NCBI RefSeq assembly: GCF_020544405.1
Contig: NZ_CP065410.1
Location: 5,456,001-5,520,000, forward strand
Length of the DNA stretch: 64,000 nt
Direction of reading: 5' to 3'
Origin: Pseudomonas sp. IAC-BECa141
GTDB lineage: Bacteria > Pseudomonadota > Gammaproteobacteria > Pseudomonadales > Pseudomonadaceae
The position numbers were made by a program, and so were the translations under genes. The notes under the pieces were generated by a model that made no database searches, was not told where the DNA came from, and saw only the letters and a list, made by a program, of their open reading frames with translations. Below, one piece after another: positions 1 through 64,000 of the stretch. Each line of letters starts with the position of its first letter. Within the stretch, counting starts at the first letter, position 1.

Positions 1-584
1 GTCGGCAACAGGCAGGCCTCGATCCATTCTTGCGAGCTGGCATCGCACATTTCTGGTTCGTCACCTTGCATCCATTCGACGACGGCAATGGACGCCTGAC
101 TCGCACCCTTACCGATCTGGCACTGGCTCAGGGCGAAGCGCAGGCGATTCGTTTTTATGCGATGTCCGCCAGCATCCTCGATGATCGTGCGGGCTATTAC
201 CGGATTCTCGAATCGAACCAGAAAGCCACGATGGACATTACCGACTGGCTCACATGGTTCCTGCAAACCTTGCTGCGCAGTCTGCAACAGGCCATCGCGC
301 GGATTGAAAGTGTGTTGGGAAAATCCCGCTTCTGGCAGGCGCACCGGGAATCCGGGCTGTCGGCGGAGCAGATCAAAGTGCTCAATCGTTTGCTCGACGG
401 TGGTGAGCGCGGTTTCGAGCACGGTATCAGTGCAGCGCAATACCAGAGTGTGGCCAAGGTCTCCAAAGCCACGGCCACCCGACATTTGGCGGAACTGCTG
501 GAAAAGGGCTGCCTGCAACGTCTTCCGGGCGGCGGACGCAGCACTCGGTATCAGATTCAATATCCGGACGAATCGACCGACTGA
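1..584 (+). CDS. Fic family protein, C-terminal part (5' end outside window)
   Basis: Fic proteins transfer AMP or related groups from nucleotides onto hydroxyl side chains of target proteins. The reading frame is open from base 3 to the stop at 582-584, so the gene starts upstream of the window; the TTG at 30 is only an internal codon. The Fic core motif HPFDDGNGRLTR is encoded near nt 69-104 and matches HxFx(D/E)GNGRxxR completely, so the catalytic loop looks intact. The last ~60 residues look like a winged helix-turn-helix (SKATATRHLAELLEKG), the usual arrangement in chromosomal Fic proteins that may bind DNA. Any N-terminal inhibitory helix lies outside the window. The target is unknown. 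Gene identity is firm; biological role is not. Confidence 0.9.
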   Translation, partial: RQQAGLDPFLRAGIAHFWFVTLHPFDDGNGRLTRTLTDLALAQGEAQAIRFYAMSASILDDRAGYYRILESNQKATMDITDWLTWFLQTLLRSLQQAIARIESVLGKSRFWQAHRESGLSAEQIKVLNRLLDGGERGFEHGISAAQYQSVAKVSKATATRHLAELLEKGCLQRLPGGGRSTRYQIQYPDESTD

Positions 585-672
585 CACCCTTGTCCGTCGG
601 CCCGCTCATTTGCCCATACCCCCCCTATCTGCTAGTGTCGCGCCGGTTTAACGTCAACCGGAATTAGCCGCC

Positions 673-915
673 ATGGCCCGCAAAAAAGCTGCACTGGATT
701 TCGAACAGTCCCTCGCCGACCTGCAAACGCTGGTGGAGCGTCTGGAGAACGGTGAATTGTCGCTGGAAGACTCGCTGACCGCCTTCGAGCAGGGCATCGG
801 CCTGACCCGTGACTGCCAGGCGGCGCTGGCCCAGGCCGAGCAGAAGGTCCAGGTATTGCTGGAGCGCGATGGCGAACTCGCCGAGGAACCCTTCGACGCG
901 GATCAGCCAGAATGA
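673..915 (+). CDS. xseB: Exodeoxyribonuclease VII small subunit
   Basis: Small subunit of exonuclease VII, which degrades single-stranded DNA from both ends together with XseA (not in the window). The 80-residue protein has the family signature [26 protein letters not shown] followed by a helical [15 protein letters not shown] stretch, here quoted only to mark the two helices of the XseB hairpin. Length is typical. Its stop codon overlaps the start of ispA by four bases (ATGA), so the two genes are translationally coupled; xseB-ispA-dxs is the standard order in gammaproteobacteria. Confidence 0.96.
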
Positions 916-1799
916 TTGCAGCGTATTCGGCTACCAGCCAGGCGCGGGTCAACGCGGCGCTGGAAACCCTGTTCAATGCCCCGTTGCCAGAACTGGCGCG
1001 CCTCTATGAAGCCATGCGCTACAGCGTGATGAACGGCGGCAAACGCGTGCGCCCGCTGCTGGCCTACGCGGCATGCGAAGCCCTTGGCGGCAAGGCCGAG
1101 CAGGCCAACGGCGCGGCGTGTGCGGTTGAGCTGATCCATGCGTATTCGCTGGTACACGATGATTTGCCAGCGATGGACGACGACGATCTGCGTCGCGGCC
1201 AGCCGACCACTCACAAGAAATTCGACGAAGCCTGCGCGATTCTGGCCGGCGACGGCTTGCAGAGTCTGGCGTTCGGCGCCCTGCTCGACCCGCGCCTGAG
1301 CGACCTGAGCGCAGACATCCGCCTGCAACAGGTCACAGCGCTGGCGCACGCGGCAGGCCCGGCCGGCATGGTCGGCGGTCAGGCCATCGATCTCGGTTCG
1401 GTCGGCCTCAAGCTCGACCAGAAAGCTTTGGAACAAATGCACCGGCACAAGACCGGCGCGCTGATCGAGGTCAGCGTCAAACTTGGCGCGCTGGCCAGCG
1501 GCCGTGCCGAGAAGGATGAATTGAAGTCGCTGCAGACTTATGCACAGGCCATCGGTCTGGCGTTCCAGGTCCAGGACGACATCCTCGACGTCGAAAGCGA
1601 TACCGAAACCCTCGGCAAACGCCAGGGTGCCGACATCGCCCGCGACAAGCCGACCTACCCGGCCCTGCTCGGTCTCGACGCCGCCAAGGCTTACGCGCTG
1701 GAACTGCGCGATCAGGCCCTGCACGCACTGCGACCGTTTGACGCGGCTGCCGAGCCGTTGCGCGATCTGGCCCGGTATATCGTCGATCGGCGTAACTGA
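912..1799 (+). CDS. ispA: Farnesyl diphosphate synthase (geranyltranstransferase)
   Basis: Makes geranyl and farnesyl diphosphate from IPP and DMAPP, the precursors of quinone side chains and undecaprenyl phosphate. At 295 residues it has the usual length. The first aspartate-rich motif is in [14 protein letters not shown] (about residues 82-95) and the second in QVQDDILD (about residues 220-227); both bind the Mg-diphosphate of the allylic substrate. The GGKRVRP motif near residue 42 binds IPP. The start ATG overlaps the xseB stop. dxs follows 91 bp downstream, so early and middle isoprenoid steps sit together. Confidence 0.97.
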
Positions 1800-1890
1800 A
1801 GGCTAATCAGCCAAAAAAGACCAACGCGTGGGCAGGGGGCGATGCATCAGGTAAACTGCCGCATCTTTTATACCTATAACGATTCGCCTG

Positions 1891-3789
1891 ATGCCCACGA
1901 CGTTTCATGAGATTCCCCGCAAGCGCCCGACCACGCCCCTGCTCGACCGCGCGAACACGCCGGACGGCCTGCGCCGGTTAGGCGAAGCCGAGCTGGAAAC
2001 CCTGGCTGATGAGTTGCGCCTGGAATTGCTCTACACGGTCGGCCAGACCGGTGGGCATTTCGGTGCCGGCCTGGGCGTCATCGAGCTGACCATCGCGTTG
2101 CATTACGTCTTCGACACCCCGGACGACCGTCTGGTGTGGGACGTTGGTCATCAGGCCTATCCGCACAAGATCCTCACCGGTCGTCGCGAGCGCATGGAAA
2201 CCCTGCGCCAGAAGGACGGCATCGCGGCCTTCCCGCGCCGCTCCGAGAGCGAGTACGACACCTTTGGCGTCGGTCACTCCAGCACCTCGATCAGCGCCGC
2301 GCTGGGCATGGCCATCGCCGCCCGCCTGCAGAACATTGATCGCAAGGCGATTGCCGTGATCGGCGACGGCGCATTGACCGCAGGCATGGCGTTCGAGGCG
2401 CTGAACCATGCGCCGGAAGTCGACGCCAACATGCTGGTGATCCTCAACGACAACGACATGTCGATCTCGCGCAACGTCGGCGGTCTGTCGAACTATCTGG
2501 CGAAGATCCTTTCCAGCCGCACTTACGCGAGCATGCGTGAAGGCAGCAAAAAAGTGCTGTCGCGCCTGCCCGGCGCCTGGGAAATCGCCCGTCGCACCGA
2601 AGAATACGCAAAAGGCATGCTGGTTCCCGGCACCCTGTTCGAAGAACTGGGCTGGAACTACATCGGCCCGATCGATGGCCACGACCTGCCGACCCTGATC
2701 GCCACCCTGCGCAACATGCGCGATCTGAAAGGCCCGCAGTTCCTGCACATCGTCACCAAGAAGGGCAAAGGCTTCGCCCCGGCTGAAGTCGATCCGATCG
2801 GTTACCACGCCATCACCAAACTCGAACCGCTGGACGCCCCGGCCGCTGCGCCGAAGAAGGCCAGCGGGCCGAAGTATTCCGGCGTGTTCGGTGAATGGCT
2901 GTGCGACATGGCTGCTGCCGACCCGCGTCTGGTAGGCATCACCCCGGCGATGAAGGAAGGTTCGGATCTGGTGGCGTTCAGCGAACGCTTCCCGCTGCGC
3001 TACTTCGACGTGGCGATTGCCGAGCAACACGCCGTGACCCTCGCCGCCGGCATGGCCTGCGAAGGCGCGAAACCGGTGGTGGCGATCTACTCGACGTTCC
3101 TGCAACGCGGTTACGACCAGTTGGTGCATGACGTCGCGGTGCAGAACCTCGACGTGCTGTTCGCCATCGACCGCGCGGGCCTGGTGGGCGAAGACGGCCC
3201 GACCCACGCCGGCAGTTTTGACCTGTCTTACCTGCGTTGCATCCCGGGCATGGTCATCATGACCCCGAGCGATGAAAACGAGCTGCGCAAAATGCTCACC
3301 ACCGGCCACCTGTACAACGGCCCGGCGGCGGTGCGTTACCCACGCGGCACCGGCCCGAACGCGACCATCGAGAAAGACCTCGAACCGATCGAGATCGGCA
3401 AGGGTGTGGTGCGTCGCCGGGGCAGCAAAGTCGCCCTGCTGGTATTCGGCGTGCAGATGGCCGAAGCCCTGAAGGTTGGCGAGACGCTGGACGCGACCGT
3501 GGTCGACATGCGCTTTGTCAAACCGATGGACGAAGCGCTGGTGCGCGAAATCGCCAACAGCCACGACCTGCTGGTGACCATCGAAGAGAACGCGATCATG
3601 GGCGGCGCCGGTGGCGCAGTCAGCGAATTCCTCGCCCGCGAGAACATCCTCAAGTCGGTGCTGCACCTGGGCTTGCCGGACGTTTACGTCGAGCACGCCA
3701 AGTCGGCGCAGATGCTGGCCGAGTGCGGGCTGGACGAGGCAGGGATCGAAGTGGCGGTGCGTGAGCGTCTGGAGCTGCTTAACCGCTAA
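1891..3789 (+). CDS. dxs: 1-deoxy-D-xylulose-5-phosphate synthase
   Basis: First enzyme of the MEP isoprenoid pathway; condenses pyruvate and glyceraldehyde 3-phosphate using thiamine diphosphate, and its product also feeds thiamine and pyridoxal synthesis. The 632-residue protein is full length. Visible landmarks are [13 protein letters not shown] near residue 87, the thiamine-diphosphate binding [17 protein letters not shown] near 157, the catalytic-glutamate region [17 protein letters not shown] near 377 and [13 protein letters not shown] near 430. The ATG at 1891 gives the expected N-terminus. A REPIN follows directly after the stop. Confidence 0.98.
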
Positions 3790-3811
3790 TCGCCAGATCT
3801 GTGAACAACCC

Positions 3812-3900
3812 TGTGGGAGCGAGCTTGCTCGCGAAGACGGACAGTCAGTCGACTCATTCTTGACTGACATACCGCATTCGCGAGCAAGCTCGCTCCCACA
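3812..3900. repeat. REPIN: two inverted REP copies
   Basis: Two copies of the REP core (GAGCGAGCTTGCTCGC with flanking TGTGG and GAA) face each other at 3812-3835 and 3877-3900, separated by about 40 bp. The copies are exact reverse complements of each other. This fills the space between the dxs stop and the btuB start, and could form a large RNA hairpin after dxs. Confidence 0.9.
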
Positions 3901-3953
3901 GTGGTTTGTGCAGCTTTCAAAATTCAATTCGCTTTATGTACCAACGGACTCCG

Positions 3954-5837
3954 ATGAACCTCTCGCGCCTCGCCCTGCCCCTCCTGCTGCTGCCAACCGC
4001 CAACGCCCTGGCCGACACCTTCGAACGCGATCAGGCCCTGAAGCTGCCGGACGTGCTGATCAGCGCCAACCGCCAGGTCGAGGCGCGCAACGACAGCAGC
4101 GCCGCCAACACCGTGTTCACCCGCGAAGACATCGAGCGCCTGCAACCGAGCAGCGTCACCGATCTGCTGCAACGGGTACCGGGCGTACAAGTCGCGCAAA
4201 CCGGCGGACGCGGCAGCCTGCCGGGAATCTACATTCGTGGCACGCAATCGGCGCAGAGCCTGGTGCTGGTCGACGGCCAGCGCATCGGCAACGCCACCTC
4301 CGGCGACAGCAACCTGCAACACCTCAACATCGAACAGATCGAGCGTGTCGAGGTACTGCGCGGATCGCGCTCGGTCATTTACGGCAGCGACGCGATCGGC
4401 GGGGTGATCCAGATCTTCACCCGGCGCGGCGGCGAACAGGGCCTGCAGCCGCGGATGCATGTCGGCTTCGGCAGCAATCAGACCTGGGAGCGCAGCGTCG
4501 GCCTCTCCGGCGGTGATGAGAAAACCCGCTTCAACCTCGGCGCCAGCCTCGATGAAACCGCCGGCCTCGACCGCACCCACGATTCGTATCCCAGCGACAG
4601 CGATCACGATGCCTACCGCAATAAATCCTTCAGCCTGAGCCTCAGCCATGCGCTGACCGATGACATCGAAGTCGGCGCCAACCTGCTGGATAACCGTGGC
4701 AAAAGCGAATTCGACAACCCGTTCGGGCGCTTCGACCCGGTGACCTTCGACTCCCTCCAGCAGCAGCCCTACAGCGATTTCGCCGTCAGCAGTTTCAGCA
4801 GCTACATCGACGCGCGGATCAATGAGCGCTGGAAGTCGCGCCTGGAGCTTGGCCACAGCGAAAACCGCGAGAAGTCTTTCGACAAGCTCAGCGACGAGCG
4901 CTCGGTGTTCAACACCTACCGCGACTCGGTGACCTGGCAGAACGACCTGACGCTGGATTCACGCAACAGCCTGATCCTCGGCGGCGACTGGTACGAAGAC
5001 CGGATCAACAGCAGCACCGAGTTCGCCGAAGACAGTCGCTGGAACCGCGCCGCGTTCATCCAGCATCGCTTCCAGGCCGACAGTTTTTCCACCGAACTGG
5101 GCCTGCGCCGTGACGACAACCAGCAGTTCGGCGGCCAGAACAGCTGGAGCGGCACGCTGACGTTGCCGGTCAACCCGGACAACGACCTGTTGCTCAGCTA
5201 CAGCGAAGGCTTCCGTGCGCCGACCTTCAACGACCTGTACTACCCGGACTTCAGCAATCCCGACCTGAAACCGGAAACCTCGAAAAGCTACGAACTGCAA
5301 TGGCGCAGCCAGTTGAGCGACAGCACTCGCCTCGAAGCGTCGCTGTATCGGACCGATCTGGAAGACGCGATCATCTTCGGCAGCAACTCACGCCCGGAAA
5401 ACGTCGCCTCGGCGCGGATCAACGGCTTCGAAGCAGCGCTGAAACAGCAGCTGTTCGGCTGGCAGAGCAATCTGGGCGTGGCGATCATCGATCCCCGCGA
5501 CCGCGACACCGGCCACACATTGGCGCGGCGTGCCCGCCGCACCTTGAGCTGGGATCTGGATCGGCAATTCGACCGCCTCGGCCTCGGGGCCAGTTGGCAG
5601 GCTGTCAGCAGCAGTTATGACGACCTCAACAATCAACAACCGCTTGGCGGATACGCGCTGCTCGGGCTGCGCAGCAGCTGGGCGCTGAACCGTGAGATCA
5701 AGCTGGATTTCAAGGTCGATAACCTGCTGGACAAGGGTTACAGCCGGGCGCTGTACAGCCATGACGGCAGTCAGTATGGCTATCGCGAGGAAGGTCGGGC
5801 GTTCATGTTCGGCGTGACCTGGACGCCGCAGCTCTGA
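3954..5837 (+). CDS. btuB: TonB-dependent receptor, BtuB-like (vitamin B12)
   Basis: Outer-membrane receptor that imports cobalamin using TonB energy. I chose the ATG at 3954, which gives a signal peptide (NLSRLALPLLLLPTANALA) cleaved before DTFERD; an earlier ATG at 3936 would add six residues. A TonB-box-like DVLISA follows, then the plug domain (about residues 35-150, with VTDLLQRVPGVQV and SVIYGSDAIGGVI) and a beta-barrel ending at residue 627. The closing residues are TWTPQL, so the usual terminal aromatic residue is missing. A BtuF-like gene lies convergently next door, which supports a B12 role. No cobalamin riboswitch fits in the space upstream, which is taken by the REPIN. Another corrinoid or haem-like ligand remains possible. 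Confidence 0.88.
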   Translation: MNLSRLALPLLLLPTANALADTFERDQALKLPDVLISANRQVEARNDSSAANTVFTREDIERLQPSSVTDLLQRVPGVQVAQTGGRGSLPGIYIRGTQSAQSLVLVDGQRIGNATSGDSNLQHLNIEQIERVEVLRGSRSVIYGSDAIGGVIQIFTRRGGEQGLQPRMHVGFGSNQTWERSVGLSGGDEKTRFNLGASLDETAGLDRTHDSYPSDSDHDAYRNKSFSLSLSHALTDDIEVGANLLDNRGKSEFDNPFGRFDPVTFDSLQQQPYSDFAVSSFSSYIDARINERWKSRLELGHSENREKSFDKLSDERSVFNTYRDSVTWQNDLTLDSRNSLILGGDWYEDRINSSTEFAEDSRWNRAAFIQHRFQADSFSTELGLRRDDNQQFGGQNSWSGTLTLPVNPDNDLLLSYSEGFRAPTFNDLYYPDFSNPDLKPETSKSYELQWRSQLSDSTRLEASLYRTDLEDAIIFGSNSRPENVASARINGFEAALKQQLFGWQSNLGVAIIDPRDRDTGHTLARRARRTLSWDLDRQFDRLGLGASWQAVSSSYDDLNNQQPLGGYALLGLRSSWALNREIKLDFKVDNLLDKGYSRALYSHDGSQYGYREEGRAFMFGVTWTPQL

Positions 5838-5885
5838 TCCGGGATTTTCGCTGCCTTGACGGGCCTCATCGTCGGATCGCCGCCC

Positions 5886-5945
5886 GGAGCAAGCTCGCCC
5901 CCACAGGTTCAGCCCGATACTTGTGGGAGCGAGCTTGCTCGCGAA
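5886..5945. repeat. REPIN, one arm degenerate
   Basis: A full REP copy at 5922-5945 (GAGCGAGCTTGCTCGC core) is paired with a degraded inverted copy at about 5886-5905 (GGAGCAAGCTCGCCCCCACA). It lies between the convergent btuB and btuF-like genes and touches the 3' end of the latter. Confidence 0.75.
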
Positions 5946-5961
5946 TGCAGGCGCTGCGGTC

Positions 5962-6765
5962 TCAGCGGTCTGGCGCGATCAGTTGGCAAAGCTTGGCGGT
6001 CGCTTCGATCATCTGCCCGCTCGGACGCTCCAGACCTTTGTCGGTGACCAACAGCAGCTGCCTGTGCTTCACCGCCGCCACCTGCGGCCAGGCATTCCAC
6101 GCATTCAGTTGTGGCTGATCGCCGGCCAGAATCACCTCGGGATCACGCTGTAAAACCGCCTCGATGCTTACCTGCGGCGCGGGCAGGCTCAAGTCGCCGA
6201 ACACGTTGCGCGCACCGCACACTTCAAGCGCATCGCTGATGATCTGCCCGCCGCCGATGGTGTACAGCGGCTTGTCCCAGACTTGATAGAACACCCGCAG
6301 AGGCACTTCCCGCCGGTAGCGCTGGCGCAGTTTATCGAGTTTTTGCCGCAACTCGCGGGCCCGTTCGACCCCACGCACAGGACGACCGAGCTGCGTCGCG
6401 ATGGCTTCAATCTGCGCGGCCAGCTGTTCGAGACTGCGGGGTTCGGCAACGAAAGTCGGGATATTCAGGCGCTTGAGCTGATCGCGCTGGGCCGGGCCGA
6501 CACTGCCGGGCCACAACAGTAACAAGTCAGGCTTGAGGCTGAGCAGCCGTTCCATGTCGAGCTGGCCGTAACGGCCCACCGAAGGCACGTCCTTGATCGC
6601 GGATGGCCGCTCACCGGCATCCAGCACCCCGACCAGCAGGTCGGCCGAATCCAGTTCAACCACGATTTCCGACAGGGAGGGCGCAAGGCTGACCACCCGC
6701 AGGGCGGCCAGCGTTTCACCGCTGACGGCCAGCAGCAGAACCGCCAGCCAGAGACGCCGCATCAA
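5962..6765 (-). CDS. btuF: Cobalamin ABC transporter substrate-binding protein (BtuF-like)
   Basis: Periplasmic binding protein of class III (two alpha/beta lobes joined by a rigid helix), the fold that carries vitamin B12 or ferric siderophores to an inner-membrane ABC transporter. The 267-residue protein starts with a signal peptide (RRLWLAVLLLAVSGETLAA) followed by LRVVSLAPSLSEIVVEL, the standard opening of BtuF; PSVGRYGQLDMERLLSLKPDLLLLW is the next conserved stretch. The neighbouring BtuB-like receptor supports B12 as ligand. No btuC or btuD is present here. It overlaps the membrane-protein gene upstream by four bases, forming a ribA-(membrane protein)-btuF run. Confidence 0.85.
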   Translation of the reverse strand: MMRRLWLAVLLLAVSGETLAALRVVSLAPSLSEIVVELDSADLLVGVLDAGERPSAIKDVPSVGRYGQLDMERLLSLKPDLLLLWPGSVGPAQRDQLKRLNIPTFVAEPRSLEQLAAQIEAIATQLGRPVRGVERARELRQKLDKLRQRYRREVPLRVFYQVWDKPLYTIGGGQIISDALEVCGARNVFGDLSLPAPQVSIEAVLQRDPEVILAGDQPQLNAWNAWPQVAAVKHRQLLLVTDKGLERPSGQMIEATAKLCQLIAPDR

Positions 6766-7181
6766 GCGAGTTGACGCGGGATACGGTAGAGGTAGAACAG
6801 CACCGCCGTCGACAGCGCCAGCAACATCAGCGGCACCGCTTCAAGGCCGACGAACACCGCCAGCGCGCCGATCCAGGCCGGCAGCGCCGCGACCACAAAT
6901 GCACGGCGAAGGCAGGCTGCCAAGGCAATCCAGGCAGCGGGTTCTTCAGGGGTATCGAGGGCTTTTTGCGTGGCGATCAGCGCATGTTTGTAGCGCCCGA
7001 AAAACTTCAGGCTGACAAACATCGAGGCCACGCCAGCGATAAAGAAAGGCATCGCCAGGACCGGCAGAATCGCCTCGCCCTGGCCAAACACTCCGTTGAT
7101 CACGAACAGCGGCACCAGCGCCAGCGCCAGGTATTTCCACCAGGCGATCGCCAGACGGCGCCGCACTTGTCCGCGGGTCAC
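6762..7181 (-). CDS. Small conserved inner-membrane protein
   Basis: A 139-residue protein with four likely membrane helices: about residues 14-32 ([17 protein letters not shown]), 38-58 ([19 protein letters not shown]), 90-112 ([19 protein letters not shown]) and 113-130 ([17 protein letters not shown]). The amino end is basic ([15 protein letters not shown]). I recognise no catalytic motif. The gene overlaps both neighbours by four bases (ribA upstream, btuF-like downstream), so the three are probably co-transcribed. It is too small to be a complete MFS transporter. Function unknown. Confidence 0.8.
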
Positions 7182-7795
7182 GCCCGGTCTACCTCGCCCT
7201 GATGCTCGTTGCCCATCATGTGGTCGAGCTTGCTGGCCTTGGTCGCCAGATAGAGTTTGTTGTGCGGGTTATGACCGGTGTGCAGCGGAACGCGCTCGGC
7301 GACGACGATGCCCATGTCGGTCAAGGCTTTGACCTTGCGCGGGTTGTTGGTCATCAGGCGCAGGGACTTGACGCCCAGATGCTCGAGCATCGGCAGGCAC
7401 ATGGCGTAATCACGCTGGTCGGCGGCAAAGCCCAGGCGCTCGTTGGCTTCAACGGTATCGGCGCCGCCGTCCTGCAATTCGTAGGCACGGATCTTGTTCA
7501 AAAGACCGATGCCGCGCCCTTCCTGACGCAGATACAGCAACACGCCACGACCTTCGCGAGCGATGGCCTTGAGGGCGCCTTCGAGTTGCGAACCGCAGTC
7601 GCAACGCTGGCTGAACAAGGCATCACCGGTCAGGCATTCGGAGTGCAGACGGCCGAGTACCGGGGCACCGTCGGCAATCTCACCCAGGCTCAGCACAACG
7701 TGCTCGCGGCCGGTGGCTTCATCGAGAAAACCGTGCATGGTGAATTGCGCAAAAGGAGTGGGCAGCTTGGAAGCGGCGACAAAAACGACAGGCAC
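7178..7795 (-). CDS. ribA: GTP cyclohydrolase II
   Basis: Opens the imidazole ring of GTP in the first step of riboflavin synthesis. I chose the GTG at 7795, which is preceded by an AGGAG ribosome site seven bases away and gives the typical 205-residue protein beginning [12 protein letters not shown]; a longer frame to 7840 has no such support. The three zinc cysteines are at residues 54, 65 and 67 ([15 protein letters not shown]), and the catalytic region [11 protein letters not shown] is intact. This matters because the second GTP cyclohydrolase II domain, at the end of RibBA in this window, lacks those cysteines. Confidence 0.97.
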
Positions 7796-7927
7796 CGGTG
7801 TGCTCCTGATCTGAAAAGTCCGAGATTCGCTGGGCGGCATTGTAACAGCACGTTCCTACAGGCGCTTAGGCTGAATTATCGGCCATAACGATCAAAAAGT
7901 TTGATTACAGGCCCTTCGTTATCGCCC

Positions 7928-8653
7928 TTACTCGAACGGATACGGCTGTTTCCAGCGCTCGAAGATCGGCTTCAGCTCGCCGCTTTTAACCAGTTGCTCG
8001 ATGCGCTGGTCGTAGATCGACATCAACGCCCGGGCTTGCGGGGTGTCGGCGAAACCGAGGTACAGCGGCAGTTCCGCCAGATGTGAATAACGGTATTGCG
8101 AAGGATCGGCGGCGTTTCTGACTACCGCTTCGATTTCCGTCAGCGCATCGATGTAGTAATCCGCCCGCCCCTGCTTGAGCATCGACAGGATCCCGGTGCG
8201 GCGCTCGATCTGGTTGAAGCGTTTGACGTTCGGCAGGTAGGTTTCGTAGCGATAGCCGCGTACCCAGGCCAGTCGGTATTTGCCCAGCGTCGCCTGGGTT
8301 GGCGACGGATTGCTGGCCAGGCCGAGCGCGTAGATGTGGTCGGAATCGAAATTCCATTTCGGGTACAAGACCTGCTCGGCTTCACCGCGGTAAGAACCGA
8401 CCAGTGCGTCGACTTCCTTCAATTGCACCAGCCCGACCGAACGGGTGTAGGGCACGGTGCGGATGTCCAGGGTTACGCCGGCCGGCTCGAAGACTTTGCG
8501 CAACACATCCCAGCCCAGCCCATGGCCATCGGCGGCGGTGTAGTCCTCCCAATCTTCACTGGCCAGATGAATGACCGACGGCGGTGCGTCCTGTGCCTGG
8601 GCCACGGCGCCAAGCAAGGTCAAAACCACTATCGCCAACCAGCGTCGAGTCAT
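7928..8653 (-). CDS. Periplasmic solute-binding protein, family 3-like
   Basis: A 241-residue secreted protein of the SBP_bac_3 type (amino-acid-binding-like). I chose the ATG at 8653, which has GAGGG eight bases upstream and starts a clear signal peptide (TRRWLAIVVLTLLGAVAQAQ); an ATG at 8668 would add five residues. The body shows the two-lobe pattern, including GLGWDVLRKVFEPAGV, DALVGSYRGEAE and YYIDALTEIEAVV. No transporter genes are nearby, so it may be an orphan sensor-like binding protein rather than part of an importer. It follows pgpA closely and is probably the last gene of that operon. Ligand unknown. Confidence 0.85.
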   Translation of the reverse strand: MTRRWLAIVVLTLLGAVAQAQDAPPSVIHLASEDWEDYTAADGHGLGWDVLRKVFEPAGVTLDIRTVPYTRSVGLVQLKEVDALVGSYRGEAEQVLYPKWNFDSDHIYALGLASNPSPTQATLGKYRLAWVRGYRYETYLPNVKRFNQIERRTGILSMLKQGRADYYIDALTEIEAVVRNAADPSQYRYSHLAELPLYLGFADTPQARALMSIYDQRIEQLVKSGELKPIFERWKQPYPFE

Positions 8654-8681
8654 CCCTGCGTCCCTCATCCACGCCTGGAAA

Positions 8682-9185
8682 TCAGGCGAAAAGCCACACC
8701 AGGCCCTGCATCGCCAGCCAGGCGAACACGCCGGCCAGCACATCGTCGAGCATGATGCCGACGCCGCCGTGAACGTGCCGGTCGATCCAGCGGATCGGCC
8801 ACGGCTTGAGAATGTCGAAGAAGCGGAACACCAGGAACCCGGCGAGCAACCAGTACCAGCCTTCCGGCACCAGCCACAGGGTGATCCACATCCCGACCAT
8901 TTCGTCCCAGACGATGCCTTCGTGGTCGTGCACCCGCAGATCGTCAGCCACTTTGCCGCACAGCCAGAAGCCGAACAGCATGGTGATTCCGAGCATCAGC
9001 CAGTAACCCCAGTCGGGCAGCATCTGCCACAACGGGATAAAGGGTAGCGCAACTAACGAGCCCCAGGTGCCCGGCGCCTTGGGCAAGGTGCCCGAGCCGA
9101 AGCCGAACGCGAGGAAATGCCAGGGATTGCGCCAGACCGACGGCGGAACGAATTCGGCCGGAACCTGTTTCGGGTGATCTGTCAC
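8682..9185 (-). CDS. pgpA: Phosphatidylglycerophosphatase A
   Basis: Removes phosphate from phosphatidylglycerophosphate to give phosphatidylglycerol in the inner membrane. The 167-residue protein has the family motifs GSGTLPKAPGTWGSLVALP near residue 30 and VWDEMVGMW near residue 93, with about four membrane segments. The start overlaps the thiL stop by four bases. The nusB-thiL-pgpA order is conserved across gammaproteobacteria. Confidence 0.95.
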   Translation of the reverse strand: MTDHPKQVPAEFVPPSVWRNPWHFLAFGFGSGTLPKAPGTWGSLVALPFIPLWQMLPDWGYWLMLGITMLFGFWLCGKVADDLRVHDHEGIVWDEMVGMWITLWLVPEGWYWLLAGFLVFRFFDILKPWPIRWIDRHVHGGVGIMLDDVLAGVFAWLAMQGLVWLFA

Positions 9186-10147
9186 GGTGACTCCTGAAAA
9201 TGTTGATAGCCCCGGATTTGCGGGGTGATGTCGTGCCCGTCGCGGTCCAGCAGCACCACGCCCTGGCCCTGCGTCACGCGGCCGATCACATGGATCGGCC
9301 AGCCATCAGCCAGCAGCGCCGGCAACTCGACGGGCGGCAAGGTGAAGGCCAGCACATAATCGTCGCCACCGCTCAACGCCGCGCGTTCGGCGCCGCGCTG
9401 ACCGAGAAATGCCACCAGCGCATCCGACAATGGAACACGCTCACACTCGACTTCGAGGCGCACCTGCGAAGCCAGTGCGATGTGACCGCAATCGGCGAGC
9501 AGGCCATCGGAGATGTCCAGCGCCGAGGTGGCCTTGCCACGCAGGGCCTGGCCGAGGGCGAGTTGCGGTTGCGGCGACCAGTAATGATCGAGCAGCGGTT
9601 GGGCAATATGGGGTTCGGCGTCTCGCTGCCCCAGCACCAGCGGCAAGGCCCCGGCGGCATTGCCCAGTTCGCCGCCGACACACAGCAGATCGCCCGGCTG
9701 CGCGCCGCTGCGGGTCAGCGCTTTGCCGGCCGGGACGCGGCCGAACACCGTGACGGTCAGGCTCAACGGCCCGCGCGTCGTGTCGCCGCCGACCAGCGCC
9801 ACGCCGCAGCCCTGCGCCATGCGGTTCAAACCACGGGCATAGGCTTGCAGCCAATCGGCGGTCACCGTCGGCAAGGTCAGGGCAAGGGTAAAGGCAACGG
9901 GCGTGGCGCCCATGGCAGCAAGGTCGCTGACCGCCACGGCCAGCGAGCGCTGACCGAGCAGAAACGGATCGCAGGGATCGGCGAAATGCACGCCGGCCAC
10001 CAGCGTATCGGTGGAAACCGCCAGCTGTTCCCCGGAGGGAATTGCCAGCAAGGCGCAGTCATCGCCGATCCCCAGTGCAACGCCTTCGCCGCCCTGCGCA
10101 CAAGGCGCGGCGGCGAAGAAATTGCGGATCAGCTCAAACTCGCCCAT
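9182..10147 (-). CDS. thiL: Thiamine-monophosphate kinase
   Basis: Phosphorylates thiamine monophosphate to the cofactor thiamine diphosphate, which Dxs in this window uses. The 321-residue protein begins GEFELIRNFFA and has the Mg-ATP site GIGDDCALL near residue 27, VSTDTLVAGVHF near 44, VGGDTTRGPLSLTV near 118 and ALDISDGLLADCGHIA near 210, all conserved in this AIR-synthase-fold family. It lies 27 bp after nusB and overlaps pgpA by four bases. Confidence 0.97.
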   Translation of the reverse strand: MGEFELIRNFFAAAPCAQGGEGVALGIGDDCALLAIPSGEQLAVSTDTLVAGVHFADPCDPFLLGQRSLAVAVSDLAAMGATPVAFTLALTLPTVTADWLQAYARGLNRMAQGCGVALVGGDTTRGPLSLTVTVFGRVPAGKALTRSGAQPGDLLCVGGELGNAAGALPLVLGQRDAEPHIAQPLLDHYWSPQPQLALGQALRGKATSALDISDGLLADCGHIALASQVRLEVECERVPLSDALVAFLGQRGAERAALSGGDDYVLAFTLPPVELPALLADGWPIHVIGRVTQGQGVVLLDRDGHDITPQIRGYQHFQESP

Positions 10148-10174
10148 GGCTGAGAAGAAGTATTCAAGCGCCGA

Positions 10175-10675
10175 TCAGCGCTTGAACGCCTTCACTTCAG
10201 CTTCACGCAGGCGCGGAGCCAGCTTGTCGAGCACGCCGTTGACGAACTTGTGGCCGTCGGTCGAACCGAACACCTTGGCCAGTTCGATACCTTCGTTGAT
10301 CACAACGCGGTACGGCACGTCAACGCGCTTGAGCAGTTCCCAGGTGGACAGGCGCAGAACCGCCAGTTCAACCGGGTCCAGCTCTTCGATCGCCAGGTCC
10401 AGGCAAGGCGTGAGCGCGTTGTCGATTTCGGTCTTGAACTGCGGAACCCCGTGCAGGATTTCGCGGAAGTAGGCACCGTCGACATCGGTGAAATCGTTAT
10501 CGACCCGGAACTGCGCTTCGATCTCGTTCAACGACTGCCGAGCCATGTGCCACTGATACAGGGCCTGGGTCGCGAGCTGACGGGCTTCGCGGCGCTTGGC
10601 GCTTTTCGATGGTTTGCCGGCATCCGCAGGTTTCGGATCGCGCGGGTTGAAACGATCGCTTTCGTCGCTAATCAC
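10175..10675 (-). CDS. nusB: Transcription antitermination factor NusB
   Basis: All-helical RNA-binding protein that, with NusE (S10), loads onto boxA of rRNA leader transcripts. The 166-residue protein has a charged amino tail followed by [19 protein letters not shown], the standard first helix of the family, and ends with [26 protein letters not shown]. It overlaps ribH by four bases, the usual ribH-nusB coupling. Confidence 0.97.
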
Positions 10676-11148
10676 TTGGCCTCCAACTGCGCCAGCAGGC
10701 TGACCATTTCCAGAGCGGACAGGGCAGCTTCAGCACCTTTGTTGCCGGCCTTGGTGCCGGAACGTTCGATGGCTTGCTCGATGGAATCAACGGTCAGGAC
10801 GCCGAAAGCGACCGGTACGCCGAATTCCATGGACACCTGGGCCAGGCCCTTGGTGCACTCGCCAGCCACGTATTCGAAGTGCGGAGTGCCGCCACGAATG
10901 ACCGCGCCCAGGGCAATGATTGCTGCGAACTCGCCTTTCTGGGCGACTTTCTGCGCAACCAGCGGGATTTCGAAGGCGCCAGGTGCGCGGATGATGGTGA
11001 TGTCGCTTTCGCTCACGCCGTGGCGAACCAGGGCATCAACTGCACCGCTGACCAGGCTTTCAACCACGAAGCTGTTGAAGCGGCCCACTACCAAAGCGTA
11101 GCGGCCTTTAGGGGCGATGAAGGTACCTTCGATGGTCTTCAGGGTCAT
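10672..11148 (-). CDS. ribH: 6,7-dimethyl-8-ribityllumazine synthase
   Basis: Penultimate step of riboflavin synthesis; joins the ribityl-pyrimidinedione with 3,4-dihydroxybutanone 4-phosphate. The 158-residue protein shows [19 protein letters not shown] near residue 22, the substrate-binding [11 protein letters not shown] near 56 and the [14 protein letters not shown] loop with the conserved histidine near residue 88. Length matches icosahedral or pentameric lumazine synthases. A strong hairpin lies between it and the upstream ribBA. Confidence 0.97.
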
Positions 11149-11170
11149 TCGTCAGATCTCTTAAAGAGCC

Positions 11171-11193
11171 GGGACGCGTCTGTTTCGCGTCCC
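11171..11193 (-). promoter_or_regulatory. Perfect 8-bp stem-loop between ribBA and ribH
   Basis: GGGACGCG and CGCGTCCC form a perfect 8-bp stem with a 7-base loop in the 91-bp gap. On the minus-strand transcript it follows the ribBA stop and precedes ribH. The tail on that strand is GGCTCTTTAA, not a run of U, so it is a weak terminator at best; it may be an RNA processing or stability element that sets ribH expression apart from ribBA. Confidence 0.6.
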
Positions 11194-11239
11194 TCAGTGA
11201 TTTATTTGCCGCGAATACAGGGCCGGAAACAACCGGTCA

Positions 11240-12331
11240 TTATTCGGAGGGCACGTATTCTACAACTTCCAGATCGAAACCGGATATCGCATTGAACTTC
11301 ATCGGCGCAGACATCAGGCGCATTTTGCGCACGCCGAGGTCACGCAGGATCTGCGAACCGGCACCGACGATGCTGTAGGTGGTCGGTTTTTTCACCGTCG
11401 CCTGATCGCCGGTTTCACGGATGTGCGCCAGCAACACGTCGCCATCCAGCGGGTGACCCAGCAACAACACCACACCGCTGCCGGCCTCGGCAACCGCAGC
11501 CATGGCGGCGCGCAGGCTCCAGCGGCCCGGTTGCTTGACCATCAACAGGTCGCGCAGCGGGTCCATGTTGTGCACGCGAACCAGGGTCGGTTCTTCGGCG
11601 CAAACAGTGCCCAGGGTCAGTGCCATGTGCACGTCGCCTTCCACGGAATCACGATAGGTCACCAGGTTGAATTGGCCCAGTTCGCTGTCCAGCGGCTGCT
11701 CGGCAATCCGCTGAACGGTACGTTCGTGGATCATCCGGTAGTGAATCAGGTCGGCGATGGTACCGATCTTGATGTCGTGCTCAGCAGCAAAGGCTTCCAG
11801 CTCGGCGCGACGGGACATGGTGCCGTCGTCATTCATCACTTCGCAGATCACGCCGCTTGGCTCGAAACCGGCCATGCGTGCCAGGTCGCAGGCCGCTTCA
11901 GTGTGACCGGCTCGGGCCAGGGTGCCACCGGCCTGGGCCATCAGCGGGAAGATGTGGCCCGGGCTGACGATATCTTCAGCCTTGGCGTCTTTCGCAGCCG
12001 CCGCTTGCACGGTGCGCGCGCGGTCAGCGGCGGAGATACCGGTGGTCACGCCTTCGGCCGCTTCGATCGAGACGGTGAACTTGGTGCCGAAACCGGAACC
12101 GTTGCGTGGCGCCATCAGCGGCAGCTTCAGGGTTTCGCAGCGCTCGCGGCTCATCGGCATGCAGATCAGGCCACGGGCGTACTTGGCCATGAAGTTGATG
12201 TGCTCGGCCTTGCAGCACTCGGCGGCCATGATCAGGTCGCCTTCGTTCTCGCGGTCTTCGTCATCCATGAGGATGACCATCTTGCCTTGGCGGATGTCTT
12301 CAACCAGTTCTTCGATGCTATTGAGCGCCAC
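11240..12331 (-). CDS. ribBA: 3,4-dihydroxy-2-butanone-4-phosphate synthase with degenerate GTP cyclohydrolase II domain
   Basis: The first ~200 residues are a complete DHBP synthase, converting ribulose 5-phosphate to the four-carbon riboflavin precursor: DDEDRENEGDL near residue 24 carries the acidic metal site and HTEAACDLARMAG near 143 the conserved histidine. The last ~160 residues have the GTP cyclohydrolase II fold, but the stretch aligning with the zinc site reads VRVHNMDPLRDLLMV, with none of the three cysteines found in RibA at 7178-7795. The second activity is therefore probably lost and ribA does that step. 363 residues. It follows ribE by 16 bp. Confidence 0.95.
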   Translation of the reverse strand: MALNSIEELVEDIRQGKMVILMDDEDRENEGDLIMAAECCKAEHINFMAKYARGLICMPMSRERCETLKLPLMAPRNGSGFGTKFTVSIEAAEGVTTGISAADRARTVQAAAAKDAKAEDIVSPGHIFPLMAQAGGTLARAGHTEAACDLARMAGFEPSGVICEVMNDDGTMSRRAELEAFAAEHDIKIGTIADLIHYRMIHERTVQRIAEQPLDSELGQFNLVTYRDSVEGDVHMALTLGTVCAEEPTLVRVHNMDPLRDLLMVKQPGRWSLRAAMAAVAEAGSGVVLLLGHPLDGDVLLAHIRETGDQATVKKPTTYSIVGAGSQILRDLGVRKMRLMSAPMKFNAISGFDLEVVEYVPSE

Positions 12332-12347
12332 AAGGCACCCCCTTCAG

Positions 12348-13010
12348 TCAGGATTTGAGGTAGCCGTTGGCGGCCAGAAAGCTTTCAGTGATGCCGCCAG
12401 ACGTTGGCTCTGCAGCCTTGTCGCCCAACAGCAGACGCTCGAGATAACGCGCCAGCAAGTCGACTTCCAGGTTCACCCGGCGACCTGGCTTGTAGGACGC
12501 CATGATGGTTTCGCTCAGGGTGTGCGGAATGATCGTCAGCAGGAATTCGGCGCCATCGACCGCGTTCACGGTCAGGCTGGTGCCGTCGACGGTGATCGAG
12601 CCTTTGTGGGCGATGTACCTGGCCAGCTCTTTCGGCGCGCGGATGCGAAATTCCACGGCGCGGGCATTGTCGCTGCGCGAGACCACTTCGCCGACACCGT
12701 CGACGTGACCGCTGACCAGATGGCCGCCGAGACGGGTGGTCGGGGTCAGGGCTTTCTCCAGGTTGACCGGGCTGCCGCTTTTCAGGTCATTCATGGCGGT
12801 GCAGTCGAGGGTTTCGCGACTGACGTCGGCAGCGAAGCCGTTGCCCGGCAGTTCCACGGCGGTCAGGCACACGCCGTTGACCGCGATGCTGTCGCCGAGT
12901 TTGACGTCGCTCAGGTCGAGCTTGCCGGTTTCGACATGCACCCGCACATCACCGCCCTTTGGGGTCAGTGCGCGGATACTGCCGATGGATTCGATGATGC
13001 CGGTAAACAT
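12348..13010 (-). CDS. ribE: Riboflavin synthase, alpha subunit
   Basis: Last step of riboflavin synthesis; dismutates two lumazine molecules. The 220-residue protein has the internal duplication of the family: barrel one begins MFTGIIESIGSI, barrel two begins around GGHLVSGHVDGVGEVV near residue 95. GDSIAVNGVCLTAVEL and GSITVDGTSLTVNAV are the paired ligand-binding loops. Some Pseudomonas annotations call it ribC. Lies between ribD and ribBA. Confidence 0.97.
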   Translation of the reverse strand: MFTGIIESIGSIRALTPKGGDVRVHVETGKLDLSDVKLGDSIAVNGVCLTAVELPGNGFAADVSRETLDCTAMNDLKSGSPVNLEKALTPTTRLGGHLVSGHVDGVGEVVSRSDNARAVEFRIRAPKELARYIAHKGSITVDGTSLTVNAVDGAEFLLTIIPHTLSETIMASYKPGRRVNLEVDLLARYLERLLLGDKAAEPTSGGITESFLAANGYLKS

Positions 13011-13072
13011 GGGGTTCTCCTTGAGAACGAAGCCAGCGCTAACGCGATGGCCGGGAATTATACGCTCGCTGA

Positions 13073-14191
13073 TCAGACAGGGATTGCAGTGACTCGCCAG
13101 TCATCGCCAACCGCGCGAATTTCAGTGATTTTCAGCTCCGGCGCATCCTTCATATAAGCGAGCGGCCAGTCCAGAAGCGGACGCGCCGTGGAGCCGAGGA
13201 ACTTGCCGGCGATGAAGATCACGAACTCATCGACCAGACCGAGCTGGGCAAATGCGCCGGCCAGTCGCGGGCCGGCCTCGACCAGGACTTCGTTGACACC
13301 TCGGTTGGCCAGCTCGATCAGCAACTGATGCAGATCGACCTGACCATCATCGCCCGGCACGATCAGGCATTCCGGGCCGTTGGCGTACTGTTCTTCGATG
13401 GCCACGCAGGTGGCGACCAGCGCCGGGCCGGCCTTGAAGAACGGCGCATCCAGCGGCACTCGCAGACGCCCGTCGATCAGCACCCGCAGCGGCGGACGGC
13501 TCAGGGCCAGCGCGGTTTGTTCGTCATCCAGCCCCAGCTCGTCGCCGCGCACCGTCAGGCGTGCGCCATCGGCCAGCACCGTGTCGGCACCGGTCAGTAC
13601 CACGCTGGCCTGGGCGCGCAAACGCTGCACTGCAGAACGCGCGGCCGGGCCGGTGATCCATTGGCTCTCGCCGCTTTCCATTGCCGTGCGGCCGTCGAGG
13701 CTCATGGCCAACTTGACCCGCACAAACGGCAAGCCGTGTTCCATGCGTTTCAGAAAACCTTGATTGAGCTTGCGCGCTTCAATTTCCAGTACGCCGCTTT
13801 CGGTGGCGATACCGGCATCGGCCAGACGCTGCAGACCGCGTCCGGCGACTTGTGGATTCGGATCACGCATTGCCGCGACCACCCGGCCAACACCGGCGTT
13901 CACCAGCGCATCGGCGCACGGCGGCGTGCGGCCGTGGTGGCTGCAAGGTTCGAGGGTGACGTAAGCGGTCGCGCCCCGGGCCTGCTCACCGGCGGCGCGC
14001 AGGGCGTGGACTTCGGCGTGCGGTTCGCCGGCGCGTTCATGCCAGCCTTCGCCGACAATCTGCCCGTCGCGCACGATCACGCAGCCGACCCGTGGATTGG
14101 GATGAGTCGTGTAATGCCCCTTGCGCGCCAGTTCCAGGGCCCGGGCCATGAAGCGGGCGTCGAGGATGGCCTGCTCGGCGGCGGTGGTCAT
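13073..14191 (-). CDS. ribD: Bifunctional riboflavin deaminase/reductase
   Basis: Carries out the second and third steps after GTP cyclohydrolase II: deamination and side-chain reduction of the pyrimidine intermediate. The amino half is a zinc deaminase with HAEVHAL near residue 60 and [11 protein letters not shown] near 83; the carboxyl half is a dihydrofolate-reductase-like NADPH reductase from about residue 155 ([12 protein letters not shown]). 372 residues, full length. Its start overlaps the nrdR stop by four bases, the classical nrdR-ribD pair. Confidence 0.97.
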
Positions 14192-14652
14192 TCTTTCACC
14201 GGTTCACGGGCAAGGCGGTCGATCTCTTCGCGGAATTCGTTGAGGTCCTGGAAGCGGCGGTACACGGATGCGAAACGGATGTAGGCGACTTCATCGAGCT
14301 TTTTCAGCTCGGCCATCACCAGTTCGCCGACCACGAGGGATTTGACCTCGCGCTCGCCGGTGGCGCGCAGCTTGTGTTTGATATGGACCAGCGAGGATTC
14401 GAGGCGCTCGACGCTCACCGGACGTTTCTCCAGGGCGCGTTGCATGCCGGCGCGGAGTTTTTCTTCGTCGAACGGTTGGCGGCTGCCGTCGGTTTTGATC
14501 AGGCGCGGCAACACCAGTTCGGCCGTCTCGAACGTCGTGAAACGTTCGCCGCAGGCCAGGCATTCACGCCGGCGGCGCACCTGTTCGCCCTCGGCGACCA
14601 GACGCGAGTCGATGACCTTGGTGTCGTTGGCACCGCAGAAGGGACAGTGCAT
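14188..14652 (-). CDS. nrdR: Transcriptional repressor NrdR
   Basis: Represses ribonucleotide reductase genes when dATP levels are high. I chose the ATG at 14652 so that the protein starts [13 protein letters not shown], the invariant beginning of the zinc ribbon; the second cysteine pair is in CLACGERF near residue 31. The ATP-cone domain follows from about residue 47 ([16 protein letters not shown]). 154 residues, typical. No NrdR box was recognised in its own upstream region. Confidence 0.97.
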
Positions 14653-14780
14653 GGTGGCTGGCAACAAAAAAAGGGAGGGCCATGGTAGCGCATCCCGGTG
14701 GCAAGACAAGCCATAGGCTTTGCGGTATACAGACTGCCATGATCGTTTGATCCATGGATTTCATTTTGCTGGAGCCGCCA

Positions 14781-15245
14781 ATGTCCTTACGACCGCTCGT
14801 TTTGCTCAGTGTTTTCAGCCTGCTGGTGGCCTGTGGCAGCGATGCGCCCAAGCCTCAGCCGCCAACGCCGGGCCCGGCGCCGCAACAGGCGCAGAAAAAA
14901 GCCCGGGAAGCCGCCGACCTCGGCCCGCTGCCCGCGTATCAACGGGAACTGAGCGGCACCCTGCAAGGCGTGCCGGCCGGCGCCGAAGTCGAACTGGCGC
15001 TGCTGGTGATCGACGCCAAGGATCGCCCGCAACAATTGCTCGCCAGTTCCAGTCTGATCGGCAACAACCAGATTCTGCCGTTCCACCTGCGCTTCAACCC
15101 CGACGCTTTCCCGGTCGGCGCGCGGGTTGAATTGCGCGGCCGCGCCAGCCAGTCCGGCCAGTTGATCCTGCACCTGCCGTCGCAGACCATCACTCAGCCG
15201 ACCACCCAGGCCCTGGGCCAACTGCAATTTGTCAAAGCACCATGA
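14781..15245 (+). CDS. YbaY-family lipoprotein
   Basis: Predicted outer-membrane lipoprotein of 154 residues. The chosen ATG at 14781 has a GGAG ribosome site and gives a lipoprotein signal peptide with the lipobox LVAC (acylated cysteine near residue 19). A proline-rich linker follows (PKPQPPTPGPAPQQ), then the YbaY/HslJ-like beta domain with LSGTLQGVPAGAEVELALLVI and LPFHLRFNPDAF. Function in the cell is not well known. Its stop overlaps the next gene by four bases. Confidence 0.85.
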   Translation: MSLRPLVLLSVFSLLVACGSDAPKPQPPTPGPAPQQAQKKAREAADLGPLPAYQRELSGTLQGVPAGAEVELALLVIDAKDRPQQLLASSSLIGNNQILPFHLRFNPDAFPVGARVELRGRASQSGQLILHLPSQTITQPTTQALGQLQFVKAP

Positions 15246-15898
15246 ATGCACCGCAAGACCTGCAACAGTCGCTGGGCCAATTGCTCGGCGACGCGCGACT
15301 GAAAACCTGTGCGTTGCCGGACACCGATTTGCGGCTGTGGCTGATTGACGGCGACAACATGGCGCGCGAATTCAGTCAGGAAGAAACCCAACGCATCCTG
15401 CATGGACCGCCCTACTGGAGTTTCTGCTGGGCCAGTGGTCTGGCAGTGGCGCGGTATCTGGCGGCGTTTCCCGAGTGGGTTCGCGGCAAGCGGGTGCTGG
15501 ATTTCGGCGCTGGTTCCGGGATCGCCGGGATCGCGGCGGTGAAGGCCGGCGCACTGGAAGTCGTGGCCTGCGACCTGGATCCGCTGGCGATTGCCGCCTG
15601 TCGGGCGAATGCCGAACTCAATGATGTGCAGATGAGTTATTCCACGGATTTCTTCGCCGAAGCGGATCGCTTCGATCTGATCCTGGTGGCCGACGTTCTG
15701 TATGACAGGGAAAACCTGCCGCTGCTCGACGCCTTCCTGAGCCGTGGCCGCGAAGCGCTGGTGGCGGATTCGCGGGTTCGGGATTTCCGGCATCCGCTGT
15801 ACCGGCGCATCGAAATGCTCGAAGCCATGACCCTGCCGGATCTGGCCGAGCCCGAAGAGTTTCGCCATGTCAGCCTCTACCATGCGGCCCGCGCCTGA
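15242..15898 (+). CDS. Class I SAM-dependent methyltransferase (PrmA/ETFB-lysine methyltransferase-like)
   Basis: A 218-residue Rossmann-fold methyltransferase. VLDFGAGSGIAGIAAVKAGA near residue 85 is the SAM-binding motif I, and VACDLDPLAIAACRANAEL the following acidic loop. ILVADVLYDRENLPLLDAFL resembles post-motif regions of protein lysine methyltransferases related to METTL20 (electron transfer flavoprotein beta) and PrmA. The substrate cannot be told from the sequence. Coupled to the lipoprotein gene by an ATGA overlap. Confidence 0.88.
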   Translation: MNAPQDLQQSLGQLLGDARLKTCALPDTDLRLWLIDGDNMAREFSQEETQRILHGPPYWSFCWASGLAVARYLAAFPEWVRGKRVLDFGAGSGIAGIAAVKAGALEVVACDLDPLAIAACRANAELNDVQMSYSTDFFAEADRFDLILVADVLYDRENLPLLDAFLSRGREALVADSRVRDFRHPLYRRIEMLEAMTLPDLAEPEEFRHVSLYHAARA

Positions 15899-15937
15899 CC
15901 GTATAGTTGCCCCATTCACGCTTTTACGAGAGACCCC

Positions 15938-16810
15938 ATGAGTCATCAAACGCCGTACATCTTCGACGCCACGACGGCCGACTTCGACCAGTCGGTGATC
16001 GAGGTCTCCTTTCAAAAACCGGTGCTGGTGGATTTCTGGGCCGAATGGTGTGCGCCATGCAAGGCGCTGATGCCGATGCTGCAAGGCATCGCCGAGAGCT
16101 ATCAGGGCGAGTTGCTGCTGGCCAAGGTCAATTGCGATATCGAGCAGGACATCGTCGCCCGTTTCGGCATCCGCAGCCTGCCAACGGTGGTGCTGTTCAA
16201 GGACGGCCAACCGGTGGACGGCTTTGCCGGTGCGCAACCGGAATCCGCGGTGCGCGCCCTGCTTGAACCGCATGTGCAGATGCCGGCACCGTCCGCCGCC
16301 GATCCGTTCGAACAGGCTCAGGCACTGTTTGACGAAGGCCGTTACGCCGACGCGGAAGCGACACTGGTGACGCTGCTGGGCGAAGACAACACCAACGCCA
16401 AGGCACTGATTCTCTACGCTCGCTGCCTGACTGAACGCGGTGAACTGGGCGAAGCGCAAACCGTCCTCGACGCGGTCAAGAGCGACGAACACAAGGCTGC
16501 ACTGGCCGGTGCCAAGGCGCAGATCAAGTTCCTCGGCCTGGCCCGTGACCTGCCGGATGCCGCCGACCTGAAAAGCCGTCTGGCGCAGAACCCGCAGGAC
16601 GATGAAGCGGTGTATCAACTGGCGATCCAGCAACTGGCCCGTCAGCAATACGAAGCGGCGCTGGACGCACTGCTCAAGCTGTTCATCCGCAACCGCAACT
16701 ACAGCGAAGGTCTGCCGCACAAGACCTTGCTGCAAGTCTTCGAGCTGTTGGGCAACGATCACCCGCTGGTGACCGCTTACCGGCGCAAGGTGTTTGCCGC
16801 GCTGTACTAA
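15938..16810 (+). CDS. Thioredoxin-TPR co-chaperone, YbbN/CnoX-like
   Basis: 290 residues: an amino-terminal thioredoxin fold (about residues 8-110) followed by TPR-like helical repeats (about 125-285, including QALFDEGRYADAEATLVTLL). The active site is WCAPCK in VDFWAEWCAPCK, so unlike E. coli YbbN it retains both redox cysteines. E. coli CnoX protects proteins during bleach stress and hands them to GroEL; the same role is inferred. Converges with the next gene with a four-base gap. Confidence 0.9.
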   Translation: MSHQTPYIFDATTADFDQSVIEVSFQKPVLVDFWAEWCAPCKALMPMLQGIAESYQGELLLAKVNCDIEQDIVARFGIRSLPTVVLFKDGQPVDGFAGAQPESAVRALLEPHVQMPAPSAADPFEQAQALFDEGRYADAEATLVTLLGEDNTNAKALILYARCLTERGELGEAQTVLDAVKSDEHKAALAGAKAQIKFLGLARDLPDAADLKSRLAQNPQDDEAVYQLAIQQLARQQYEAALDALLKLFIRNRNYSEGLPHKTLLQVFELLGNDHPLVTAYRRKVFAALY

Positions 16811-16814
16811 GCGC

Positions 16815-17171
16815 TTATTCGATCCAGCTGTAGAGCGGCGTATCACCGCCGCTCAGCACTTTCACATCGGCCGAATGACGCAGGCGCACCAGCAAGCGCT
16901 TGCCCGCCGCTGCGCTGCCGGTCAGTCCTTCGAGCTGATCCAGCAACTCCGGCCCGCTGAGTTGCCCGGCCTTGCGCAGCAAATCCCTGGCGACCTGCCA
17001 CAACGCGTCATCCTGATTCACCGGTTTCGCCGCAGGCGCTGCAGCAGCTTGCGGCTGGGCGGCCTGCACCGGCATACCCAACTGCGCACCGAGCCGCGCC
17101 CAGTCGCTTTCATCCAGTTCAAGGGTCAAATCCACCGGCAACGCACCGACGGTTCCGCGTATCCGCACCAT
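16815..17171 (-). CDS. Conserved hypothetical protein
   Basis: 118 residues if started at the ATG at 17171 (MVRIRGTVGALPVDLTLEL). Longer in-frame starts up to 17285 would run through the intergenic region that holds the zinc-type operator, and were rejected. The sequence has an amphipathic amino part, an alanine/proline-rich linker (QAAQPQAAAAPAAKP) and a helical carboxyl half. No known catalytic motif and no signal peptide. It is divergent from the zinc operon, but nothing shows a shared role. Confidence 0.75.
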   Translation of the reverse strand: MVRIRGTVGALPVDLTLELDESDWARLGAQLGMPVQAAQPQAAAAPAAKPVNQDDALWQVARDLLRKAGQLSGPELLDQLEGLTGSAAAGKRLLVRLRHSADVKVLSGGDTPLYSWIE

Positions 17172-17256
17172 AACTTCGCTCCCGCACATTTCTGACCTGC
17201 ATGCTCCCATGGGACTTGTATAACGCCAAGCGGGCGGGCAAACTCTGCGCACTTTC

Positions 17257-17274
17257 GTTATAAGATTACATAAC
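17257..17274. promoter_or_regulatory. Zur-like operator upstream of the zinc operon
   Basis: An inverted repeat GTTAT-N8-ATAAC at 17257-17274 lies 31 bp before the ATG of the ZrgA-like gene and overlaps a TATAAG that could be the -10. GTTAT/ATAAC half sites are typical of gammaproteobacterial Zur boxes, and the P. aeruginosa counterpart (PA4063 operon) is Zur-regulated. The spacing differs from the most common box, so this is a candidate only. Confidence 0.5.
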
Positions 17275-17305
17275 AAACTCTTCACTTTACTTCCCGGAGA
17301 CCGCC

Positions 17306-17902
17306 ATGCGTCGTCTGCTGCTCACTTTGCCGTTTGCCCTGTTGCCGCTGGCCATCGCCCATGCCGCCGATGAGCATGATCACGACCATGAGCACGGCAG
17401 CCTCGGTGCCCACGAACATGGCGTCGGTCGTCTGAACGCCGCCCTCGACGGCCAGACCCTGGAGCTGGAGCTGGAAAGCCCGGCGATGAACCTCGTGGGT
17501 TTTGAACACGTCGCCACCAGCGATGCCGACAAGGCCAAAGTCGCCGCCGCTCGTGCGCAGCTGGAAAAACCGCTGGCGCTGTTCAGTCTGCCGGCCGCCG
17601 CCGGTTGCAAAGTCACCAGCCAGGAACTGGAAAGCCCGCTGTTCGGCGACAAGCCGGATGCCGACGACCACGACGACGAAGAAGAAGCCGGCAAGGATGG
17701 TCACGAGCATCATCATGACCACAGTGAAATCCACGCCCACTACCAGTTCAGCTGTGCAGCGCCGGGTGCGTTGAAAACCCTGGATCTGGCAAACCTGTTC
17801 AATACCTTCCCGGCCACCCAGAAAATTCAGGTACAACTGATCGGCCCGAGCGGCCAGCAAGGCACGGAAGTGACGGCCAAGGCCGCCGCCCTGAAGTTCT
17901 GA
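17306..17902 (+). CDS. ZrgA-like zinc uptake protein (DUF2796)
   Basis: A 198-residue periplasmic protein with a signal peptide (RRLLLTLPFALLPLAIAHA) and two histidine-rich acidic stretches: DEHDHDHEHGSLGAHEHG right after cleavage, and a longer one near residues 112-145 (DDHDDEEEAGKDGHEHHHDH). DUF2796 proteins include Vibrio ZrgA and PA4063, which act in zinc uptake. Here it leads an operon with an ABC ATPase, a permease and a DUF3299 protein, downstream of a Zur-like inverted repeat. Inferred role: capture or delivery of zinc in the periplasm when zinc is scarce. Confidence 0.88.
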   Translation: MRRLLLTLPFALLPLAIAHAADEHDHDHEHGSLGAHEHGVGRLNAALDGQTLELELESPAMNLVGFEHVATSDADKAKVAAARAQLEKPLALFSLPAAAGCKVTSQELESPLFGDKPDADDHDDEEEAGKDGHEHHHDHSEIHAHYQFSCAAPGALKTLDLANLFNTFPATQKIQVQLIGPSGQQGTEVTAKAAALKF

Positions 17903-17916
17903 TACGAAACGGCGCC

Positions 17917-18627
17917 ATGACCCAAGCACTCATCGAACTGTCTGACCTGGGCTTCAACTGGCCCGGTCACCCGCCGCTGCTGGACATCCCGGCATTTCGC
18001 CTGGAAGCCGGCGAAACCCTGTTCCTCAAGGGCCCCAGCGGCAGCGGCAAGACCACCCTGCTCGGCCTGCTCGGCGGGGTGCAGAAACCCGGTCGCGGCA
18101 GCATTCGGCTGCTCGGCCAGGAGCTGACCGAACTGGGTGCCGGCGCCCGCGATCGTTTTCGCGTCGATCACACCGGCTACATTTTCCAGCAGTTCAACCT
18201 GCTGCCGTTTCTCTCGGTGCGCGAGAACGTCGAGCTGCCGTGCCACTTCTCCAAGCTGCGTGCCGAGCGTGCGAAGCAGCGCCACGGCAGCGTCGATCAG
18301 GCTGCCGCCACCCTGCTCGCCCATTTGGGCCTGAAGGACGAAAGCATTCTGAGCCGCCGCGCCGATTCGCTGTCGATCGGTCAGCAACAGCGGGTCGCCG
18401 CGGCCCGAGCGTTGATCGGTCAGCCGGAACTGGTGATCGCCGACGAACCGACCTCGGCGCTGGATTACGACGCCCGGGAAAACTTCATTCGCCTGCTGTT
18501 CGCCGAGTGCCGCGAAGCTGGATCAAGTCTGTTGTTCGTCAGCCACGACCAGAGCCTGGCGCCGCTGTTCGACCGTCATCTGTCCCTGGCCGAACTCAAT
18601 CGCGCCGCCACGTCTGCCGAGGTCTGA
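17917..18627 (+). CDS. ABC transporter ATP-binding protein (MacB/LolD type)
   Basis: 236 residues with Walker A GPSGSGKTT near residue 38, a Q-loop in GYIFQQFNLLPFLSVREN near 90, the signature LSIGQQQRVAAARAL near 157 (SIGQQ in place of the usual SGGQQ) and Walker B LVIADEPTSALD near 178. This class works with FtsX-like permeases that do not import but drive mechanical or efflux work. It sits 14 bp after the ZrgA-like gene and one base before the permease, as in PA4063-PA4066. Confidence 0.93.
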   Translation: MTQALIELSDLGFNWPGHPPLLDIPAFRLEAGETLFLKGPSGSGKTTLLGLLGGVQKPGRGSIRLLGQELTELGAGARDRFRVDHTGYIFQQFNLLPFLSVRENVELPCHFSKLRAERAKQRHGSVDQAAATLLAHLGLKDESILSRRADSLSIGQQQRVAAARALIGQPELVIADEPTSALDYDARENFIRLLFAECREAGSSLLFVSHDQSLAPLFDRHLSLAELNRAATSAEV

Positions 18628-18628
18628 G

Positions 18629-19894
18629 ATGTATCTGTTCCGTCTGGCCATGGCCAGCCTCGCCAACCGGCGTTTCACCGCTCTGCTCACTGCTTTCGCC
18701 ATCGCGCTTTCCGTCTGCCTGCTGCTGGCCGTCGAGCGGGTGCGCACCGAAGCCAAGGCCAGTTTCGCCAGCACCATCAGCGGCACCGACCTGATCGTCG
18801 GCGCCCGCTCGGGCTCGGTGAACTTGCTGCTGTACTCGGTATTTCGCATCGGCAACGCCACCAACAACATCCGCTGGGACAGCTTCGAACACTTCGCCAG
18901 CAACCCGAAGGTGAAGTGGGCGATCCCGATGTCCCTCGGCGATTCCCATCGCGGTTACCGGGTGATGGGCACCACCCAAGCCTATTTCGAGCATTACCAG
19001 TACGGTCGCCAGCAACACCTGGAACTGGCCGACGGCCGCGCCTTCGCCACCGATCCGTTCGAAGTGGTGCTCGGTGCCGAAGTGGCCGAAGCCCTGCATT
19101 ACAAGCTCGGCGACAAGCTGGTGCTGGCCCACGGCGTGGCGGCGATCAGCCTGGTCAAGCATGACGACAAACCGTTCACCGTGGTCGGCATTCTCAAGCG
19201 CACCGGCACGCCGGTGGACCGCACGTTGCACATCAGTCTCGGTGGCATGGAGGCTATCCACATCGACTGGCACAACGGCGTGCCGGCCCGTGGTAACGGT
19301 CGGATCAGCGCCGATCAGGCGCGCAACATGGACCTGACGCCGCAAGCAATCACCGCATTCATGCTCGGCCTCAACAGCAAGATTTCCACCTTCGCGCTGC
19401 AGCGAGAAATCAACGAATTCCGTGGCGAGCCGATGCTGGCGATCCTGCCCGGCGTGGCCTTGCAAGAGTTGTGGAGCCTGATGAGCACCGCCGAAAAAGC
19501 GTTGTTCGTGGTCTCGCTGTTCGTGGTGCTGACTGGATTGATCGGCATGCTCACGGCGATTCTCACCAGCCTCAACGAACGTCGCCGCGAAATGGCCATC
19601 CTGCGTTCGGTGGGCGCGCGACCGTGGCATATCGCGAGCCTTTTGGTGCTGGAAGCGTTCGCTCTGGCGCTGACCGGAGTGATCGCCGGGCTGGCGTTGC
19701 TGTACCTCGGCATCGCCGCCGCCCAGGGTTATGTGCAGGCCAATTACGGCTTGTATCTGCCGCTGGCATGGCCAAGCGAGTATGAATGGACGCTGCTCGG
19801 TGGCATTCTGGCTGCCGCGCTGCTGATGGGCAGCGTGCCGGCCTGGCGCGCGTATCGCCAATCATTGGCCGATGGCCTGTCGATCCGTTTATGA
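18629..19894 (+). CDS. ABC transporter permease (FtsX/MacB type)
   Basis: 421 residues with the four-helix FtsX layout: one amino-terminal membrane helix (FTALLTAFAIALSVCLLLAV), a periplasmic domain of about 230 residues, then three helices in the last 140 residues (LFVVSLFVVLTGLIGMLTAI; LVLEAFALALTGVIAGLALLYL; LLGGILAAALLMGSV). The cytoplasmic coupling segment NERRREMAILRSVGA is intact. Partner of the ATPase just upstream; together with the ZrgA-like and DUF3299 proteins it forms a zinc-related machine of unsettled mechanism. Confidence 0.92.
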   Translation: MYLFRLAMASLANRRFTALLTAFAIALSVCLLLAVERVRTEAKASFASTISGTDLIVGARSGSVNLLLYSVFRIGNATNNIRWDSFEHFASNPKVKWAIPMSLGDSHRGYRVMGTTQAYFEHYQYGRQQHLELADGRAFATDPFEVVLGAEVAEALHYKLGDKLVLAHGVAAISLVKHDDKPFTVVGILKRTGTPVDRTLHISLGGMEAIHIDWHNGVPARGNGRISADQARNMDLTPQAITAFMLGLNSKISTFALQREINEFRGEPMLAILPGVALQELWSLMSTAEKALFVVSLFVVLTGLIGMLTAILTSLNERRREMAILRSVGARPWHIASLLVLEAFALALTGVIAGLALLYLGIAAAQGYVQANYGLYLPLAWPSEYEWTLLGGILAAALLMGSVPAWRAYRQSLADGLSIRL

Positions 19895-19905
19895 GGATGT
19901 TCACC

Positions 19906-20424
19906 ATGCCCCGCGCTGTCCTTGCGCTGCTGATGCTGGTCGCCCTGCCCGTCTGGGCGGCGGCACCGAAAGACCTGACCTGGTCGGAGATGATCCCGCC
20001 GGACGCGGCGCCCGAAGTGCCGAACATGACGCCGCTGCATGACCTGTCGAAGATGGGCGATGCGCTGTCGGCCGAGTCCGCACCAGCGGCGAAACAGGAC
20101 ATGCCCAACGCCCCCGTAGTGCAAAGCCTCGACGGCCAGAACATTCGCCTGCCGGGCTACATCGTGCCGCTGGAAGTCAGCGAAGAAGGTCGCACCACGG
20201 ACTTCCTGCTGGTGCCGTATTTCGGCGCCTGCATCCACGTGCCGCCACCGCCGTCGAACCAGATCGTGCACGTGAAAAGCGAACTCGGCGTGAAGCTCGA
20301 TGAGCTGTATCAGCCGTACTGGGTCGAAGGGCCGTTGCAGGTCAAACCTTCTACCAGCGAGCTGGCGGATGCCGGCTATCAGATGGATGCGGACAAGATT
20401 TACGTCTATGAGCTGCCGGAGTAA
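19906..20424 (+). CDS. DUF3299 exported protein of the zinc operon
   Basis: 172 residues with a signal peptide (PRAVLALLMLVALPVWAAA). I chose the ATG at 19906, which has GAGGA eight bases upstream; ATGs at 19891 and 19897 overlap the permease stop and would add a few residues. The DUF3299 core includes LPGYIVPLEV, DFLLVPYFGACIHVPPPPSNQIV (a conserved single cysteine followed by prolines) and QPYWVEGPLQV. Homologues are encoded with the ZrgA-type operon (PA4066). Molecular role unknown. Confidence 0.87.
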   Translation: MPRAVLALLMLVALPVWAAAPKDLTWSEMIPPDAAPEVPNMTPLHDLSKMGDALSAESAPAAKQDMPNAPVVQSLDGQNIRLPGYIVPLEVSEEGRTTDFLLVPYFGACIHVPPPPSNQIVHVKSELGVKLDELYQPYWVEGPLQVKPSTSELADAGYQMDADKIYVYELPE

Positions 20425-20457
20425 ATCCGGTAATTCTGTACTGTTTGGCCCATTGTC

Positions 20458-20521
20458 TTCGCGAGCAAGCTCGCTCCCACAGTTGACCGAGCTCTAATGT
20501 GGGAGCGAGCTTGCTCGCGAA
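20458..20521. repeat. REPIN
   Basis: Two inverted REP cores at 20458-20481 and 20498-20521, identical in sequence to those after dxs but with a spacer of only 16 bp. Lies between the zinc operon and ompW. Confidence 0.9.
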
Positions 20522-20565
20522 GGGGTCGGCAAAGGTTCCACAAAAAAACGCCCATCACTGTTTCA

Positions 20566-20579
20566 TTGAGCTGAGTCAA
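20566..20579 (+). promoter_or_regulatory. ANR/FNR box of the ompW (oprG) promoter
   Basis: TTGAG-CTGA-GTCAA is a perfectly symmetric 14-bp FNR-type site. A plausible -10 (TACCAT) is at 20602-20607, which puts +1 near 20614 and the box centre at about -41.5, the standard position for FNR-type activation. The P. aeruginosa homologue oprG is known to depend on ANR. Confidence 0.7.
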
Positions 20580-20645
20580 AAGACCGTATCAGACGGATTC
20601 GTACCATAGGACATCAAACATTTTTAACGTCCTTTGGGAGCTTCC

Positions 20646-21344
20646 ATGAACAAGTCCTTGCTCAGCGCCTCGCTGTTTGCCCTCGCGCTCGCAGCCCCGC
20701 TCGCCCACGCCCACGAAGCCGGCGACATCATCGTTCGCGCCGGTGCGATCACCGTCAACCCGAAGGCCGACAGCTCCAGCGTCAAGGTCGATCAGGGTCC
20801 GCTGAGCGGCGCCAACCTGGGCGGCAAGGCGACCATGAGCAGCGACACCCAACTGGGTCTGAACTTCGCCTACATGCTGACCAACAACATCGGTATCGAG
20901 CTGTTGGCCGCATCGCCCTTCGAGCATGACGTGAAGATCAAGGGCACCGCCCTGCCGGCCGCCAATGGCAAGCTCGGCACCCTGAAACACCTGCCGCCAA
21001 CCCTGAGCGTCGTCTACTACCCGCTGGATGCGAAGTCGGCCTTCCAGCCGTACATCGGCGGCGGCATCAACTACACCTGGATCTACGACGAGCACGTCGG
21101 CAGCGAAGCCCAGTCCAACGGCTTCAGCAACTTCAAGGCGAAAAACTCCTGGGGCCTGGCCTGGCAGGTCGGCGCCGACTACATGCTGACTGACAACATC
21201 ATGCTCAACGCCCAGGTGCGCTACATCGACATCGACACCCGCGCCACCGTCGAGAACAACGCCGTGGCTCCGGGCACCCGTGCACGGGTGAATGTGGACG
21301 TTGATCCCTTCATCTACATGGTTGGTCTAGGCTACAAGTTCTGA
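20646..21344 (+). CDS. ompW: Outer-membrane protein OmpW/OprG family
   Basis: An eight-stranded outer-membrane beta-barrel of 232 residues. The ATG at 20646 has GGGAG upstream and starts a signal peptide (NKSLLSASLFALALAAPLAHA). The barrel contains DTQLGLNFAYMLTNNIGIELLAASPFEH, FQPYIGGGINYTW and ends MVGLGYKF with the terminal phenylalanine needed for assembly. OmpW/OprG proteins pass small hydrophobic molecules. Position after the DUF3299 gene matches PA4067 (oprG). The upstream FNR-type box suggests induction at low oxygen. Confidence 0.94.
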   Translation: MNKSLLSASLFALALAAPLAHAHEAGDIIVRAGAITVNPKADSSSVKVDQGPLSGANLGGKATMSSDTQLGLNFAYMLTNNIGIELLAASPFEHDVKIKGTALPAANGKLGTLKHLPPTLSVVYYPLDAKSAFQPYIGGGINYTWIYDEHVGSEAQSNGFSNFKAKNSWGLAWQVGADYMLTDNIMLNAQVRYIDIDTRATVENNAVAPGTRARVNVDVDPFIYMVGLGYKF

Positions 21345-21418
21345 AGAACGTTCACGTGGTGGTGAATGAGGCTTGGTGGCGGGCAGCTCAGAACTGACGG
21401 CGATGTTACGCCATCGAC

Positions 21419-21441
21419 CGGGGAGCAAGCTCCCTCGCTAC
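21419..21441. repeat. Solitary diverged REP-like element
   Basis: GGGGAGCAAGCTCCCTCGCTAC resembles a single REP arm but carries CTCCCTCGC instead of CTCGCTCCC, so it belongs to a different subtype or has decayed. No partner arm is seen nearby. Confidence 0.5.
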
Positions 21442-21475
21442 AGGAAACAGGTTTGAAACCCGAATTCCGGCCGTG

Positions 21476-21505
21476 AAAAAGGCGCCTGTCAAAAGGCGCC
21501 TTTTT
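21476..21505. terminator. Bidirectional terminator between ompW and the epimerase gene
   Basis: AAAAAGGCGCC, an 8-base loop, then GGCGCCTTTTT: a 6-bp GC stem extended by A/T pairs, with T runs on both strands. It serves two convergent genes. Confidence 0.85.
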
Positions 21506-21521
21506 CATGTCTGCAAGAAGC

Positions 21522-22451
21522 TCAGCGGCCGAGCAGACGGGCCAGGCCGACGTTCATCGGCGTTGGTGTCGGGCAGTTGAATCGCTCAAGCAACCGGCGG
21601 TTGTTCGCCCGCGAATGGCGGATGTCACCGGAGCGCGCCGGGCCGTAGCTGACGGGCGGCAACTCGCCGACCACCGCTTCGAGCGCGGCCAGCATTTGCT
21701 TGAGATTGGTCGCCTGATTCCAGCCGACGTTCACCGCACCGACATCCACTTGCGGCTTTTCGATTGCCTGCACCAGCACATCGACCAGGTCTTCGACGTA
21801 CATGAAATCCCGGGTCTGCTCGCCATCGCCGAATACGGTGATCGGCAGGCCTTTCTGCGCGCGCTCGCTGAAGATGCTGATCACCCCGGAGTACGGCGAG
21901 GACGGATCCTGGCGCGGACCGAAGATGTTGAAGAAACGGAAGATTGCCGGTTCCAGACCGTGCTGACGGCGGTAGAAATCGAAGTACTGCTCGCCGGCCA
22001 GTTTGTCCGATGCGTAAGGCGTCAACGGCGCCTTGGGCGTGTCTTCGTCAATCGACTCGCCTTCGCCATTGTTGCCGTAGACCGCTGCGCTGGAGGCATA
22101 CAGCACACGTTTGACGCCGGCCTCGCGCATGGCTTCGCAGACGTTCAGCGTGCCGATGAAATTGCTCTGATGAGTCTTCACCGGATCATCCACCGACGCC
22201 TGCACCGATGCCACGGCAGCCAGGTGCGCGACTGCGCTGCAACCTTCCATCGCCCTGGCGACCAGCGCCGCATCGGCGACGTCGCCGACGATCAGCTCGA
22301 CCCTGGGATTGTCCAGCGGCAGATTGCTGCGCTTGCCGGTCGACAGATCATCGAGGATCCGCACCGAATGGCCCTTGGCAAGCAGCGCGTCAGTCAGGTG
22401 CGAGCCGATGAAACCGGCACCGCCGGTGATTAAAACAGGGCCTTCAGCCAT
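21522..22451 (-). CDS. NAD-dependent nucleotide-sugar epimerase/dehydratase
   Basis: 309 residues, extended short-chain dehydrogenase family. I chose the ATG at 22451 so that the Rossmann motif ITGGAGFIGSHLTDALL lies at residues 8-24. The catalytic tyrosine and lysine are in TPYASDKLAGEQY near residue 146, with an upstream YASSAAVYG. FNIFGPRQDPSSPYSGVI is typical of UDP-glucose 4-epimerase-like enzymes. The exact sugar is not decidable. It overlaps the next gene upstream by eight bases, and the pair matches PA4068-PA4069. Confidence 0.9.
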   Translation of the reverse strand: MAEGPVLITGGAGFIGSHLTDALLAKGHSVRILDDLSTGKRSNLPLDNPRVELIVGDVADAALVARAMEGCSAVAHLAAVASVQASVDDPVKTHQSNFIGTLNVCEAMREAGVKRVLYASSAAVYGNNGEGESIDEDTPKAPLTPYASDKLAGEQYFDFYRRQHGLEPAIFRFFNIFGPRQDPSSPYSGVISIFSERAQKGLPITVFGDGEQTRDFMYVEDLVDVLVQAIEKPQVDVGAVNVGWNQATNLKQMLAALEAVVGELPPVSYGPARSGDIRHSRANNRRLLERFNCPTPTPMNVGLARLLGR

Positions 22452-23328
22452 GACGATAAAACCTATCCAGTAAGCCCGGGAGCGCGGCACGCCAGGCGCG
22501 CGGCTTGATCCCGAAGGTGTGCAGAATTTTCTTGCAGGCAAGCACCGCGTGTTGCGGCTCTTCGGCAGCGTCCGGCCGCGCGGCGTGGGCCTGGGCGGTC
22601 GGGGATTCGATGGCCAGCGGGTGCAGGCTGCGCGCTTCGGTGAGAATCGCCTGGCCCAGCGCCAGCGGTGTGGTCGCCTCGTGGCCGGCGTAGTGGTAAG
22701 TGCCCCACAGCGGCGCGGCGCAATCGAGTTGTTTGAGCACCGAGATGATCACTCGAGCCGCATCGTCGACCGGGGTCGGATTGCCACGACGGTCATCGGC
22801 CAGCAGCAATTCTTCCGGCTGTTCGGCCCGGGCCAGGAAGCGCCCGAGGATGCCTTCCGGGCTGTCGTCGAGCAGCCAGCCGAAGCGCAGCAGCACGTGT
22901 TGCGGGCAAGTGGCCCGTACGCTTTGCTCAATTCGCCACAACGCCTGACCGCGCAGGCCCAACGGCACCGGCTCGTCCTTTTCGCTGTAGGCGGTGGCGC
23001 GGGAACCGTCGAACACCCGATAGCTGGAAGGCTGCACCAGCACAATGTTGTGGTGCTGGCACAGTTCGGCCAGTCGCTCGATGGCGCGTTCCTGCCCGGC
23101 CAGACGGGTTTCGCTGACGGTCTCGGCCTGGAACCAGTCGAAATAGTAGGCAAGGTTGATCAATGCATCGGGACGGGTGTCGTCGAGCAATTGGGTCAGG
23201 CTCGCGGCATCCCAGCCGTCTTCGGGCGGGCGGGGGGCGAGGAAACCGATGTCTTCCTCTGCACCGAGGCGAATCAGCGCCTGCCCAAGGGCATTTCCGC
23301 CGCCCAGTAACATAAGGCGCATTCGCAT
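22444..23328 (-). CDS. Sugar nucleotide-binding protein (RmlD-like reductase)
   Basis: 294 residues from the ATG at 23328 (a second ATG two codons later is equally possible). LMLLGGGNALGQALIRLGAEE is an NAD(P)-binding Rossmann opening, and the middle part (LVQPSSYRVFDGSRATAYSE; ALWRIEQSVRATCPQHVLLRFGWL) follows RmlD/dTDP-dehydrorhamnose reductase. The usual YxxxK pair is not obvious, so a catalytic role is uncertain. Translationally coupled to the epimerase; both may act on an envelope sugar. Confidence 0.82.
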   Translation of the reverse strand: MRMRLMLLGGGNALGQALIRLGAEEDIGFLAPRPPEDGWDAASLTQLLDDTRPDALINLAYYFDWFQAETVSETRLAGQERAIERLAELCQHHNIVLVQPSSYRVFDGSRATAYSEKDEPVPLGLRGQALWRIEQSVRATCPQHVLLRFGWLLDDSPEGILGRFLARAEQPEELLLADDRRGNPTPVDDAARVIISVLKQLDCAAPLWGTYHYAGHEATTPLALGQAILTEARSLHPLAIESPTAQAHAARPDAAEEPQHAVLACKKILHTFGIKPRAWRAALPGLLDRFYRHG

Positions 23329-23506
23329 AGAGTCAGCAGGCCCAGTCTGATTGGAACGATGGCTTTGGCGACGATGCCTGTGGCAGCGTCGTCGATAATT
23401 GCCGGAATCGTTGCATTTTGCGGGTTTAGTGCGCAACCGTCACCCGTAAAGTGTAGATCCCGAGCGGTACTTGCAACTTCGCCCGCCCACCCGCATAACT
23501 GAAACC

Positions 23507-26500
23507 ATGAATTTGCCCCTTCCCACGGACGCGGCGCTGGCAGGCTTTCACCCCGCCGTCAGCGCCTGGTTCAGCAGCACCTTCCCGACGGTGACGGCCG
23601 CCCAGGCCCGCGCATGGCCGTTGATCCGCCAGCGCCGCTCGACGCTGATCGCCGCGCCCACCGGCTCCGGCAAGACCCTCACCGCGTTCCTCGCCGTGCT
23701 CGACGATCTGGTCCACCGTGGCCTGGAAACCCCGGACGGTCTGCCGGACGAAACCCTGGTGGTCTACGTTTCGCCGCTCAAGGCGCTGTCCAACGACATC
23801 CGCATCAACCTGCAGAACCCGCTGGCCGGAATTACCGAGCAGTTGCGCCAAATGGATCTGCCGCCGCTGGAAATCACCACCGCCGTGCGCACCGGCGACA
23901 CCCCGCAGAAAGAGCGCGCCGCCATGCGCAAGAGCGCGCCGCACATTCTGGTGACCACCCCGGAATCGCTCTACGTGCTGCTGGGTTCGGATTCGGGGCG
24001 AAAGATGCTCGGCACCACGCGCACGGTGATCGTCGATGAAATCCATGCCATCGCAGCCGGTAAACGAGGCAGCCACCTGGCCTTGAGCCTCGAACGCTTG
24101 CAGGCCCTGTGCGCCGAACCGCTGACCCGCATCGGCCTGTCGGCCACGCAAAAACCGATCGATGCGGTCGCACGATTTCTGGTCGGCCATGACCGCCCCT
24201 GCGAAATCATCGACATCGGCCACGCGCGCCCACGGGATCTGGGCATCGAAGTGCCGCCGGTGCCATTGTCGGCCGTGATGGCCAATGATGTCTGGGAACT
24301 GGTTTATGACCGCCTCGCCACACTGGCTCGTGAACACCGCACCACGCTGATTTTCGTCAACACCCGGCGCCTGGCCGAACGCCTGAGCCGGCACCTCAGC
24401 GAACGCCTCGGCAAACAGGCGGTGGCCGCGCACCACGGCAGTCTGGCCAAGGAGTTTCGCCTCGATGCGGAACAGCGGCTCAAGCGCGGCGAGCTGCAAG
24501 TACTGATCGCCACCGCGTCGCTGGAACTGGGGATCGACATCGGCGAAGTCGACCTTGTCTGTCAGATCGCCTCACCGCGTTCGATTGCCGGTTTTCTGCA
24601 GCGAGTCGGCCGCTCCGGACACCAGGTCGGCGGCACGCCCAAGGGGCGCCTGTTTGCCACCACCCGTGACGATTTGATCGAGTGCGCCGCCCTGCTCGAC
24701 TGCGTGCGCCGGGGTGAACTCGATACGCTGCACATCCCCGAAGCACCGCTGGATGTGCTGGCGCAGCAGATCATCGCCGAGGTCAGTTGCCAGGAATGGG
24801 CCGAGGACGATTTGCTTGCGCTGTTGCGCCGGGCCGAGCCCTACGCCCGCCTCGACGAAAAACATTATCAGGCGCTGCTGGCGATGCTCGCCGAGGGCTA
24901 CAACGGCCGTCAGGGCATGCGCAGCGCCTACCTGCACCACGACGCCGTCAGCCGAACCCTGCGCGGACGACGCGGCGCCCGGCTGACCGCCGTCACCAGC
25001 GGCGGCACCATCCCCGACAACGCCGACTACAGCGTATTGCTCGAACCCCAGAGCCTGAACATCGGCAGCGTCAACGAAGACTTCGCCGTGGAGAGCATCG
25101 CCGGCGACGTGTTCCAGCTCGGCAACGCCTCCTATCGCATCCTGCGGGTGGAAACCGGCAAGGTACGGGTCGAGGACGCCCAGGGTCAGCCGCCGACCAT
25201 TCCGTTCTGGCTCGGCGAAGCACCGGGGCGCAGCGATGAATTGTCGGTGGCCGTGGCACGCCTGCACGCGCAGCTCGATCAATTGCTCAGTGCCAGCCCC
25301 GGCAATCTGCAACCGGCCCTCGACTGGCTGACCGACACCCTCGGCCTGAACCTGGCCAGTGCCGAACAGCTGGTCGATTACCTGGCCCGTGCCCGCCTCG
25401 CCCTCGGCGCCTTACCGTCGCGAGACACGCTGCTGATGGAACGGTTTTTCGACGAGTCCGGCGGCACCCAACTGATCATCCATTCGCCGTTCGGCAGCCG
25501 TATCAATCGCGCCTGGGGCCTGGCCTTGCGCAAGCGCTTCTGCCGCACCTTCAACTTCGAATTGCAGGCCGCCGCCAGCGAAGACGCGATCGTGCTGTCG
25601 CTATCCACCAGCCACAGTTTCGAACTTGACGAGGTCTGGCGTTACCTGCACAGCAACAGCGCCGAGCACATCCTGATTCAGGCGGTACTGGATGCGCCGC
25701 TGTTCGGTGTGCGCTGGCGCTGGAATGCCGGGGTGGCGCTGGCCCTGCCGCGCTACACGGGCGGGCGCAAAGTCGCGCCACAATTGCAGCGGATGAAAAG
25801 CGAAGACCTGATCGCCAGTGTGTTTCCCGATCAGATCGCCTGCCTGGAAAACCTCGCCGGCGAACGGGAAATCCCCGCGCATCCGCTGGTGGAACAGACC
25901 CTCGACGATTGCCTGCATGAAGCGATGGACAGTGAAGGCTGGCTCGAACTCCTGCGGCGCATGGAGCGCGGCGAAGTGCGCTTGATCGCCCGCGACCTGC
26001 CGGCGCCCTCGCCGCTGGCGGCGGAAATCCTCAGCGCCCGGCCCTACACCTTTCTCGACGATGCGCCGCTGGAAGAACGTCGCACCCAGGCCGTGCTCAA
26101 CCGCCGCTGGAGCGATCCGCAATCCACCGATGACCTCGGCGCACTGGACGCCGATGCGATCGAAGCCGTGCGCGAAGAGGCGTGGCCGACGCCAGACAGC
26201 GCCGATGAAATGCACGAAACATTGATGAGCCTGGCCTGCATCAGCGACCGCGAAGTCGAGGCCAATCCGCCGTGGCGCGGTTGGCTGAATGCTCTGGCCG
26301 ATACCGGGCGAGCCTGCCAGTTGCAGATCAATCCCAAGCATTCACTGTGGCTGGCGAGAGAACGCCTGACGTGTCTGCAAGCGCTTTATCCACAGGCGCA
26401 ATCGGCACTCCCCGCATTACCCGGTTTCGACAAAGCATGGACGGCCGATGACGCACTGGTCGAAGTGATCCGCGCGCGGCTCGGCGCATTCGGTCCTTTA

Positions 26501-27802
26501 CCACTGGCGGCGATTGCCAAGCCGCTGGCCTTGATGCCGGCCTCTGTTCATCAAGCCCTCGCTCGACTGGAGCACGAGGGTTATGTGCTGCGGGGCCATT
26601 TCACGCCGGGATCGACCGTTGAGGAGTGGTGCGAACGACACCTGCTGGCACGCATTCACCGCTACACGGTCAAGCGTCTGCGCCGGGAAATCGAGCCGGT
26701 GGCGTTGCAGGATTTCACGCGGTTTCTGTTCGACTGGCAGCATTTATCCGCGTCCACTCGGGGTCAGGGCAGCACCGTGTTGCCGGCGATTGTCGGTCAG
26801 TTCGAAGGCTATCCGGCTGCCGCATCGGCGTGGGATAGCGACATCCTTCCAGCGCGGCTCAAGGACTATTCACCGAGCTGGCTGGACGATCTGTGCCGCA
26901 GCGGCAAACTGGTATGGACGCGCCTCAGCGCCCGGCAAAACATCAGCGGCACGGCATTGCGCAGCACACCGATCGTGTTGCTGCCGCGCAGTCAGGTCGG
27001 CTTGTGGAGTGCACTGGCCGAACAGACGCCGCTCAGCGAACTGTCGCCCAAGACCCGAAAGGTTTTCGACGCGCTGAGCCAGCACGGCGCGCTGTTCTTC
27101 GATGAGCTGATTCATGAAGCGCACCTGCTGCGCACCGAACTGGAAATCGCCTTGCAGGAACTGGTCGGCGCCGGTCTGGTGAATGCCGACAGTTTTGCCG
27201 GGTTGCGGGCACTGATCACCCCGGCGAGCAAGCGCCAGCAGCGCAGCAGTCGACGTGGACGGGGGGCGTTTGTCGGTGGCATGGACGATGCCGGGCGCTG
27301 GGCGCTATTGCGTCGCGGGCCGGTTGTGGAAAACCGTCAAACAGCGTCGCCCGAAACCCTCGAGCACGTCGCCATGACCTTGTTGCGGCGCTATGGCGTG
27401 GTGTTCTGGCGCCTGCTGGAGCGCGAGGCCGACTGGTTGCCGAGCTGGCGCGAACTGCTGCGTACATTCCATCGACTGGAAGCACGGGGCGAGATTCGTG
27501 GCGGGCGGTTTGTCAGCGGTCTGGCGGGCGAGCAATTCGCCCTGCCCGAGGCGATTCCCCTGCTGCGCGAAGTCCGCCGTCGCCCACATGACGGCAGCCT
27601 GGTCGCGGTGTGCGGCGTCGACCCGCTGAACCTCGCCGGCACCTTGCTGCCCGGGGCGAAAGTACCGGCGCTGGCGAGCAATCGGCTGGTGTATCGCGAC
27701 GGGTTGCCGGTCGCTGCCGAGGTCGCGGGCAAGCAGCAGTTCTGGGTGGAGCTGGACTTCGCCGCCATGAACGAAATCCGCAACAAGCTGACCCGTCACT
27801 GA
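23507..27802 (+). CDS. lhr: Large DEAD/DEAH-box helicase Lhr
   Basis: A 1431-residue superfamily 2 helicase. I chose the ATG at 23507 ([11 protein letters not shown]). Motif I is APTGSGKT near residue 50, motif II DEIH near 180, motif III SATQ near 213, and [17 protein letters not shown] plus [11 protein letters not shown] form motifs V and VI. The Lhr core with its WH and DUF4145-like segments fills about the first 850 residues and the long Lhr C-terminal domain the rest. Lhr unwinds DNA and RNA-DNA hybrids 3' to 5' and has been tied to repair. The 3' end overlaps the convergent MscS gene by seven bases. Confidence 0.95.
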
Positions 27803-29901
27803 GTGCGGGCCTGCTCCGGCAACACCACCGATGACTGCGCCGCAGCCACCTCTTCCTCCTGGCGCTTGGGCAACAAAACCTGCTGTGGATAAGTCTGCGC
27901 GAAATGCACCCAAGGGCTGTTATCCACAAGCTTTTTCAAACGCTGGTTGAACGCGCGGCTCACCGCGTATTGCCCGCCCGACACCGTGCGGAATTGCGCA
28001 GTCAGCACCACGCCGTTCAGGTCCATTTTGTCCACGCCGAACACATCCAGCGGCCCTTGCAGGTTGTACTTGAGGAACGGGTCTTCGCGGATCGAATCCC
28101 CCGCCTCGCGGATCAGCTCGATGGCCTTGTCGACATCGGTGTCATAGGTGAACTGCACCGAGAAGAACGCGAACGCAAACTGCCGCGATTGATTGGTCAC
28201 CGCCTTGATCTGACCGAACGGCACCGAATGCACGAAGCCCTTGCCGTCGCGCAGGCGCAGGGTGCGAATGGTCAGGCCTTCGACCGTGCCGGCGTGCCCG
28301 GAATCGAGCACCACCCAATCGCCGATCGACAGGGTGTCTTCGATGATGATGAACAGCCCGGTGATGACGTCCTGCACCAGTTGCTGCGAGCCGAAACCGA
28401 TAGCCAGGCCGACCACCCCGGCGCCGGCCAGCAGTGGCGCGACGTTGATCCCGAGATTGGCCATGGTGGTGATCGCGCAGATCACCACCAGGATGATTTT
28501 GATCGCGTTGCGCAGCAGCGGCAGGATGGTTTTCACCCGGGTGCTGGGCTGGCGCGCCGAGCGCTTGCTGACCGGTGGTTTCAGCGCTTCCTGAATCGCC
28601 GTGTCGAGCACCACCCACAGCAGCCATGTCACGAGGAAGATCAGGCCGATGCTGCTCAGGGCATTGCTGATCGCCCGACCGACCGTGCTGCTCTGCGCGA
28701 AGTCGAGCAGCGACACACCCCAGATCCGCCCGAGAATGTCGATGAACACAATCGCGATGACGATCCGCAGCAAGGCGTGCAACAGGCTGAGAAAGCGTTC
28801 CTTGTAGGCGCTGCTACGCTGGATCGCCTCGGCCTTGCGCGACTTGAACAGATGCTGGAGGACGGTGCTGAGAAACACCGTCCCGATCAACAGCACGGTG
28901 GTGAACAACGCGCAGCGCAGGGCTTTCTGGTTGTCCTCGCCGATGCCGATCAGATTGACCGCCGAGACCAGCACCATCAGCACGATCGGCCAGTACCAGA
29001 GCCCGGAAAAAATCCGCAGCGACTCCTGCAGCGACGGCTGTTTCAAGCGCTGGGCCAGCGAGCGATTGCGGATCAGGTGCGCCACCGGCCGACGCAGGCG
29101 AATCACCAGCAGACCGAAGATGATCGATGCCAGCAGACCGGTGAACACCGCGATGCTGCTGGTGATGTTGCCGCCCAGTTGCCGGGCGATCTGCGGGCTG
29201 GTGAGCGCGTCACTCAATGCGGCGAGAAAGCCGATCAGGAACAGCGGCTTCGGGCAGTAGTCGCGGATGATCTGCACGGCGCGACGTTTGTGGCCGACGT
29301 TGAACATCATCACCACGCACAACAGCATCGACGTGGAAAATATCCCGCTGCTGGTGGCATAGGCTAGACACAGCGCCAGCGCCCGGCCGATCGAGGCCGA
29401 CAGAAAATGGCTGACGTACAGGGTCAACGGCAGGCAGATCAGCGCGGGCAACGTGTAGGGCAACAGGTAACCGAGCAGGTCCTGACTGCGTTGCCGGGTG
29501 CGCAACCAACGCCCTTCCTGCAGACGCTTGGCCAGCAGGCTGCCGAGCACCGTCAATACGGCAAACGTGCCCAGCCAAACGCCGGAGAGCATCAGGAAAT
29601 CTCCCGCCACGCCCCAGCCGGAGCGGTTCGAAGGTTGATTGACCAGCCTGTCGACTTCATCTGCCGCCCGGTCGGCGCGCAGGCGCCAGGCGTCGACCAG
29701 ATGCTCGTTGAGATCGAGTTTGTCCTGCACGTCGTCGATGCTGGAACTGATGGCGCCGAGCAGTCCGCCCTGCACGATCGGTTCCGGTTTGGCCGGCTCT
29801 TCACTGGTCGCCGGAACACCCGGCAGGCTGGCGGCTTGCACTGCATTGCCGCCGAACAACAGCAATGTCCCCAATAGAATCGCGATCCTGAACCTGGTCA
29901 A
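27796..29901 (-). CDS. MscS-family mechanosensitive channel (YbiO-like)
   Basis: A 701-residue inner-membrane channel opened by membrane tension. No ATG fits the expected N-terminus; a TTG at 29901 with GGGAG nine bases upstream gives a signal-like segment (TRFRIAILLGTLLLFGGNAVQA). Many membrane helices follow, then the MscS pore and beta domain: VAPLLAGAGVVGLAIGFGSQQLVQDVITGLFIIIEDTLSIGDWV near residues 510-550, marked here by its GAGVVGLAIGFGSQ core. The long amino-terminal part and size resemble E. coli YbiO. An extended frame to 29985 was rejected for lack of a start site. Confidence 0.9.
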   Translation of the reverse strand: MTRFRIAILLGTLLLFGGNAVQAASLPGVPATSEEPAKPEPIVQGGLLGAISSSIDDVQDKLDLNEHLVDAWRLRADRAADEVDRLVNQPSNRSGWGVAGDFLMLSGVWLGTFAVLTVLGSLLAKRLQEGRWLRTRQRSQDLLGYLLPYTLPALICLPLTLYVSHFLSASIGRALALCLAYATSSGIFSTSMLLCVVMMFNVGHKRRAVQIIRDYCPKPLFLIGFLAALSDALTSPQIARQLGGNITSSIAVFTGLLASIIFGLLVIRLRRPVAHLIRNRSLAQRLKQPSLQESLRIFSGLWYWPIVLMVLVSAVNLIGIGEDNQKALRCALFTTVLLIGTVFLSTVLQHLFKSRKAEAIQRSSAYKERFLSLLHALLRIVIAIVFIDILGRIWGVSLLDFAQSSTVGRAISNALSSIGLIFLVTWLLWVVLDTAIQEALKPPVSKRSARQPSTRVKTILPLLRNAIKIILVVICAITTMANLGINVAPLLAGAGVVGLAIGFGSQQLVQDVITGLFIIIEDTLSIGDWVVLDSGHAGTVEGLTIRTLRLRDGKGFVHSVPFGQIKAVTNQSRQFAFAFFSVQFTYDTDVDKAIELIREAGDSIREDPFLKYNLQGPLDVFGVDKMDLNGVVLTAQFRTVSGGQYAVSRAFNQRLKKLVDNSPWVHFAQTYPQQVLLPKRQEEEVAAAQSSVVLPEQARTQ

Positions 29902-30010
29902 AACGCAGAGCTCCCTTGGTTGAACCTGTAAAGAACTGATCGGTTTTGGCCCGGCAAGTTCGGTTTTGATCGTTCCCCCGCCCACTCCCCTTCACTGATC
30001 GTCCCCAAGC

Positions 30011-30100
30011 TCCGCGTGGAAATACAGCGAGAGGCGCTCCGCGTCTCAAAGAGCGGACGCAGAGCGTCCACAGAGGCATTCCCACGCAGAGCGTGGGAAC
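30011..30100. repeat. Cluster of small hairpin repeats with AGA loops
   Basis: The 318-bp gap 29902-30219 between the MscS-type channel and the MFS gene holds a run of short palindromes built on CGC-AGA-GCG: GGACGC-AGA-GCGTCC at 30055-30069 and TTCCCACGC-AGA-GCGTGGGAA at 30079-30099. Degenerate relatives lie at about 30011-30019 and 30029-30047. They are unlike the REPINs elsewhere in the window. The rest of the gap shows no gene. Confidence 0.7.
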
Positions 30101-30219
30101 GAACACCTTTAGGGGGATATTTGCGTCGCGCGCAAATATCAAATGCCCCTCCCTGTATTTTTCCACCCCCACCAAACCCCGACACTGCGCTCCATTCAAT
30201 CCCCCACCGGAGTGCCGTC

Positions 30220-31431
30220 ATGCCCATTGCCCTGCTCGCGCTGACTCTCAGCGCTTTCGCCATCGGGACGACCGAGTTCGTCATCGTTGGCCTGCTTCCC
30301 ACCATCGGCGCCGATCTCGGCGTCAGTCTGCCGTCCGCCGGTCTGCTGGTCAGTCTCTACGCTCTGGGCGTAGCCATCGGTGCGCCGGTGCTGACCGCCC
30401 TCACCGGCAAGGTCCCGCGCAAACTGTTGCTGCTGTCGCTGATGGTGCTGTTCACCCTCGGCAATCTGCTGGCCTGGCTGGCGCCGAGTTATGAATCGCT
30501 GGTGCTGGCGCGGATCGTCACCGGTCTGGCCCACGGCGTGTTCTTCTCCATCGGTTCGACCATCGCCACCAGCCTGGTCCCCAAGGAAAAAGCCGCCAGT
30601 GCGATCGCGATCATGTTCACCGGCCTGACCGTGGCGCTGGTCACCGGCGTGCCGCTGGGCACGTTCATCGGTCAGCATTTCGGCTGGCGTGAAACCTTCC
30701 TCGCGGTATCGGCACTTGGCGTCATCGCGTTCATTGGCAGCCTGCTGTATGTGCCGAACAACATCGCCCACAGCAAACCCGCATCACTGTTGCAGCAATT
30801 GCAGGTGCTCAAGCAACCGCGCCTGTTGCTGGTGTACGCCATGACCGCCATCGGTTACGGCGGCTCGTTCATCGCCTTCACGTTCCTGGCGCCGATCCTT
30901 CAGGACATCTCCGGTTTCAGCGCCAGCACCGTCAGCCTGGTGTTGCTGGTGTATGGCGTGTCAGTGGCGGTCGGCAACATCTGGGGTGGCAAACTGGCGG
31001 ACAAACGCGGGCCGATCAGCGCGCTGAAAATCATCTTTGCCCTGCTCGCCGCCGTGCTGTTCGCGCTCACCTTCACCGCCGGCAATCCCTGGCTGGCGCT
31101 GGCCACCGTGCTGGTCTGGGGCGCAGTCGCCTTCGGCAACGTGCCGGGCTTGCAGGTGTATGTGGTGCGTCAGGCTGAACATCACACACCGCACGCGGTG
31201 GATGTGGCATCGGGCCTGAACATCGCCGCGTTCAACCTCGGAATTGCCGGCGGTGCGTGGGGTGGCGGCTTGATCGTCGAACACATCGGCCTGATCCATA
31301 CGGCGTGGATCGGCGGCCTGGTGGTGCTGGGGGCATTGGCTCTGACGGCGTTGAGCGGACGCCTCGATCGCCTGGGCCCGGTGTACGCCGAACCGGCAGA
31401 AGGCTCGGCCCGGATCGTCACCGGGCACTGA
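30220..31431 (+). CDS. MFS transporter, DHA1/AraJ-like drug or sugar efflux
   Basis: 403 residues with about twelve membrane helices. The ATG at 30220 has GGAG upstream and starts MPIALLALTLSAFAIGTTEFVIVGLLPTI, the classical first helix of DHA1 family members such as AraJ and YdhP (FAIGTTEFVIVGLLP). Motif A-like LTGKVPRKLLLLS lies between helices 2 and 3. These pumps export small organic compounds with proton antiport; the substrate cannot be told from sequence. Longer frames reaching into the repeat cluster were rejected. Confidence 0.9.
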   Translation: MPIALLALTLSAFAIGTTEFVIVGLLPTIGADLGVSLPSAGLLVSLYALGVAIGAPVLTALTGKVPRKLLLLSLMVLFTLGNLLAWLAPSYESLVLARIVTGLAHGVFFSIGSTIATSLVPKEKAASAIAIMFTGLTVALVTGVPLGTFIGQHFGWRETFLAVSALGVIAFIGSLLYVPNNIAHSKPASLLQQLQVLKQPRLLLVYAMTAIGYGGSFIAFTFLAPILQDISGFSASTVSLVLLVYGVSVAVGNIWGGKLADKRGPISALKIIFALLAAVLFALTFTAGNPWLALATVLVWGAVAFGNVPGLQVYVVRQAEHHTPHAVDVASGLNIAAFNLGIAGGAWGGGLIVEHIGLIHTAWIGGLVVLGALALTALSGRLDRLGPVYAEPAEGSARIVTGH

Positions 31432-31534
31432 TCCGGCACAGCCCGACCGTCCGTAATCCCGTCGAAACTTTCCCGAACCGCCCACAGTCATCCACAGACA
31501 GAGGCCGTATGGGGACTTTCGACGGGAGGGCGGC

Positions 31535-32461
31535 ATGGCAACGATTCATATCGGTATTTCAGGCTGGCGTTACGCCCCGTGGCGCGGGGACTTTTACCCG
31601 AAGGGGCTGGCGCACAAATGCGAATTGCAGTTCGCCTCACGGGCGGTCAACAGCATCGAAATAAACGGTTCGTTCTACGCCCTGCAACGGCCCGAACGCT
31701 ACGCCCAGTGGTACGCCGAAACACCGGATGACTTCGTGTTCAGCATCAAGGCGCCGCGCTTCATCACCCACATTCGCCGCCTGCGCGATATCGAAAAACC
31801 CCTGGCCAATTTCTTCGCCTCCGGGGTGCTGGAACTGAAGGAAAAGTTCGGCCCGATCCTCTGGCAATTCCCGCCCAACTTCACGTTCGACCCCGAACGT
31901 TTCGAAGCCTTTCTCGACCAGTTGCCCCACGACACCCAGGCGGCCGCCGAGCTCGCCCGCCAGCACGATTCGCACCTGCACGGCCACGCGAGCATGAAGG
32001 CTTACAGCAAAAAACCGCTGCGCCATGCCGTGGAAATCCGCAACGACAGTTTCATCGACCCCGACTTCGTGCGTTTGCTCAAACGCTACAACACCGCGCT
32101 GGTGATCGCCGACACCGCCGGGAAATGGCCGTACCGCGAAGACCTCACCAGCGATTTCGTCTACCTGCGCCTGCACGGTGCCGAGGAGCTTTACGCCAGC
32201 GGTTACACCGACGCCGCGCTGCAACGCTGGGCCGAGCGGATCGACGCCTGGCACCATGGCCGGCAACCGGACGACGCCCATTTGATCGCGCCGCGTCTGA
32301 AACCTCGGGCCCGTAAATCCCGTGAGGTTTTCTGCTACTTCGACAACGACATCAAGGTCCGCGCGCCTTTCAATGCCCGCAGCCTGTTGCAGCGTTTCGA
32401 TCTGGATAAAAACCTCGAAACCATGCCAGGTGAGCCGGCCGCCGAAGGAGTACTCGCATGA
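31535..32461 (+). CDS. DUF72 domain protein (YecE-like)
   Basis: 308 residues of the DUF72 family, a TIM-barrel fold of unknown activity. Family marks are [20 protein letters not shown] at the start, [20 protein letters not shown] near 42, [13 protein letters not shown] wording in [14 protein letters not shown] near 106, and [18 protein letters not shown] near 205. An internal insertion ([20 protein letters not shown]) is visible near residue 145. It leads a run of four overlapping genes that include cardiolipin synthase. Confidence 0.9.
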
Positions 32462-33255
32462 GCATTCCCGAGCCGGTCGGCTTCACCGACGAACAGACCA
32501 CAGTCATCAACACGGTACGCCGTTTCACCGTGCTGACGGTCAACACCCACAAGGGTTTCACCGCACTGAACCGGCGTTTCATCCTGCCGGAATTGCGCGA
32601 AGCGGTGCGCAGCGTGTCCGCCGATGTGGTGTTTCTTCAGGAAGTCCACGGCACCCACGAGCATCACCCCAAACGCTACGCAAACTGGCCGACGATGCCG
32701 CAGTACGAGTTTCTCGCCGACAGTCTCTGGCCGCAGTTCGCCTACGGGCGCAACGCGGTGTATCCGGACGGCGATCACGGCAATGCCGTGCTGTCGAAAT
32801 TCCAGATCGTGCGCCATGACAATCTCGACGTTTCGATCAGCGGCCATGAAAACCGGGGGTTGCTGCACTGTGTGCTGCGCCTGCCGGAAGACGACCGTGA
32901 AGTGCATGCGATCTGTGTCCATCTGGGCCTGCGCGAAAGCCATCGCAACGATCAGTTGCGCCTGCTGCGAGAGCGCCTGGCCGAGCTGCCTGATGACGCG
33001 CCGGTGATCGTCGCCGGCGATTTCAACGACTGGCGCCAGCGCGCCGATGCCTTGCTTGAACCCTGTGGCCTGCGTGAAGTGTTTGCGGCGCATCACGGCA
33101 AACCGGCGCGCAGTTTCCCCGCCCGCATGCCGTTGCTGCGCCTGGACAGGATCTATGTGCGCAACCTCAAGGCCAGTCAGCCAAAAGTGCTGGCGAACCG
33201 TCCCTGGTCACACCTTTCCGACCACGCACCACTATCGGTGGAGATTGAACTATGA
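32458..33255 (+). CDS. Endonuclease/exonuclease/phosphatase family protein (YbhP-like)
   Basis: 265 residues with the metal-dependent EEP fold shared by ExoIII, DNase I and sphingomyelinases. Metal and catalytic residues are visible in [19 protein letters not shown] (Glu), [10 protein letters not shown] (His), VAGDFNDWR (Asp/Asn) and [11 protein letters not shown] (Asp-His). In E. coli the homologue ybhP is next to clsB, as here, suggesting a lipid-linked rather than DNA-linked role. Starts within the last four bases of the DUF72 gene. Confidence 0.9.
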
Positions 33256-34538
33256 GCAGTGCACCGTTGGAGAAATCCGCCGTGGAGCCGGTCAGCATCA
33301 CCCCGCCCGTACGCGAGCCGGGCACCGTCGATGTCGAGTATCGCTGGCAGGGCAACAACCGCGTCGAGCTGCTGGAAAACGGCGAGGAATTTTTCCCCCG
33401 GGTGTTCGAAGCGATGCGCGCGGCGAAAAGCGAAATCCTGCTGGAGACCTTCATCGTCTTCGAAGACAAGGTCGGCAAGGAGTTGCAGGAAATTCTTATC
33501 GATGCCGCCCGGCGCGGCGTGCGCACCACCGTCAGCCTCGACGGCTTCGGTTGTGGCGAACTGAGCGCCGGTTATCTGACCGCGTTGAGCGATGCTGGCG
33601 TGCATCTGCAGATCTTCGATCCGGCCCCCAAGCATTTGGGGATTCGCACCAACTGGTTCCGGCGGTTGCATCGCAAGATCGTGGTGGTCGACGGGTTGGT
33701 CGCGTTCATTGGCGGGATCAATTTTTCCGGCGATCACCTGGCCGATTTCGGCCCCGAAGCGAAGCAGGATTATTCGGTAGAAGTTCAGGGCCCGGCGGTG
33801 ACCGACATCCATCATTTCGCCCTGCTGCAAAGCGGCCGACCGGGACGCGCAAGGTTTTGGTGGCAACGGCGTCGGCAGCGTCGCGCGGAAATGGCGTTCG
33901 ATGATCACGACGGCCAGGTGCGTCTGGTGTTCCGCGACAACGACCAGCACAACACCGATATCGAAGACGTCTATTTGCAGGTGCTGCGCCGCGCCCAACG
34001 GCGGGTGGTGATCGCCAACGCCTACTTCTTTCCCGGCTATCGCCTGCTGCGCGAGATCCGCAACGCAGCCCGGCGCGGGGTCGAGGTGCGGCTGATTCTG
34101 CAGGGACAGCCGGACATGCTGGTGGCCAAACTCGCCGCGCGCATGACCTACGACTACCTGCTCAAGGCCGGTGTGCAGATTCATGAATATTGCGAGCGGC
34201 CGCTGCACGGCAAAGTGGCGCTGGTGGATGAAGAATGGAGCACCGTCGGCTCAAGCAATCTCGACCCGTTGAGCCTGTCGCTGAACCTGGAAGCCAACGT
34301 GCTGATTCGCGACCGAGCCTTCAATCGTCTGCTGTTCGAACGCCTCGAAGACCTCAGCCACAACCACTGCAAGGCGATGGACGCCACGAAGTCGCCACGC
34401 GGGCGAATCTGGCACATGACCGTGGGCTTTCTGGTGTTTCACTTCCTGCGGCATTTCCCGGCCATGGCCGGCTGGCTGCCGGCACACAAGCCACGACTCA
34501 AACCCTTTTTCCAGGCCTCCGGGAGGGATCCTTCATGA
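33252..34538 (+). CDS. clsB: Cardiolipin synthase B
   Basis: Phospholipase D superfamily enzyme that makes cardiolipin by phosphatidyl transfer. Two HKD motifs are intact: [20 protein letters not shown] near residue 139 and [20 protein letters not shown] near residue 319. At 428 residues it matches the ClsB type (no amino-terminal membrane helices), with a short hydrophobic carboxyl region. Overlaps the upstream endonuclease-like gene and the downstream ybhN-like gene by four bases each. Confidence 0.93.
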
Positions 34539-35521
34539 GCCATTCCGAAGCCCACGCGGCGGTGCATCCGGCACCGGCGGGCAAGTCCCGCTGGAGTCGC
34601 TGGAAACGTCCGCTGACCCTGCTGTTTTTTCTTGCGCTGATCGTCCTGCTGACGATGTTCGCCAGCCGTATCGAATGGGCCGAGGTGCTGCAAACCCTCG
34701 CCGACTTCAAGGTGCGCACGCTGATCATCGCCTCCAGCCTGACCTTGCTGAGCTTTCTGGTGTACGCCAGTTTCGACCTGATCGGCCGCACCTACATTCG
34801 CCAGGACTTGACCTGGAAACAGATCCTGCCGGTGGGCGTCATCAGCTATGCGTTCAACCTCAACTTGAGCGCATGGGTCGGCGGGATTGCCATGCGCTAT
34901 CGGCTGTATTCGCGGCTCGGGGTGAGCAAAAGCAACATCGCCAAGATCCTCGGCCTGAGCCTGGCGACCAACTGGTTCGGCTACATGACCATCGCTGGCG
35001 TGGTGTTTGCCAGCGGGCTGGTACGCATGCCGCCGGGCTGGAAAGTCAGCAGCGGCGCGTTGCAGGGCATTGGTGTGTTGCTGCTGTTGGTGAGCGCCGG
35101 TTATCTGATCGCCTGCCAGTTTTCCCGGCGGCGCGAGTGGTCGATTCGCGGGGTGGAAATCAATCTGCCGTCGCTGCGCATGGCGGTTCTGCAATTGCTG
35201 CTCGGGGCGCTGAACTGGTCGCTGATGGCAGCGGTGATTTTCACGTTGCTGCCGAGCAAGCTCGATTACCCGTTGGTGCTCGGGGTGCTGCTGATCAGCG
35301 CGATTGCCGGGGTCATCACCCACATTCCCGCCGGGCTCGGCGTGCTCGAAGCAGTGTTCGTGGCGCTGCTGCAACACGAGGCTTCGCGCGGCAGTCTGGT
35401 GGCCGGGTTGCTGGCCTATCGGGCGATCTATTTCCTGCTGCCGCTGCTGATCACCGTGCTGATGTACCTGGTGGTGGAAGCCAAGGCCAAGGCGTTGCGG
35501 ATCGAGAAGAAGCCGTCCTGA
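34535..35521 (+). CDS. YbhN-like membrane protein (lysylphosphatidylglycerol synthase TM family)
   Basis: 328 residues with about eight membrane helices, for example LTLLFFLALIVLLTMFA near residue 30 and the last pair AIYFLLPLLITVLMYLVV. It belongs to the UPF0104/LPG synthase transmembrane family (LNLSAWVGGIAMRYRLYSRLGV; ITHIPAGLGVLEAVF), a flippase-like fold; it lacks the cytoplasmic aminoacyl-transferase part of MprF. In E. coli, ybhN follows clsB and ybhP. Inferred role: moving or binding phospholipids. The ATG at 34535 overlaps the clsB stop. Confidence 0.9.
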   Translation: MSHSEAHAAVHPAPAGKSRWSRWKRPLTLLFFLALIVLLTMFASRIEWAEVLQTLADFKVRTLIIASSLTLLSFLVYASFDLIGRTYIRQDLTWKQILPVGVISYAFNLNLSAWVGGIAMRYRLYSRLGVSKSNIAKILGLSLATNWFGYMTIAGVVFASGLVRMPPGWKVSSGALQGIGVLLLLVSAGYLIACQFSRRREWSIRGVEINLPSLRMAVLQLLLGALNWSLMAAVIFTLLPSKLDYPLVLGVLLISAIAGVITHIPAGLGVLEAVFVALLQHEASRGSLVAGLLAYRAIYFLLPLLITVLMYLVVEAKAKALRIEKKPS

Positions 35522-35542
35522 TTTTTTATGGCTGGTGGCCCC

Positions 35543-35608
35543 TTCGCGAGCAAGCCCGCTCCCACAGGCGCAATGCATTCAAAATGTGGGAGCGCGCTTG
35601 CCCGTGAA
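35543..35608. repeat. REPIN, diverged copy
   Basis: Inverted REP arms at 35543-35566 and 35585-35608. Both differ from the other copies (GAGCAAGCCCGCTCCC, and GAGCGCGCTTGCCCGT), so this pair is older or of another subtype. Lies between the converging ybhN-like and hydrolase genes. Confidence 0.85.
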
Positions 35609-35631
35609 GGCGTCCGAAGAAACACCACAAA

Positions 35632-36390
35632 TCATGTGGACTGAATGATGCTCAACCGCTCGCCCACCACCATTTCGGTGATCCAGTCGACGAGAATCGA
35701 GGTGTAGGCCTGCTGCGAGGTCGGATCGCTCAGGGCGTGGTCGGCGCCGTCGATGATGCGGTGGGTCAGCGAGTGAGTCTGCTGGCACGCGGCGCGATAA
35801 CTCATGATCGTCGCGTGAGGCACATAGTCGTCGGTTTCCGATTGCACCAGCAGCACGTCCCCGGTGAATTGCGAGCAGGCGTGCAAGGCGCGGTTGCTGT
35901 CGGCACGCACCAGCGTACCGCGATAATCGCGCAGGTCGGCCTTGTCCAGATCGCGCTTGGGCGTGTGCCATTGTTCGTCTCGATACAGCGCCGGCACTCG
36001 CAGCGCCAGCCAGCGCACCGGCCGCAGCGAGGTCAGGATCGAGGCGAGATAACCGCCGTAGCTGGTGCCAACCACCGCGATGGCCGAGGTGTCCAGCGCC
36101 GGATGGGCGAGCAGCCGGTCGTAGGCCGCCATCAAGTCACGCAGGTTGTCTTCGCGGGTGACCCGGCTCAGCGGAATGCCGGTGCCGCCAGTGTGCCCGC
36201 GCAAGTCGAACGTCAGGCACACGCAGCCCAGGCCGGCGATGCCTTTGGCCCGTTCCAGATCGCGCTCCTGACTGCCACCCCAGCCGTGCACGAACAATAC
36301 GCCGGGGACTTTCGATTTGGGACTGAGGAACGTCCCGCTCATCTGTTCATCATCAATGTCGATTTGAATGCTTTCGCTTCTAGCCGTCAT
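35632..36390 (-). CDS. Alpha/beta hydrolase (dienelactone hydrolase-like)
   Basis: 252 residues. The nucleophile elbow is GTSYGG near residue 110, the oxyanion region HGWGGSQ near 36, and the acid and histidine are probably in LLVQSETDDYVPH and IIDGADHALSDP. This is a cytoplasmic serine hydrolase; natural substrate unknown. The start overlaps the DUF3182 gene by 11 bases, so the two are probably one operon. Confidence 0.9.
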   Translation of the reverse strand: MTARSESIQIDIDDEQMSGTFLSPKSKVPGVLFVHGWGGSQERDLERAKGIAGLGCVCLTFDLRGHTGGTGIPLSRVTREDNLRDLMAAYDRLLAHPALDTSAIAVVGTSYGGYLASILTSLRPVRWLALRVPALYRDEQWHTPKRDLDKADLRDYRGTLVRADSNRALHACSQFTGDVLLVQSETDDYVPHATIMSYRAACQQTHSLTHRIIDGADHALSDPTSQQAYTSILVDWITEMVVGERLSIIQST

Positions 36391-37486
36391 AGGATTTGAC
36401 CGTTACGTATTTGAGGAGAAAGTCGCTGTTCTCGGCCGGGCCGCGATACACCTCGATGGCATCCGCCGGCAGGGCCTGATCGGTATAGGTTTCCACCGAC
36501 GACACGCGGATCGCGCGCATCGAGGGGTCGTTGACGAAGCTTTGCAGCGCCGCCACTTCCGCGCTGCTGGCACCGCCCATGCGCCAGGACTGTTCGAGCA
36601 CGCCGCTGCGCGGTCGGCCTTCACTGTCCAGGCCTTGGGCGATGTCGTAATTGCGCCGCGAAGCGTAGAAGCGCGGATAGGCTTCGTCCGCCGCCCGGTC
36701 GAACACCTGCGCCTGCCGGATCGCCAGACGCACGTCGTCAGCCAGATCCAGCTTTAGTAAGTCCTCATAGCCACCCTGTACCACCAGCAGGTTCGAGCCG
36801 CCGTACACCTCTTCGCCGTGGGCGTCCCTGGTCAAGTATTGATCACCGCAGTAACTCAACACCTTGTCGCCGATGAACGACTGCCCAACGCTGTGGGTGG
36901 TTACCTGACTCAAGTCCTGCTCGAGTACCACGCCATCGCTGAACAGTTTTTCAGCGTCAGGTCGGGCGAGAATTTCGTCGAACGCATCCAGGCTCTTGAT
37001 CACTTCCTGTCCGCGCCCTGCACAGGCGTGAATCGGCTTGAGACGGATCGGCCCGCTGTACAAAAGATGTTCGGCGGCGGGCCGCGCATCTTCCAGCGCA
37101 AAGACGCTGAGCCCGTCCAGCACCACGGTGCGCACCCGCTCGGAAAACAGCGGCGACCAGCCTTGCGGTGCATGAGCCTGATGGCTGCGCAAACCGTGGC
37201 TGATGGCTTTGGTGCAAATAAAATCGTGCTCGACGAAACCGCCCCACAAATCGTCCGGGCTGCTCACGCCCAGTTCGCGAGCCGCCGCGCCGACGAGGGT
37301 CTGGGTCGGCAGCAGATAAATATCCCGGCCGCGATGTTTTTCGGCGTCGTAACTGCCGCCAAACTTCAGGCCGATGATCTGCGCCAGCCATCGCGCGAGG
37401 GCCTTGTTGGTCTGCACTTCATGTTGTGGCGCACCGGGCCGAATCGAATGGGCGACGACCACTTTCCTGCGGGATGTCGGGGTCAT
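36380..37486 (-). CDS. DUF3182 family protein
   Basis: 368 residues from the ATG at 37486 (MTPTSRRKVVVAHS), which has a purine-rich GGAAGGGGG upstream; a frame to 37501 adds five residues without a better site. RLKPIHACAGRGQEVIKSLDAF near residue 150 and VLEQDLSQVTTHSVGQ near 195 resemble ATP-grasp ligases in layout, so an ATP-dependent carboxylate ligase is possible, but no complete motif set is visible. Known only as DUF3182 to me. Forms an operon with the hydrolase downstream. Confidence 0.82.
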   Translation of the reverse strand: MTPTSRRKVVVAHSIRPGAPQHEVQTNKALARWLAQIIGLKFGGSYDAEKHRGRDIYLLPTQTLVGAAARELGVSSPDDLWGGFVEHDFICTKAISHGLRSHQAHAPQGWSPLFSERVRTVVLDGLSVFALEDARPAAEHLLYSGPIRLKPIHACAGRGQEVIKSLDAFDEILARPDAEKLFSDGVVLEQDLSQVTTHSVGQSFIGDKVLSYCGDQYLTRDAHGEEVYGGSNLLVVQGGYEDLLKLDLADDVRLAIRQAQVFDRAADEAYPRFYASRRNYDIAQGLDSEGRPRSGVLEQSWRMGGASSAEVAALQSFVNDPSMRAIRVSSVETYTDQALPADAIEVYRGPAENSDFLLKYVTVKSYDG

Positions 37487-37663
37487 GCGTCCCCCTTCCA
37501 ACGGCGATTTGAATGTAGGTCAGAGGGTGCAGAGATCAGGCCAACGGGCGCTCAGTGGAAACATCCCGTTAATCAGCCACTTGGACACCCCGTGCTGGCA
37601 CCGCGCCTGTTTCAATCTGCACGACGGCTCTGTCGGCTCCGGCATTTTGCACGACAGGCGGGT

Positions 37664-38659
37664 TTACTTCGCGACGGTCGGCGGCGGGCTGACGCCGAAT
37701 CGGGTGCGGTATTCACTCGGCGCCAGCCCGGTGATTTTCTTGAACGTCGCGCGAAAAGCTCCCGGGTCCTGATAACCCACCGTCCAGGCAATATGGTCGA
37801 TGGTGCCATTGGTGAACTCGAGCATTTCCCGAGCCTTGCCGACCCGCAGATGCTGACAGTATTCGGTGGGTTTAAGACCGGTCGCCGCACGAAACCGCCG
37901 CAGAAAAGTGCGCTCCTCCAGACCTGCGCGTTCGGCCATCGCCGTCAGTGAGACATCGGTCGCGCCATTGCCTTGCAGCCAGTGCTGAACCTTGAGAATC
38001 GCGCCGTCGCCGTGATTGAGAATCGGCGCAAAATTGCTTCCGCACTCGCTTGCGCTGTCGCTGTGCTCCACCACCAGAAACCGCGCAGTGCTGCTGGCGA
38101 TGCTCGGCCCGAGCAAGCGGTCCACCAGCCGCAAGCCAAGCTCGGACCAGGCCATCAGCCCTGCCGTGGTAATCAGGTCACCATCGTCGACAATCGGCGT
38201 GTCGGCCTTGAGCCTGATGTTGGGGTAACACTCGGCGAAGGCCTTGGCCGACGTCCAGTGCGTGGTCGCGCTGCGACCGTCGAGCAAGCCGCTTTCGGCC
38301 AGCAACCACGAGCCCACACAGACCCCACCGAGTGTCGCGCCCCGCGCATGTTGCTCACGTAACCAGGGGATCAGACCGGCCGGCATCTGTGCAGCGGAAA
38401 AACCGGCGATGGACGGTGGGATCAGTACCGCCAGCAAACCGTTTTCGGCACCGGGAAGGCTGTCGTAAACGCGCACGGGGGGCTGATCACCGTCGACCTG
38501 CCAATGACTGATCCGCAGCAGTGGCAGCTGTGCCGCCTGATGCTCGGCAGCGATCCGGTTGGCCACCCCGAACAGATCGGTCAGGCCATGTACCGCCGCC
38601 ATTTGCGCGCCGGGATAGATCAGCACGCCGAGCTCCGCGACGATCCTTTCAGCAGCCAT
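37664..38659 (-). CDS. GlxA-family AraC-type transcriptional regulator
   Basis: 331 residues from the ATG at 38659. The amino half is a DJ-1/PfpI class I amidotransferase-like domain (ELGVLIYPGAQMAAVHGLTDLF; LGGVCVGSWLLAESGLLDG near residue 118), the carboxyl third an AraC helix-turn-helix pair (LTAMAERAGLEERTFLRRFRAATGLKPTEYCQHLRVGKAREML and IAWTVGYQDPGAFRATFKKITGLAPSEYR, marked here by their cores). It is divergent from the cysteine hydrolase gene with about 100 bp between, the normal geometry for a regulator and its target. Confidence 0.9.
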   Translation of the reverse strand: MAAERIVAELGVLIYPGAQMAAVHGLTDLFGVANRIAAEHQAAQLPLLRISHWQVDGDQPPVRVYDSLPGAENGLLAVLIPPSIAGFSAAQMPAGLIPWLREQHARGATLGGVCVGSWLLAESGLLDGRSATTHWTSAKAFAECYPNIRLKADTPIVDDGDLITTAGLMAWSELGLRLVDRLLGPSIASSTARFLVVEHSDSASECGSNFAPILNHGDGAILKVQHWLQGNGATDVSLTAMAERAGLEERTFLRRFRAATGLKPTEYCQHLRVGKAREMLEFTNGTIDHIAWTVGYQDPGAFRATFKKITGLAPSEYRTRFGVSPPPTVAK

Positions 38660-38760
38660 TGTCAGTTTTCCCCTGTGTATTGTCGGTGCGGCCAATCCTC
38701 GAAAACGTGGCCAGCACCAATACTGAATCCACACCTACCCATAACGTCGAGGACACACCC

Positions 38761-39315
38761 ATGGCCAAGCAAGCGCTCATCGTAGTCGATATCCAGAACG
38801 ACTACTTCCCCCAAGGCAAGTGGCCGCTGGCCGGCGCCGACGCCGCCGCCGACAACGCCGCCCGGTTGATCGCGGCATTCCGCGAGGCCGGCGATTCGGT
38901 GGTGCACATCCGCCACGAATTCACCTCGCCCGAGGCGCCGTTTTTCACACCCGGCTCCGAAGGCGCGAAACTGCATCCGAAAGTGCTCAACCGCGCCGAC
39001 GAGCCGGTAGTGCTCAAGCATTTCGTCAACTCGTTCCGCGAAACCGAACTGCAATCGATCCTCGAAGAACAAGGCATCAAGGAGCTGGTGGTGGTCGGCA
39101 GCATGAGCCATATGTGCGTCGACGGCATCACCCGTGCGGCGGCAGATCTGGGTTACACCGTCACGGTAATCCACGACGCCTGCGCCACCCGAGACCTGGA
39201 ATTCAACGGCCTGACCGTGCCTGCCGCCCATGTGCATGCGGCGTTCATGTCGGCGCTGGGGTTTGCCTATGCCAGCGTGGTGTCCACCGACGAGTTCCTC
39301 GCCGCCAGCCGCTGA
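38761..39315 (+). CDS. Cysteine hydrolase, isochorismatase family
   Basis: 184 residues from the ATG at 38761. The catalytic triad of the isochorismatase-like fold is visible: Asp in LIVVDIQNDYF near residue 10, Lys in VLKHFVNSF near 84, and Cys in GSMSHMCVDGITRAAADLG near 119. Related enzymes include nicotinamidase, ureidoacrylate and biuret hydrolases; the substrate is not evident. Probably controlled by the divergent GlxA-type regulator. A strong terminator follows. Confidence 0.9.
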   Translation: MAKQALIVVDIQNDYFPQGKWPLAGADAAADNAARLIAAFREAGDSVVHIRHEFTSPEAPFFTPGSEGAKLHPKVLNRADEPVVLKHFVNSFRETELQSILEEQGIKELVVVGSMSHMCVDGITRAAADLGYTVTVIHDACATRDLEFNGLTVPAAHVHAAFMSALGFAYASVVSTDEFLAASR

Positions 39316-39344
39316 GCCCTGCGCGGACACACCCGGAAAAACCT

Positions 39345-39374
39345 GCGCCCGCCTCGTTGCGGGCGCTTTTGTTT
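39345..39374 (+). terminator. Intrinsic terminator after the cysteine hydrolase
   Basis: GCGCCCGC-CTCGTT-GCGGGCGC forms a perfect 8-bp GC stem followed by TTTTGTTT. Confidence 0.9.
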
Positions 39375-39389
39375 GTGTGTCACAAAAAT

Positions 39390-39401
39390 CTCACGCGTGA
39401 G
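39390..39401. promoter_or_regulatory. Putative operator, upstream copy of CTCACGCGTGAG
   Basis: A perfect 12-bp palindrome lying just upstream of the probable -35 (TTGATG at 39405) of the yjfI promoter. An identical second copy starts 46 bp further on. The regulator is unknown. Confidence 0.65.
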
Positions 39402-39404
39402 CCA

Positions 39405-39433
39405 TTGATGGCATTTTGATTTGGCTGTAGTGT
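39405..39433 (+). promoter_or_regulatory. Probable sigma-70-type promoter of the yjf cassette
   Basis: TTGATG, a 17-bp spacer and TAGTGT; +1 would fall near 39440. The -10 is weak, consistent with an activated or tightly held promoter. It is bracketed by the two palindromes. A sigma-54 site was looked for (GG-N10-GC) and does not fit the spacing. Confidence 0.45.
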
Positions 39434-39435
39434 CG

Positions 39436-39447
39436 CTCACGCGTGAG
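39436..39447. promoter_or_regulatory. Putative operator, downstream copy of CTCACGCGTGAG
   Basis: Second exact copy of the 12-bp palindrome, covering the expected transcription start and ending 23 bp before the yjfI ATG. A protein bound here would block transcription; binding at both copies could loop or coat the promoter. Confidence 0.65.
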
Positions 39448-39470
39448 ATGTTCATAACGGAGTCATCGCC

Positions 39471-40139
39471 ATGAAAAGCCGCTCCCCCGCCACCAAGTCA
39501 GAGAGCCCAAAGGGAGTGCGCTCGACACCGTCCGCGAAAAAACCGTCGAGCTTCTACATGAAGCAGATGCGCGCGGGCCTGGCTGCCGCCGGTTATGTGA
39601 AACACGAAACTTGGGTGCTTCCGGAAAACCGGAGCTTGCTCAAGCAAATGGAGCAACAGCTACGCCAACCGATTCTGGCTGGCTCTTTCATGTCGGAGAA
39701 TTACATGAGCGCAGGCAACAACTGGAACATCGATAGCCTCTACAACGCTTTCAAGGCGCTGGACGAGGTGGCTTCGCAAGAGATCACGCTGTCTCTGATC
39801 CAGAGCTCCGAACCCAGCCTCAAGCTGGAAATGAACGAATTCGGCGGTCTGCCGATTCACATCGCCCTCGCCGGTCAGCAGATCATCGTCGACACCGTGC
39901 TGGTGGACATCGATTCGATCACCGACGTGCGCGCTTTCAACGACGCCGTGCTGCGCAGCCGGGAAATGTTCCCGCTGTCGTCGATCGGCATCGAGACCAT
40001 GCCCAACGGCCAGACCGTCTACAACATGTTTGGTGCACTGAGTGCCGATTCGAGCCTGACCAACGTGGTCACCGAGGTGAAAACCCTGGTCGACAACGTG
40101 CAGCGCGCCAGCGAAGCCTTCGAACACTTCTTCAAGTAA
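39471..40139 (+). CDS. yjfI: YjfI-like protein (DUF2170)
   Basis: 222 residues; first gene of a six-gene cassette. The amino part is basic and low in complexity (KSRSPATKSESPKGVRSTPSAKKPS). Residues 30-65 (FYMKQMRAGLAAAGYVKHETWVLPEN) look like a short DNA-contacting helix region, and the rest is the DUF2170 fold (SFMSENYMSAGNNWNIDSLYNAFKALDEV; GIETMPNGQTVYNMFGALS). Homologous to E. coli YjfI by context and family. Function unknown; the first-gene position and basic end leave open that it regulates the cassette. Confidence 0.86.
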   Translation: MKSRSPATKSESPKGVRSTPSAKKPSSFYMKQMRAGLAAAGYVKHETWVLPENRSLLKQMEQQLRQPILAGSFMSENYMSAGNNWNIDSLYNAFKALDEVASQEITLSLIQSSEPSLKLEMNEFGGLPIHIALAGQQIIVDTVLVDIDSITDVRAFNDAVLRSREMFPLSSIGIETMPNGQTVYNMFGALSADSSLTNVVTEVKTLVDNVQRASEAFEHFFK

Positions 40140-40156
40140 TCAACAGGGAATATCCA

Positions 40157-40855
40157 ATGACTCAGTCCATCTGGAGCAAGTTGTTCACCGCGCTGCGCGG
40201 CGGCGCCAACGAAGTCGGCGAAGCGATCGCCGACCAACAGGCCCTGCGCATCCTCGATCAGGAAATCCGTGACGCCGACAGCGCGCTGTCCAACGCCCGT
40301 CGCGAACTGGTCACCATCATGGCCAAGCACAAACTGTCTGCCGACCGCGTGAGCGAGTACGAAGCCAAGATCAAGGACCTGGAAGCCAAGGCCGTTTCCG
40401 CCCTGAACGCCGGCCGTGAAGATCTGGCACTGGAAGTGGCCGAAGCCATCTCGACCCTGACCAACGACCTGGGCGTCGAGAAAAAACAGAGCGACGAGTT
40501 CGGCACCTACGCCGACAACATGCGCAAGGACATCAACAAGGCCGAAGCGCGGATCAAGAGCCTGCGCCAGCAAGTGGACATGGCCAAGGCCCGTGAAAGC
40601 GTGCAGAAGGCTCAGGTCAGCGCTTCGATCGCCAGCGGCGGCGCCAACGGCAAACTGGAAACCGCTGTCGGCACCCTTAACCGTCTGCAAGCCAAGCAGC
40701 AGCAACGCGCGGCCGAGCTGAGTGCTGCCGACGAACTGGCCGATGCTTCGACCGGCAACGACCTGGATCGCAAGCTGCGCGAAGCCGGCATCACGCCGAA
40801 CGAAGGCAGCGCCAACGCCATCCTCGAGCGTCTGAAGCAGAAGTCCGCCCAGTAA
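40157..40855 (+). CDS. yjfJ: PspA/IM30 family protein, YjfJ-like
   Basis: 232 residues, almost wholly coiled coil, of the PspA/IM30 (ESCRT-III-related) family that binds stressed inner membranes. Examples of heptad-rich stretches are DADSALSNARRELVTIMAKH near residue 36 and DINKAEARIKSLRQQVDMAKARESVQ near 118. The short amino end (TQSIWSKLFTALRGGANEVGEAI) is an amphipathic helix suited to membrane contact. There is no pspF, pspB or pspC nearby, so this is the YjfJ branch rather than the classical Psp system. An intrinsic terminator follows, so downstream genes are read at a lower level or from their own promoter. Confidence 0.9.
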   Translation: MTQSIWSKLFTALRGGANEVGEAIADQQALRILDQEIRDADSALSNARRELVTIMAKHKLSADRVSEYEAKIKDLEAKAVSALNAGREDLALEVAEAISTLTNDLGVEKKQSDEFGTYADNMRKDINKAEARIKSLRQQVDMAKARESVQKAQVSASIASGGANGKLETAVGTLNRLQAKQQQRAAELSAADELADASTGNDLDRKLREAGITPNEGSANAILERLKQKSAQ

Positions 40856-40865
40856 CGGCGGCAAG

Positions 40866-40898
40866 AAAAAAGAAGGGCACCGGGTGCCCTTCTTTTTT
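40866..40898 (+). terminator. Intrinsic terminator inside the yjf cassette
   Basis: AAGAAGGGCAC-CGG-GTGCCCTTCTT with flanking A and T runs; a perfect stem of at least 11 bp with a 3-base loop. It separates yjfIJ from yjfKLMC. Confidence 0.92.
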
Positions 40899-40978
40899 GC
40901 CTGCCGGTTTGTCACGACGCCGGTACACTAGCGGCGTTTTGCCAACGAATACCTCCACCCGCTTCAAGGAATGTACCC

Positions 40979-41629
40979 ATGGGATGGTTCAAAGATTTGC
41001 TCGGCACCAGCAACTGGCAGTCGGCCGCACCGGCGTCCAGGTCTGCCGGCGGCCCGCTCGGACTGGTGCAGGGCAAGGCGATCCGCTTCGACACGACCCT
41101 CGGCCTGTTGCTGGAGGGCAGCACCTCGGTACGGGTTCCCGACGCCCAGGCCATCTGGAGCGCCGGCTGGATCGACCTCGGTCAGTCGAACAAACTGCAT
41201 CGCTACTACCTGAACGATGAAGAATTCTGGGTACAGGTCCATGTCACCGGTGACGACCAGATCGAGTCGGTGACGCTGTTCAATTACGTCAGCTATGTGA
41301 CGGTCAACAGTAACGCCGAACTGCAGCGTCTGGCCGGCCCGAACAGCCTGATCGGCCTGCCGACCTATCGCCATGAAGGTGTCGAATACACCCGTGAATG
41401 GGGCACCGAACGCGGCCAGACCGAACTGGTGCCGCTCACCGAACAGGTGATCAACCCCGACGAGTCCTACACCATCAACCATCACTCGATGCTCTACGCC
41501 CGGGAAACCGGCCTGACCGATCGCCGCGAGCTCTTGCTGTTCTCCGTCGAGCAGGACGAAGAAGGCACGGTCAGCCTGAGCACTTCGCTGGGCATCTCGC
41601 TGTACACCACCGACTTGAGCACTATTTAA
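40979..41629 (+). CDS. yjfK: YjfK-like protein (DUF2491)
   Basis: 216 residues of the DUF2491 family, starting MGWFKDLLGTSNW at the ATG at 40979. Mostly beta-rich, with LVQGKAIRFDTTLGLLLEGST, LHRYYLNDEEFWVQVHVTGDD and a conserved tail SVEQDEEGTVSLSTSLGISLYTTDL. No signal peptide or membrane helix. Function unknown; a soluble or membrane-peripheral partner of the PspA-like protein is inferred from context only. Confidence 0.86.
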   Translation: MGWFKDLLGTSNWQSAAPASRSAGGPLGLVQGKAIRFDTTLGLLLEGSTSVRVPDAQAIWSAGWIDLGQSNKLHRYYLNDEEFWVQVHVTGDDQIESVTLFNYVSYVTVNSNAELQRLAGPNSLIGLPTYRHEGVEYTREWGTERGQTELVPLTEQVINPDESYTINHHSMLYARETGLTDRRELLLFSVEQDEEGTVSLSTSLGISLYTTDLSTI

Positions 41630-41642
41630 AAGGAAGTTTTCC

Positions 41643-42068
41643 ATGCTGGAAGCGTTGTCCATTTCCCTGAACAAAGCCGCACTGGTCGGTTTCGTCGCCT
41701 ACCTGATCGGCGCCGTGCTGCTGTTCATGCTGTTTCAGTTCGTCTACACCCGCGTCACGCCGCACAAGGAATTCGAGCTGATCCGTTCCGGCAACGTTGC
41801 CGCCGCCATCGCTCTGTCCGGCGCAATCATTGGCTTCGCGATTCCGGCGAGCAACGTGATCGCTCACTCGATCAACGTCCTCGACTTCGTCCTCTGGGCG
41901 GTGATCGCGGCGGTGGTGCAATTGCTGGCCTTCCTGGCGACCGGGCTGGTGCTCAAGGGCACGTCCCAGCGTATTGCCAACGGTGAAATCGCCTCGGGCA
42001 TTTATGTGGCGGCGGTGGCGATCAGCGTCGGTATGCTCAACGCCGCATGCATGACCCCGTCCTACTGA
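41643..42068 (+). CDS. yjfL: YjfL-like membrane protein (DUF350)
   Basis: 141 residues with four membrane helices (about 12-34, 49-71, 77-97 and 115-134), the DUF350/UPF0719 family. Conserved parts include FELIRSGNVAAAIALSGAIIGFAIPASNVIAHS and ITNGEIASGIYVAAVAISVGMLNAACM-like wording near the end. It lies 13 bp after yjfK and 17 bp before yjfM. DUF350 proteins recur beside PspA and ATP-grasp genes, but no activity is established. Confidence 0.9.
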   Translation: MLEALSISLNKAALVGFVAYLIGAVLLFMLFQFVYTRVTPHKEFELIRSGNVAAAIALSGAIIGFAIPASNVIAHSINVLDFVLWAVIAAVVQLLAFLATGLVLKGTSQRIANGEIASGIYVAAVAISVGMLNAACMTPSY

Positions 42069-42085
42069 TCGGCAGGAAGCCTGAG

Positions 42086-42778
42086 ATGAAACGAAGCAAG
42101 TACGTTCAACTGTCGCTGGCCGCTTCGGTGGCCCTGGCGATTTCCGGTGAAGTGGCCGCCCAGGAACAGCAACGCAACTTCCAGAGCGTCGAACAATGCG
42201 TCGACGCCGAAGTGGCACCGGATGTCTGCTCGAACGCCTATGTCGCAGCCCTGGCCGAGCACCGCCGTATTTCCCCGGCCTACGACGACAAGGCTGCCTG
42301 CGACGCGGACTTTGCCGCCGACTGGTGTCAGAAAAATTCCGCCGGCCGTTTCGTGCCGAAACTCGGCGGCTTCAAGGTGCCGCAGGACGGTGAGCCGGCG
42401 CAGAACCTCGATGCGATCGCCAATGCCCAGATGCCCGCCGGCGACGCCGCCGCCGTGCAGAGCAATCAGACCAGCACTTCGCACTCGTCCAGCGGTGCAG
42501 GCAACGGCTGGCTCACCGGATGGCTGATCGGCAATGCCATGAGCAACAACCGCGCGAGCGACTCGCGGCCGGTTTACCGTGAGCGCAATACCCGCCAGAC
42601 CTACGACACCTCGACGCTGAACCGCCGCATCGAATCGGCGCCGAGCCGCAGCCAGCGGGACTACGACAGCGATTACCGCAAACCGGTCAACGTCGCTGCG
42701 TCCACCTCCCGTGGCGGCTTCGGCAGCCAGTCCAGCGCACGCAGTGGTTGGGGCGGCTGGGGCCGTTCGAGCAGCTGA
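42086..42778 (+). CDS. yjfM: YjfM-like exported protein (DUF1190)
   Basis: 230 residues from the ATG at 42086, giving a signal-like segment (KRSKYVQLSLAASVALAISGEVAA). Four cysteines are in the mature region (VEQCVDAEVAPDVCSNAY; KAACDADFAADWCQKN), spaced like two disulfides. The last third is low in complexity, rich in serine, glycine and arginine, and ends GGFGSQSSARSGWGGWGRSSS. DUF1190 proteins are exported or membrane-tethered; role unknown. Two bases separate it from the ATP-grasp gene. Confidence 0.87.
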   Translation: MKRSKYVQLSLAASVALAISGEVAAQEQQRNFQSVEQCVDAEVAPDVCSNAYVAALAEHRRISPAYDDKAACDADFAADWCQKNSAGRFVPKLGGFKVPQDGEPAQNLDAIANAQMPAGDAAAVQSNQTSTSHSSSGAGNGWLTGWLIGNAMSNNRASDSRPVYRERNTRQTYDTSTLNRRIESAPSRSQRDYDSDYRKPVNVAASTSRGGFGSQSSARSGWGGWGRSSS

Positions 42779-42780
42779 CC

Positions 42781-43938
42781 ATGAAGAAGATCCACTGCGC
42801 CGAGCGCCACGACTGGAAGCAGACCGCCGAAAGCCTCGGCTTTCTGTTTCATACCATCGACGACGAGCCGTACTGGGACGAGAGCGCCTACTACCAGTTC
42901 ACGCTCGCGCAGATCGAGAACGATCTGGAGGATCCAACCACCGAGCTGCACGAGATGTGCATGGACCTGGTCGACCGCGTCGTGCACAGCGAAGAACTGC
43001 TGGATCGTCTGAGCATTCCGACGCCGTACTACGACATGATCCGAACGTCCTGGCTGGAAGGTCATCCGCATCTGTACGGGCGCATGGACTTCTCCTACAG
43101 CGGCAACGGCCCGGCGAAGCTGCTCGAACTCAACTACGACACGCCCACCAGCCTTTATGAGGCGTCGGCGTTCCAGTGGGGCTGGCTGGAGCAATGCATC
43201 GAGCGCGGGCTGCTGCCGCGCCATGCCGACCAGTTCAACAGCATCGACACCCGTCTGCACGAAGCCTTTGCCCAACTGAAACTCACGCGGCCGTTTTACT
43301 TCGCCTCGATGAAAGACTCGGTGGAAGACAAAGGCACCACGGATTATCTGCGGCTGATCGCAGAGAAAGTCGGCATCGAATCGCGGCATATCGACATCGA
43401 AGACATCGGCCTGAGCGCTGACGGTCGTTTCGTGGATCTTGAGGATCGCTGGATCCCGCACCTGTTCAAACTGCACGCCTGGGAATTCATCTTCCACGAG
43501 CCGTTCGGCGCGGCGATTGCCGGGTGCGACACCCAGTTTTTTGAACCGGCGTGGAAGTCGATCCTCTCCAACAAGGGCGCCCTGCCCCTGCTATGGGAGT
43601 TGCACAAGGGCCATCCGAATCTGCTGGCCGCGCACCTCGACCCGAATCCGGGCAGCGCGGTGCCCAAGGGCTGGGTGCGCAAACCGTACTTCTCCCGGGA
43701 AGGCGCCAACATCGAGTTGCAGACCGCCGAAGGTCTGATCGTCAAAGAGGATGGGCCCTACACCGATGCGCCCTTCATCCTGCAGGAATTTGCCCCATTG
43801 CCGAAGTTCGACGACAGCTACACGTTGATTGGCTCATGGGTGATCGGCGATCAGGCGGCGGGGATTGGTGTGCGGGAAGACAACAGCCTGATCACCAAGG
43901 ATTCGAGCCGGTTTCTGCCACATCTGATTCTCGATTGA
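42781..43938 (+). CDS. yjfC: Glutathionylspermidine synthase-like ATP-grasp ligase (YjfC-like)
   Basis: 385 residues of the glutathionylspermidine synthase amide-ligase family (GSP_synth). Marks include RMDFSYSGNGPAKLLELNYDTPTSLYEAS near residue 102 (ATP-grasp substrate loop), ILSNKGALPLLWELHKGHPNLL near 261 and EGLIVKEDGPYTDAPFILQEFAPLP near 318. The amidase half of the bifunctional E. coli Gsp enzyme is absent. Likely joins an amine to a peptide carboxylate; the true substrate of this branch is unknown. It ends the yjf cassette. Confidence 0.9.
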   Translation: MKKIHCAERHDWKQTAESLGFLFHTIDDEPYWDESAYYQFTLAQIENDLEDPTTELHEMCMDLVDRVVHSEELLDRLSIPTPYYDMIRTSWLEGHPHLYGRMDFSYSGNGPAKLLELNYDTPTSLYEASAFQWGWLEQCIERGLLPRHADQFNSIDTRLHEAFAQLKLTRPFYFASMKDSVEDKGTTDYLRLIAEKVGIESRHIDIEDIGLSADGRFVDLEDRWIPHLFKLHAWEFIFHEPFGAAIAGCDTQFFEPAWKSILSNKGALPLLWELHKGHPNLLAAHLDPNPGSAVPKGWVRKPYFSREGANIELQTAEGLIVKEDGPYTDAPFILQEFAPLPKFDDSYTLIGSWVIGDQAAGIGVREDNSLITKDSSRFLPHLILD

Positions 43939-43954
43939 AAAACCTGCGCGCATG

Positions 43955-43990
43955 AAAAAGGCCCGTCGCATTCAGCGACGGGCCTTTTTT
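43955..43990. terminator. Bidirectional terminator between yjfC and ssb
   Basis: AAAAAGGCCCGTCGC, loop ATTCA, then GCGACGGGCCTTTTTT. Strong stem with A and T runs, acting for both convergent genes. Confidence 0.93.
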
Positions 43991-44014
43991 GTCTGGAGCG
44001 GACTCAGCAGCGAA

Positions 44015-44533
44015 TCAGAACGGAATGTCGTCATCGAAGCTGTCGAAATCCGGAGCCGGTTGCGGTGCAGCCTGCTGCGGAGCCGGGGCCGGACGCTGCT
44101 GAGGTGCCGACTGCTGCGGACGCGGAGCCTGTTGGCGTGGCGCCTGCTGCTGATAATTGTTGCCACCGCCTTGTTGGTCGCCCTGTTGTGGACGGCCGCC
44201 GAGCAGTTGCATGGTACCTTGCATGTCGACCACGATTTCGGTGGTGTAACGTTTGATACCGTCTTTTTCCCACTCACGGGTCTGCAGCTTGCCTTCGATG
44301 TAAACCTGCGAACCCTTGCGCAGGTATTCGCCAGCGATCTCGGCAACCTTGCCGAACATCGATACGCGGTGCCACTCGGTCTTCTCGACCTTCTGACCGG
44401 TCTGCTTGTCGGTCCACTGCTCGCTGGTCGCCAGACTCAGGTTGGTCACGGCGTTACCGTTGGGCAGGTAGCGTACTTCGGGATCCTGGCCGCAAGTACC
44501 GACCAGAATGACTTTGTTAACCCCACGGGCCAT
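44015..44533 (-). CDS. ssb: Single-stranded DNA-binding protein
   Basis: 172 residues: an OB-fold (about residues 1-110, beginning [23 protein letters not shown]), a glutamine- and proline-rich linker ([20 protein letters not shown]) and the acidic tip DSFDDDIPF that recruits repair and replication partners. Coats ssDNA as a tetramer. It lies 9 bp after the MFS gene and is probably co-transcribed with it, in the usual Pseudomonas order ssb-MFS-uvrA. Confidence 0.98.
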
Positions 44534-44542
44534 AACGTTCTC

Positions 44543-45940
44543 CTAGGCTTCGCACGCAGTCTGCGCCGGGTTGTTCACCAGGCGTTCGAGAGTGGTGCGA
44601 TCCATTAATTCGGTGTCCAGTTTGATGTAGATCGCCGCTTCATCAGCAACTATCACTGCATCAGTTACCCCTACGAGGGCCTTGAGACGCTCGACCAGAC
44701 CCGCTTCGCGGATCGCTTCGGGCGACAGCGGCAGGCGCAGGCTCGTCACGTAGGGAGGTTCGCGCATGGTAACAGCAAAGGCCAGCCAAAGTGCAGCCAG
44801 CCCGGCACATCCGAGGAACACAACCGACAGACCGCCATGCTGGAACATCCAGCCGCCGAGAATCCCGCCGAGTGCCGAACCGAGGAACTGACTGGTGGAA
44901 TACACGCCCATGGCCGTGCCCTTGCCACCCGCCGGTGAAACCTTGCTGATCAGCGACGGCAGCGAAGCTTCCAGCAGATTGAACGCAGTGAAGAACACCA
45001 CCGTCCCGATCACCAGAGCCCGCAGGCTGTCGCCGAATTGCCAGAAGAATAGCTCAGTGAGCATCAGCGTCATCACGGCGCCGAGCAAAACTCGTTTCAT
45101 TTTGCGTTTCTTCTCGCCGAAGATAATGAACGGGATCATGGCGAAGAAAGAGATCAGCAAGGCTGTGAGGTAGACCCACCAGTGCTGTTCCTTGGGCAGA
45201 CCGGCCTTTTCGACCAGCGCCAGGGGCAGAGCGACGAAGCTCGACATCAACATCGCATGTAACACAAAAATGCCCAGATCCAGCCGCAGCAGGTCCGGGT
45301 GCTTGAGCGTCGGCATCAGCGCCTGGCGCGCAACACCGGACTCGCGATGACTCAGCGGCCCGGTGGATTTCGGCACCATGAACATCACGATCACGATGCC
45401 GAGCAGCGCCATGCCGCCGGTGGCAAGGAACAGGCCGGACAGGCCGAACGCACGGGTGAGCAGCGGGCCGACCACCATCGCCACGGCGAACGACAGGCCG
45501 ATGGTCATGCCGATCATGGCCATGGCCTTGGTGCGGTGCTGTTCACGGGTGAGATCGGAAAGCAGCGCCATGACCGCGGCGGAAATAGCACCGGCGCCTT
45601 GCAGGATCCGCCCGGCAATCACGCCCCAGATCGAATCGGCCTGAGCCGCCAGCACGCTGCCGAGGGCAAAGACGATCAGCCCGAGGTAAATCACCGGACG
45701 CCGGCCGATGCGGTCGGAAATGATCCCGAACGGAATCTGGAAAATCGCCTGGGTCAGGCCGTAAGCGCCGATCGCCAGCCCGATCAGGGCCGGGGTCGCT
45801 CCCGCCAGATCCATGCCGTAGGTGGCCAGTACCGGCAACACCATGAACATGCCAAGCATACGGAAGGCGAACACCAGGGCCAGACCGCTCGCCGCGCGGG
45901 TCTCGCTGCCACTCATGCGTTCGCTGTGGGGATCGTGCAT
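44543..45940 (-). CDS. MFS transporter with C-terminal ferredoxin-like domain (YajR-like)
   Basis: 465 residues: about twelve membrane helices (from LALVFAFRMLGMFMVLPVLA near residue 20 to about 390), with motif A as GIISDRIGRRPVIY near residue 73, followed by a soluble tail of some 65 residues (GLVERLKALVGVTDAVIVADEAAIYIKLDTEL, quoted only to mark it by its VERLKALVGVTDAVIV core). The tail resembles the YAM domain of E. coli YajR. Substrate unknown. Divergent from uvrA with a 190-bp gap. Confidence 0.92.
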   Translation of the reverse strand: MHDPHSERMSGSETRAASGLALVFAFRMLGMFMVLPVLATYGMDLAGATPALIGLAIGAYGLTQAIFQIPFGIISDRIGRRPVIYLGLIVFALGSVLAAQADSIWGVIAGRILQGAGAISAAVMALLSDLTREQHRTKAMAMIGMTIGLSFAVAMVVGPLLTRAFGLSGLFLATGGMALLGIVIVMFMVPKSTGPLSHRESGVARQALMPTLKHPDLLRLDLGIFVLHAMLMSSFVALPLALVEKAGLPKEQHWWVYLTALLISFFAMIPFIIFGEKKRKMKRVLLGAVMTLMLTELFFWQFGDSLRALVIGTVVFFTAFNLLEASLPSLISKVSPAGGKGTAMGVYSTSQFLGSALGGILGGWMFQHGGLSVVFLGCAGLAALWLAFAVTMREPPYVTSLRLPLSPEAIREAGLVERLKALVGVTDAVIVADEAAIYIKLDTELMDRTTLERLVNNPAQTACEA

Positions 45941-46130
45941 GGAAAAACCTCGTGTGAACCGGCGGCGATTCTACCAGTCCCATCGAGAGACGGGGTATAT
46001 CGCGACGCTTTGACGCGTACAGATGAAACTCTCTTCATGTAAGGCAAAATCCCTTCACTTGATAGTGTGCATCCATCCAGTATTTGGCCGTATACTCCTG
46101 TGTTTTCGACGCCCGCCGAGCGAGGCCATT

Positions 46131-48965
46131 TTGGACAAGATCCTGATTCGTGGGGCCCGCACCCACAACCTGAAGAACATCGACCTGACCCTGCCACGGG
46201 ACAAACTGATCGTCATCACCGGCCTGTCCGGATCCGGCAAGTCGTCCCTGGCCTTCGACACGTTGTACGCCGAAGGTCAGCGCCGCTATGTCGAATCCCT
46301 GTCGGCCTATGCCCGGCAGTTCCTGTCGATGATGGAAAAACCCGACGTCGACACCATCGAAGGCCTGTCGCCGGCGATCTCCATCGAACAGAAGTCGACT
46401 TCGCACAACCCGCGTTCCACGGTCGGCACCATCACCGAAATCTACGACTACCTGCGCCTGCTTTATGCCCGCGTCGGTACGCCGCGCTGCCCGGATCACG
46501 ACATTCCGCTGGAAGCACAGACTGTCAGCCAGATGGTCGACCTGGTGCTGGCTCAGCCGGAAGGCAGCAAGCTGATGCTGCTGGCGCCGGTGATTCGCGA
46601 GCGCAAGGGCGAGCACTTGTCGGTGTTCGAGGAACTGCGCGCCCAGGGCTTCGTCCGTGCCCGGGTCAACGGCCGGCTCTGCGAGCTGGACGAACTGCCG
46701 AAACTGGATAAACAGAAGAAGCACACGATTGAAGTCGTGGTCGATCGCTTCAAGGTACGCGCCGACCTGCAACAGCGTCTGGCGGAATCCTTCGAGACCG
46801 CGCTGAAGCTGGCCGACGGCATCGCCCTGGTGGCGCCGATGGACGACGAGCCGGGCGAAGAAATGATCTTCTCCGCGCGCTTCGCCTGCCCGATCTGCGG
46901 CCATGCCATCAGTGAGCTGGAACCCAAGCTGTTTTCCTTCAACAACCCGGCCGGTGCCTGCCCGACCTGCGACGGTCTGGGCGTGAAGCAATTCTTCGAC
47001 ATCAAGCGCCTGGTCAACGGAGAACTGACCCTGGCCGAAGGCGCGATCCGCGGCTGGGACAGGCGCAACGTCTATTACTTCCAGATGCTCGGCTCACTGG
47101 CCGCACATTACGGTTTCAGCCTGGAGCAGCCGTTCAACGAGCTGCCGGCCGACCAGCAGAAATACATTCTGCACGGCAGCGGTTCGCAGAGCGTCGATTT
47201 CAAATACCTCAACGACCGGGGCGACATCGTCAAGCGCTCGCATCCGTTCGAAGGCATCGTGCCAAACCTCGAGCGTCGCTACCGCGAAACCGAATCGGCG
47301 AGCGTGCGCGAAGAACTGGCGAAGTTCCTCAGCACCCAGTCGTGCCCGGATTGCCGTGGCACCCGCCTGCGTCGCGAAGCGCGACACGTGTGGGTCGGCG
47401 AGAAAACCCTGCCGGCGGTGACCAACCTGCCGATCGGCGACGCTTGCGACTATTTCGGCGCGCTGAAGATGACCGGTCGCCGTGGTGAAATCGCCGACAA
47501 GATTCTCAAGGAGATCCGCGAGCGCCTGCAATTCCTGGTCAACGTCGGTCTCGACTATCTGTCGCTGGATCGTAGTGCCGATACCCTGTCCGGCGGCGAG
47601 GCACAGCGCATTCGTCTGGCCAGCCAGATCGGCGCAGGCCTTGTAGGTGTTCTCTATATCCTCGATGAACCCTCCATTGGTCTGCACCAGCGCGACAACG
47701 ATCGCCTGCTCGGCACCCTCAAGCATCTGCGCGACATCGGCAATACGGTGATCGTGGTCGAACATGATGAAGACGCGATCCGTCTCGCTGACTACGTAGT
47801 GGATATCGGCCCCGGCGCCGGCGTTCATGGCGGGCAGATCGTCGCCGAAGGCACGCCGGACGAGGTCATGGCGCATCCGGACTCGCTGACCGGTAAATAC
47901 CTGTCGGGCCGCGTCAAGATCGAAGTGCCGGCCAAACGCACACCGCGCAACAAGAAGCAGGTGCTGTCGCTCAAGGGCGCGCGGGGCAACAACCTGCGCA
48001 ACGTAGACCTGGAAATCCCGATCGGCTTGCTGACCTGCGTGACCGGTGTCTCCGGCTCCGGCAAATCGACGCTGATCAACAACACGCTGTTCCCGCTGAG
48101 CGCCACGGCACTCAATGGCGCGACCACCCTGGAGGCGGCAGCCCACGACAGCATCAAGGGCCTGGAACATCTGGACAAGGTCGTCGACATCGACCAGAGC
48201 CCGATTGGCCGTACGCCGCGCTCCAACCCGGCGACCTATACCGGTCTGTTCACACCGATCCGCGAACTGTTCGCCGGCGTGCCTGAATCCCGCTCCCGTG
48301 GTTACGGCCCGGGGCGTTTCTCGTTCAACGTCAAGGGCGGTCGTTGCGAAGCCTGCCAGGGCGACGGTCTGATCAAGGTGGAAATGCACTTCCTGCCGGA
48401 CATCTACGTTCCGTGTGACGTGTGCAAGAGCAAGCGCTACAACCGCGAAACCCTGGAGATCAAATACAAGGGCAAGAGCATCCACGAAACCCTCGAGATG
48501 ACCATTGAGGAAGCTCGGGAGTTCTTCGACGCGGTACCGGCGCTGGCGCGCAAGCTGCAAACACTGATGGATGTGGGCCTGTCGTACATCAAGCTCGGGC
48601 AGTCGGCGACCACGTTGTCTGGTGGTGAAGCGCAGCGGGTCAAGTTGTCCCGTGAGCTGTCCAAGCGCGACACCGGCAAGACCCTGTACATCCTCGACGA
48701 GCCGACCACCGGTCTGCACTTCGCGGACATCCAGCAATTGCTCGACGTACTGCATCGCCTGCGCGACCACGGCAATACTGTGGTGGTGATCGAGCACAAC
48801 CTCGACGTGATCAAGACAGCCGACTGGCTGGTGGATCTCGGTCCCGAGGGTGGTTCGAAAGGTGGGCAGATCATCGCCACCGGTACGCCGGAGGAAGTGG
48901 CCGAGATGAAGCAGTCTCACACCGGGCATTACCTCAAGCCGCTGCTGATCCGCGATCGCGCCTGA
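46131..48965 (+). CDS. uvrA: Excinuclease ABC subunit A
   Basis: Damage-recognition ATPase of nucleotide excision repair. I chose the TTG at 46131 with GCGAGG upstream: it gives the standard [19 protein letters not shown] opening and 944 residues; the open frame back to 46023 is not conserved in character. Two ABC modules: Walker [10 protein letters not shown] near residue 31 and GVSGSGKST near 640; signatures [12 protein letters not shown] and [12 protein letters not shown]; Walker [12 protein letters not shown] and [11 protein letters not shown]. Zinc sites are CPICGH/CPTCDG near 255-280 and [18 protein letters not shown] near 740-765. No clear LexA box was found upstream. Confidence 0.98.
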
Positions 48966-48977
48966 TCGCCGGACATG

Positions 48978-49017
48978 AAAAAGCCCCGGTCACTTCGTCA
49001 GTGACAGGGGCTTTTTT
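48978..49017. terminator. Bidirectional terminator between uvrA and the ferritin gene
   Basis: AAAAAGCCCCGGTCAC, loop, GTGACAGGGGCTTTTTT. One mismatch near the middle of the stem; A and T runs serve both strands. Confidence 0.9.
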
Positions 49018-49030
49018 GTATCCGTTGCGA

Positions 49031-49498
49031 TCAGGAGGCGTGCGACTGCAGATAGTTCTGGATACCGATCAGCTTGATCAGACCCAGCTGCTTTTCAAGC
49101 CAGTAGGTGTGATCTTCTTCAGTGTCGTTGAGCTGAACGCGCAAGATTTCGCGGCTGACATAGTCATTGTGTTGTTCGCACAGTTCGATGCCTTTGCACA
49201 GCGCGGCACGCACCTTGTACTCAAGGCGCAGATCCGCTTCGAGCATGGTCTCTACCGTGGTACCAACATCCAGGTCATCCGGGCGCATGCGCGGGGTGCC
49301 TTCAAGCATCAGAATCCGGCGCATCAGTGCATCGGCGTGACCGGCCTCTTCTTCCATCTCGTGGTTGATTCGTTCGTAGAGCTTGGTGAATCCCCAGTCC
49401 TCATACATCCGCGAGTGAACGAAATATTGGTCACGCGCGGCCAGTTCGCCGGTCAGCAACGTGTTGAGGTAATCGATAACGTCTGGGTGGCCTTGCAT
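49031..49498 (-). CDS. ftnA: Bacterial ferritin FtnA (bacterioferritin-like, no haem ligand)
   Basis: 155 residues from the ATG at 49498 ([15 protein letters not shown]). Stores iron in a 24-mer shell. Ferroxidase residues E18, Y25, E51, H54, E93, E127 and H130 are all present. Residue 52, which is the haem-binding methionine in true bacterioferritins, is alanine ([10 protein letters not shown]). The P. aeruginosa counterpart PA4235, once called BfrA, was renamed FtnA for the same reason. Often annotated bfr. Lies downstream of katA on the same strand, separated by a terminator, a common pairing of iron storage with catalase. Confidence 0.93.
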
Positions 49499-49611
49499 CG
49501 CCCTACATCTCCCTGCTTGAAAGTCTGTAGTTTGAACCAACCTGACTGGAAGGTCACCCACTTCGCGCAATAAAAGCGAAGATATTCTGAGAAAAGCAGC
49601 CTAAATAACGC

Positions 49612-49636
49612 AAAAACCGCCCAAATGAGGGCGGTT
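49612..49636 (-). terminator. Intrinsic terminator after katA
   Basis: On the minus strand AACCGCCC-TCATTT-GGGCGGTT is followed by TTT. Perfect 8-bp stem; separates katA from ftnA. Confidence 0.9.
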
Positions 49637-49647
49637 CTGCTTCTCGT

Positions 49648-51102
49648 TTAGACTTCGCTAAGCTGTACGTTAAGCAGCTTTGCGATTGCTTCTCCGTACG
49701 CCGGATCAGCCTTGTAGAAATGCTGCAACTGACGGTCGACGACATCACTCGACACACCTGCCATCGCGCCGGCGATGTTGCTGACCAGCAACGCTTTCTG
49801 TTCCTCGCTCATCAAGCGGAACAGCGCACCGGCGTGGCTGTAATAGTCAGTATCTTCACGGTGATCGTAGCGATCAGCCGCACCGTTCAACGCCAGCGCA
49901 GGCTCGGCATAGTGCGGCGCTTGTTTCGGCGACTCTACGTAGCTGTTCGGCTCATAGTTAGGCGCTGCGCCGCCATTGCTGCCAAAAGCCATCGAACCGT
50001 CGCGCTGGTAAGTATTCACCGGGCTGCGCGGGGCGTTCACTGGCAGTTGCTGGTGGTTGGTGCCTACGCGGTAGCGGTGGGCATCGGCGTATGCGAATAC
50101 ACGACCCTGCAGCATGCGATCCGGAGACAGACCTACGCCAGGCACCATGTTGCTTGGACCGAACGCAGCTTGCTCGACTTCAGCAAAGTAGTTGAGCGGA
50201 TTACGGTTCAGTTCCAGCTCACCCACTTCGATCAGTGGAAACTCCTTCTGCGACCAGGTTTTGGTTACGTCGAACGGGTTCTCGTAGTGAGCAGCAGCCT
50301 GGGCCTCGGTCATGATCTGGATGCACACGCTCCATTTCGGGAAGTCACCACGCTCGATGGCTTCGAACAGATCGCGCTGGGCGTAATCAGGGTCTGTGCC
50401 CGCCAAACGTGCCGCGTCTGCCGGCACGAGGTTTTTGATCCCTTGCTTGGTCTTGTAGTGCCACTTCACCCAGTGCCGCTCGCCTTGAGCATTGATAAGG
50501 CTGTAGGTGTGGCTGCCGAAGCCGTGCATGTGGCGATAGCCGTCCGGGATCCCGCGATCAGAAAACAGAATGGTGACCTGGTGCAGCGCTTCAGGCGAAT
50601 GCGACCAGAAGTCCCACATCATCTGCGCACTTTTCAGATTGCTTTGCGGCAGGCGTTTCTGGGTGTGGATAAAGTCAGGAAATTTCAGCGGATCGCGAAT
50701 GAAGAACACCGGCGTGTTGTTGCCAACGATGTCCCAGTTGCCTTCTTCGGTGTAGAACTTGAGGGCGAAGCCACGCGGATCGCGCTCGGTGTCGGCCGAG
50801 CCACGCTCGCCACCCACCGTCGAAAAACGCAGGAAGGTCGGCGTCTGTTTGCCGACAGCAGAGAACAGCTTGGCACTGGTGTACTGCGTAATGTCGCGAG
50901 TGACCGTGAAAGTGCCGTATGCGCCCGAACCCTTGGCGTGCACACGACGCTCAGGGATGTTTTCCCGGTTGAAGTGAGCAAGCTTTTCGATCAGATGAAA
51001 ATCATCGAGCAACAACGGACCACGAGGGCCGGCGGAGCGAGAGTTCTGGTTATCGGCGACAGGTGCGCCACTGGCGGTCGTAAGCGTCTTGTTCTGGCTC
51101 AT
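49648..51102 (-). CDS. katA: Catalase (monofunctional, haem)
   Basis: 484 residues, small-subunit clade III catalase like P. aeruginosa KatA. The active-site histidine is in [12 protein letters not shown] near residue 56, the asparagine in [14 protein letters not shown] near 128, and the haem-ligating tyrosine in [13 protein letters not shown] near 338. No signal peptide is visible. Removes hydrogen peroxide in the cytoplasm. The ~240-bp upstream region contains an ATAG-N7-CTAA pair at 51207-51221 that could be half of an OxyR site, but the full four-part motif is not there. Confidence 0.97.
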
Positions 51103-51294
51103 GCGATCTTCTTCCTCTATCGGTCTTGAACTGCCGGCTAATCGGCTTGTTGGGGAGTATCGATCATCAATATGACAGCCACAAATTCATTAACTCGTGG
51201 TCAGCAATAGAGAAAAACTAACGACATATCCCCGCACATAGTGCAGACCCAAACAGGGTAGATGCTTGTACGAACGGCGCATTTCTTACAGGCA

Positions 51295-51320
51295 CAAAAA
51301 ACCGGGCACTGGGCCCGGTT
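51295..51320 (-). terminator. Intrinsic terminator at the end of the alpha operon
   Basis: ACCGGGC and GCCCGGT form a 7-bp stem; on the minus strand it is followed by a run of six T. Lies 21 bp after rplQ. Confidence 0.9.
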
Positions 51321-51340
51321 CCTTGTTTCAGACTGATGTC

Positions 51341-51727
51341 TTACTCAGCGGATACAGCTTCACCGCCGACAGCACGATCAACCAGTTCGACGTACGCCAT
51401 AGGCGCGTTGTCGCCAGCGCGGAAACCGCACTTGAGGATGCGCAGGTAGCCACCCTCACGGGTAGCGTAACGCTTGCCCAGGTCGTTGAAGAGCTTACCA
51501 ACGATAGCTTTCGAACGAGTACGGTCGAAAGCCAGACGACGGTTAGCAACGCTGTCTGTCTTGGCCAGAGTGATCAGCGGCTCGGCAACGCGGCGCAGTT
51601 CTTTGGCTTTTGGCAGAGTAGTTTTGATCAGCTCGTGCTCGAACAGCGACACCGCCATGTTCTGGAACATGGCCTTGCGGTGCGAGCTGGTGCGGCTCAG
51701 GTGACGCCCACTTTTACGATGACGCAT
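51341..51727 (-). CDS. rplQ: 50S ribosomal protein L17
   Basis: 128 residues; [36 protein letters not shown] is the typical L17 opening, marked here by its [19 protein letters not shown] core. Binds 23S rRNA near the exit tunnel. Last gene of the alpha operon (rpsM-rpsK-rpsD-rpoA-rplQ), 42 bp after rpoA and just before a terminator. Confidence 0.98.
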
Positions 51728-51769
51728 GGTTCATTCCTTACCAAACACTACGTTCGGTGATTACGACGA

Positions 51770-52771
51770 TCAGGCAGTCGCCTTGTCGTCCTTCTTAAGA
51801 CTTGCAGGCGGCCAGTTGTCGAGGCGCATGCCGAGGGAAAGACCGCGGGAGGCCAGAACGTCCTTGATTTCAGTCAAGGATTTCTTGCCCAGGTTCGGAG
51901 TCTTCAACAGCTCTACTTCGGTACGCTGAATCAGGTCGCCGATGTAGTAGATGTTTTCCGCCTTAAGGCAGTTAGCCGAACGTACAGTCAGTTCCAGATC
52001 GTCAACCGGGCGAAGCAGGATCGGATCGATCTCGTCTTCCTGCTCGACAACCACTGGCTCACTGTCACCTTTGAGGTCGACGAACGCAGCCAGCTGCTGT
52101 TGCAGGATGGTTGCAGCGCGGCGGATAGCCTCTTCAGGATCCAGAGTACCGTTGGTTTCCAGATCAATAACCAGCTTGTCCAGGTTGGTACGCTGTTCGA
52201 CACGGGCGTTTTCCACCACATATGCGATACGGCGAACCGGGCTGAACGAAGAGTCAAGCTGCAAGCGACCGATGCTGCGGCTTTCGTCTTCATCGCTCTG
52301 ACGCGAGTCTGCTGGTTCATAACCACGACCACGAGCTACGGTGAGCTTCATGTTCAGGGCGCCGTTAGACGCCAGGTTAGCGATTACGTGATCGGGATTA
52401 ACGATCTCGACATCATGATCCAGCTGAATATCGGCAGCGGTAACCACCCCCGAACCCTTCTTCGACAAGGTCAGCGTAACTTCGTCACGACCGTGCAGCT
52501 TGATGGCCAGACCTTTAAGGTTCAACAGGATTTCAATTACGTCTTCCTGTACACCTTCGATGGCGCTGTACTCGTGGAGCACACCGTCAATCTCGGCCTC
52601 GACTACTGCGCAGCCGGGCATTGAGGACAACAGGATGCGGCGCAGCGCGTTGCCCAGGGTGTGGCCAAAACCACGCTCGAGAGGCTCGAGAGTGATCTTG
52701 GCGCGGGTTGGACTGACAACCTGCACATCAATGTGGCGGGGTGTCAGGAACTCATTTACCGAAATCTGCAT
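51770..52771 (-). CDS. rpoA: DNA-directed RNA polymerase alpha subunit
   Basis: 333 residues. The amino domain (about 1-235) that dimerises and binds beta and beta' includes [22 protein letters not shown] near residue 32. The carboxyl domain (about 250-320) that binds UP elements and activators includes [19 protein letters not shown] and [25 protein letters not shown]. Full length, in the usual place between rpsD and rplQ. Confidence 0.99.
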
Positions 52772-52793
52772 GGATGCACCTATTTTCTAGCCC

Positions 52794-53414
52794 TTACTTG
52801 GAGTAGAGCTCGACAATCAGGCTTTCGTTGATGTCGGCGGACAGATCACTGCGAGCAGGAACGTTCTTGAAAACGCCCGACTTCTTCTCAGTGTCTACTT
52901 CTACCCATTCTACGCGGCCACGCTGGGCACACAGATCGAGAGCTTGGACAATGCGAAGCTGGTTTTTTGCTTTCTCGCGAACAGCAACCACGTCACCAGC
53001 ACGAACCTGGTAGGACGGAACGTTCACGGTCTGACCGTTAACGCTGATCGACTTGTGCGATACCAGCTGACGGGATTCGGCACGAGTCGAACCAAAGCCC
53101 ATACGGTATACAACGTTGTCCAGACGGCATTCGAGCAGCTGCAGCAGGTTCTCACCGGTTGCACCTTTCTTGCCAGCAGCTTCTTTGTAGTAGCCGCTGA
53201 ACTGACGCTCGAGAACGCCGTAGATACGACGGACCTTCTGCTTTTCACGCAGTTGGGTGCCGTAGTCGGACTGGCGACCGCGGCGTTGGCCGTGGATACC
53301 AGGTGCTGCTTCAATGTTGCACTTCGATTCGATCGCGCGCACGCCGCTCTTCAGGAAGAGATCGGTGCCTTCGCGACGAGCGAGTTTGCATTTTGGACCA
53401 ATGTAACGAGCCAT
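52794..53414 (-). CDS. rpsD: 30S ribosomal protein S4
   Basis: 206 residues. [20 protein letters not shown] at the start and the S4 RNA-binding fold ([32 protein letters not shown] near residue 93). Primary 16S rRNA-binding protein; in E. coli S4 also represses translation of the alpha operon by binding its leader. Only two cysteines are seen near the amino end region (KCKL, KCNIE), so no zinc knuckle. Confidence 0.98.
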
Positions 53415-53432
53415 TCTTTACAATCTCCTGGA

Positions 53433-53822
53433 TTACACGCGGCGCTTCTTCGGCGGACGGCACCCGTTGTGCGGGATTGGCGTCACGTCGGTGATGCTGG
53501 CGATCTTGTAGCCACAGCCGTTCAAAGCGCGGACTGCGGATTCACGACCTGGACCTGGACCCTTGACGTTCACGTCGAGGTTTTTCAGGCCGTATTCCAG
53601 CGCAGCTTGACCAGCACGCTCAGCAGCTACTTGAGCAGCGAACGGGGTGGACTTGCGGGAACCGCGGAAACCCGAACCACCGGAGGTAGCCCAGGAAAGA
53701 GCGTTACCTTGACGGTCGGTGATGGTCACGATGGTGTTGTTAAAAGAAGCATGGATGTGGGCGATGCCATCAACCACTGTCTTTTTAACTTTTTTACGAG
53801 GACGAGCAGCAGGTTTTGCCAT
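53433..53822 (-). CDS. rpsK: 30S ribosomal protein S11
   Basis: 129 residues; basic start ([21 protein letters not shown]) and the conserved core [19 protein letters not shown] and [29 protein letters not shown]. Platform protein of the small subunit near the E site. Lies between rpsM and rpsD. Confidence 0.98.
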
Positions 53823-53852
53823 GATTAAATTCCTGTCGATTCGCTGGGGCGA

Positions 53853-54209
53853 TTACTTGCGGATCGGCTTACGCGGACCTTTACGGGTACGCGCGTTGGT
53901 CTTGGTACGCTGACCGCGTACTGGCAGACCACGACGATGACGCAGACCGCGATAGCAACCGAGGTCCATCAAGCGCTTGATTTTCATGTTGATTTCGCGA
54001 CGCAGGTCACCTTCAGTGGTGAACTTCGCCACTTCGCCACGCAGCTGTTCAATCTGCTCGTCGCTCAGATCCTTGATCTTTGCGGCTGGGTTTACCCCAG
54101 TCTCTGCACAGATCTTCTGTGCAGTAGTGCGACCAACACCATAGATGTAGGTCAGCGAGATAACAGTATGCTTGTTATCTGGAATGTTAACGCCTGCAAT
54201 ACGGGCCAT
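53853..54209 (-). CDS. rpsM: 30S ribosomal protein S13
   Basis: 118 residues; [25 protein letters not shown] opening (marked by its ARIAGVNIP) and the basic tail [21 protein letters not shown]. Contacts the large subunit head bridge and P-site tRNA. First gene of the alpha operon, with a strong promoter 60-90 bp upstream. Confidence 0.98.
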
Positions 54210-54268
54210 TCAGTGGGACTCCAATTGACAGCTACCTACGCCCCGGAAGCCAAGAAATAGGGCGCGAG

Positions 54269-54297
54269 ATAATATCGCTGTAATAACAAATAATCAA
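54269..54297 (-). promoter_or_regulatory. Alpha-operon promoter
   Basis: On the minus strand TTGATT, a 17-base spacer and TATTAT: close to the sigma-70 consensus. The -35 directly abuts the hairpin at 54298-54321. The expected start leaves a leader of about 50 nt before rpsM, the region where E. coli S4 acts. Confidence 0.75.
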
Positions 54298-54321
54298 CCC
54301 GGTAGCGCACTAGCTACCGGG
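54298..54321 (-). terminator. Hairpin ending the spc operon after rpmJ
   Basis: CCCGGTAGC and GCTACCGGG form a perfect 9-bp stem with a 6-base loop; the minus-strand tail TTGATTATTTGTTATTA is U-rich but broken. Lies 18 bp after the rpmJ stop, between the spc and alpha operons. Confidence 0.7.
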
Positions 54322-54339
54322 CTTGAAGCACAATCACAC

Positions 54340-54456
54340 TCAGCCTTGGCGCTGTTTGTGACGCGGTTCCGCGCTGCAAATTACTCGAACAACACCTTCG
54401 CGGCGAATAATCTTGCAGTTACGGCACAGCTTTTTCACCGATGCACGAACTTTCAT
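54340..54456 (-). CDS. rpmJ: 50S ribosomal protein L36
   Basis: Read directly from the sequence: 38 residues, [20 protein letters not shown] followed by [18 protein letters not shown]. It has the zinc-binding form of L36, with cysteines at positions 11, 14 and 27 and a histidine at 33. Start ATG at 54456, stop TGA at 54340-54342. Last gene of the spc operon, 27 bp after secY. If a zinc-free L36 paralogue exists it is outside this window. Confidence 0.97.
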
Positions 54457-54483
54457 CACCAACTCCTCGAACCTTATGGGTAC

Positions 54484-55812
54484 TCAGCGCAACATGCCGC
54501 TGCCGTAACCCTTCAGGTTGGCTTTCTTCATCAGGGATTCGTACTGGTGCGAAACGAGGTGCGATTGTACTTGGGACATGAAGTCCATCACAACCACGAC
54601 CACGATCAGCAACGAGGTCCCGCCAAGGTAGAACGGAACGTTTGCTGCTACCACCAGGAACTGGGGCAACAAGCACACGGCCGTCATGTAAAGAGCACCG
54701 AACATGGTCAAGCGAGTCAAAACGCCATCAATATAGCGCGCGGACTGCTCACCTGGACGGATGCCCGGAATAAAGGCACCGGACTTCTTCAGGTTTTCCG
54801 CTACGTCTTTCGGATTGAACATCAACGCCGTATAGAAGAAGCAGAAGAAAATAATCCCTGCACTAAACAGCAGAATATTCAACGGCTGACCAGGAGCGAT
54901 CGACTGCGAGATGTCCTGCAACCAGCCCATACCTTCAGACTGACCGAACCAGGCACCCAACGAAGCCGGGAACAGCAAAATGCTGCTCGCGAAAATAGCC
55001 GGAATAACACCGGCCATGTTCACCTTCAGCGGCAAGTGGCTTGTCTGCGCAGCAAAAACCTTGCGGCCCTGCTGACGCTTGGCGTAGTGAACAGCGATAC
55101 GACGCTGACCACGCTCAATGAACACCACGAAACCGATAATCGCTACTGCCAGCAAACCGATGGCAACCAAAGCGAAGATGTTGATATCGCCCTGACGCGC
55201 AGACTCGAAAGACTGCCCGATTGCTCTCGGAAGACCGGCGACGATACCCGAAAAAATCAACATCGAGATACCGTTGCCTACACCACGCTCAGTAATCTGC
55301 TCACCCAGCCACATCATGAACATCGCGCCAGCCACAAACGTGGAGACCGCAACGAAATGGAAGCCAAAGTCACCAGTGAACGCAACGCCCTGCCCCGCCA
55401 GACCAATGGACATGCCAATGGCCTGAACGAGAGCGAGGACGACGGTGCCGTAGCGGGTGTACTGGCTGATCTTGCGACGGCCAGCTTCACCTTCCTTCTT
55501 CAACTGCTCCAGCTGCGGGCTGACGGCGGTCATCAACTGCATGATGATCGATGCCGAAATGTACGGCATGATCCCCAGTGCAAAGATGCTCATCCGCTCC
55601 AGCGCGCCGCCGGAAAACATGTTGAACAAGCTAAGAATGGTCCCCTCATTCTGTCGAAACAGGTCCGCGAGTCGATCCGGGTTGATACCTGGAACCGGGA
55701 TGTGTGCGCCTATTCGGTAGACGATAATCGCCAGGAACAGAAAACGCAGACGAGCCCAAAGTTCAGACATACCGCCTTTGCCGAGCGCAGAGAGAGCACC
55801 TTGCTTAGCCAT
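54484..55812 (-). CDS. secY: Preprotein translocase subunit SecY
   Basis: 442 residues, ten membrane helices, the channel of the Sec translocon. Conserved parts are [23 protein letters not shown] near residue 22 (marked by its [11 protein letters not shown]), plug and lateral-gate regions [16 protein letters not shown] near 80, and the cytoplasmic loop [18 protein letters not shown] near 355. Placed between rplO and rpmJ as in all gammaproteobacteria; shares a one-base boundary with rplO. Confidence 0.99.
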
Positions 55813-56250
55813 TTATTCCTCGAACTTGCCGCCAGCTGCTTCGATAGCCGCACGCGCACCTTTGGTGGCGCCGATTCCCTTGCCGATAGTGACAGCGCGA
55901 GCCACTTCACCGGACAGCATGATTTTCACGCGCTGTACGTTGACGTTGATCACGTTGGCATCTTTCAGGGACTGCACGGTGACGATGTCGCCTTCCACTT
56001 TAGCCAGCTCGGACAGACGCACTTCTGCGCGGTCCATGGCTTTCAGGGAAACGAAACCGAACTTCGGCAGGCGACGATGCAGCGGCTGTTGACCGCCTTC
56101 AAAGCCTGGAGCGATGGTGCCACCGGAGCGGGAAGTCTGACCTTTGTGACCACGGCCACCAGTCTTACCCAAACCACTACCGATACCACGACCCGGACGA
56201 TGCTTTTCGCGACGGGAACCCGGCGCTGGACTCAGATCATTGAGTTTCAT
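55813..56250 (-). CDS. rplO: 50S ribosomal protein L15
   Basis: 145 codons; [20 protein letters not shown] and [23 protein letters not shown] are the glycine- and arginine-rich amino tail that reaches into 23S rRNA. A late-assembly protein. Follows rpmD by three bases. Confidence 0.98.
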
Positions 56251-56253
56251 CGA

Positions 56254-56430
56254 TTAACCCTCGACACGCAGCATGTAGTAAGCCTTGTTGATCATCCCGC
56301 GATTCTCGGGAGTATCCTGGACTTCTACAGTGTGACCGATGCGACGCAGACCCAGACCCTTAACGCACAGTTTGTGGTTAGGGATGCGGCCGGTCATGCT
56401 TTTGATCAGCGTAACTTTAACGGTAGCCAT
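56254..56430 (-). CDS. rpmD: 50S ribosomal protein L30
   Basis: Read directly from the sequence: 58 residues, beginning [20 protein letters not shown] and ending [13 protein letters not shown]. Typical bacterial L30 with the ferredoxin-like fold. Start ATG at 56430, stop TAA at 56254-56256; two bases separate it from the rpsE stop. Confidence 0.97.
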
Positions 56431-56432
56431 GA

Positions 56433-56933
56433 TTACTTGATCTCCTCAACACGCAGGCCACGCTTGGCTGCAATGGATTCAGGAGACTGCATAGCTTTCA
56501 GACCCTTGAAAGTGGCGTGAACCACGTTTACTGGGTTAGTCGAGCCGTAGCACTTGGCCAGAACGTTCTGAACGCCAGCAACTTCGAGGACAGCACGCAT
56601 AGCGCCGCCAGCGATGATACCGGTACCTTCAGAAGCAGGCTGCATGTACACCTTCGAAGCGCCATGGGCAGACTTCATTGCGTACTGCAGAGTGGTGCCG
56701 TTCAGATCAACCTGGATCATGTTGCGGCGAGCAGCTTCCATTGCCTTCTGGATCGCAGCAGGCACTTCACGCGACTTGCCACGGCCGAAGCCAACACGCC
56801 CTTTACCATCACCAACCACGGTCAACGCGGTGAAAGTGAAGATACGGCCGCCTTTAACGGTTTTGGCTACGCGGTTAACTTGAACCAGCTTCTCGATGTA
56901 GCCTTCGTCGCGCTTTTGGTCGTTATTTGACAT
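56433..56933 (-). CDS. rpsE: 30S ribosomal protein S5
   Basis: 166 residues; the amino domain has [22 protein letters not shown] (double-stranded RNA-binding-like fold, marked by its [12 protein letters not shown]), and the loop [19 protein letters not shown] near residue 48. Helps decoding accuracy and mRNA unwinding. Lies between rplR and rpmD. Confidence 0.98.
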
Positions 56934-56936
56934 AAC

Positions 56937-57287
56937 TTAGAACTCCAGCCCAGCTTCACGAGCAGCATCAGCCAGCGCTTTAACGCGGCCATGGTACTTG
57001 AAGCCAGAGCGGTCGAAAGCCACCTGCGAGACGCCAGCGGCCTTAGCACGCGTAGCGACCAGCTGGCCAACCTTAGTGGCCGCGTCGATGTTGCCAGTGG
57101 CGCCATCACGCAGTTCTTTATCCAAAGTCGAGGCGCTTGCCAGGACTTTGTTGCCGTCGGCCGAAATGACCTGGGCGTAGATGTGCTGCGAAGAGCGGAA
57201 CACGCAGAGACGCACGACTTCGAGTTCGTGCATTTTCAGGCGTGCTTTGCGAGCGCGACGCAGTCGAGTAACTTTTTTGTCGGTCAT
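56937..57287 (-). CDS. rplR: 50S ribosomal protein L18
   Basis: 116 residues; basic start [20 protein letters not shown] and tail [22 protein letters not shown] (marked by [17 protein letters not shown]). Binds 5S rRNA together with L5 and L25. Three bases before rpsE. Confidence 0.98.
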
Positions 57288-57297
57288 TTGCTATGCC

Positions 57298-57831
57298 CTA
57301 CTTCTTCTTGGCTTCTTTACGACGGACGACTTCGTCCGCGTAGCGCACACCTTTGCCTTTGTACGGCTCTGGTGGACGGAAGTCGCGGATCTCGGCGGCC
57401 ACTTGACCTACCAGCTGCTTGTCGATGCCCTTGATCAGGATATCGGTCTGGCTAGGAGTCTCAGCGGTGATGCCTTCCGGCAGTTCGTAATCCACTGGGT
57501 GCGAGAAGCCAAGAGCCAAGTTCAGCACCTGACCTTTTGCTTGCGCTTTATAACCAACACCGATCAGCTGGAGCTTGCGCTCGAAGCCTTGGCTTACGCC
57601 CTGGACCATGTTGTTTACCAAAGCACGAGTGGTACCGGCCATTGCGCGAGTCTGCTGATCGCCATTGCGAGCAGCAAAACGCAGCTCACCGGCTTCTTCA
57701 ACGATCTCAACGGACGAATGGACGTTCAGTTCAAGAGTACCCTTGGCACCCTTCACCGAAAGCTGTTGGCCTGCGAATTTTACTTCGACACCGGCTGGCA
57801 GCTTAACGGGGTTCTTAGCGACGCGAGACAT
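57298..57831 (-). CDS. rplF: 50S ribosomal protein L6
   Basis: 177 residues from the ATG at 57831 ([16 protein letters not shown]); the open frame to 57858 runs into rpsH spacing and was not used. The carboxyl half carries the signature [24 protein letters not shown], marked by its PYKGKGVRY. Near the factor-binding site of the large subunit. Confidence 0.98.
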
Positions 57832-57842
57832 GCTTATCCCCC

Positions 57843-58235
57843 TTAGAACACAGTGCAAAGAACTTCGCCGCCGACACCGGCAGCGCGCGCAGCACGATCA
57901 GTCATCACACCTTTGTTGGTGGAGACGATAGACACGCCGAGACCGCCACGTACTTTTGGCAGTTCTTCGACGGACTTGTACTGACGCAAGCCTGGACGGC
58001 TAACGCGCTTGACTTCTTCGATAACCGGACGGCCTTCGAAATATTTCAGCTCGATAGACAGCAGTGGTTTGGTTTCGCTGCTGATCTGATAACCCGCGAT
58101 GTAACCTTCGTCCTTAAGAACTTTAGCTACAGCCACCTTCAACGTGGAAGAAGGCATGCTTACGACGGACTTTTCAGCCATCTGGGCATTACGGATTCGA
58201 GTTAGCATGTCCGCTAACGGGTCCTGCATACTCAT
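57843..58235 (-). CDS. rpsH: 30S ribosomal protein S8
   Basis: 130 residues; [19 protein letters not shown] opening and [20 protein letters not shown] near the end. Binds helix 21 of 16S rRNA; in E. coli S8 is also the translational repressor of the spc operon. Preceded here by an unusual 208-bp gap with its own promoter (see 58258-58428). Confidence 0.98.
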
Positions 58236-58257
58236 GGGCTAGACGCTCCTAATACAG

Positions 58258-58277
58258 AAAAATTAGCCTTGCGGCTA
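58258..58277 (-). promoter_or_regulatory. Attenuator-like hairpin just upstream of rpsH
   Basis: On the minus strand TAGCC-GCAA-GGCTA (5-bp stem, GNRA tetraloop) is followed by ATTTTT, 15-20 bases before the rpsH ribosome site AGGAG. Looks like a weak intrinsic terminator or a protein-binding hairpin. Confidence 0.5.
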
Positions 58278-58332
58278 CTACTTGTCGCCGAGAAATTCCG
58301 GGCAGAAAAACACGGGCTCAGGCGAGCCGGTC

Positions 58333-58361
58333 ATTCTAGACACACCCCAGAAATGAATCAA
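58333..58361 (-). promoter_or_regulatory. Internal promoter of the spc operon, upstream of rpsH
   Basis: On the minus strand TTGATT, a 17-base spacer and TAGAAT: a near-consensus sigma-70 promoter. Its -35 is inside the right arm of the 13-bp hairpin. It would give rpsH a leader of about 90 nt. Confidence 0.7.
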
Positions 58362-58383
58362 GCCCCAAAAGGGGCTTGATTCA
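58354..58383 (-). terminator. 13-bp perfect hairpin between rpsN and rpsH
   Basis: TGAATCAAGCCCC, a 4-base loop, GGGGCTTGATTCA. Very stable in RNA, but the minus-strand tail is TTTCTGG rather than a U run, so termination would be partial. Could divide the operon or protect a processed end. Confidence 0.65.
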
Positions 58384-58396
58384 TGTTCAAGGCCAC

Positions 58397-58428
58397 CGAT
58401 GGTCAGGTTCTTGCGACCCCGACCATCG
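58397..58428 (-). promoter_or_regulatory. Second stem-loop between rpsN and rpsH
   Basis: CGATGGTC and GACCATCG pair across a 16-base loop, 15 bp after the rpsN stop. With the neighbouring hairpin it makes a structured spacer of about 75 nt. Confidence 0.5.
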
Positions 58429-58443
58429 AGACTTTGACAGCAA

Positions 58444-58749
58444 TTACCAGCTGGCTTTAACCAGACCTGGAACGTCACCACGCATTGCAGCTTCACGCAG
58501 CTTGTTACGGCCCAGGCCGAACTTGCGGTAAACGCCATGCGGACGACCGGTCAGACGGCAACGGTTACGCATGCGCGAAGCGCTAGCGTCACGTGGTTGC
58601 TTCTGCAGAGCTACGGTAGCTTCCCAACGCGCTTCTGGACTTGCGTTCAGATCGACGATGATAGCTTTCAGCGCTGCACGCTTGACGGCGTACTTGGCAA
58701 CGGTGAGTTGACGCTTCAGCTCACGGTTTTTCATGCTCTTCTTGGCCAT
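58444..58749 (-). CDS. rpsN: 30S ribosomal protein S14
   Basis: 101 residues from the ATG at 58749 ([19 protein letters not shown]). Long form without the zinc CxxC motifs, ending [20 protein letters not shown] and [18 protein letters not shown]. The open frame to 58815 overlaps rplE and was not used. Confidence 0.98.
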
Positions 58750-58762
58750 TTTCCTACTCCAA

Positions 58763-59302
58763 TCAGTTGCGGAACGGGAATTTGAAAGCACGCAGCAGAG
58801 CGCGGCCTTCGTCATCGTTCTTGGCAGTGGTGGTCAGGGTAATGTCCAGACCGCGGAGAGCATCGATCTTGTCGTAGTCGATTTCCGGGAAAATGATCTG
58901 CTCTTTCACGCCCATGCTGTAGTTGCCACGACCGTCGAAGGACTTGGCATTCAGGCCGCGGAAGTCGCGAACCCGAGGCAGGGAGATCGACAGCAGACGA
59001 TCCAGGAACTCGTACATACGCTCACGGCGCAGGGTCACTTTGACGCCGATCGGCCAACCTTCACGGACTTTAAAGCCAGCGATGGATTTGCGAGCGTAGG
59101 TCACAACGACTTTCTGGCCGGTGATCTTTTCCAGGTCAGCAACAGCGTGCTCGATGACTTTTTTGTCACCGATCGCTTCGCCCAGACCCATGTTCAGGGT
59201 GATTTTGGTAACGCGCGGAACTTCCATCACGTTGCCAAGCTTCAGTTCTTCCTTCAGCTTGGGAGCGATTTCCTTCCGGTAAATCTCTTGTAGTCGTGCC
59301 AT
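58763..59302 (-). CDS. rplE: 50S ribosomal protein L5
   Basis: 179 residues; [22 protein letters not shown] opening (marked by [13 protein letters not shown]) and the conserved [16 protein letters not shown] near residue 32. Binds 5S rRNA and forms the bridge to S13. Thirteen bases before rpsN. Confidence 0.98.
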
Positions 59303-59322
59303 GGTCTTCTACCTAGCAGTGT

Positions 59323-59637
59323 TCAAGCATCAACCGCTTTTTGGGTCGACTTGAAGACACGAATTTTCTTACCGTCTTCCACTTTGAAACCAACGCGATC
59401 AGCCTTGTTGGTTTCGCCGTTGAAGATGGCAACGTTGGAAGCGTGCAGTGGCGCTTCTTTCTCGACGATACCGCCCTGTACGCCCGACATCGGGTTAGGC
59501 TTGGTATGACGCTTGACCAGGTTCAGACCACCAACAACCAGACGGTTGTCAGCGAGAACCTTCAGCACCTTACCGCGCTTACCTTTGTCTTTGCCGGCGA
59601 TCACGATGATCTCGTCGTCACGACGAATCTTTTGCAT
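59323..59637 (-). CDS. rplX: 50S ribosomal protein L24
   Basis: 104 residues with the KOW motif [22 protein letters not shown] near the start (marked by [13 protein letters not shown]). Assembly initiator of the large subunit, near the tunnel exit. Confidence 0.98.
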
Positions 59638-59648
59638 GTCGGATCTCC

Positions 59649-60017
59649 TTACAGCACTTCTGGGGCGAGCGAGACGATCTTCATGAACTTCTCGGTACGA
59701 AGTTCACGGGTCACTGGCCCAAAGATACGGGTGCCGATCGGCTCTTGCTTGTTGTTCAGCAGAACAGCAGCGTTGCCATCAAAGCGGATAATGGAGCCAT
59801 CAGCACGACGTACGCCGTGACGAGTGCGGACTACAACAGCAGTCATCACTTGGCCTTTTTTCACCTTACCGCGAGGAATTGCTTCCTTCACGGTAACTTT
59901 GATGATGTCACCGATACCAGCGTAACGACGATGGGAGCCACCCAGCACCTTGATGCACATAACGCGGCGAGCGCCGCTGTTATCGGCCACATCGAGCATG
60001 GATTGAGTCTGAATCAT
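59649..60017 (-). CDS. rplN: 50S ribosomal protein L14
   Basis: 122 residues; [27 protein letters not shown] opening (marked by [14 protein letters not shown]) and end [23 protein letters not shown]. Contacts 16S rRNA at an intersubunit bridge. First gene of the spc operon in the E. coli arrangement; only 23 bp separate it from rpsQ, so no separate promoter is obvious. Confidence 0.98.
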
Positions 60018-60040
60018 ATAATTTCTCCGACCCCTAGCCC

Positions 60041-60307
60041 TTAGACTTCCACAGCGCGTTCGAGAACATCAACCAGCGCCCAAGACTTGGTCTTGGCCAT
60101 CGGACGAGTTTCACGAATAGTGACTTTGTCGCCGATGTGGCACTGATTGGTTTCGTCGTGCGCGTGCAGCTTAGTCGAACGCTTAACGTATTTACCGTAG
60201 ATCGGGTGCTTAACGCGACGCTCGATCAGAACGGTGATGGTTTTGTCCATCTTGTCGCTGACAACACGGCCAGTCAGCGTACGGACAGTTTTTTCGGCTT
60301 CAGCCAT
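60041..60307 (-). CDS. rpsQ: 30S ribosomal protein S17
   Basis: 88 residues from the ATG at 60307 ([21 protein letters not shown]). OB-fold with [21 protein letters not shown] near residue 27. The alternate start two codons up overlaps rpmC by four bases; either is coupled to rpmC. Confidence 0.98.
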
Positions 60308-60309
60308 GA

Positions 60310-60501
60310 TCACTTACCTGCCTGCTGGTTGAGCACAGTCTTCACGCGAGCGATGTCACGCTTAACTTGCGAGAGCAGATGAGACTGCCCCAACTGGCCA
60401 GTTGCTTTCTGCATGCGCAGATTGAACTGGTCGCGCAGCAAGCCGAGCAGTTGCTCGTTCAGCTGCTGTGCGGATTTTTCACGAAGTTCATTCGCTTTCA
60501 T
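60310..60501 (-). CDS. rpmC: 50S ribosomal protein L29
   Basis: 63 residues from the ATG at 60501 ([20 protein letters not shown]). Two-helix protein near the tunnel exit, where trigger factor and SRP dock via its neighbour L23. Its first base overlaps the rplP stop. Confidence 0.97.
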
Positions 60502-60914
60502 CACATCACCGTCCGTTTAACAAAGGAGGTGGCGAGCGGCAGCTTTGCAGCAGCCAGGGCGAAAGCCTCACGCGCCAGCTCTTCAGAAACACCCTCGATT
60601 TCATACAGGACTTTGCCTGGCTGAATCTGGGCAACCCAGTATTCCACGTTACCCTTACCTTTACCCATACGAACCTCGAGAGGCTTCTTGGAGATCGGCT
60701 TGTCCGGGAATACACGGATCCAGATCTTGCCACCACGTTTTACGTGACGGGTCAGAGCACGACGCGCTGACTCGATCTGACGAGCGGTGAGACGACCACG
60801 AGCAACAGACTTCAGCGCGAACTCGCCGAAGCTGACTTTGCTACCGCGCAGTGCCAGACCACGGTTGTGGCCGGTCATCTGCTTGCGGAACTTCGTACGC
60901 TTTGGTTGCAACAT
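60501..60914 (-). CDS. rplP: 50S ribosomal protein L16
   Basis: 137 residues; [20 protein letters not shown] opening and [20 protein letters not shown] in the middle. Near the A-site tRNA elbow. Residue Arg81, which is hydroxylated in many gammaproteobacteria, falls in the [20 protein letters not shown] region. Confidence 0.98.
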
Positions 60915-60926
60915 TTGGCGTACCCC

Positions 60927-61613
60927 TTACTTAGCAGCTTTTTTACGAGGCGCTGGTGCTTGTGGTTTCAGTTCTTCTTGGCGACCACCAATTACTTCGC
61001 CTTTGAAGATCCAAACCTTTACACCGATCACACCGTAGGTGGTGTGAGCTTCGTAGGTGGCATAGTCGATATCGGCACGCAGGGTGTGCAGTGGCACACG
61101 ACCTTCGCGATACCATTCAGTACGTGCGATTTCAGCACCGCCGAGACGACCGCTCACTTGGATTTTGATGCCTTTGGCACCAATGCGCATGGCGTTCTGT
61201 ACGGCGCGCTTCATGGCGCGACGGAACATCACACGACGCTCCAGCTGCTGAGCTACGCTCTGGGCAACCAGCATACCGTCGAGCTCCGGCTTGCGGATCT
61301 CTTCGATATTGATGTGCACAGGCACACCCATTTGCTTGGTCAGGTCCTGACGCAGTTTTTCAACATCCTCACCTTTCTTCCCGATAACGATACCTGGACG
61401 AGCGGTGTGGATGGTGATGCGTGCAGTTTGAGCCGGGCGATGGATATCGATACGGCTTACGGACGCGCTTTTTAGTTTGTCTTGGAGATACTCACGCACC
61501 TTCAGATCTGCGAGCAAATAGTCCGCATAAGTCCGACCGTCTGCGTACCAGACGGAGGTGTGCTCCTTGACGATTCCCAGGCGAATGCCAATGGGATGTA
61601 CTTTCTGACCCAT
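60927..61613 (-). CDS. rpsC: 30S ribosomal protein S3
   Basis: 228 residues from the ATG at 61613 ([20 protein letters not shown]); the frame to 61697 runs into rplV and was rejected. Contains a KH domain with [14 protein letters not shown] near residue 66 and ends in a basic tail. Mouth of the mRNA channel. Thirteen bases after rplV. Confidence 0.98.
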
Positions 61614-61626
61614 CTCTTCGACTCCG

Positions 61627-61958
61627 TTACTTGTCAGCAACCTTGACAGTGATATGGCAAGACCGCTTGACGATGCGATCAGCACGGCCTTTGGCACGTG
61701 GCATGATGCGCTTCAGCGAACGCCCTTCGTTGACGAAAACGGTGCTGACCTTCAGGTCATCAACGTCTGCGCCTTCGTTATGCTCGGCGTTGGCTACGGC
61801 CGACTCCAGCACTTTTTCATGATCTCGGCGGCTTTCTTACTGCTGAAAGCCAACAGGTTGAGCGCTTCGCCCACCTTCTTCCCGCGGATCTGGTCGGCGA
61901 CCAAGCGGGCTTTCTGGGCGGAGATTCGAGCGCCCGACAACTTAGCGGCTACTTCCAT
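61627..61958 (-). pseudogene. rplV: 50S ribosomal protein L22, with a one-base frameshift
   Basis: The expected 110-residue L22 is present but in two frames. From the ATG at 61958 the frame reads [20 protein letters not shown] on to EIMKK and then CWSRP-stop. The rest ([20 protein letters not shown] to the end HITVKVADK) is in the frame one base off, starting at 61812. One G is missing after AAAAAG at 61812-61813: family sequence needs AAA AAG GTG, here AAA AAG TG. L22 is essential in E. coli, so a sequencing or assembly error is most likely; rescue by -1 slippage on AAAAAG is a less likely alternative. Confidence 0.9.
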
Positions 61959-61969
61959 TTCCTTACCCC

Positions 61970-62245
61970 TTAACGCTTGGCTTTCTTGTCTGCCACGTGC
62001 CCGCGATAAGTGCGGGTACCGGCGAACTCGCCCAGTTTGTGGCCGACCATGTCTTCGTTTACGAGAACTGGGACGTGCTGACGACCGTTGTGTACAGCGA
62101 TGGTCAGACCGACCATTTGTGGCAGGATCATCGAACGACGCGACCAAGTCTTAATTGGTTTGCGATCGTTTTTTTCCGCCGCCACTTCGATCTTCTTCAG
62201 TAGGTGAAGATCAATAAAAGGACCTTTTTTCAGAGAACGTGGCAC
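61970..62245 (-). CDS. rpsS: 30S ribosomal protein S19
   Basis: 91 residues; [20 protein letters not shown] opening and the [20 protein letters not shown] near the end. Forms a complex with S13 in the head. Eleven bases before rplV. Confidence 0.98.
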
Positions 62246-62261
62246 TGTCGTATCCCTCTAT

Positions 62262-63086
62262 TTACTTGCGACGACGGACGATCATTTTGTCGGTACGCTT
62301 ATTACCACGAGTCTTCGCGCCCTTAGTCGGGAAGCCCCATGGCGATACCGGATGACGACCACCAGAGGTACGACCTTCACCACCACCATGTGGGTGGTCA
62401 ACCGGGTTCATGGCAACACCACGAACGGTTGGGCGAACGCCACGCCAGCGCTTGGCACCAGCTTTACCCAGCGAACGCAGGCTGTGCTCGGAGTTCGAGA
62501 CTTCGCCCAGGGTCGCACGGCACTCAGCCAGTACTTTACGCATTTCACCGGAACGCAGACGCAGGGTCACGTAAACGCCTTCACGAGCGATCAGCTGAGC
62601 CGAAGCACCAGCGGAACGAGCGATTTGCGCGCCTTTACCTGGCTTCAGTTCGATGCCGTGTACGGTGCTACCAACTGGAATGTTGCGCAGTTGCAGAGCG
62701 TTGCCCGGCTTGATCGGCGCCAGAGCACCTGCGATCAGCTGGTCGCCAGCGCTCACGCCTTTAGGGGCGATGATGTAGCGACGCTCGCCATCTGCGTACA
62801 GCAGCAGAGCGATGTGAGCAGTACGGTTTGGATCGTATTCGATACGCTCGACAGTGGCAGCGATGCCATCTTTGTCGTTGCGACGGAAGTCGACCAGACG
62901 ATAATGCTGCTTATGACCACCACCGACGTGACGAGTGGTAATGCGGCCATTGTTGTTACGACCACCAGACTTCGATTTTTTCTCGAGCAGCGGTGCGTGA
63001 GGAGCTCCTTTATGCAGCTCCTGGTTGACCACCTTGACCACAAAACGGCGGCCAGGGGAAGTCGGTTTGCATTTAACGATTGCCAT
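62262..63086 (-). CDS. rplB: 50S ribosomal protein L2
   Basis: 274 residues; [20 protein letters not shown] opening, and the conserved carboxyl region [20 protein letters not shown] containing the histidine tied to peptidyl transfer. One of the most conserved proteins of the large subunit. Confidence 0.99.
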
Positions 63087-63100
63087 GATGCACCCCTTCC

Positions 63101-63400
63101 TTACTCAGCACTGCTGCTGAAATCGAGATCTTGGCCTGGCTGAAGGGAGATAACTGCCTTCTTCCAGTCATTACGCTTGCCCAGACCGCGAGCGGTGCGC
63201 TTGCTCTTACCCAGAACGTTCAGGGTAGTAACACGCTCAACTTTCACGCTGAACAGGCTTTCGACGGCCTTCTTGATTTCCAGCTTGGTTGCGTCAGTAG
63301 CAACCTTGAAAACGAACTGGCCTTTCTTGTCTGCCAGAACCGTAGCCTTCTCGGAAACGTGCGGGCCAAGCAGAACTTTAAATACGCGTTCCTGGTTCAT
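63101..63400 (-). CDS. rplW: 50S ribosomal protein L23
   Basis: 99 residues; [20 protein letters not shown] opening and the loop [28 protein letters not shown] basic segment (here [18 protein letters not shown]). Docking site for trigger factor and SRP. Start overlaps the rplD stop by four bases. Confidence 0.98.
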
Positions 63401-63999
63401 CCCAGCAGCTCCTCGAATTTCTTCACGGCCGACACGGTGATCAACACCTTGTCGTATGCGATCAGACTAACTGGATCGGAACCTTGCACGTCACGTACAT
63501 CTACGTGTGGCAGGTTACGAGCAGCCAGGTACAGGTTCTGATCAACAGCGTCCGACACGATCAGAACGTCGGTCAGGCTCATGTTGTTCAGTTTGCCCAG
63601 CAGGCCTTTGGTTTTCGGAGTTTCAACTGCGAAATCCTGAACCACGACCAGACGATCAGTACGCACCAGCTCAGCAAGGATGGAGCGCATTGCTGCGCGA
63701 TACATCTTCTTGTTCAGCTTCTGGGAGTGATCCTGTGGACGAGCTGCGAAGGTGGTGCCGCCGCCGCGCCAGATTGGGCTGCGGATAGTACCGGCACGAG
63801 CACGGCCAGTACCTTTCTGACGCCATGGGCGCTTGCCGCCACCACGAACGTCGGAACGGGTCTTCTGCTGCTTGCTACCCTGACGGCCGCCAGCCATGTA
63901 GGCCACGACTGCTTGGTGAACCAGCGTCTCGTTGAACTCGCCGCCAAATGTCAGTTCGGAAACTTCGATCGCTTGAGCGTCATTTACATTTAATTGCAT
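63397..63999 (-). CDS. rplD: 50S ribosomal protein L4
   Basis: 200 residues, complete; the ATG is at 63999, one base from the window edge. [20 protein letters not shown] opening, and the tunnel loop [20 protein letters not shown] near residue 55. In E. coli L4 also represses its own S10 operon through the leader; that leader, rpsJ and rplC lie outside this window. Confidence 0.98.
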
Positions 64000-64000
64000 G

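Follow-up and report, generated by a model that had tools for sequence, protein, structure and literature searches.

The twin palindromes that bracket the promoter of the yjf cassette in Pseudomonas sp. IAC-BECa141 are most probably the operators of an autorepressor, with YjfI, the product of the cassette's first gene, as the repressor, a reading drawn from comparative sequence analysis. An earlier note on this DNA had described the palindromes as the operator of a regulator that it could not name and had added that YjfI could be involved. Footprinting and genome-wide specificity bear out the operator, and the regulator need no longer go without a name, as the evidence points to YjfI: the sites follow the presence and the type of the YjfI N-terminus. 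If true, this would supply a widespread PspA-family cassette (yjf/bac), linked to biofilm and envelope stress, with a regulator, its operator and a mechanism that can be put to the test; the accessible parts of the literature found had either attributed control of the cassette to sigma-54 or not settled it.

All coordinates refer to the window, the whole stretch of 64,000 nucleotides analyzed (positions 5,456,001 to 5,520,000 of contig NZ_CP065410.1), and all genes of the cassette lie on its + strand. Open reading frames and family searches gave yjfI (39471..40139; DUF2170, 222 aa, the proposed autorepressor), yjfJ (40157..40855; PspA/IM30 family), yjfK (40979..41629; DUF2491), yjfL (41643..42068; DUF350), yjfM (42047..42778, start approximate; DUF1190) and yjfC (42748..43938, start approximate; glutathionylspermidine-synthase-like). 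The same families stand in the same order in E. coli yjfIJKLMC. The region upstream of the cassette (37664–39315) holds a gene for an AraC-type regulator (− strand) and one of the isochorismatase family (+ strand). A terminator-like hairpin (39345..39366, + strand) follows the 3' end of the latter, so that the cassette is probably its own transcription unit.

The two exact copies of CTCACGCGTGAG, with starts 46 bp apart, were found where the earlier note had placed them. The left putative operator (39390..39401, assigned to neither strand) lies directly 5' of a −35 element TTGATG (39405..39410, + strand) and the right one (39436..39447, likewise) falls on the expected +1, after a −10 element TAGTGT (39428..39433, + strand) at a spacing of 17 bp, an arrangement that agrees with the earlier description throughout. 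The yjf promoter was absent from the list returned by a consensus promoter scan of the window. In 100 dinucleotide-preserving shuffles of the window, exact matches averaged 0.02 and none of the 100 reached two, in support of the claim that the pair is not due to chance. With up to two mismatches allowed there was no excess in the window (5 matches vs. 5.87 expected), and the signal is therefore the exact pair. A whole-genome exact search (6,221,060 bases) returned these two sites and no third copy of CTCACGCGTGAG, and the paired pattern occurred once in the whole genome. The broader class TYACRYGTRA was not enriched in the genome, where it occurred at 18 places and its reversed control at 30; only the pair at the yjf promoter stands out, the motif class as such does not. 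The other four occurrences of TCACGCGTGA in the genome all fall within open frames (267 to 666 codons), which points to a single target for the putative regulator of the palindromes. With their flanks included, the two copies also make up a single inverted repeat of 18 nt with 94% complementarity. Its left arm, 5' of the −35 element, is outside any transcript from the yjf promoter, and an RNA hairpin is thus not the point of the repeat.

Across 398 genomes of the genus, CTCACGCGTGAG was present in at least one copy in 138 and a DUF2170 gene in 188. At least two copies were found in 84 genomes, all 84 of which carry a DUF2170 gene, and in 0 of the 210 genomes that lack one. Single copies, found in 54 genomes, scatter, since 27 of these are without DUF2170. 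Random spread of the 12-mer and a lack of conservation in relatives were the outcomes that the earlier note had named as contrary to its reading; paired copies instead go with DUF2170, and the palindromes are conserved at the yjfI promoters of relatives. As a mark of such promoters, a use the same note had suggested, the 12-mer serves in part: among 30 loci fetched with it and read by eye, 20 were yjfI promoters and 10 were single copies elsewhere. In one of the 84 genomes (G056) the yjfI promoter (L086) is of the TCACATGTGA type, from which it follows that its two copies of the 12-mer lie elsewhere.

Perfect palindromes are also typical of mobile repeats, structural elements and methylation sites, and the pair could in principle be of such a kind, with no role in transcription. 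This is hardly conceivable for sequences of which the genome holds two copies, at one promoter, and around and between which the sequence of relatives diverges while the palindromes, the step between them and the −35/−10 pair stay. From footprinting and genome-wide specificity, the CTCACGCGTGAG pair is best read as the putative operator of the yjf cassette, a well supported assignment. We classified the loci by a tetrapeptide in the N-terminal domain of YjfI, which is VKHE in the window (His45 codon at 39603..39605, + strand) and VKKE or VKRE in most relatives. For 35 VKHE loci, the step was 46 bp in 21, 45 bp in 3 and 44 bp in 4, and 7 had one exact site. In 34 of the 35, TTG follows the left site's 10-bp core at a distance of exactly 4 nt, and the spacer from there to TAnnnT is 17 bp long in 30 of these and 16 bp long in the remaining 4. 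The VKKE loci have another operator type, T(C/T)ACATGT(G/A)A, with sites mostly 22–23 bp apart (77/103) and a related YjfI N-terminus; Lysobacter, Hahella, Pseudoteredinibacter and P. aeruginosa PA7 are among its carriers. Not every locus shows the twin arrangement, as a single exact site was present in 7/35 VKHE, 12/103 VKKE and 22/45 VKRE loci. Two loci (L072 and L080) carry a REP-like stretch between operator/promoter and yjfI. They had been candidates for exceptions without an operator and were rejected as such, the operator being present beyond the REP-like stretch, about 165–190 bp farther upstream than in their kin.

Removal of duplicates left 206 distinct loci, in 184 of which YjfI has the N-terminal domain (long) and in 22 of which it does not (short). 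At least one exact T(C/T)ACNNGT(G/A)A was found upstream of 175/184 long genes, including one locus (L155) that was counted as having a site though an asymmetric one (TTACAGGTGA). The remaining nine long loci had site variants recognizable by eye: six, all of one clade, had sites one base off, of the CCACATGTAA and ACACATGTGA types (also read by eye), two had CTTACATGAAAG/CTTTCATGTAAG and one had a 1-bp centre. Among the short loci, 21 of 22 had no such palindrome, the exception being that of Pseudomonas sp. MF4836; E. coli YjfI, of 133 aa and without the N-terminal domain, has no such palindrome upstream either. Control stretches inside the coding region matched in 4/245 loci (duplicates included).

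The coupling extends to the type of site. All 35 VKHE loci had a GC, GT or AC centre (6 of the 35 had an AT-centred site as well), and the 148 VKKE/VKRE loci had an AT centre in 137, AG in 1, GC in 0 and no site in 10, one of which has an AT site farther upstream. One YjfI residue thus tracks the operator centre, VKHE with the GC type and VKKE/VKRE with AT. On a tree of 93 DUF2170 domains, built from few alignment columns, the H label changes once and the GC label twice, and a treekit pair test of the link between H and GC found one pair and had no power. The link comes down to one evolutionary change plus MF4836, strong as a pattern and weak as statistics. In L108 and L257, YjfI has VPKE in place of VKxE and the sites, TCACTGTGA and TCACAGTGA, have a 1-bp centre.

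An unlikely alternative to autorepression by YjfI is that the palindromes are bound by a different regulator whose gene lies elsewhere, with YjfI acting on the protein side only, as a co-regulator or chaperone of that regulator. DNA binding by YjfI is a prediction, and ExsC, a structural relative, regulates transcription without contact with DNA. Cassettes also begin with short YjfI genes that lack the domain, and these seem to be under other regulators: in other Gammaproteobacteria (L157, L158, L160–L169, L172) a different repeat, GACATA(A/T)TATGTC, lies upstream, and this repeat or its half was found in 13/22 short loci (complete in 7, with two complete copies in 6) and in 0/183 long loci, which makes it probable that another regulator serves the cassette in those lineages. 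Against a separate regulator stands the coupling of the sites to the presence and type of the YjfI N-terminus. The genes upstream of the cassette also vary (the longest open frame there fell into 18 families in 80 loci, by a crude grouping), and the cassette is plasmid-borne as well; its regulator should therefore travel with it. The plasmid cassettes of pQBR103 (L262) and pPma4326F (L263) combine CTTTCATGTAAGG/CCTTACATGAAAG-type arms with TTACATGTAA close to the start site, which makes a third layout of operators.

Genomes with two cassettes also bear on this question. Two DUF2170 genes were found in three genomes of the genus (G071, G354 and Pseudomonas sp. MF4836). In G071 a VKHE copy goes with TCACGCGTGA/TCACACGTGA and a VKKE copy with TCACATGTGA/TTACATGTGA, and in G354 a VPKE copy goes with TCACTGTGA/TCACAGTGA and a VKKE copy with TTACATGTAA/TTACATGTGA, all four genes being full length. 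One genome can thus hold two operator types, each fitting the gene in cis, for which a single outside regulator is not a ready explanation. The second cassette of MF4836 (loci L244/L075/L261 and L256) has lost the domain, and consists of a 28-codon frame, a DUF2170 reading from the internal start and an intact pspA. The DUF2170 domain of this damaged copy, 83% identical to the VKKE copy L107 and 42% to the intact paralogue, groups with VKKE/AT. The promoter of the damaged copy nevertheless carries two copies of TCACGCGTGA, which is the operator type of the undamaged VKHE paralogue. GC centres here appear for a second time, separately from the first, which is expected, in this one case, if the N-terminal domain reads the palindromes and the paralogue serves the damaged copy. 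Together with MF4836, the pairs of residue and operator would make up a compact natural specificity code for a small domain with no solved relative found by Foldseek. A further Pseudomonas YjfI without the N-terminal domain, in G015 (L092/L258), had no operator that we found upstream and no second copy in its genome.

The proposed DNA-binding domain of the window YjfI comprises residues 22–69 (39534..39677, + strand; helix, extended stretch, helix), as judged from alignment, model and profile matches. It is followed by DUF2170, a CesT/YbjN-like domain at residues 84–221 (39720..40133, + strand), which the Pfam match (PF09938, 150.4 bits against a cut-off of 27) places within the family and which is seconded by a fold match. 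In an alignment of relatives, Y, R, G, P, L, E and R of the N-terminal stretch are invariant and V-K, E and W nearly so. AlphaFold modeled the 48-residue domain with helices at 5–18 and 30–43 and an extended stretch between (pLDDT 87.5); in the full-length model residues 74–81 fell below a pLDDT of 50 and DUF2170 was confident. No Pfam family matched the first 83 residues of the window YjfI at the default threshold, and none the first 90 at E ≤ 1 × 10^1. In profile searches with 62 non-redundant N-termini, matches being counted at E ≤ 1, UrfF, "plasmid repression protein F" (NF041430), was matched by 48 (best E 3.4e-6), the MazE-like family (PF11455) by 25 (best E 3.2e-4) and a PHROG family named transcriptional regulator by 17 (best E 0.0097); other matches were scattered. 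The window's own N-terminus had no Pfam or PHROG match at E ≤ 1 and none to UrfF or MazE-like, its sole NCBIfam match being BacA. Single relatives scored below the curated cut-offs of UrfF (11.6–15.7 bits vs. 100) and MazE-like (14.4 vs. 22), so that the likeness of these families to the N-terminal domains of many relatives is a weak profile likeness. The UrfF and MazE-like models have 68 and 65 positions and thus represent small proteins, whereas the YjfI domain is fused to a CesT-like domain. RSF1010 protein F is presumably a relative of UrfF. Foldseek of the domain model against the PDB found no solved relative (best E 9.3).

Membership in the ribbon-helix-helix repressors, our initial guess, was not established. 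Those repressors have the order strand-helix-helix and a two-stranded intermolecular sheet, whereas the monomer model of the YjfI domain runs helix, extended stretch, helix, and there was no PDB match. A plasmid search with one N-terminus returned three records, all annotated YjfI. Presence of the domain in Rhizobium was rejected, because the long match that tblastn gave in R. phaseoli extends into a neighbouring ion-channel gene; the annotated YjfI is 148 aa long in four Rhizobium records.

The P. aeruginosa bac operon is a homologous cassette, in which a DUF2170 protein comes first and a PspA-like protein follows as in the window. PA7 (L194), which represents P. aeruginosa in our data, encodes a 206-aa YjfI/BacA with the N-terminal domain and has the twin sites TTACATGTGA/TTACATGTAA upstream. 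The NCBI BacA model (NF050185) is likewise 206 aa long; against its cut-off of 300 bits PA7 scored 338.9 and the window YjfI 211.3, which makes the latter a homologue outside the equivalog. The BacA crystal chain 8q8o, of 146 aa, matches PA7 residues 61–206 and starts just after Met60, the proposed internal start, which suggests that the crystallized BacA lacks the putative DNA-binding half. Study and crystallization of BacA without this half would explain why the "regulator" looked like a chaperone. The earlier note knew of no described regulator for the site; none for the site appeared among the literature matches listed, but in the accessible text of PMC10948618 BacA was already proposed, on proteomic grounds, as a negative controller of the bac operon. 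According to the same text, five downstream operon products rose 6.1- to 13.5-fold in a PA14 bacA insertion mutant, where effects of the transposon insertion itself are possible, and the P. aeruginosa DUF2170 domain forms dimers with a chaperone fold. The terms "palindrom", "operator" and "DNA-binding" are absent from PMC10948618, and its accessible part yielded no N-terminal domain of BacA. Among the matches listed by a literature search that left most subscription journals outside, no title or abstract beginning dealt with the operator or the N-terminal domain.

For P. aeruginosa bac a sigma-54 promoter was proposed from sequence (PMC2587700 and PMC10948618, accessible text); the promoter proposed for the window is sigma-70-like. 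Control as in classical Psp, by an RpoN promoter and an enhancer-binding activator, would need a conserved GG-N10-GC before the operon. The window has one such motif, at 39423–39436, across the −10 element, its last base being the first of the right palindrome; it is common to 12/35 VKHE loci at that place, absent in 23/35, and present in 4/96 VKKE and 5/42 VKRE loci, below the shuffle expectation of 7.6 in each, so that it is not conserved. In favour of sigma-54, 24/96 VKKE and 22/42 VKRE loci having a site lack a −35-like TTG in the 12 nt next to the left site; against it, the layout of TTG, 16–18 bp and TAnnnT was found in 34/35 VKHE, 66/96 VKKE and 19/42 VKRE loci having a site. The P. aeruginosa sigma-54 site was moreover placed relative to the annotated start, which the match of 8q8o to PA7 indicates is probably internal, and PA7 has one GG-N10-GC inside the N-terminal coding region, about 40–53 nt before the annotated start (not matched to the published site). 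Taken together, sigma-54 control of these cassettes appears very unlikely.

In the autorepressor model, YjfI dimers would sit on the two palindromes through their N-terminal helix-extended-helix domains, and with one bound site against the −35 element and one at +1, RNA polymerase would be blocked. The CesT-like DUF2170 domain would bind PspA (YjfJ), and the most likely signal would be that PspA becomes engaged or released where the membrane is under stress, changing the amount of free YjfI that holds the promoter; to say which PspA state frees YjfI and which loads it would be a guess. In E. coli, PspA restrains a sigma-54 activator, PspF. As in the yjf proposal, PspA can there bind the partner that controls its operon; that partner is a sigma-54 activator in E. 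coli, whereas the yjf proposal has an autorepressor at a sigma-70-like promoter.

The putative YjfI–PspA link is based on gene order, one natural fusion, an AlphaFold BacA–BacB probability of 0.981 in the accessible part of PMC13092808 and an interaction mentioned as unpublished in that of PMC10948618. The fusion, in Alkalisalibacterium limincola (L243:2983-4329), joins the N-terminal domain, DUF2170 (71–206) and PspA (220–446) in one 449-codon frame. Foldseek of the YjfI DUF2170 domain returned 8q8o (2.9e-14), SigE (3.9e-4), AmyR (5.8e-4), YbjN (7.4e-4) and ExsC (2.2e-3), by which the modeled C-terminal domain of YjfI has the CesT/Tir chaperone fold. This fold is common to the CesT/ExsC/YbjN chaperone-regulators, as also described in the accessible text of PMC11237479 and PMC10948618, where no fused DNA-binding domain of the kind proposed for YjfI was encountered for these relatives.

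A tentative extension, to which we give somewhat less than even chances, is that one gene yields two proteins that set the switch: full-length, putatively DNA-binding YjfI and a DUF2170-only YjfI. In the window an in-frame GGAGA (at 39695) and ATG (at 39705, Met79) form the proposed internal start of the DUF2170-only protein (39695..39707, + strand), as suggested by sequence and Shine-Dalgarno (SD) pairing. An in-frame ATG at the domain border was found in 183/183 domain-bearing genes tested (best of one to three candidates each). The mean SD pairing energy was −9.8 at the internal start vs. −3.5 at the first start; 174/183 internal starts reached −6.6, the weakest being −6.1, compared to 1.9% of 214 internal ATGs in a control on the window. 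The amino acids around the internal start differ between clades. Upon resampling of synonymous codons an equally strong site arose in a median of 22.5% of draws, and 10/183 genes reached 5%, a control that is only mildly exceeded because the acidic linker favours GGAG by itself. At VKKE loci the ATG lies 6–8 nt after the −10 element in 61 of 66 measured, so that the mRNA there may be leaderless; at VKHE loci the distance is mostly 27–38 nt. Full-length YjfI would then be made from a weak first start and the short form from the strong internal SD and ATG. By binding PspA, and by pairing with the repressor or titrating it, the short form would let membrane stress be read via PspA into transcription without PspF or sigma-54. 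PA3732 is listed among the targets of RsmA, which has several sites there around the SD (accessible text of PMC4066749, with Brencic and Lory, 2009, as its source), and RsmA may tune the ratio of full-length to short form at the internal start.

Published responses of PAO1 to heat and copper are neither of them a simple joint induction of the operon. At elevated temperature the transcripts of PA3729 and PA3732 fall (log2 −3.5 and −1.05; accessible text of PMC4957987), and under copper PA3731 falls and PA3730 rises (accessible text of PMC6444534).
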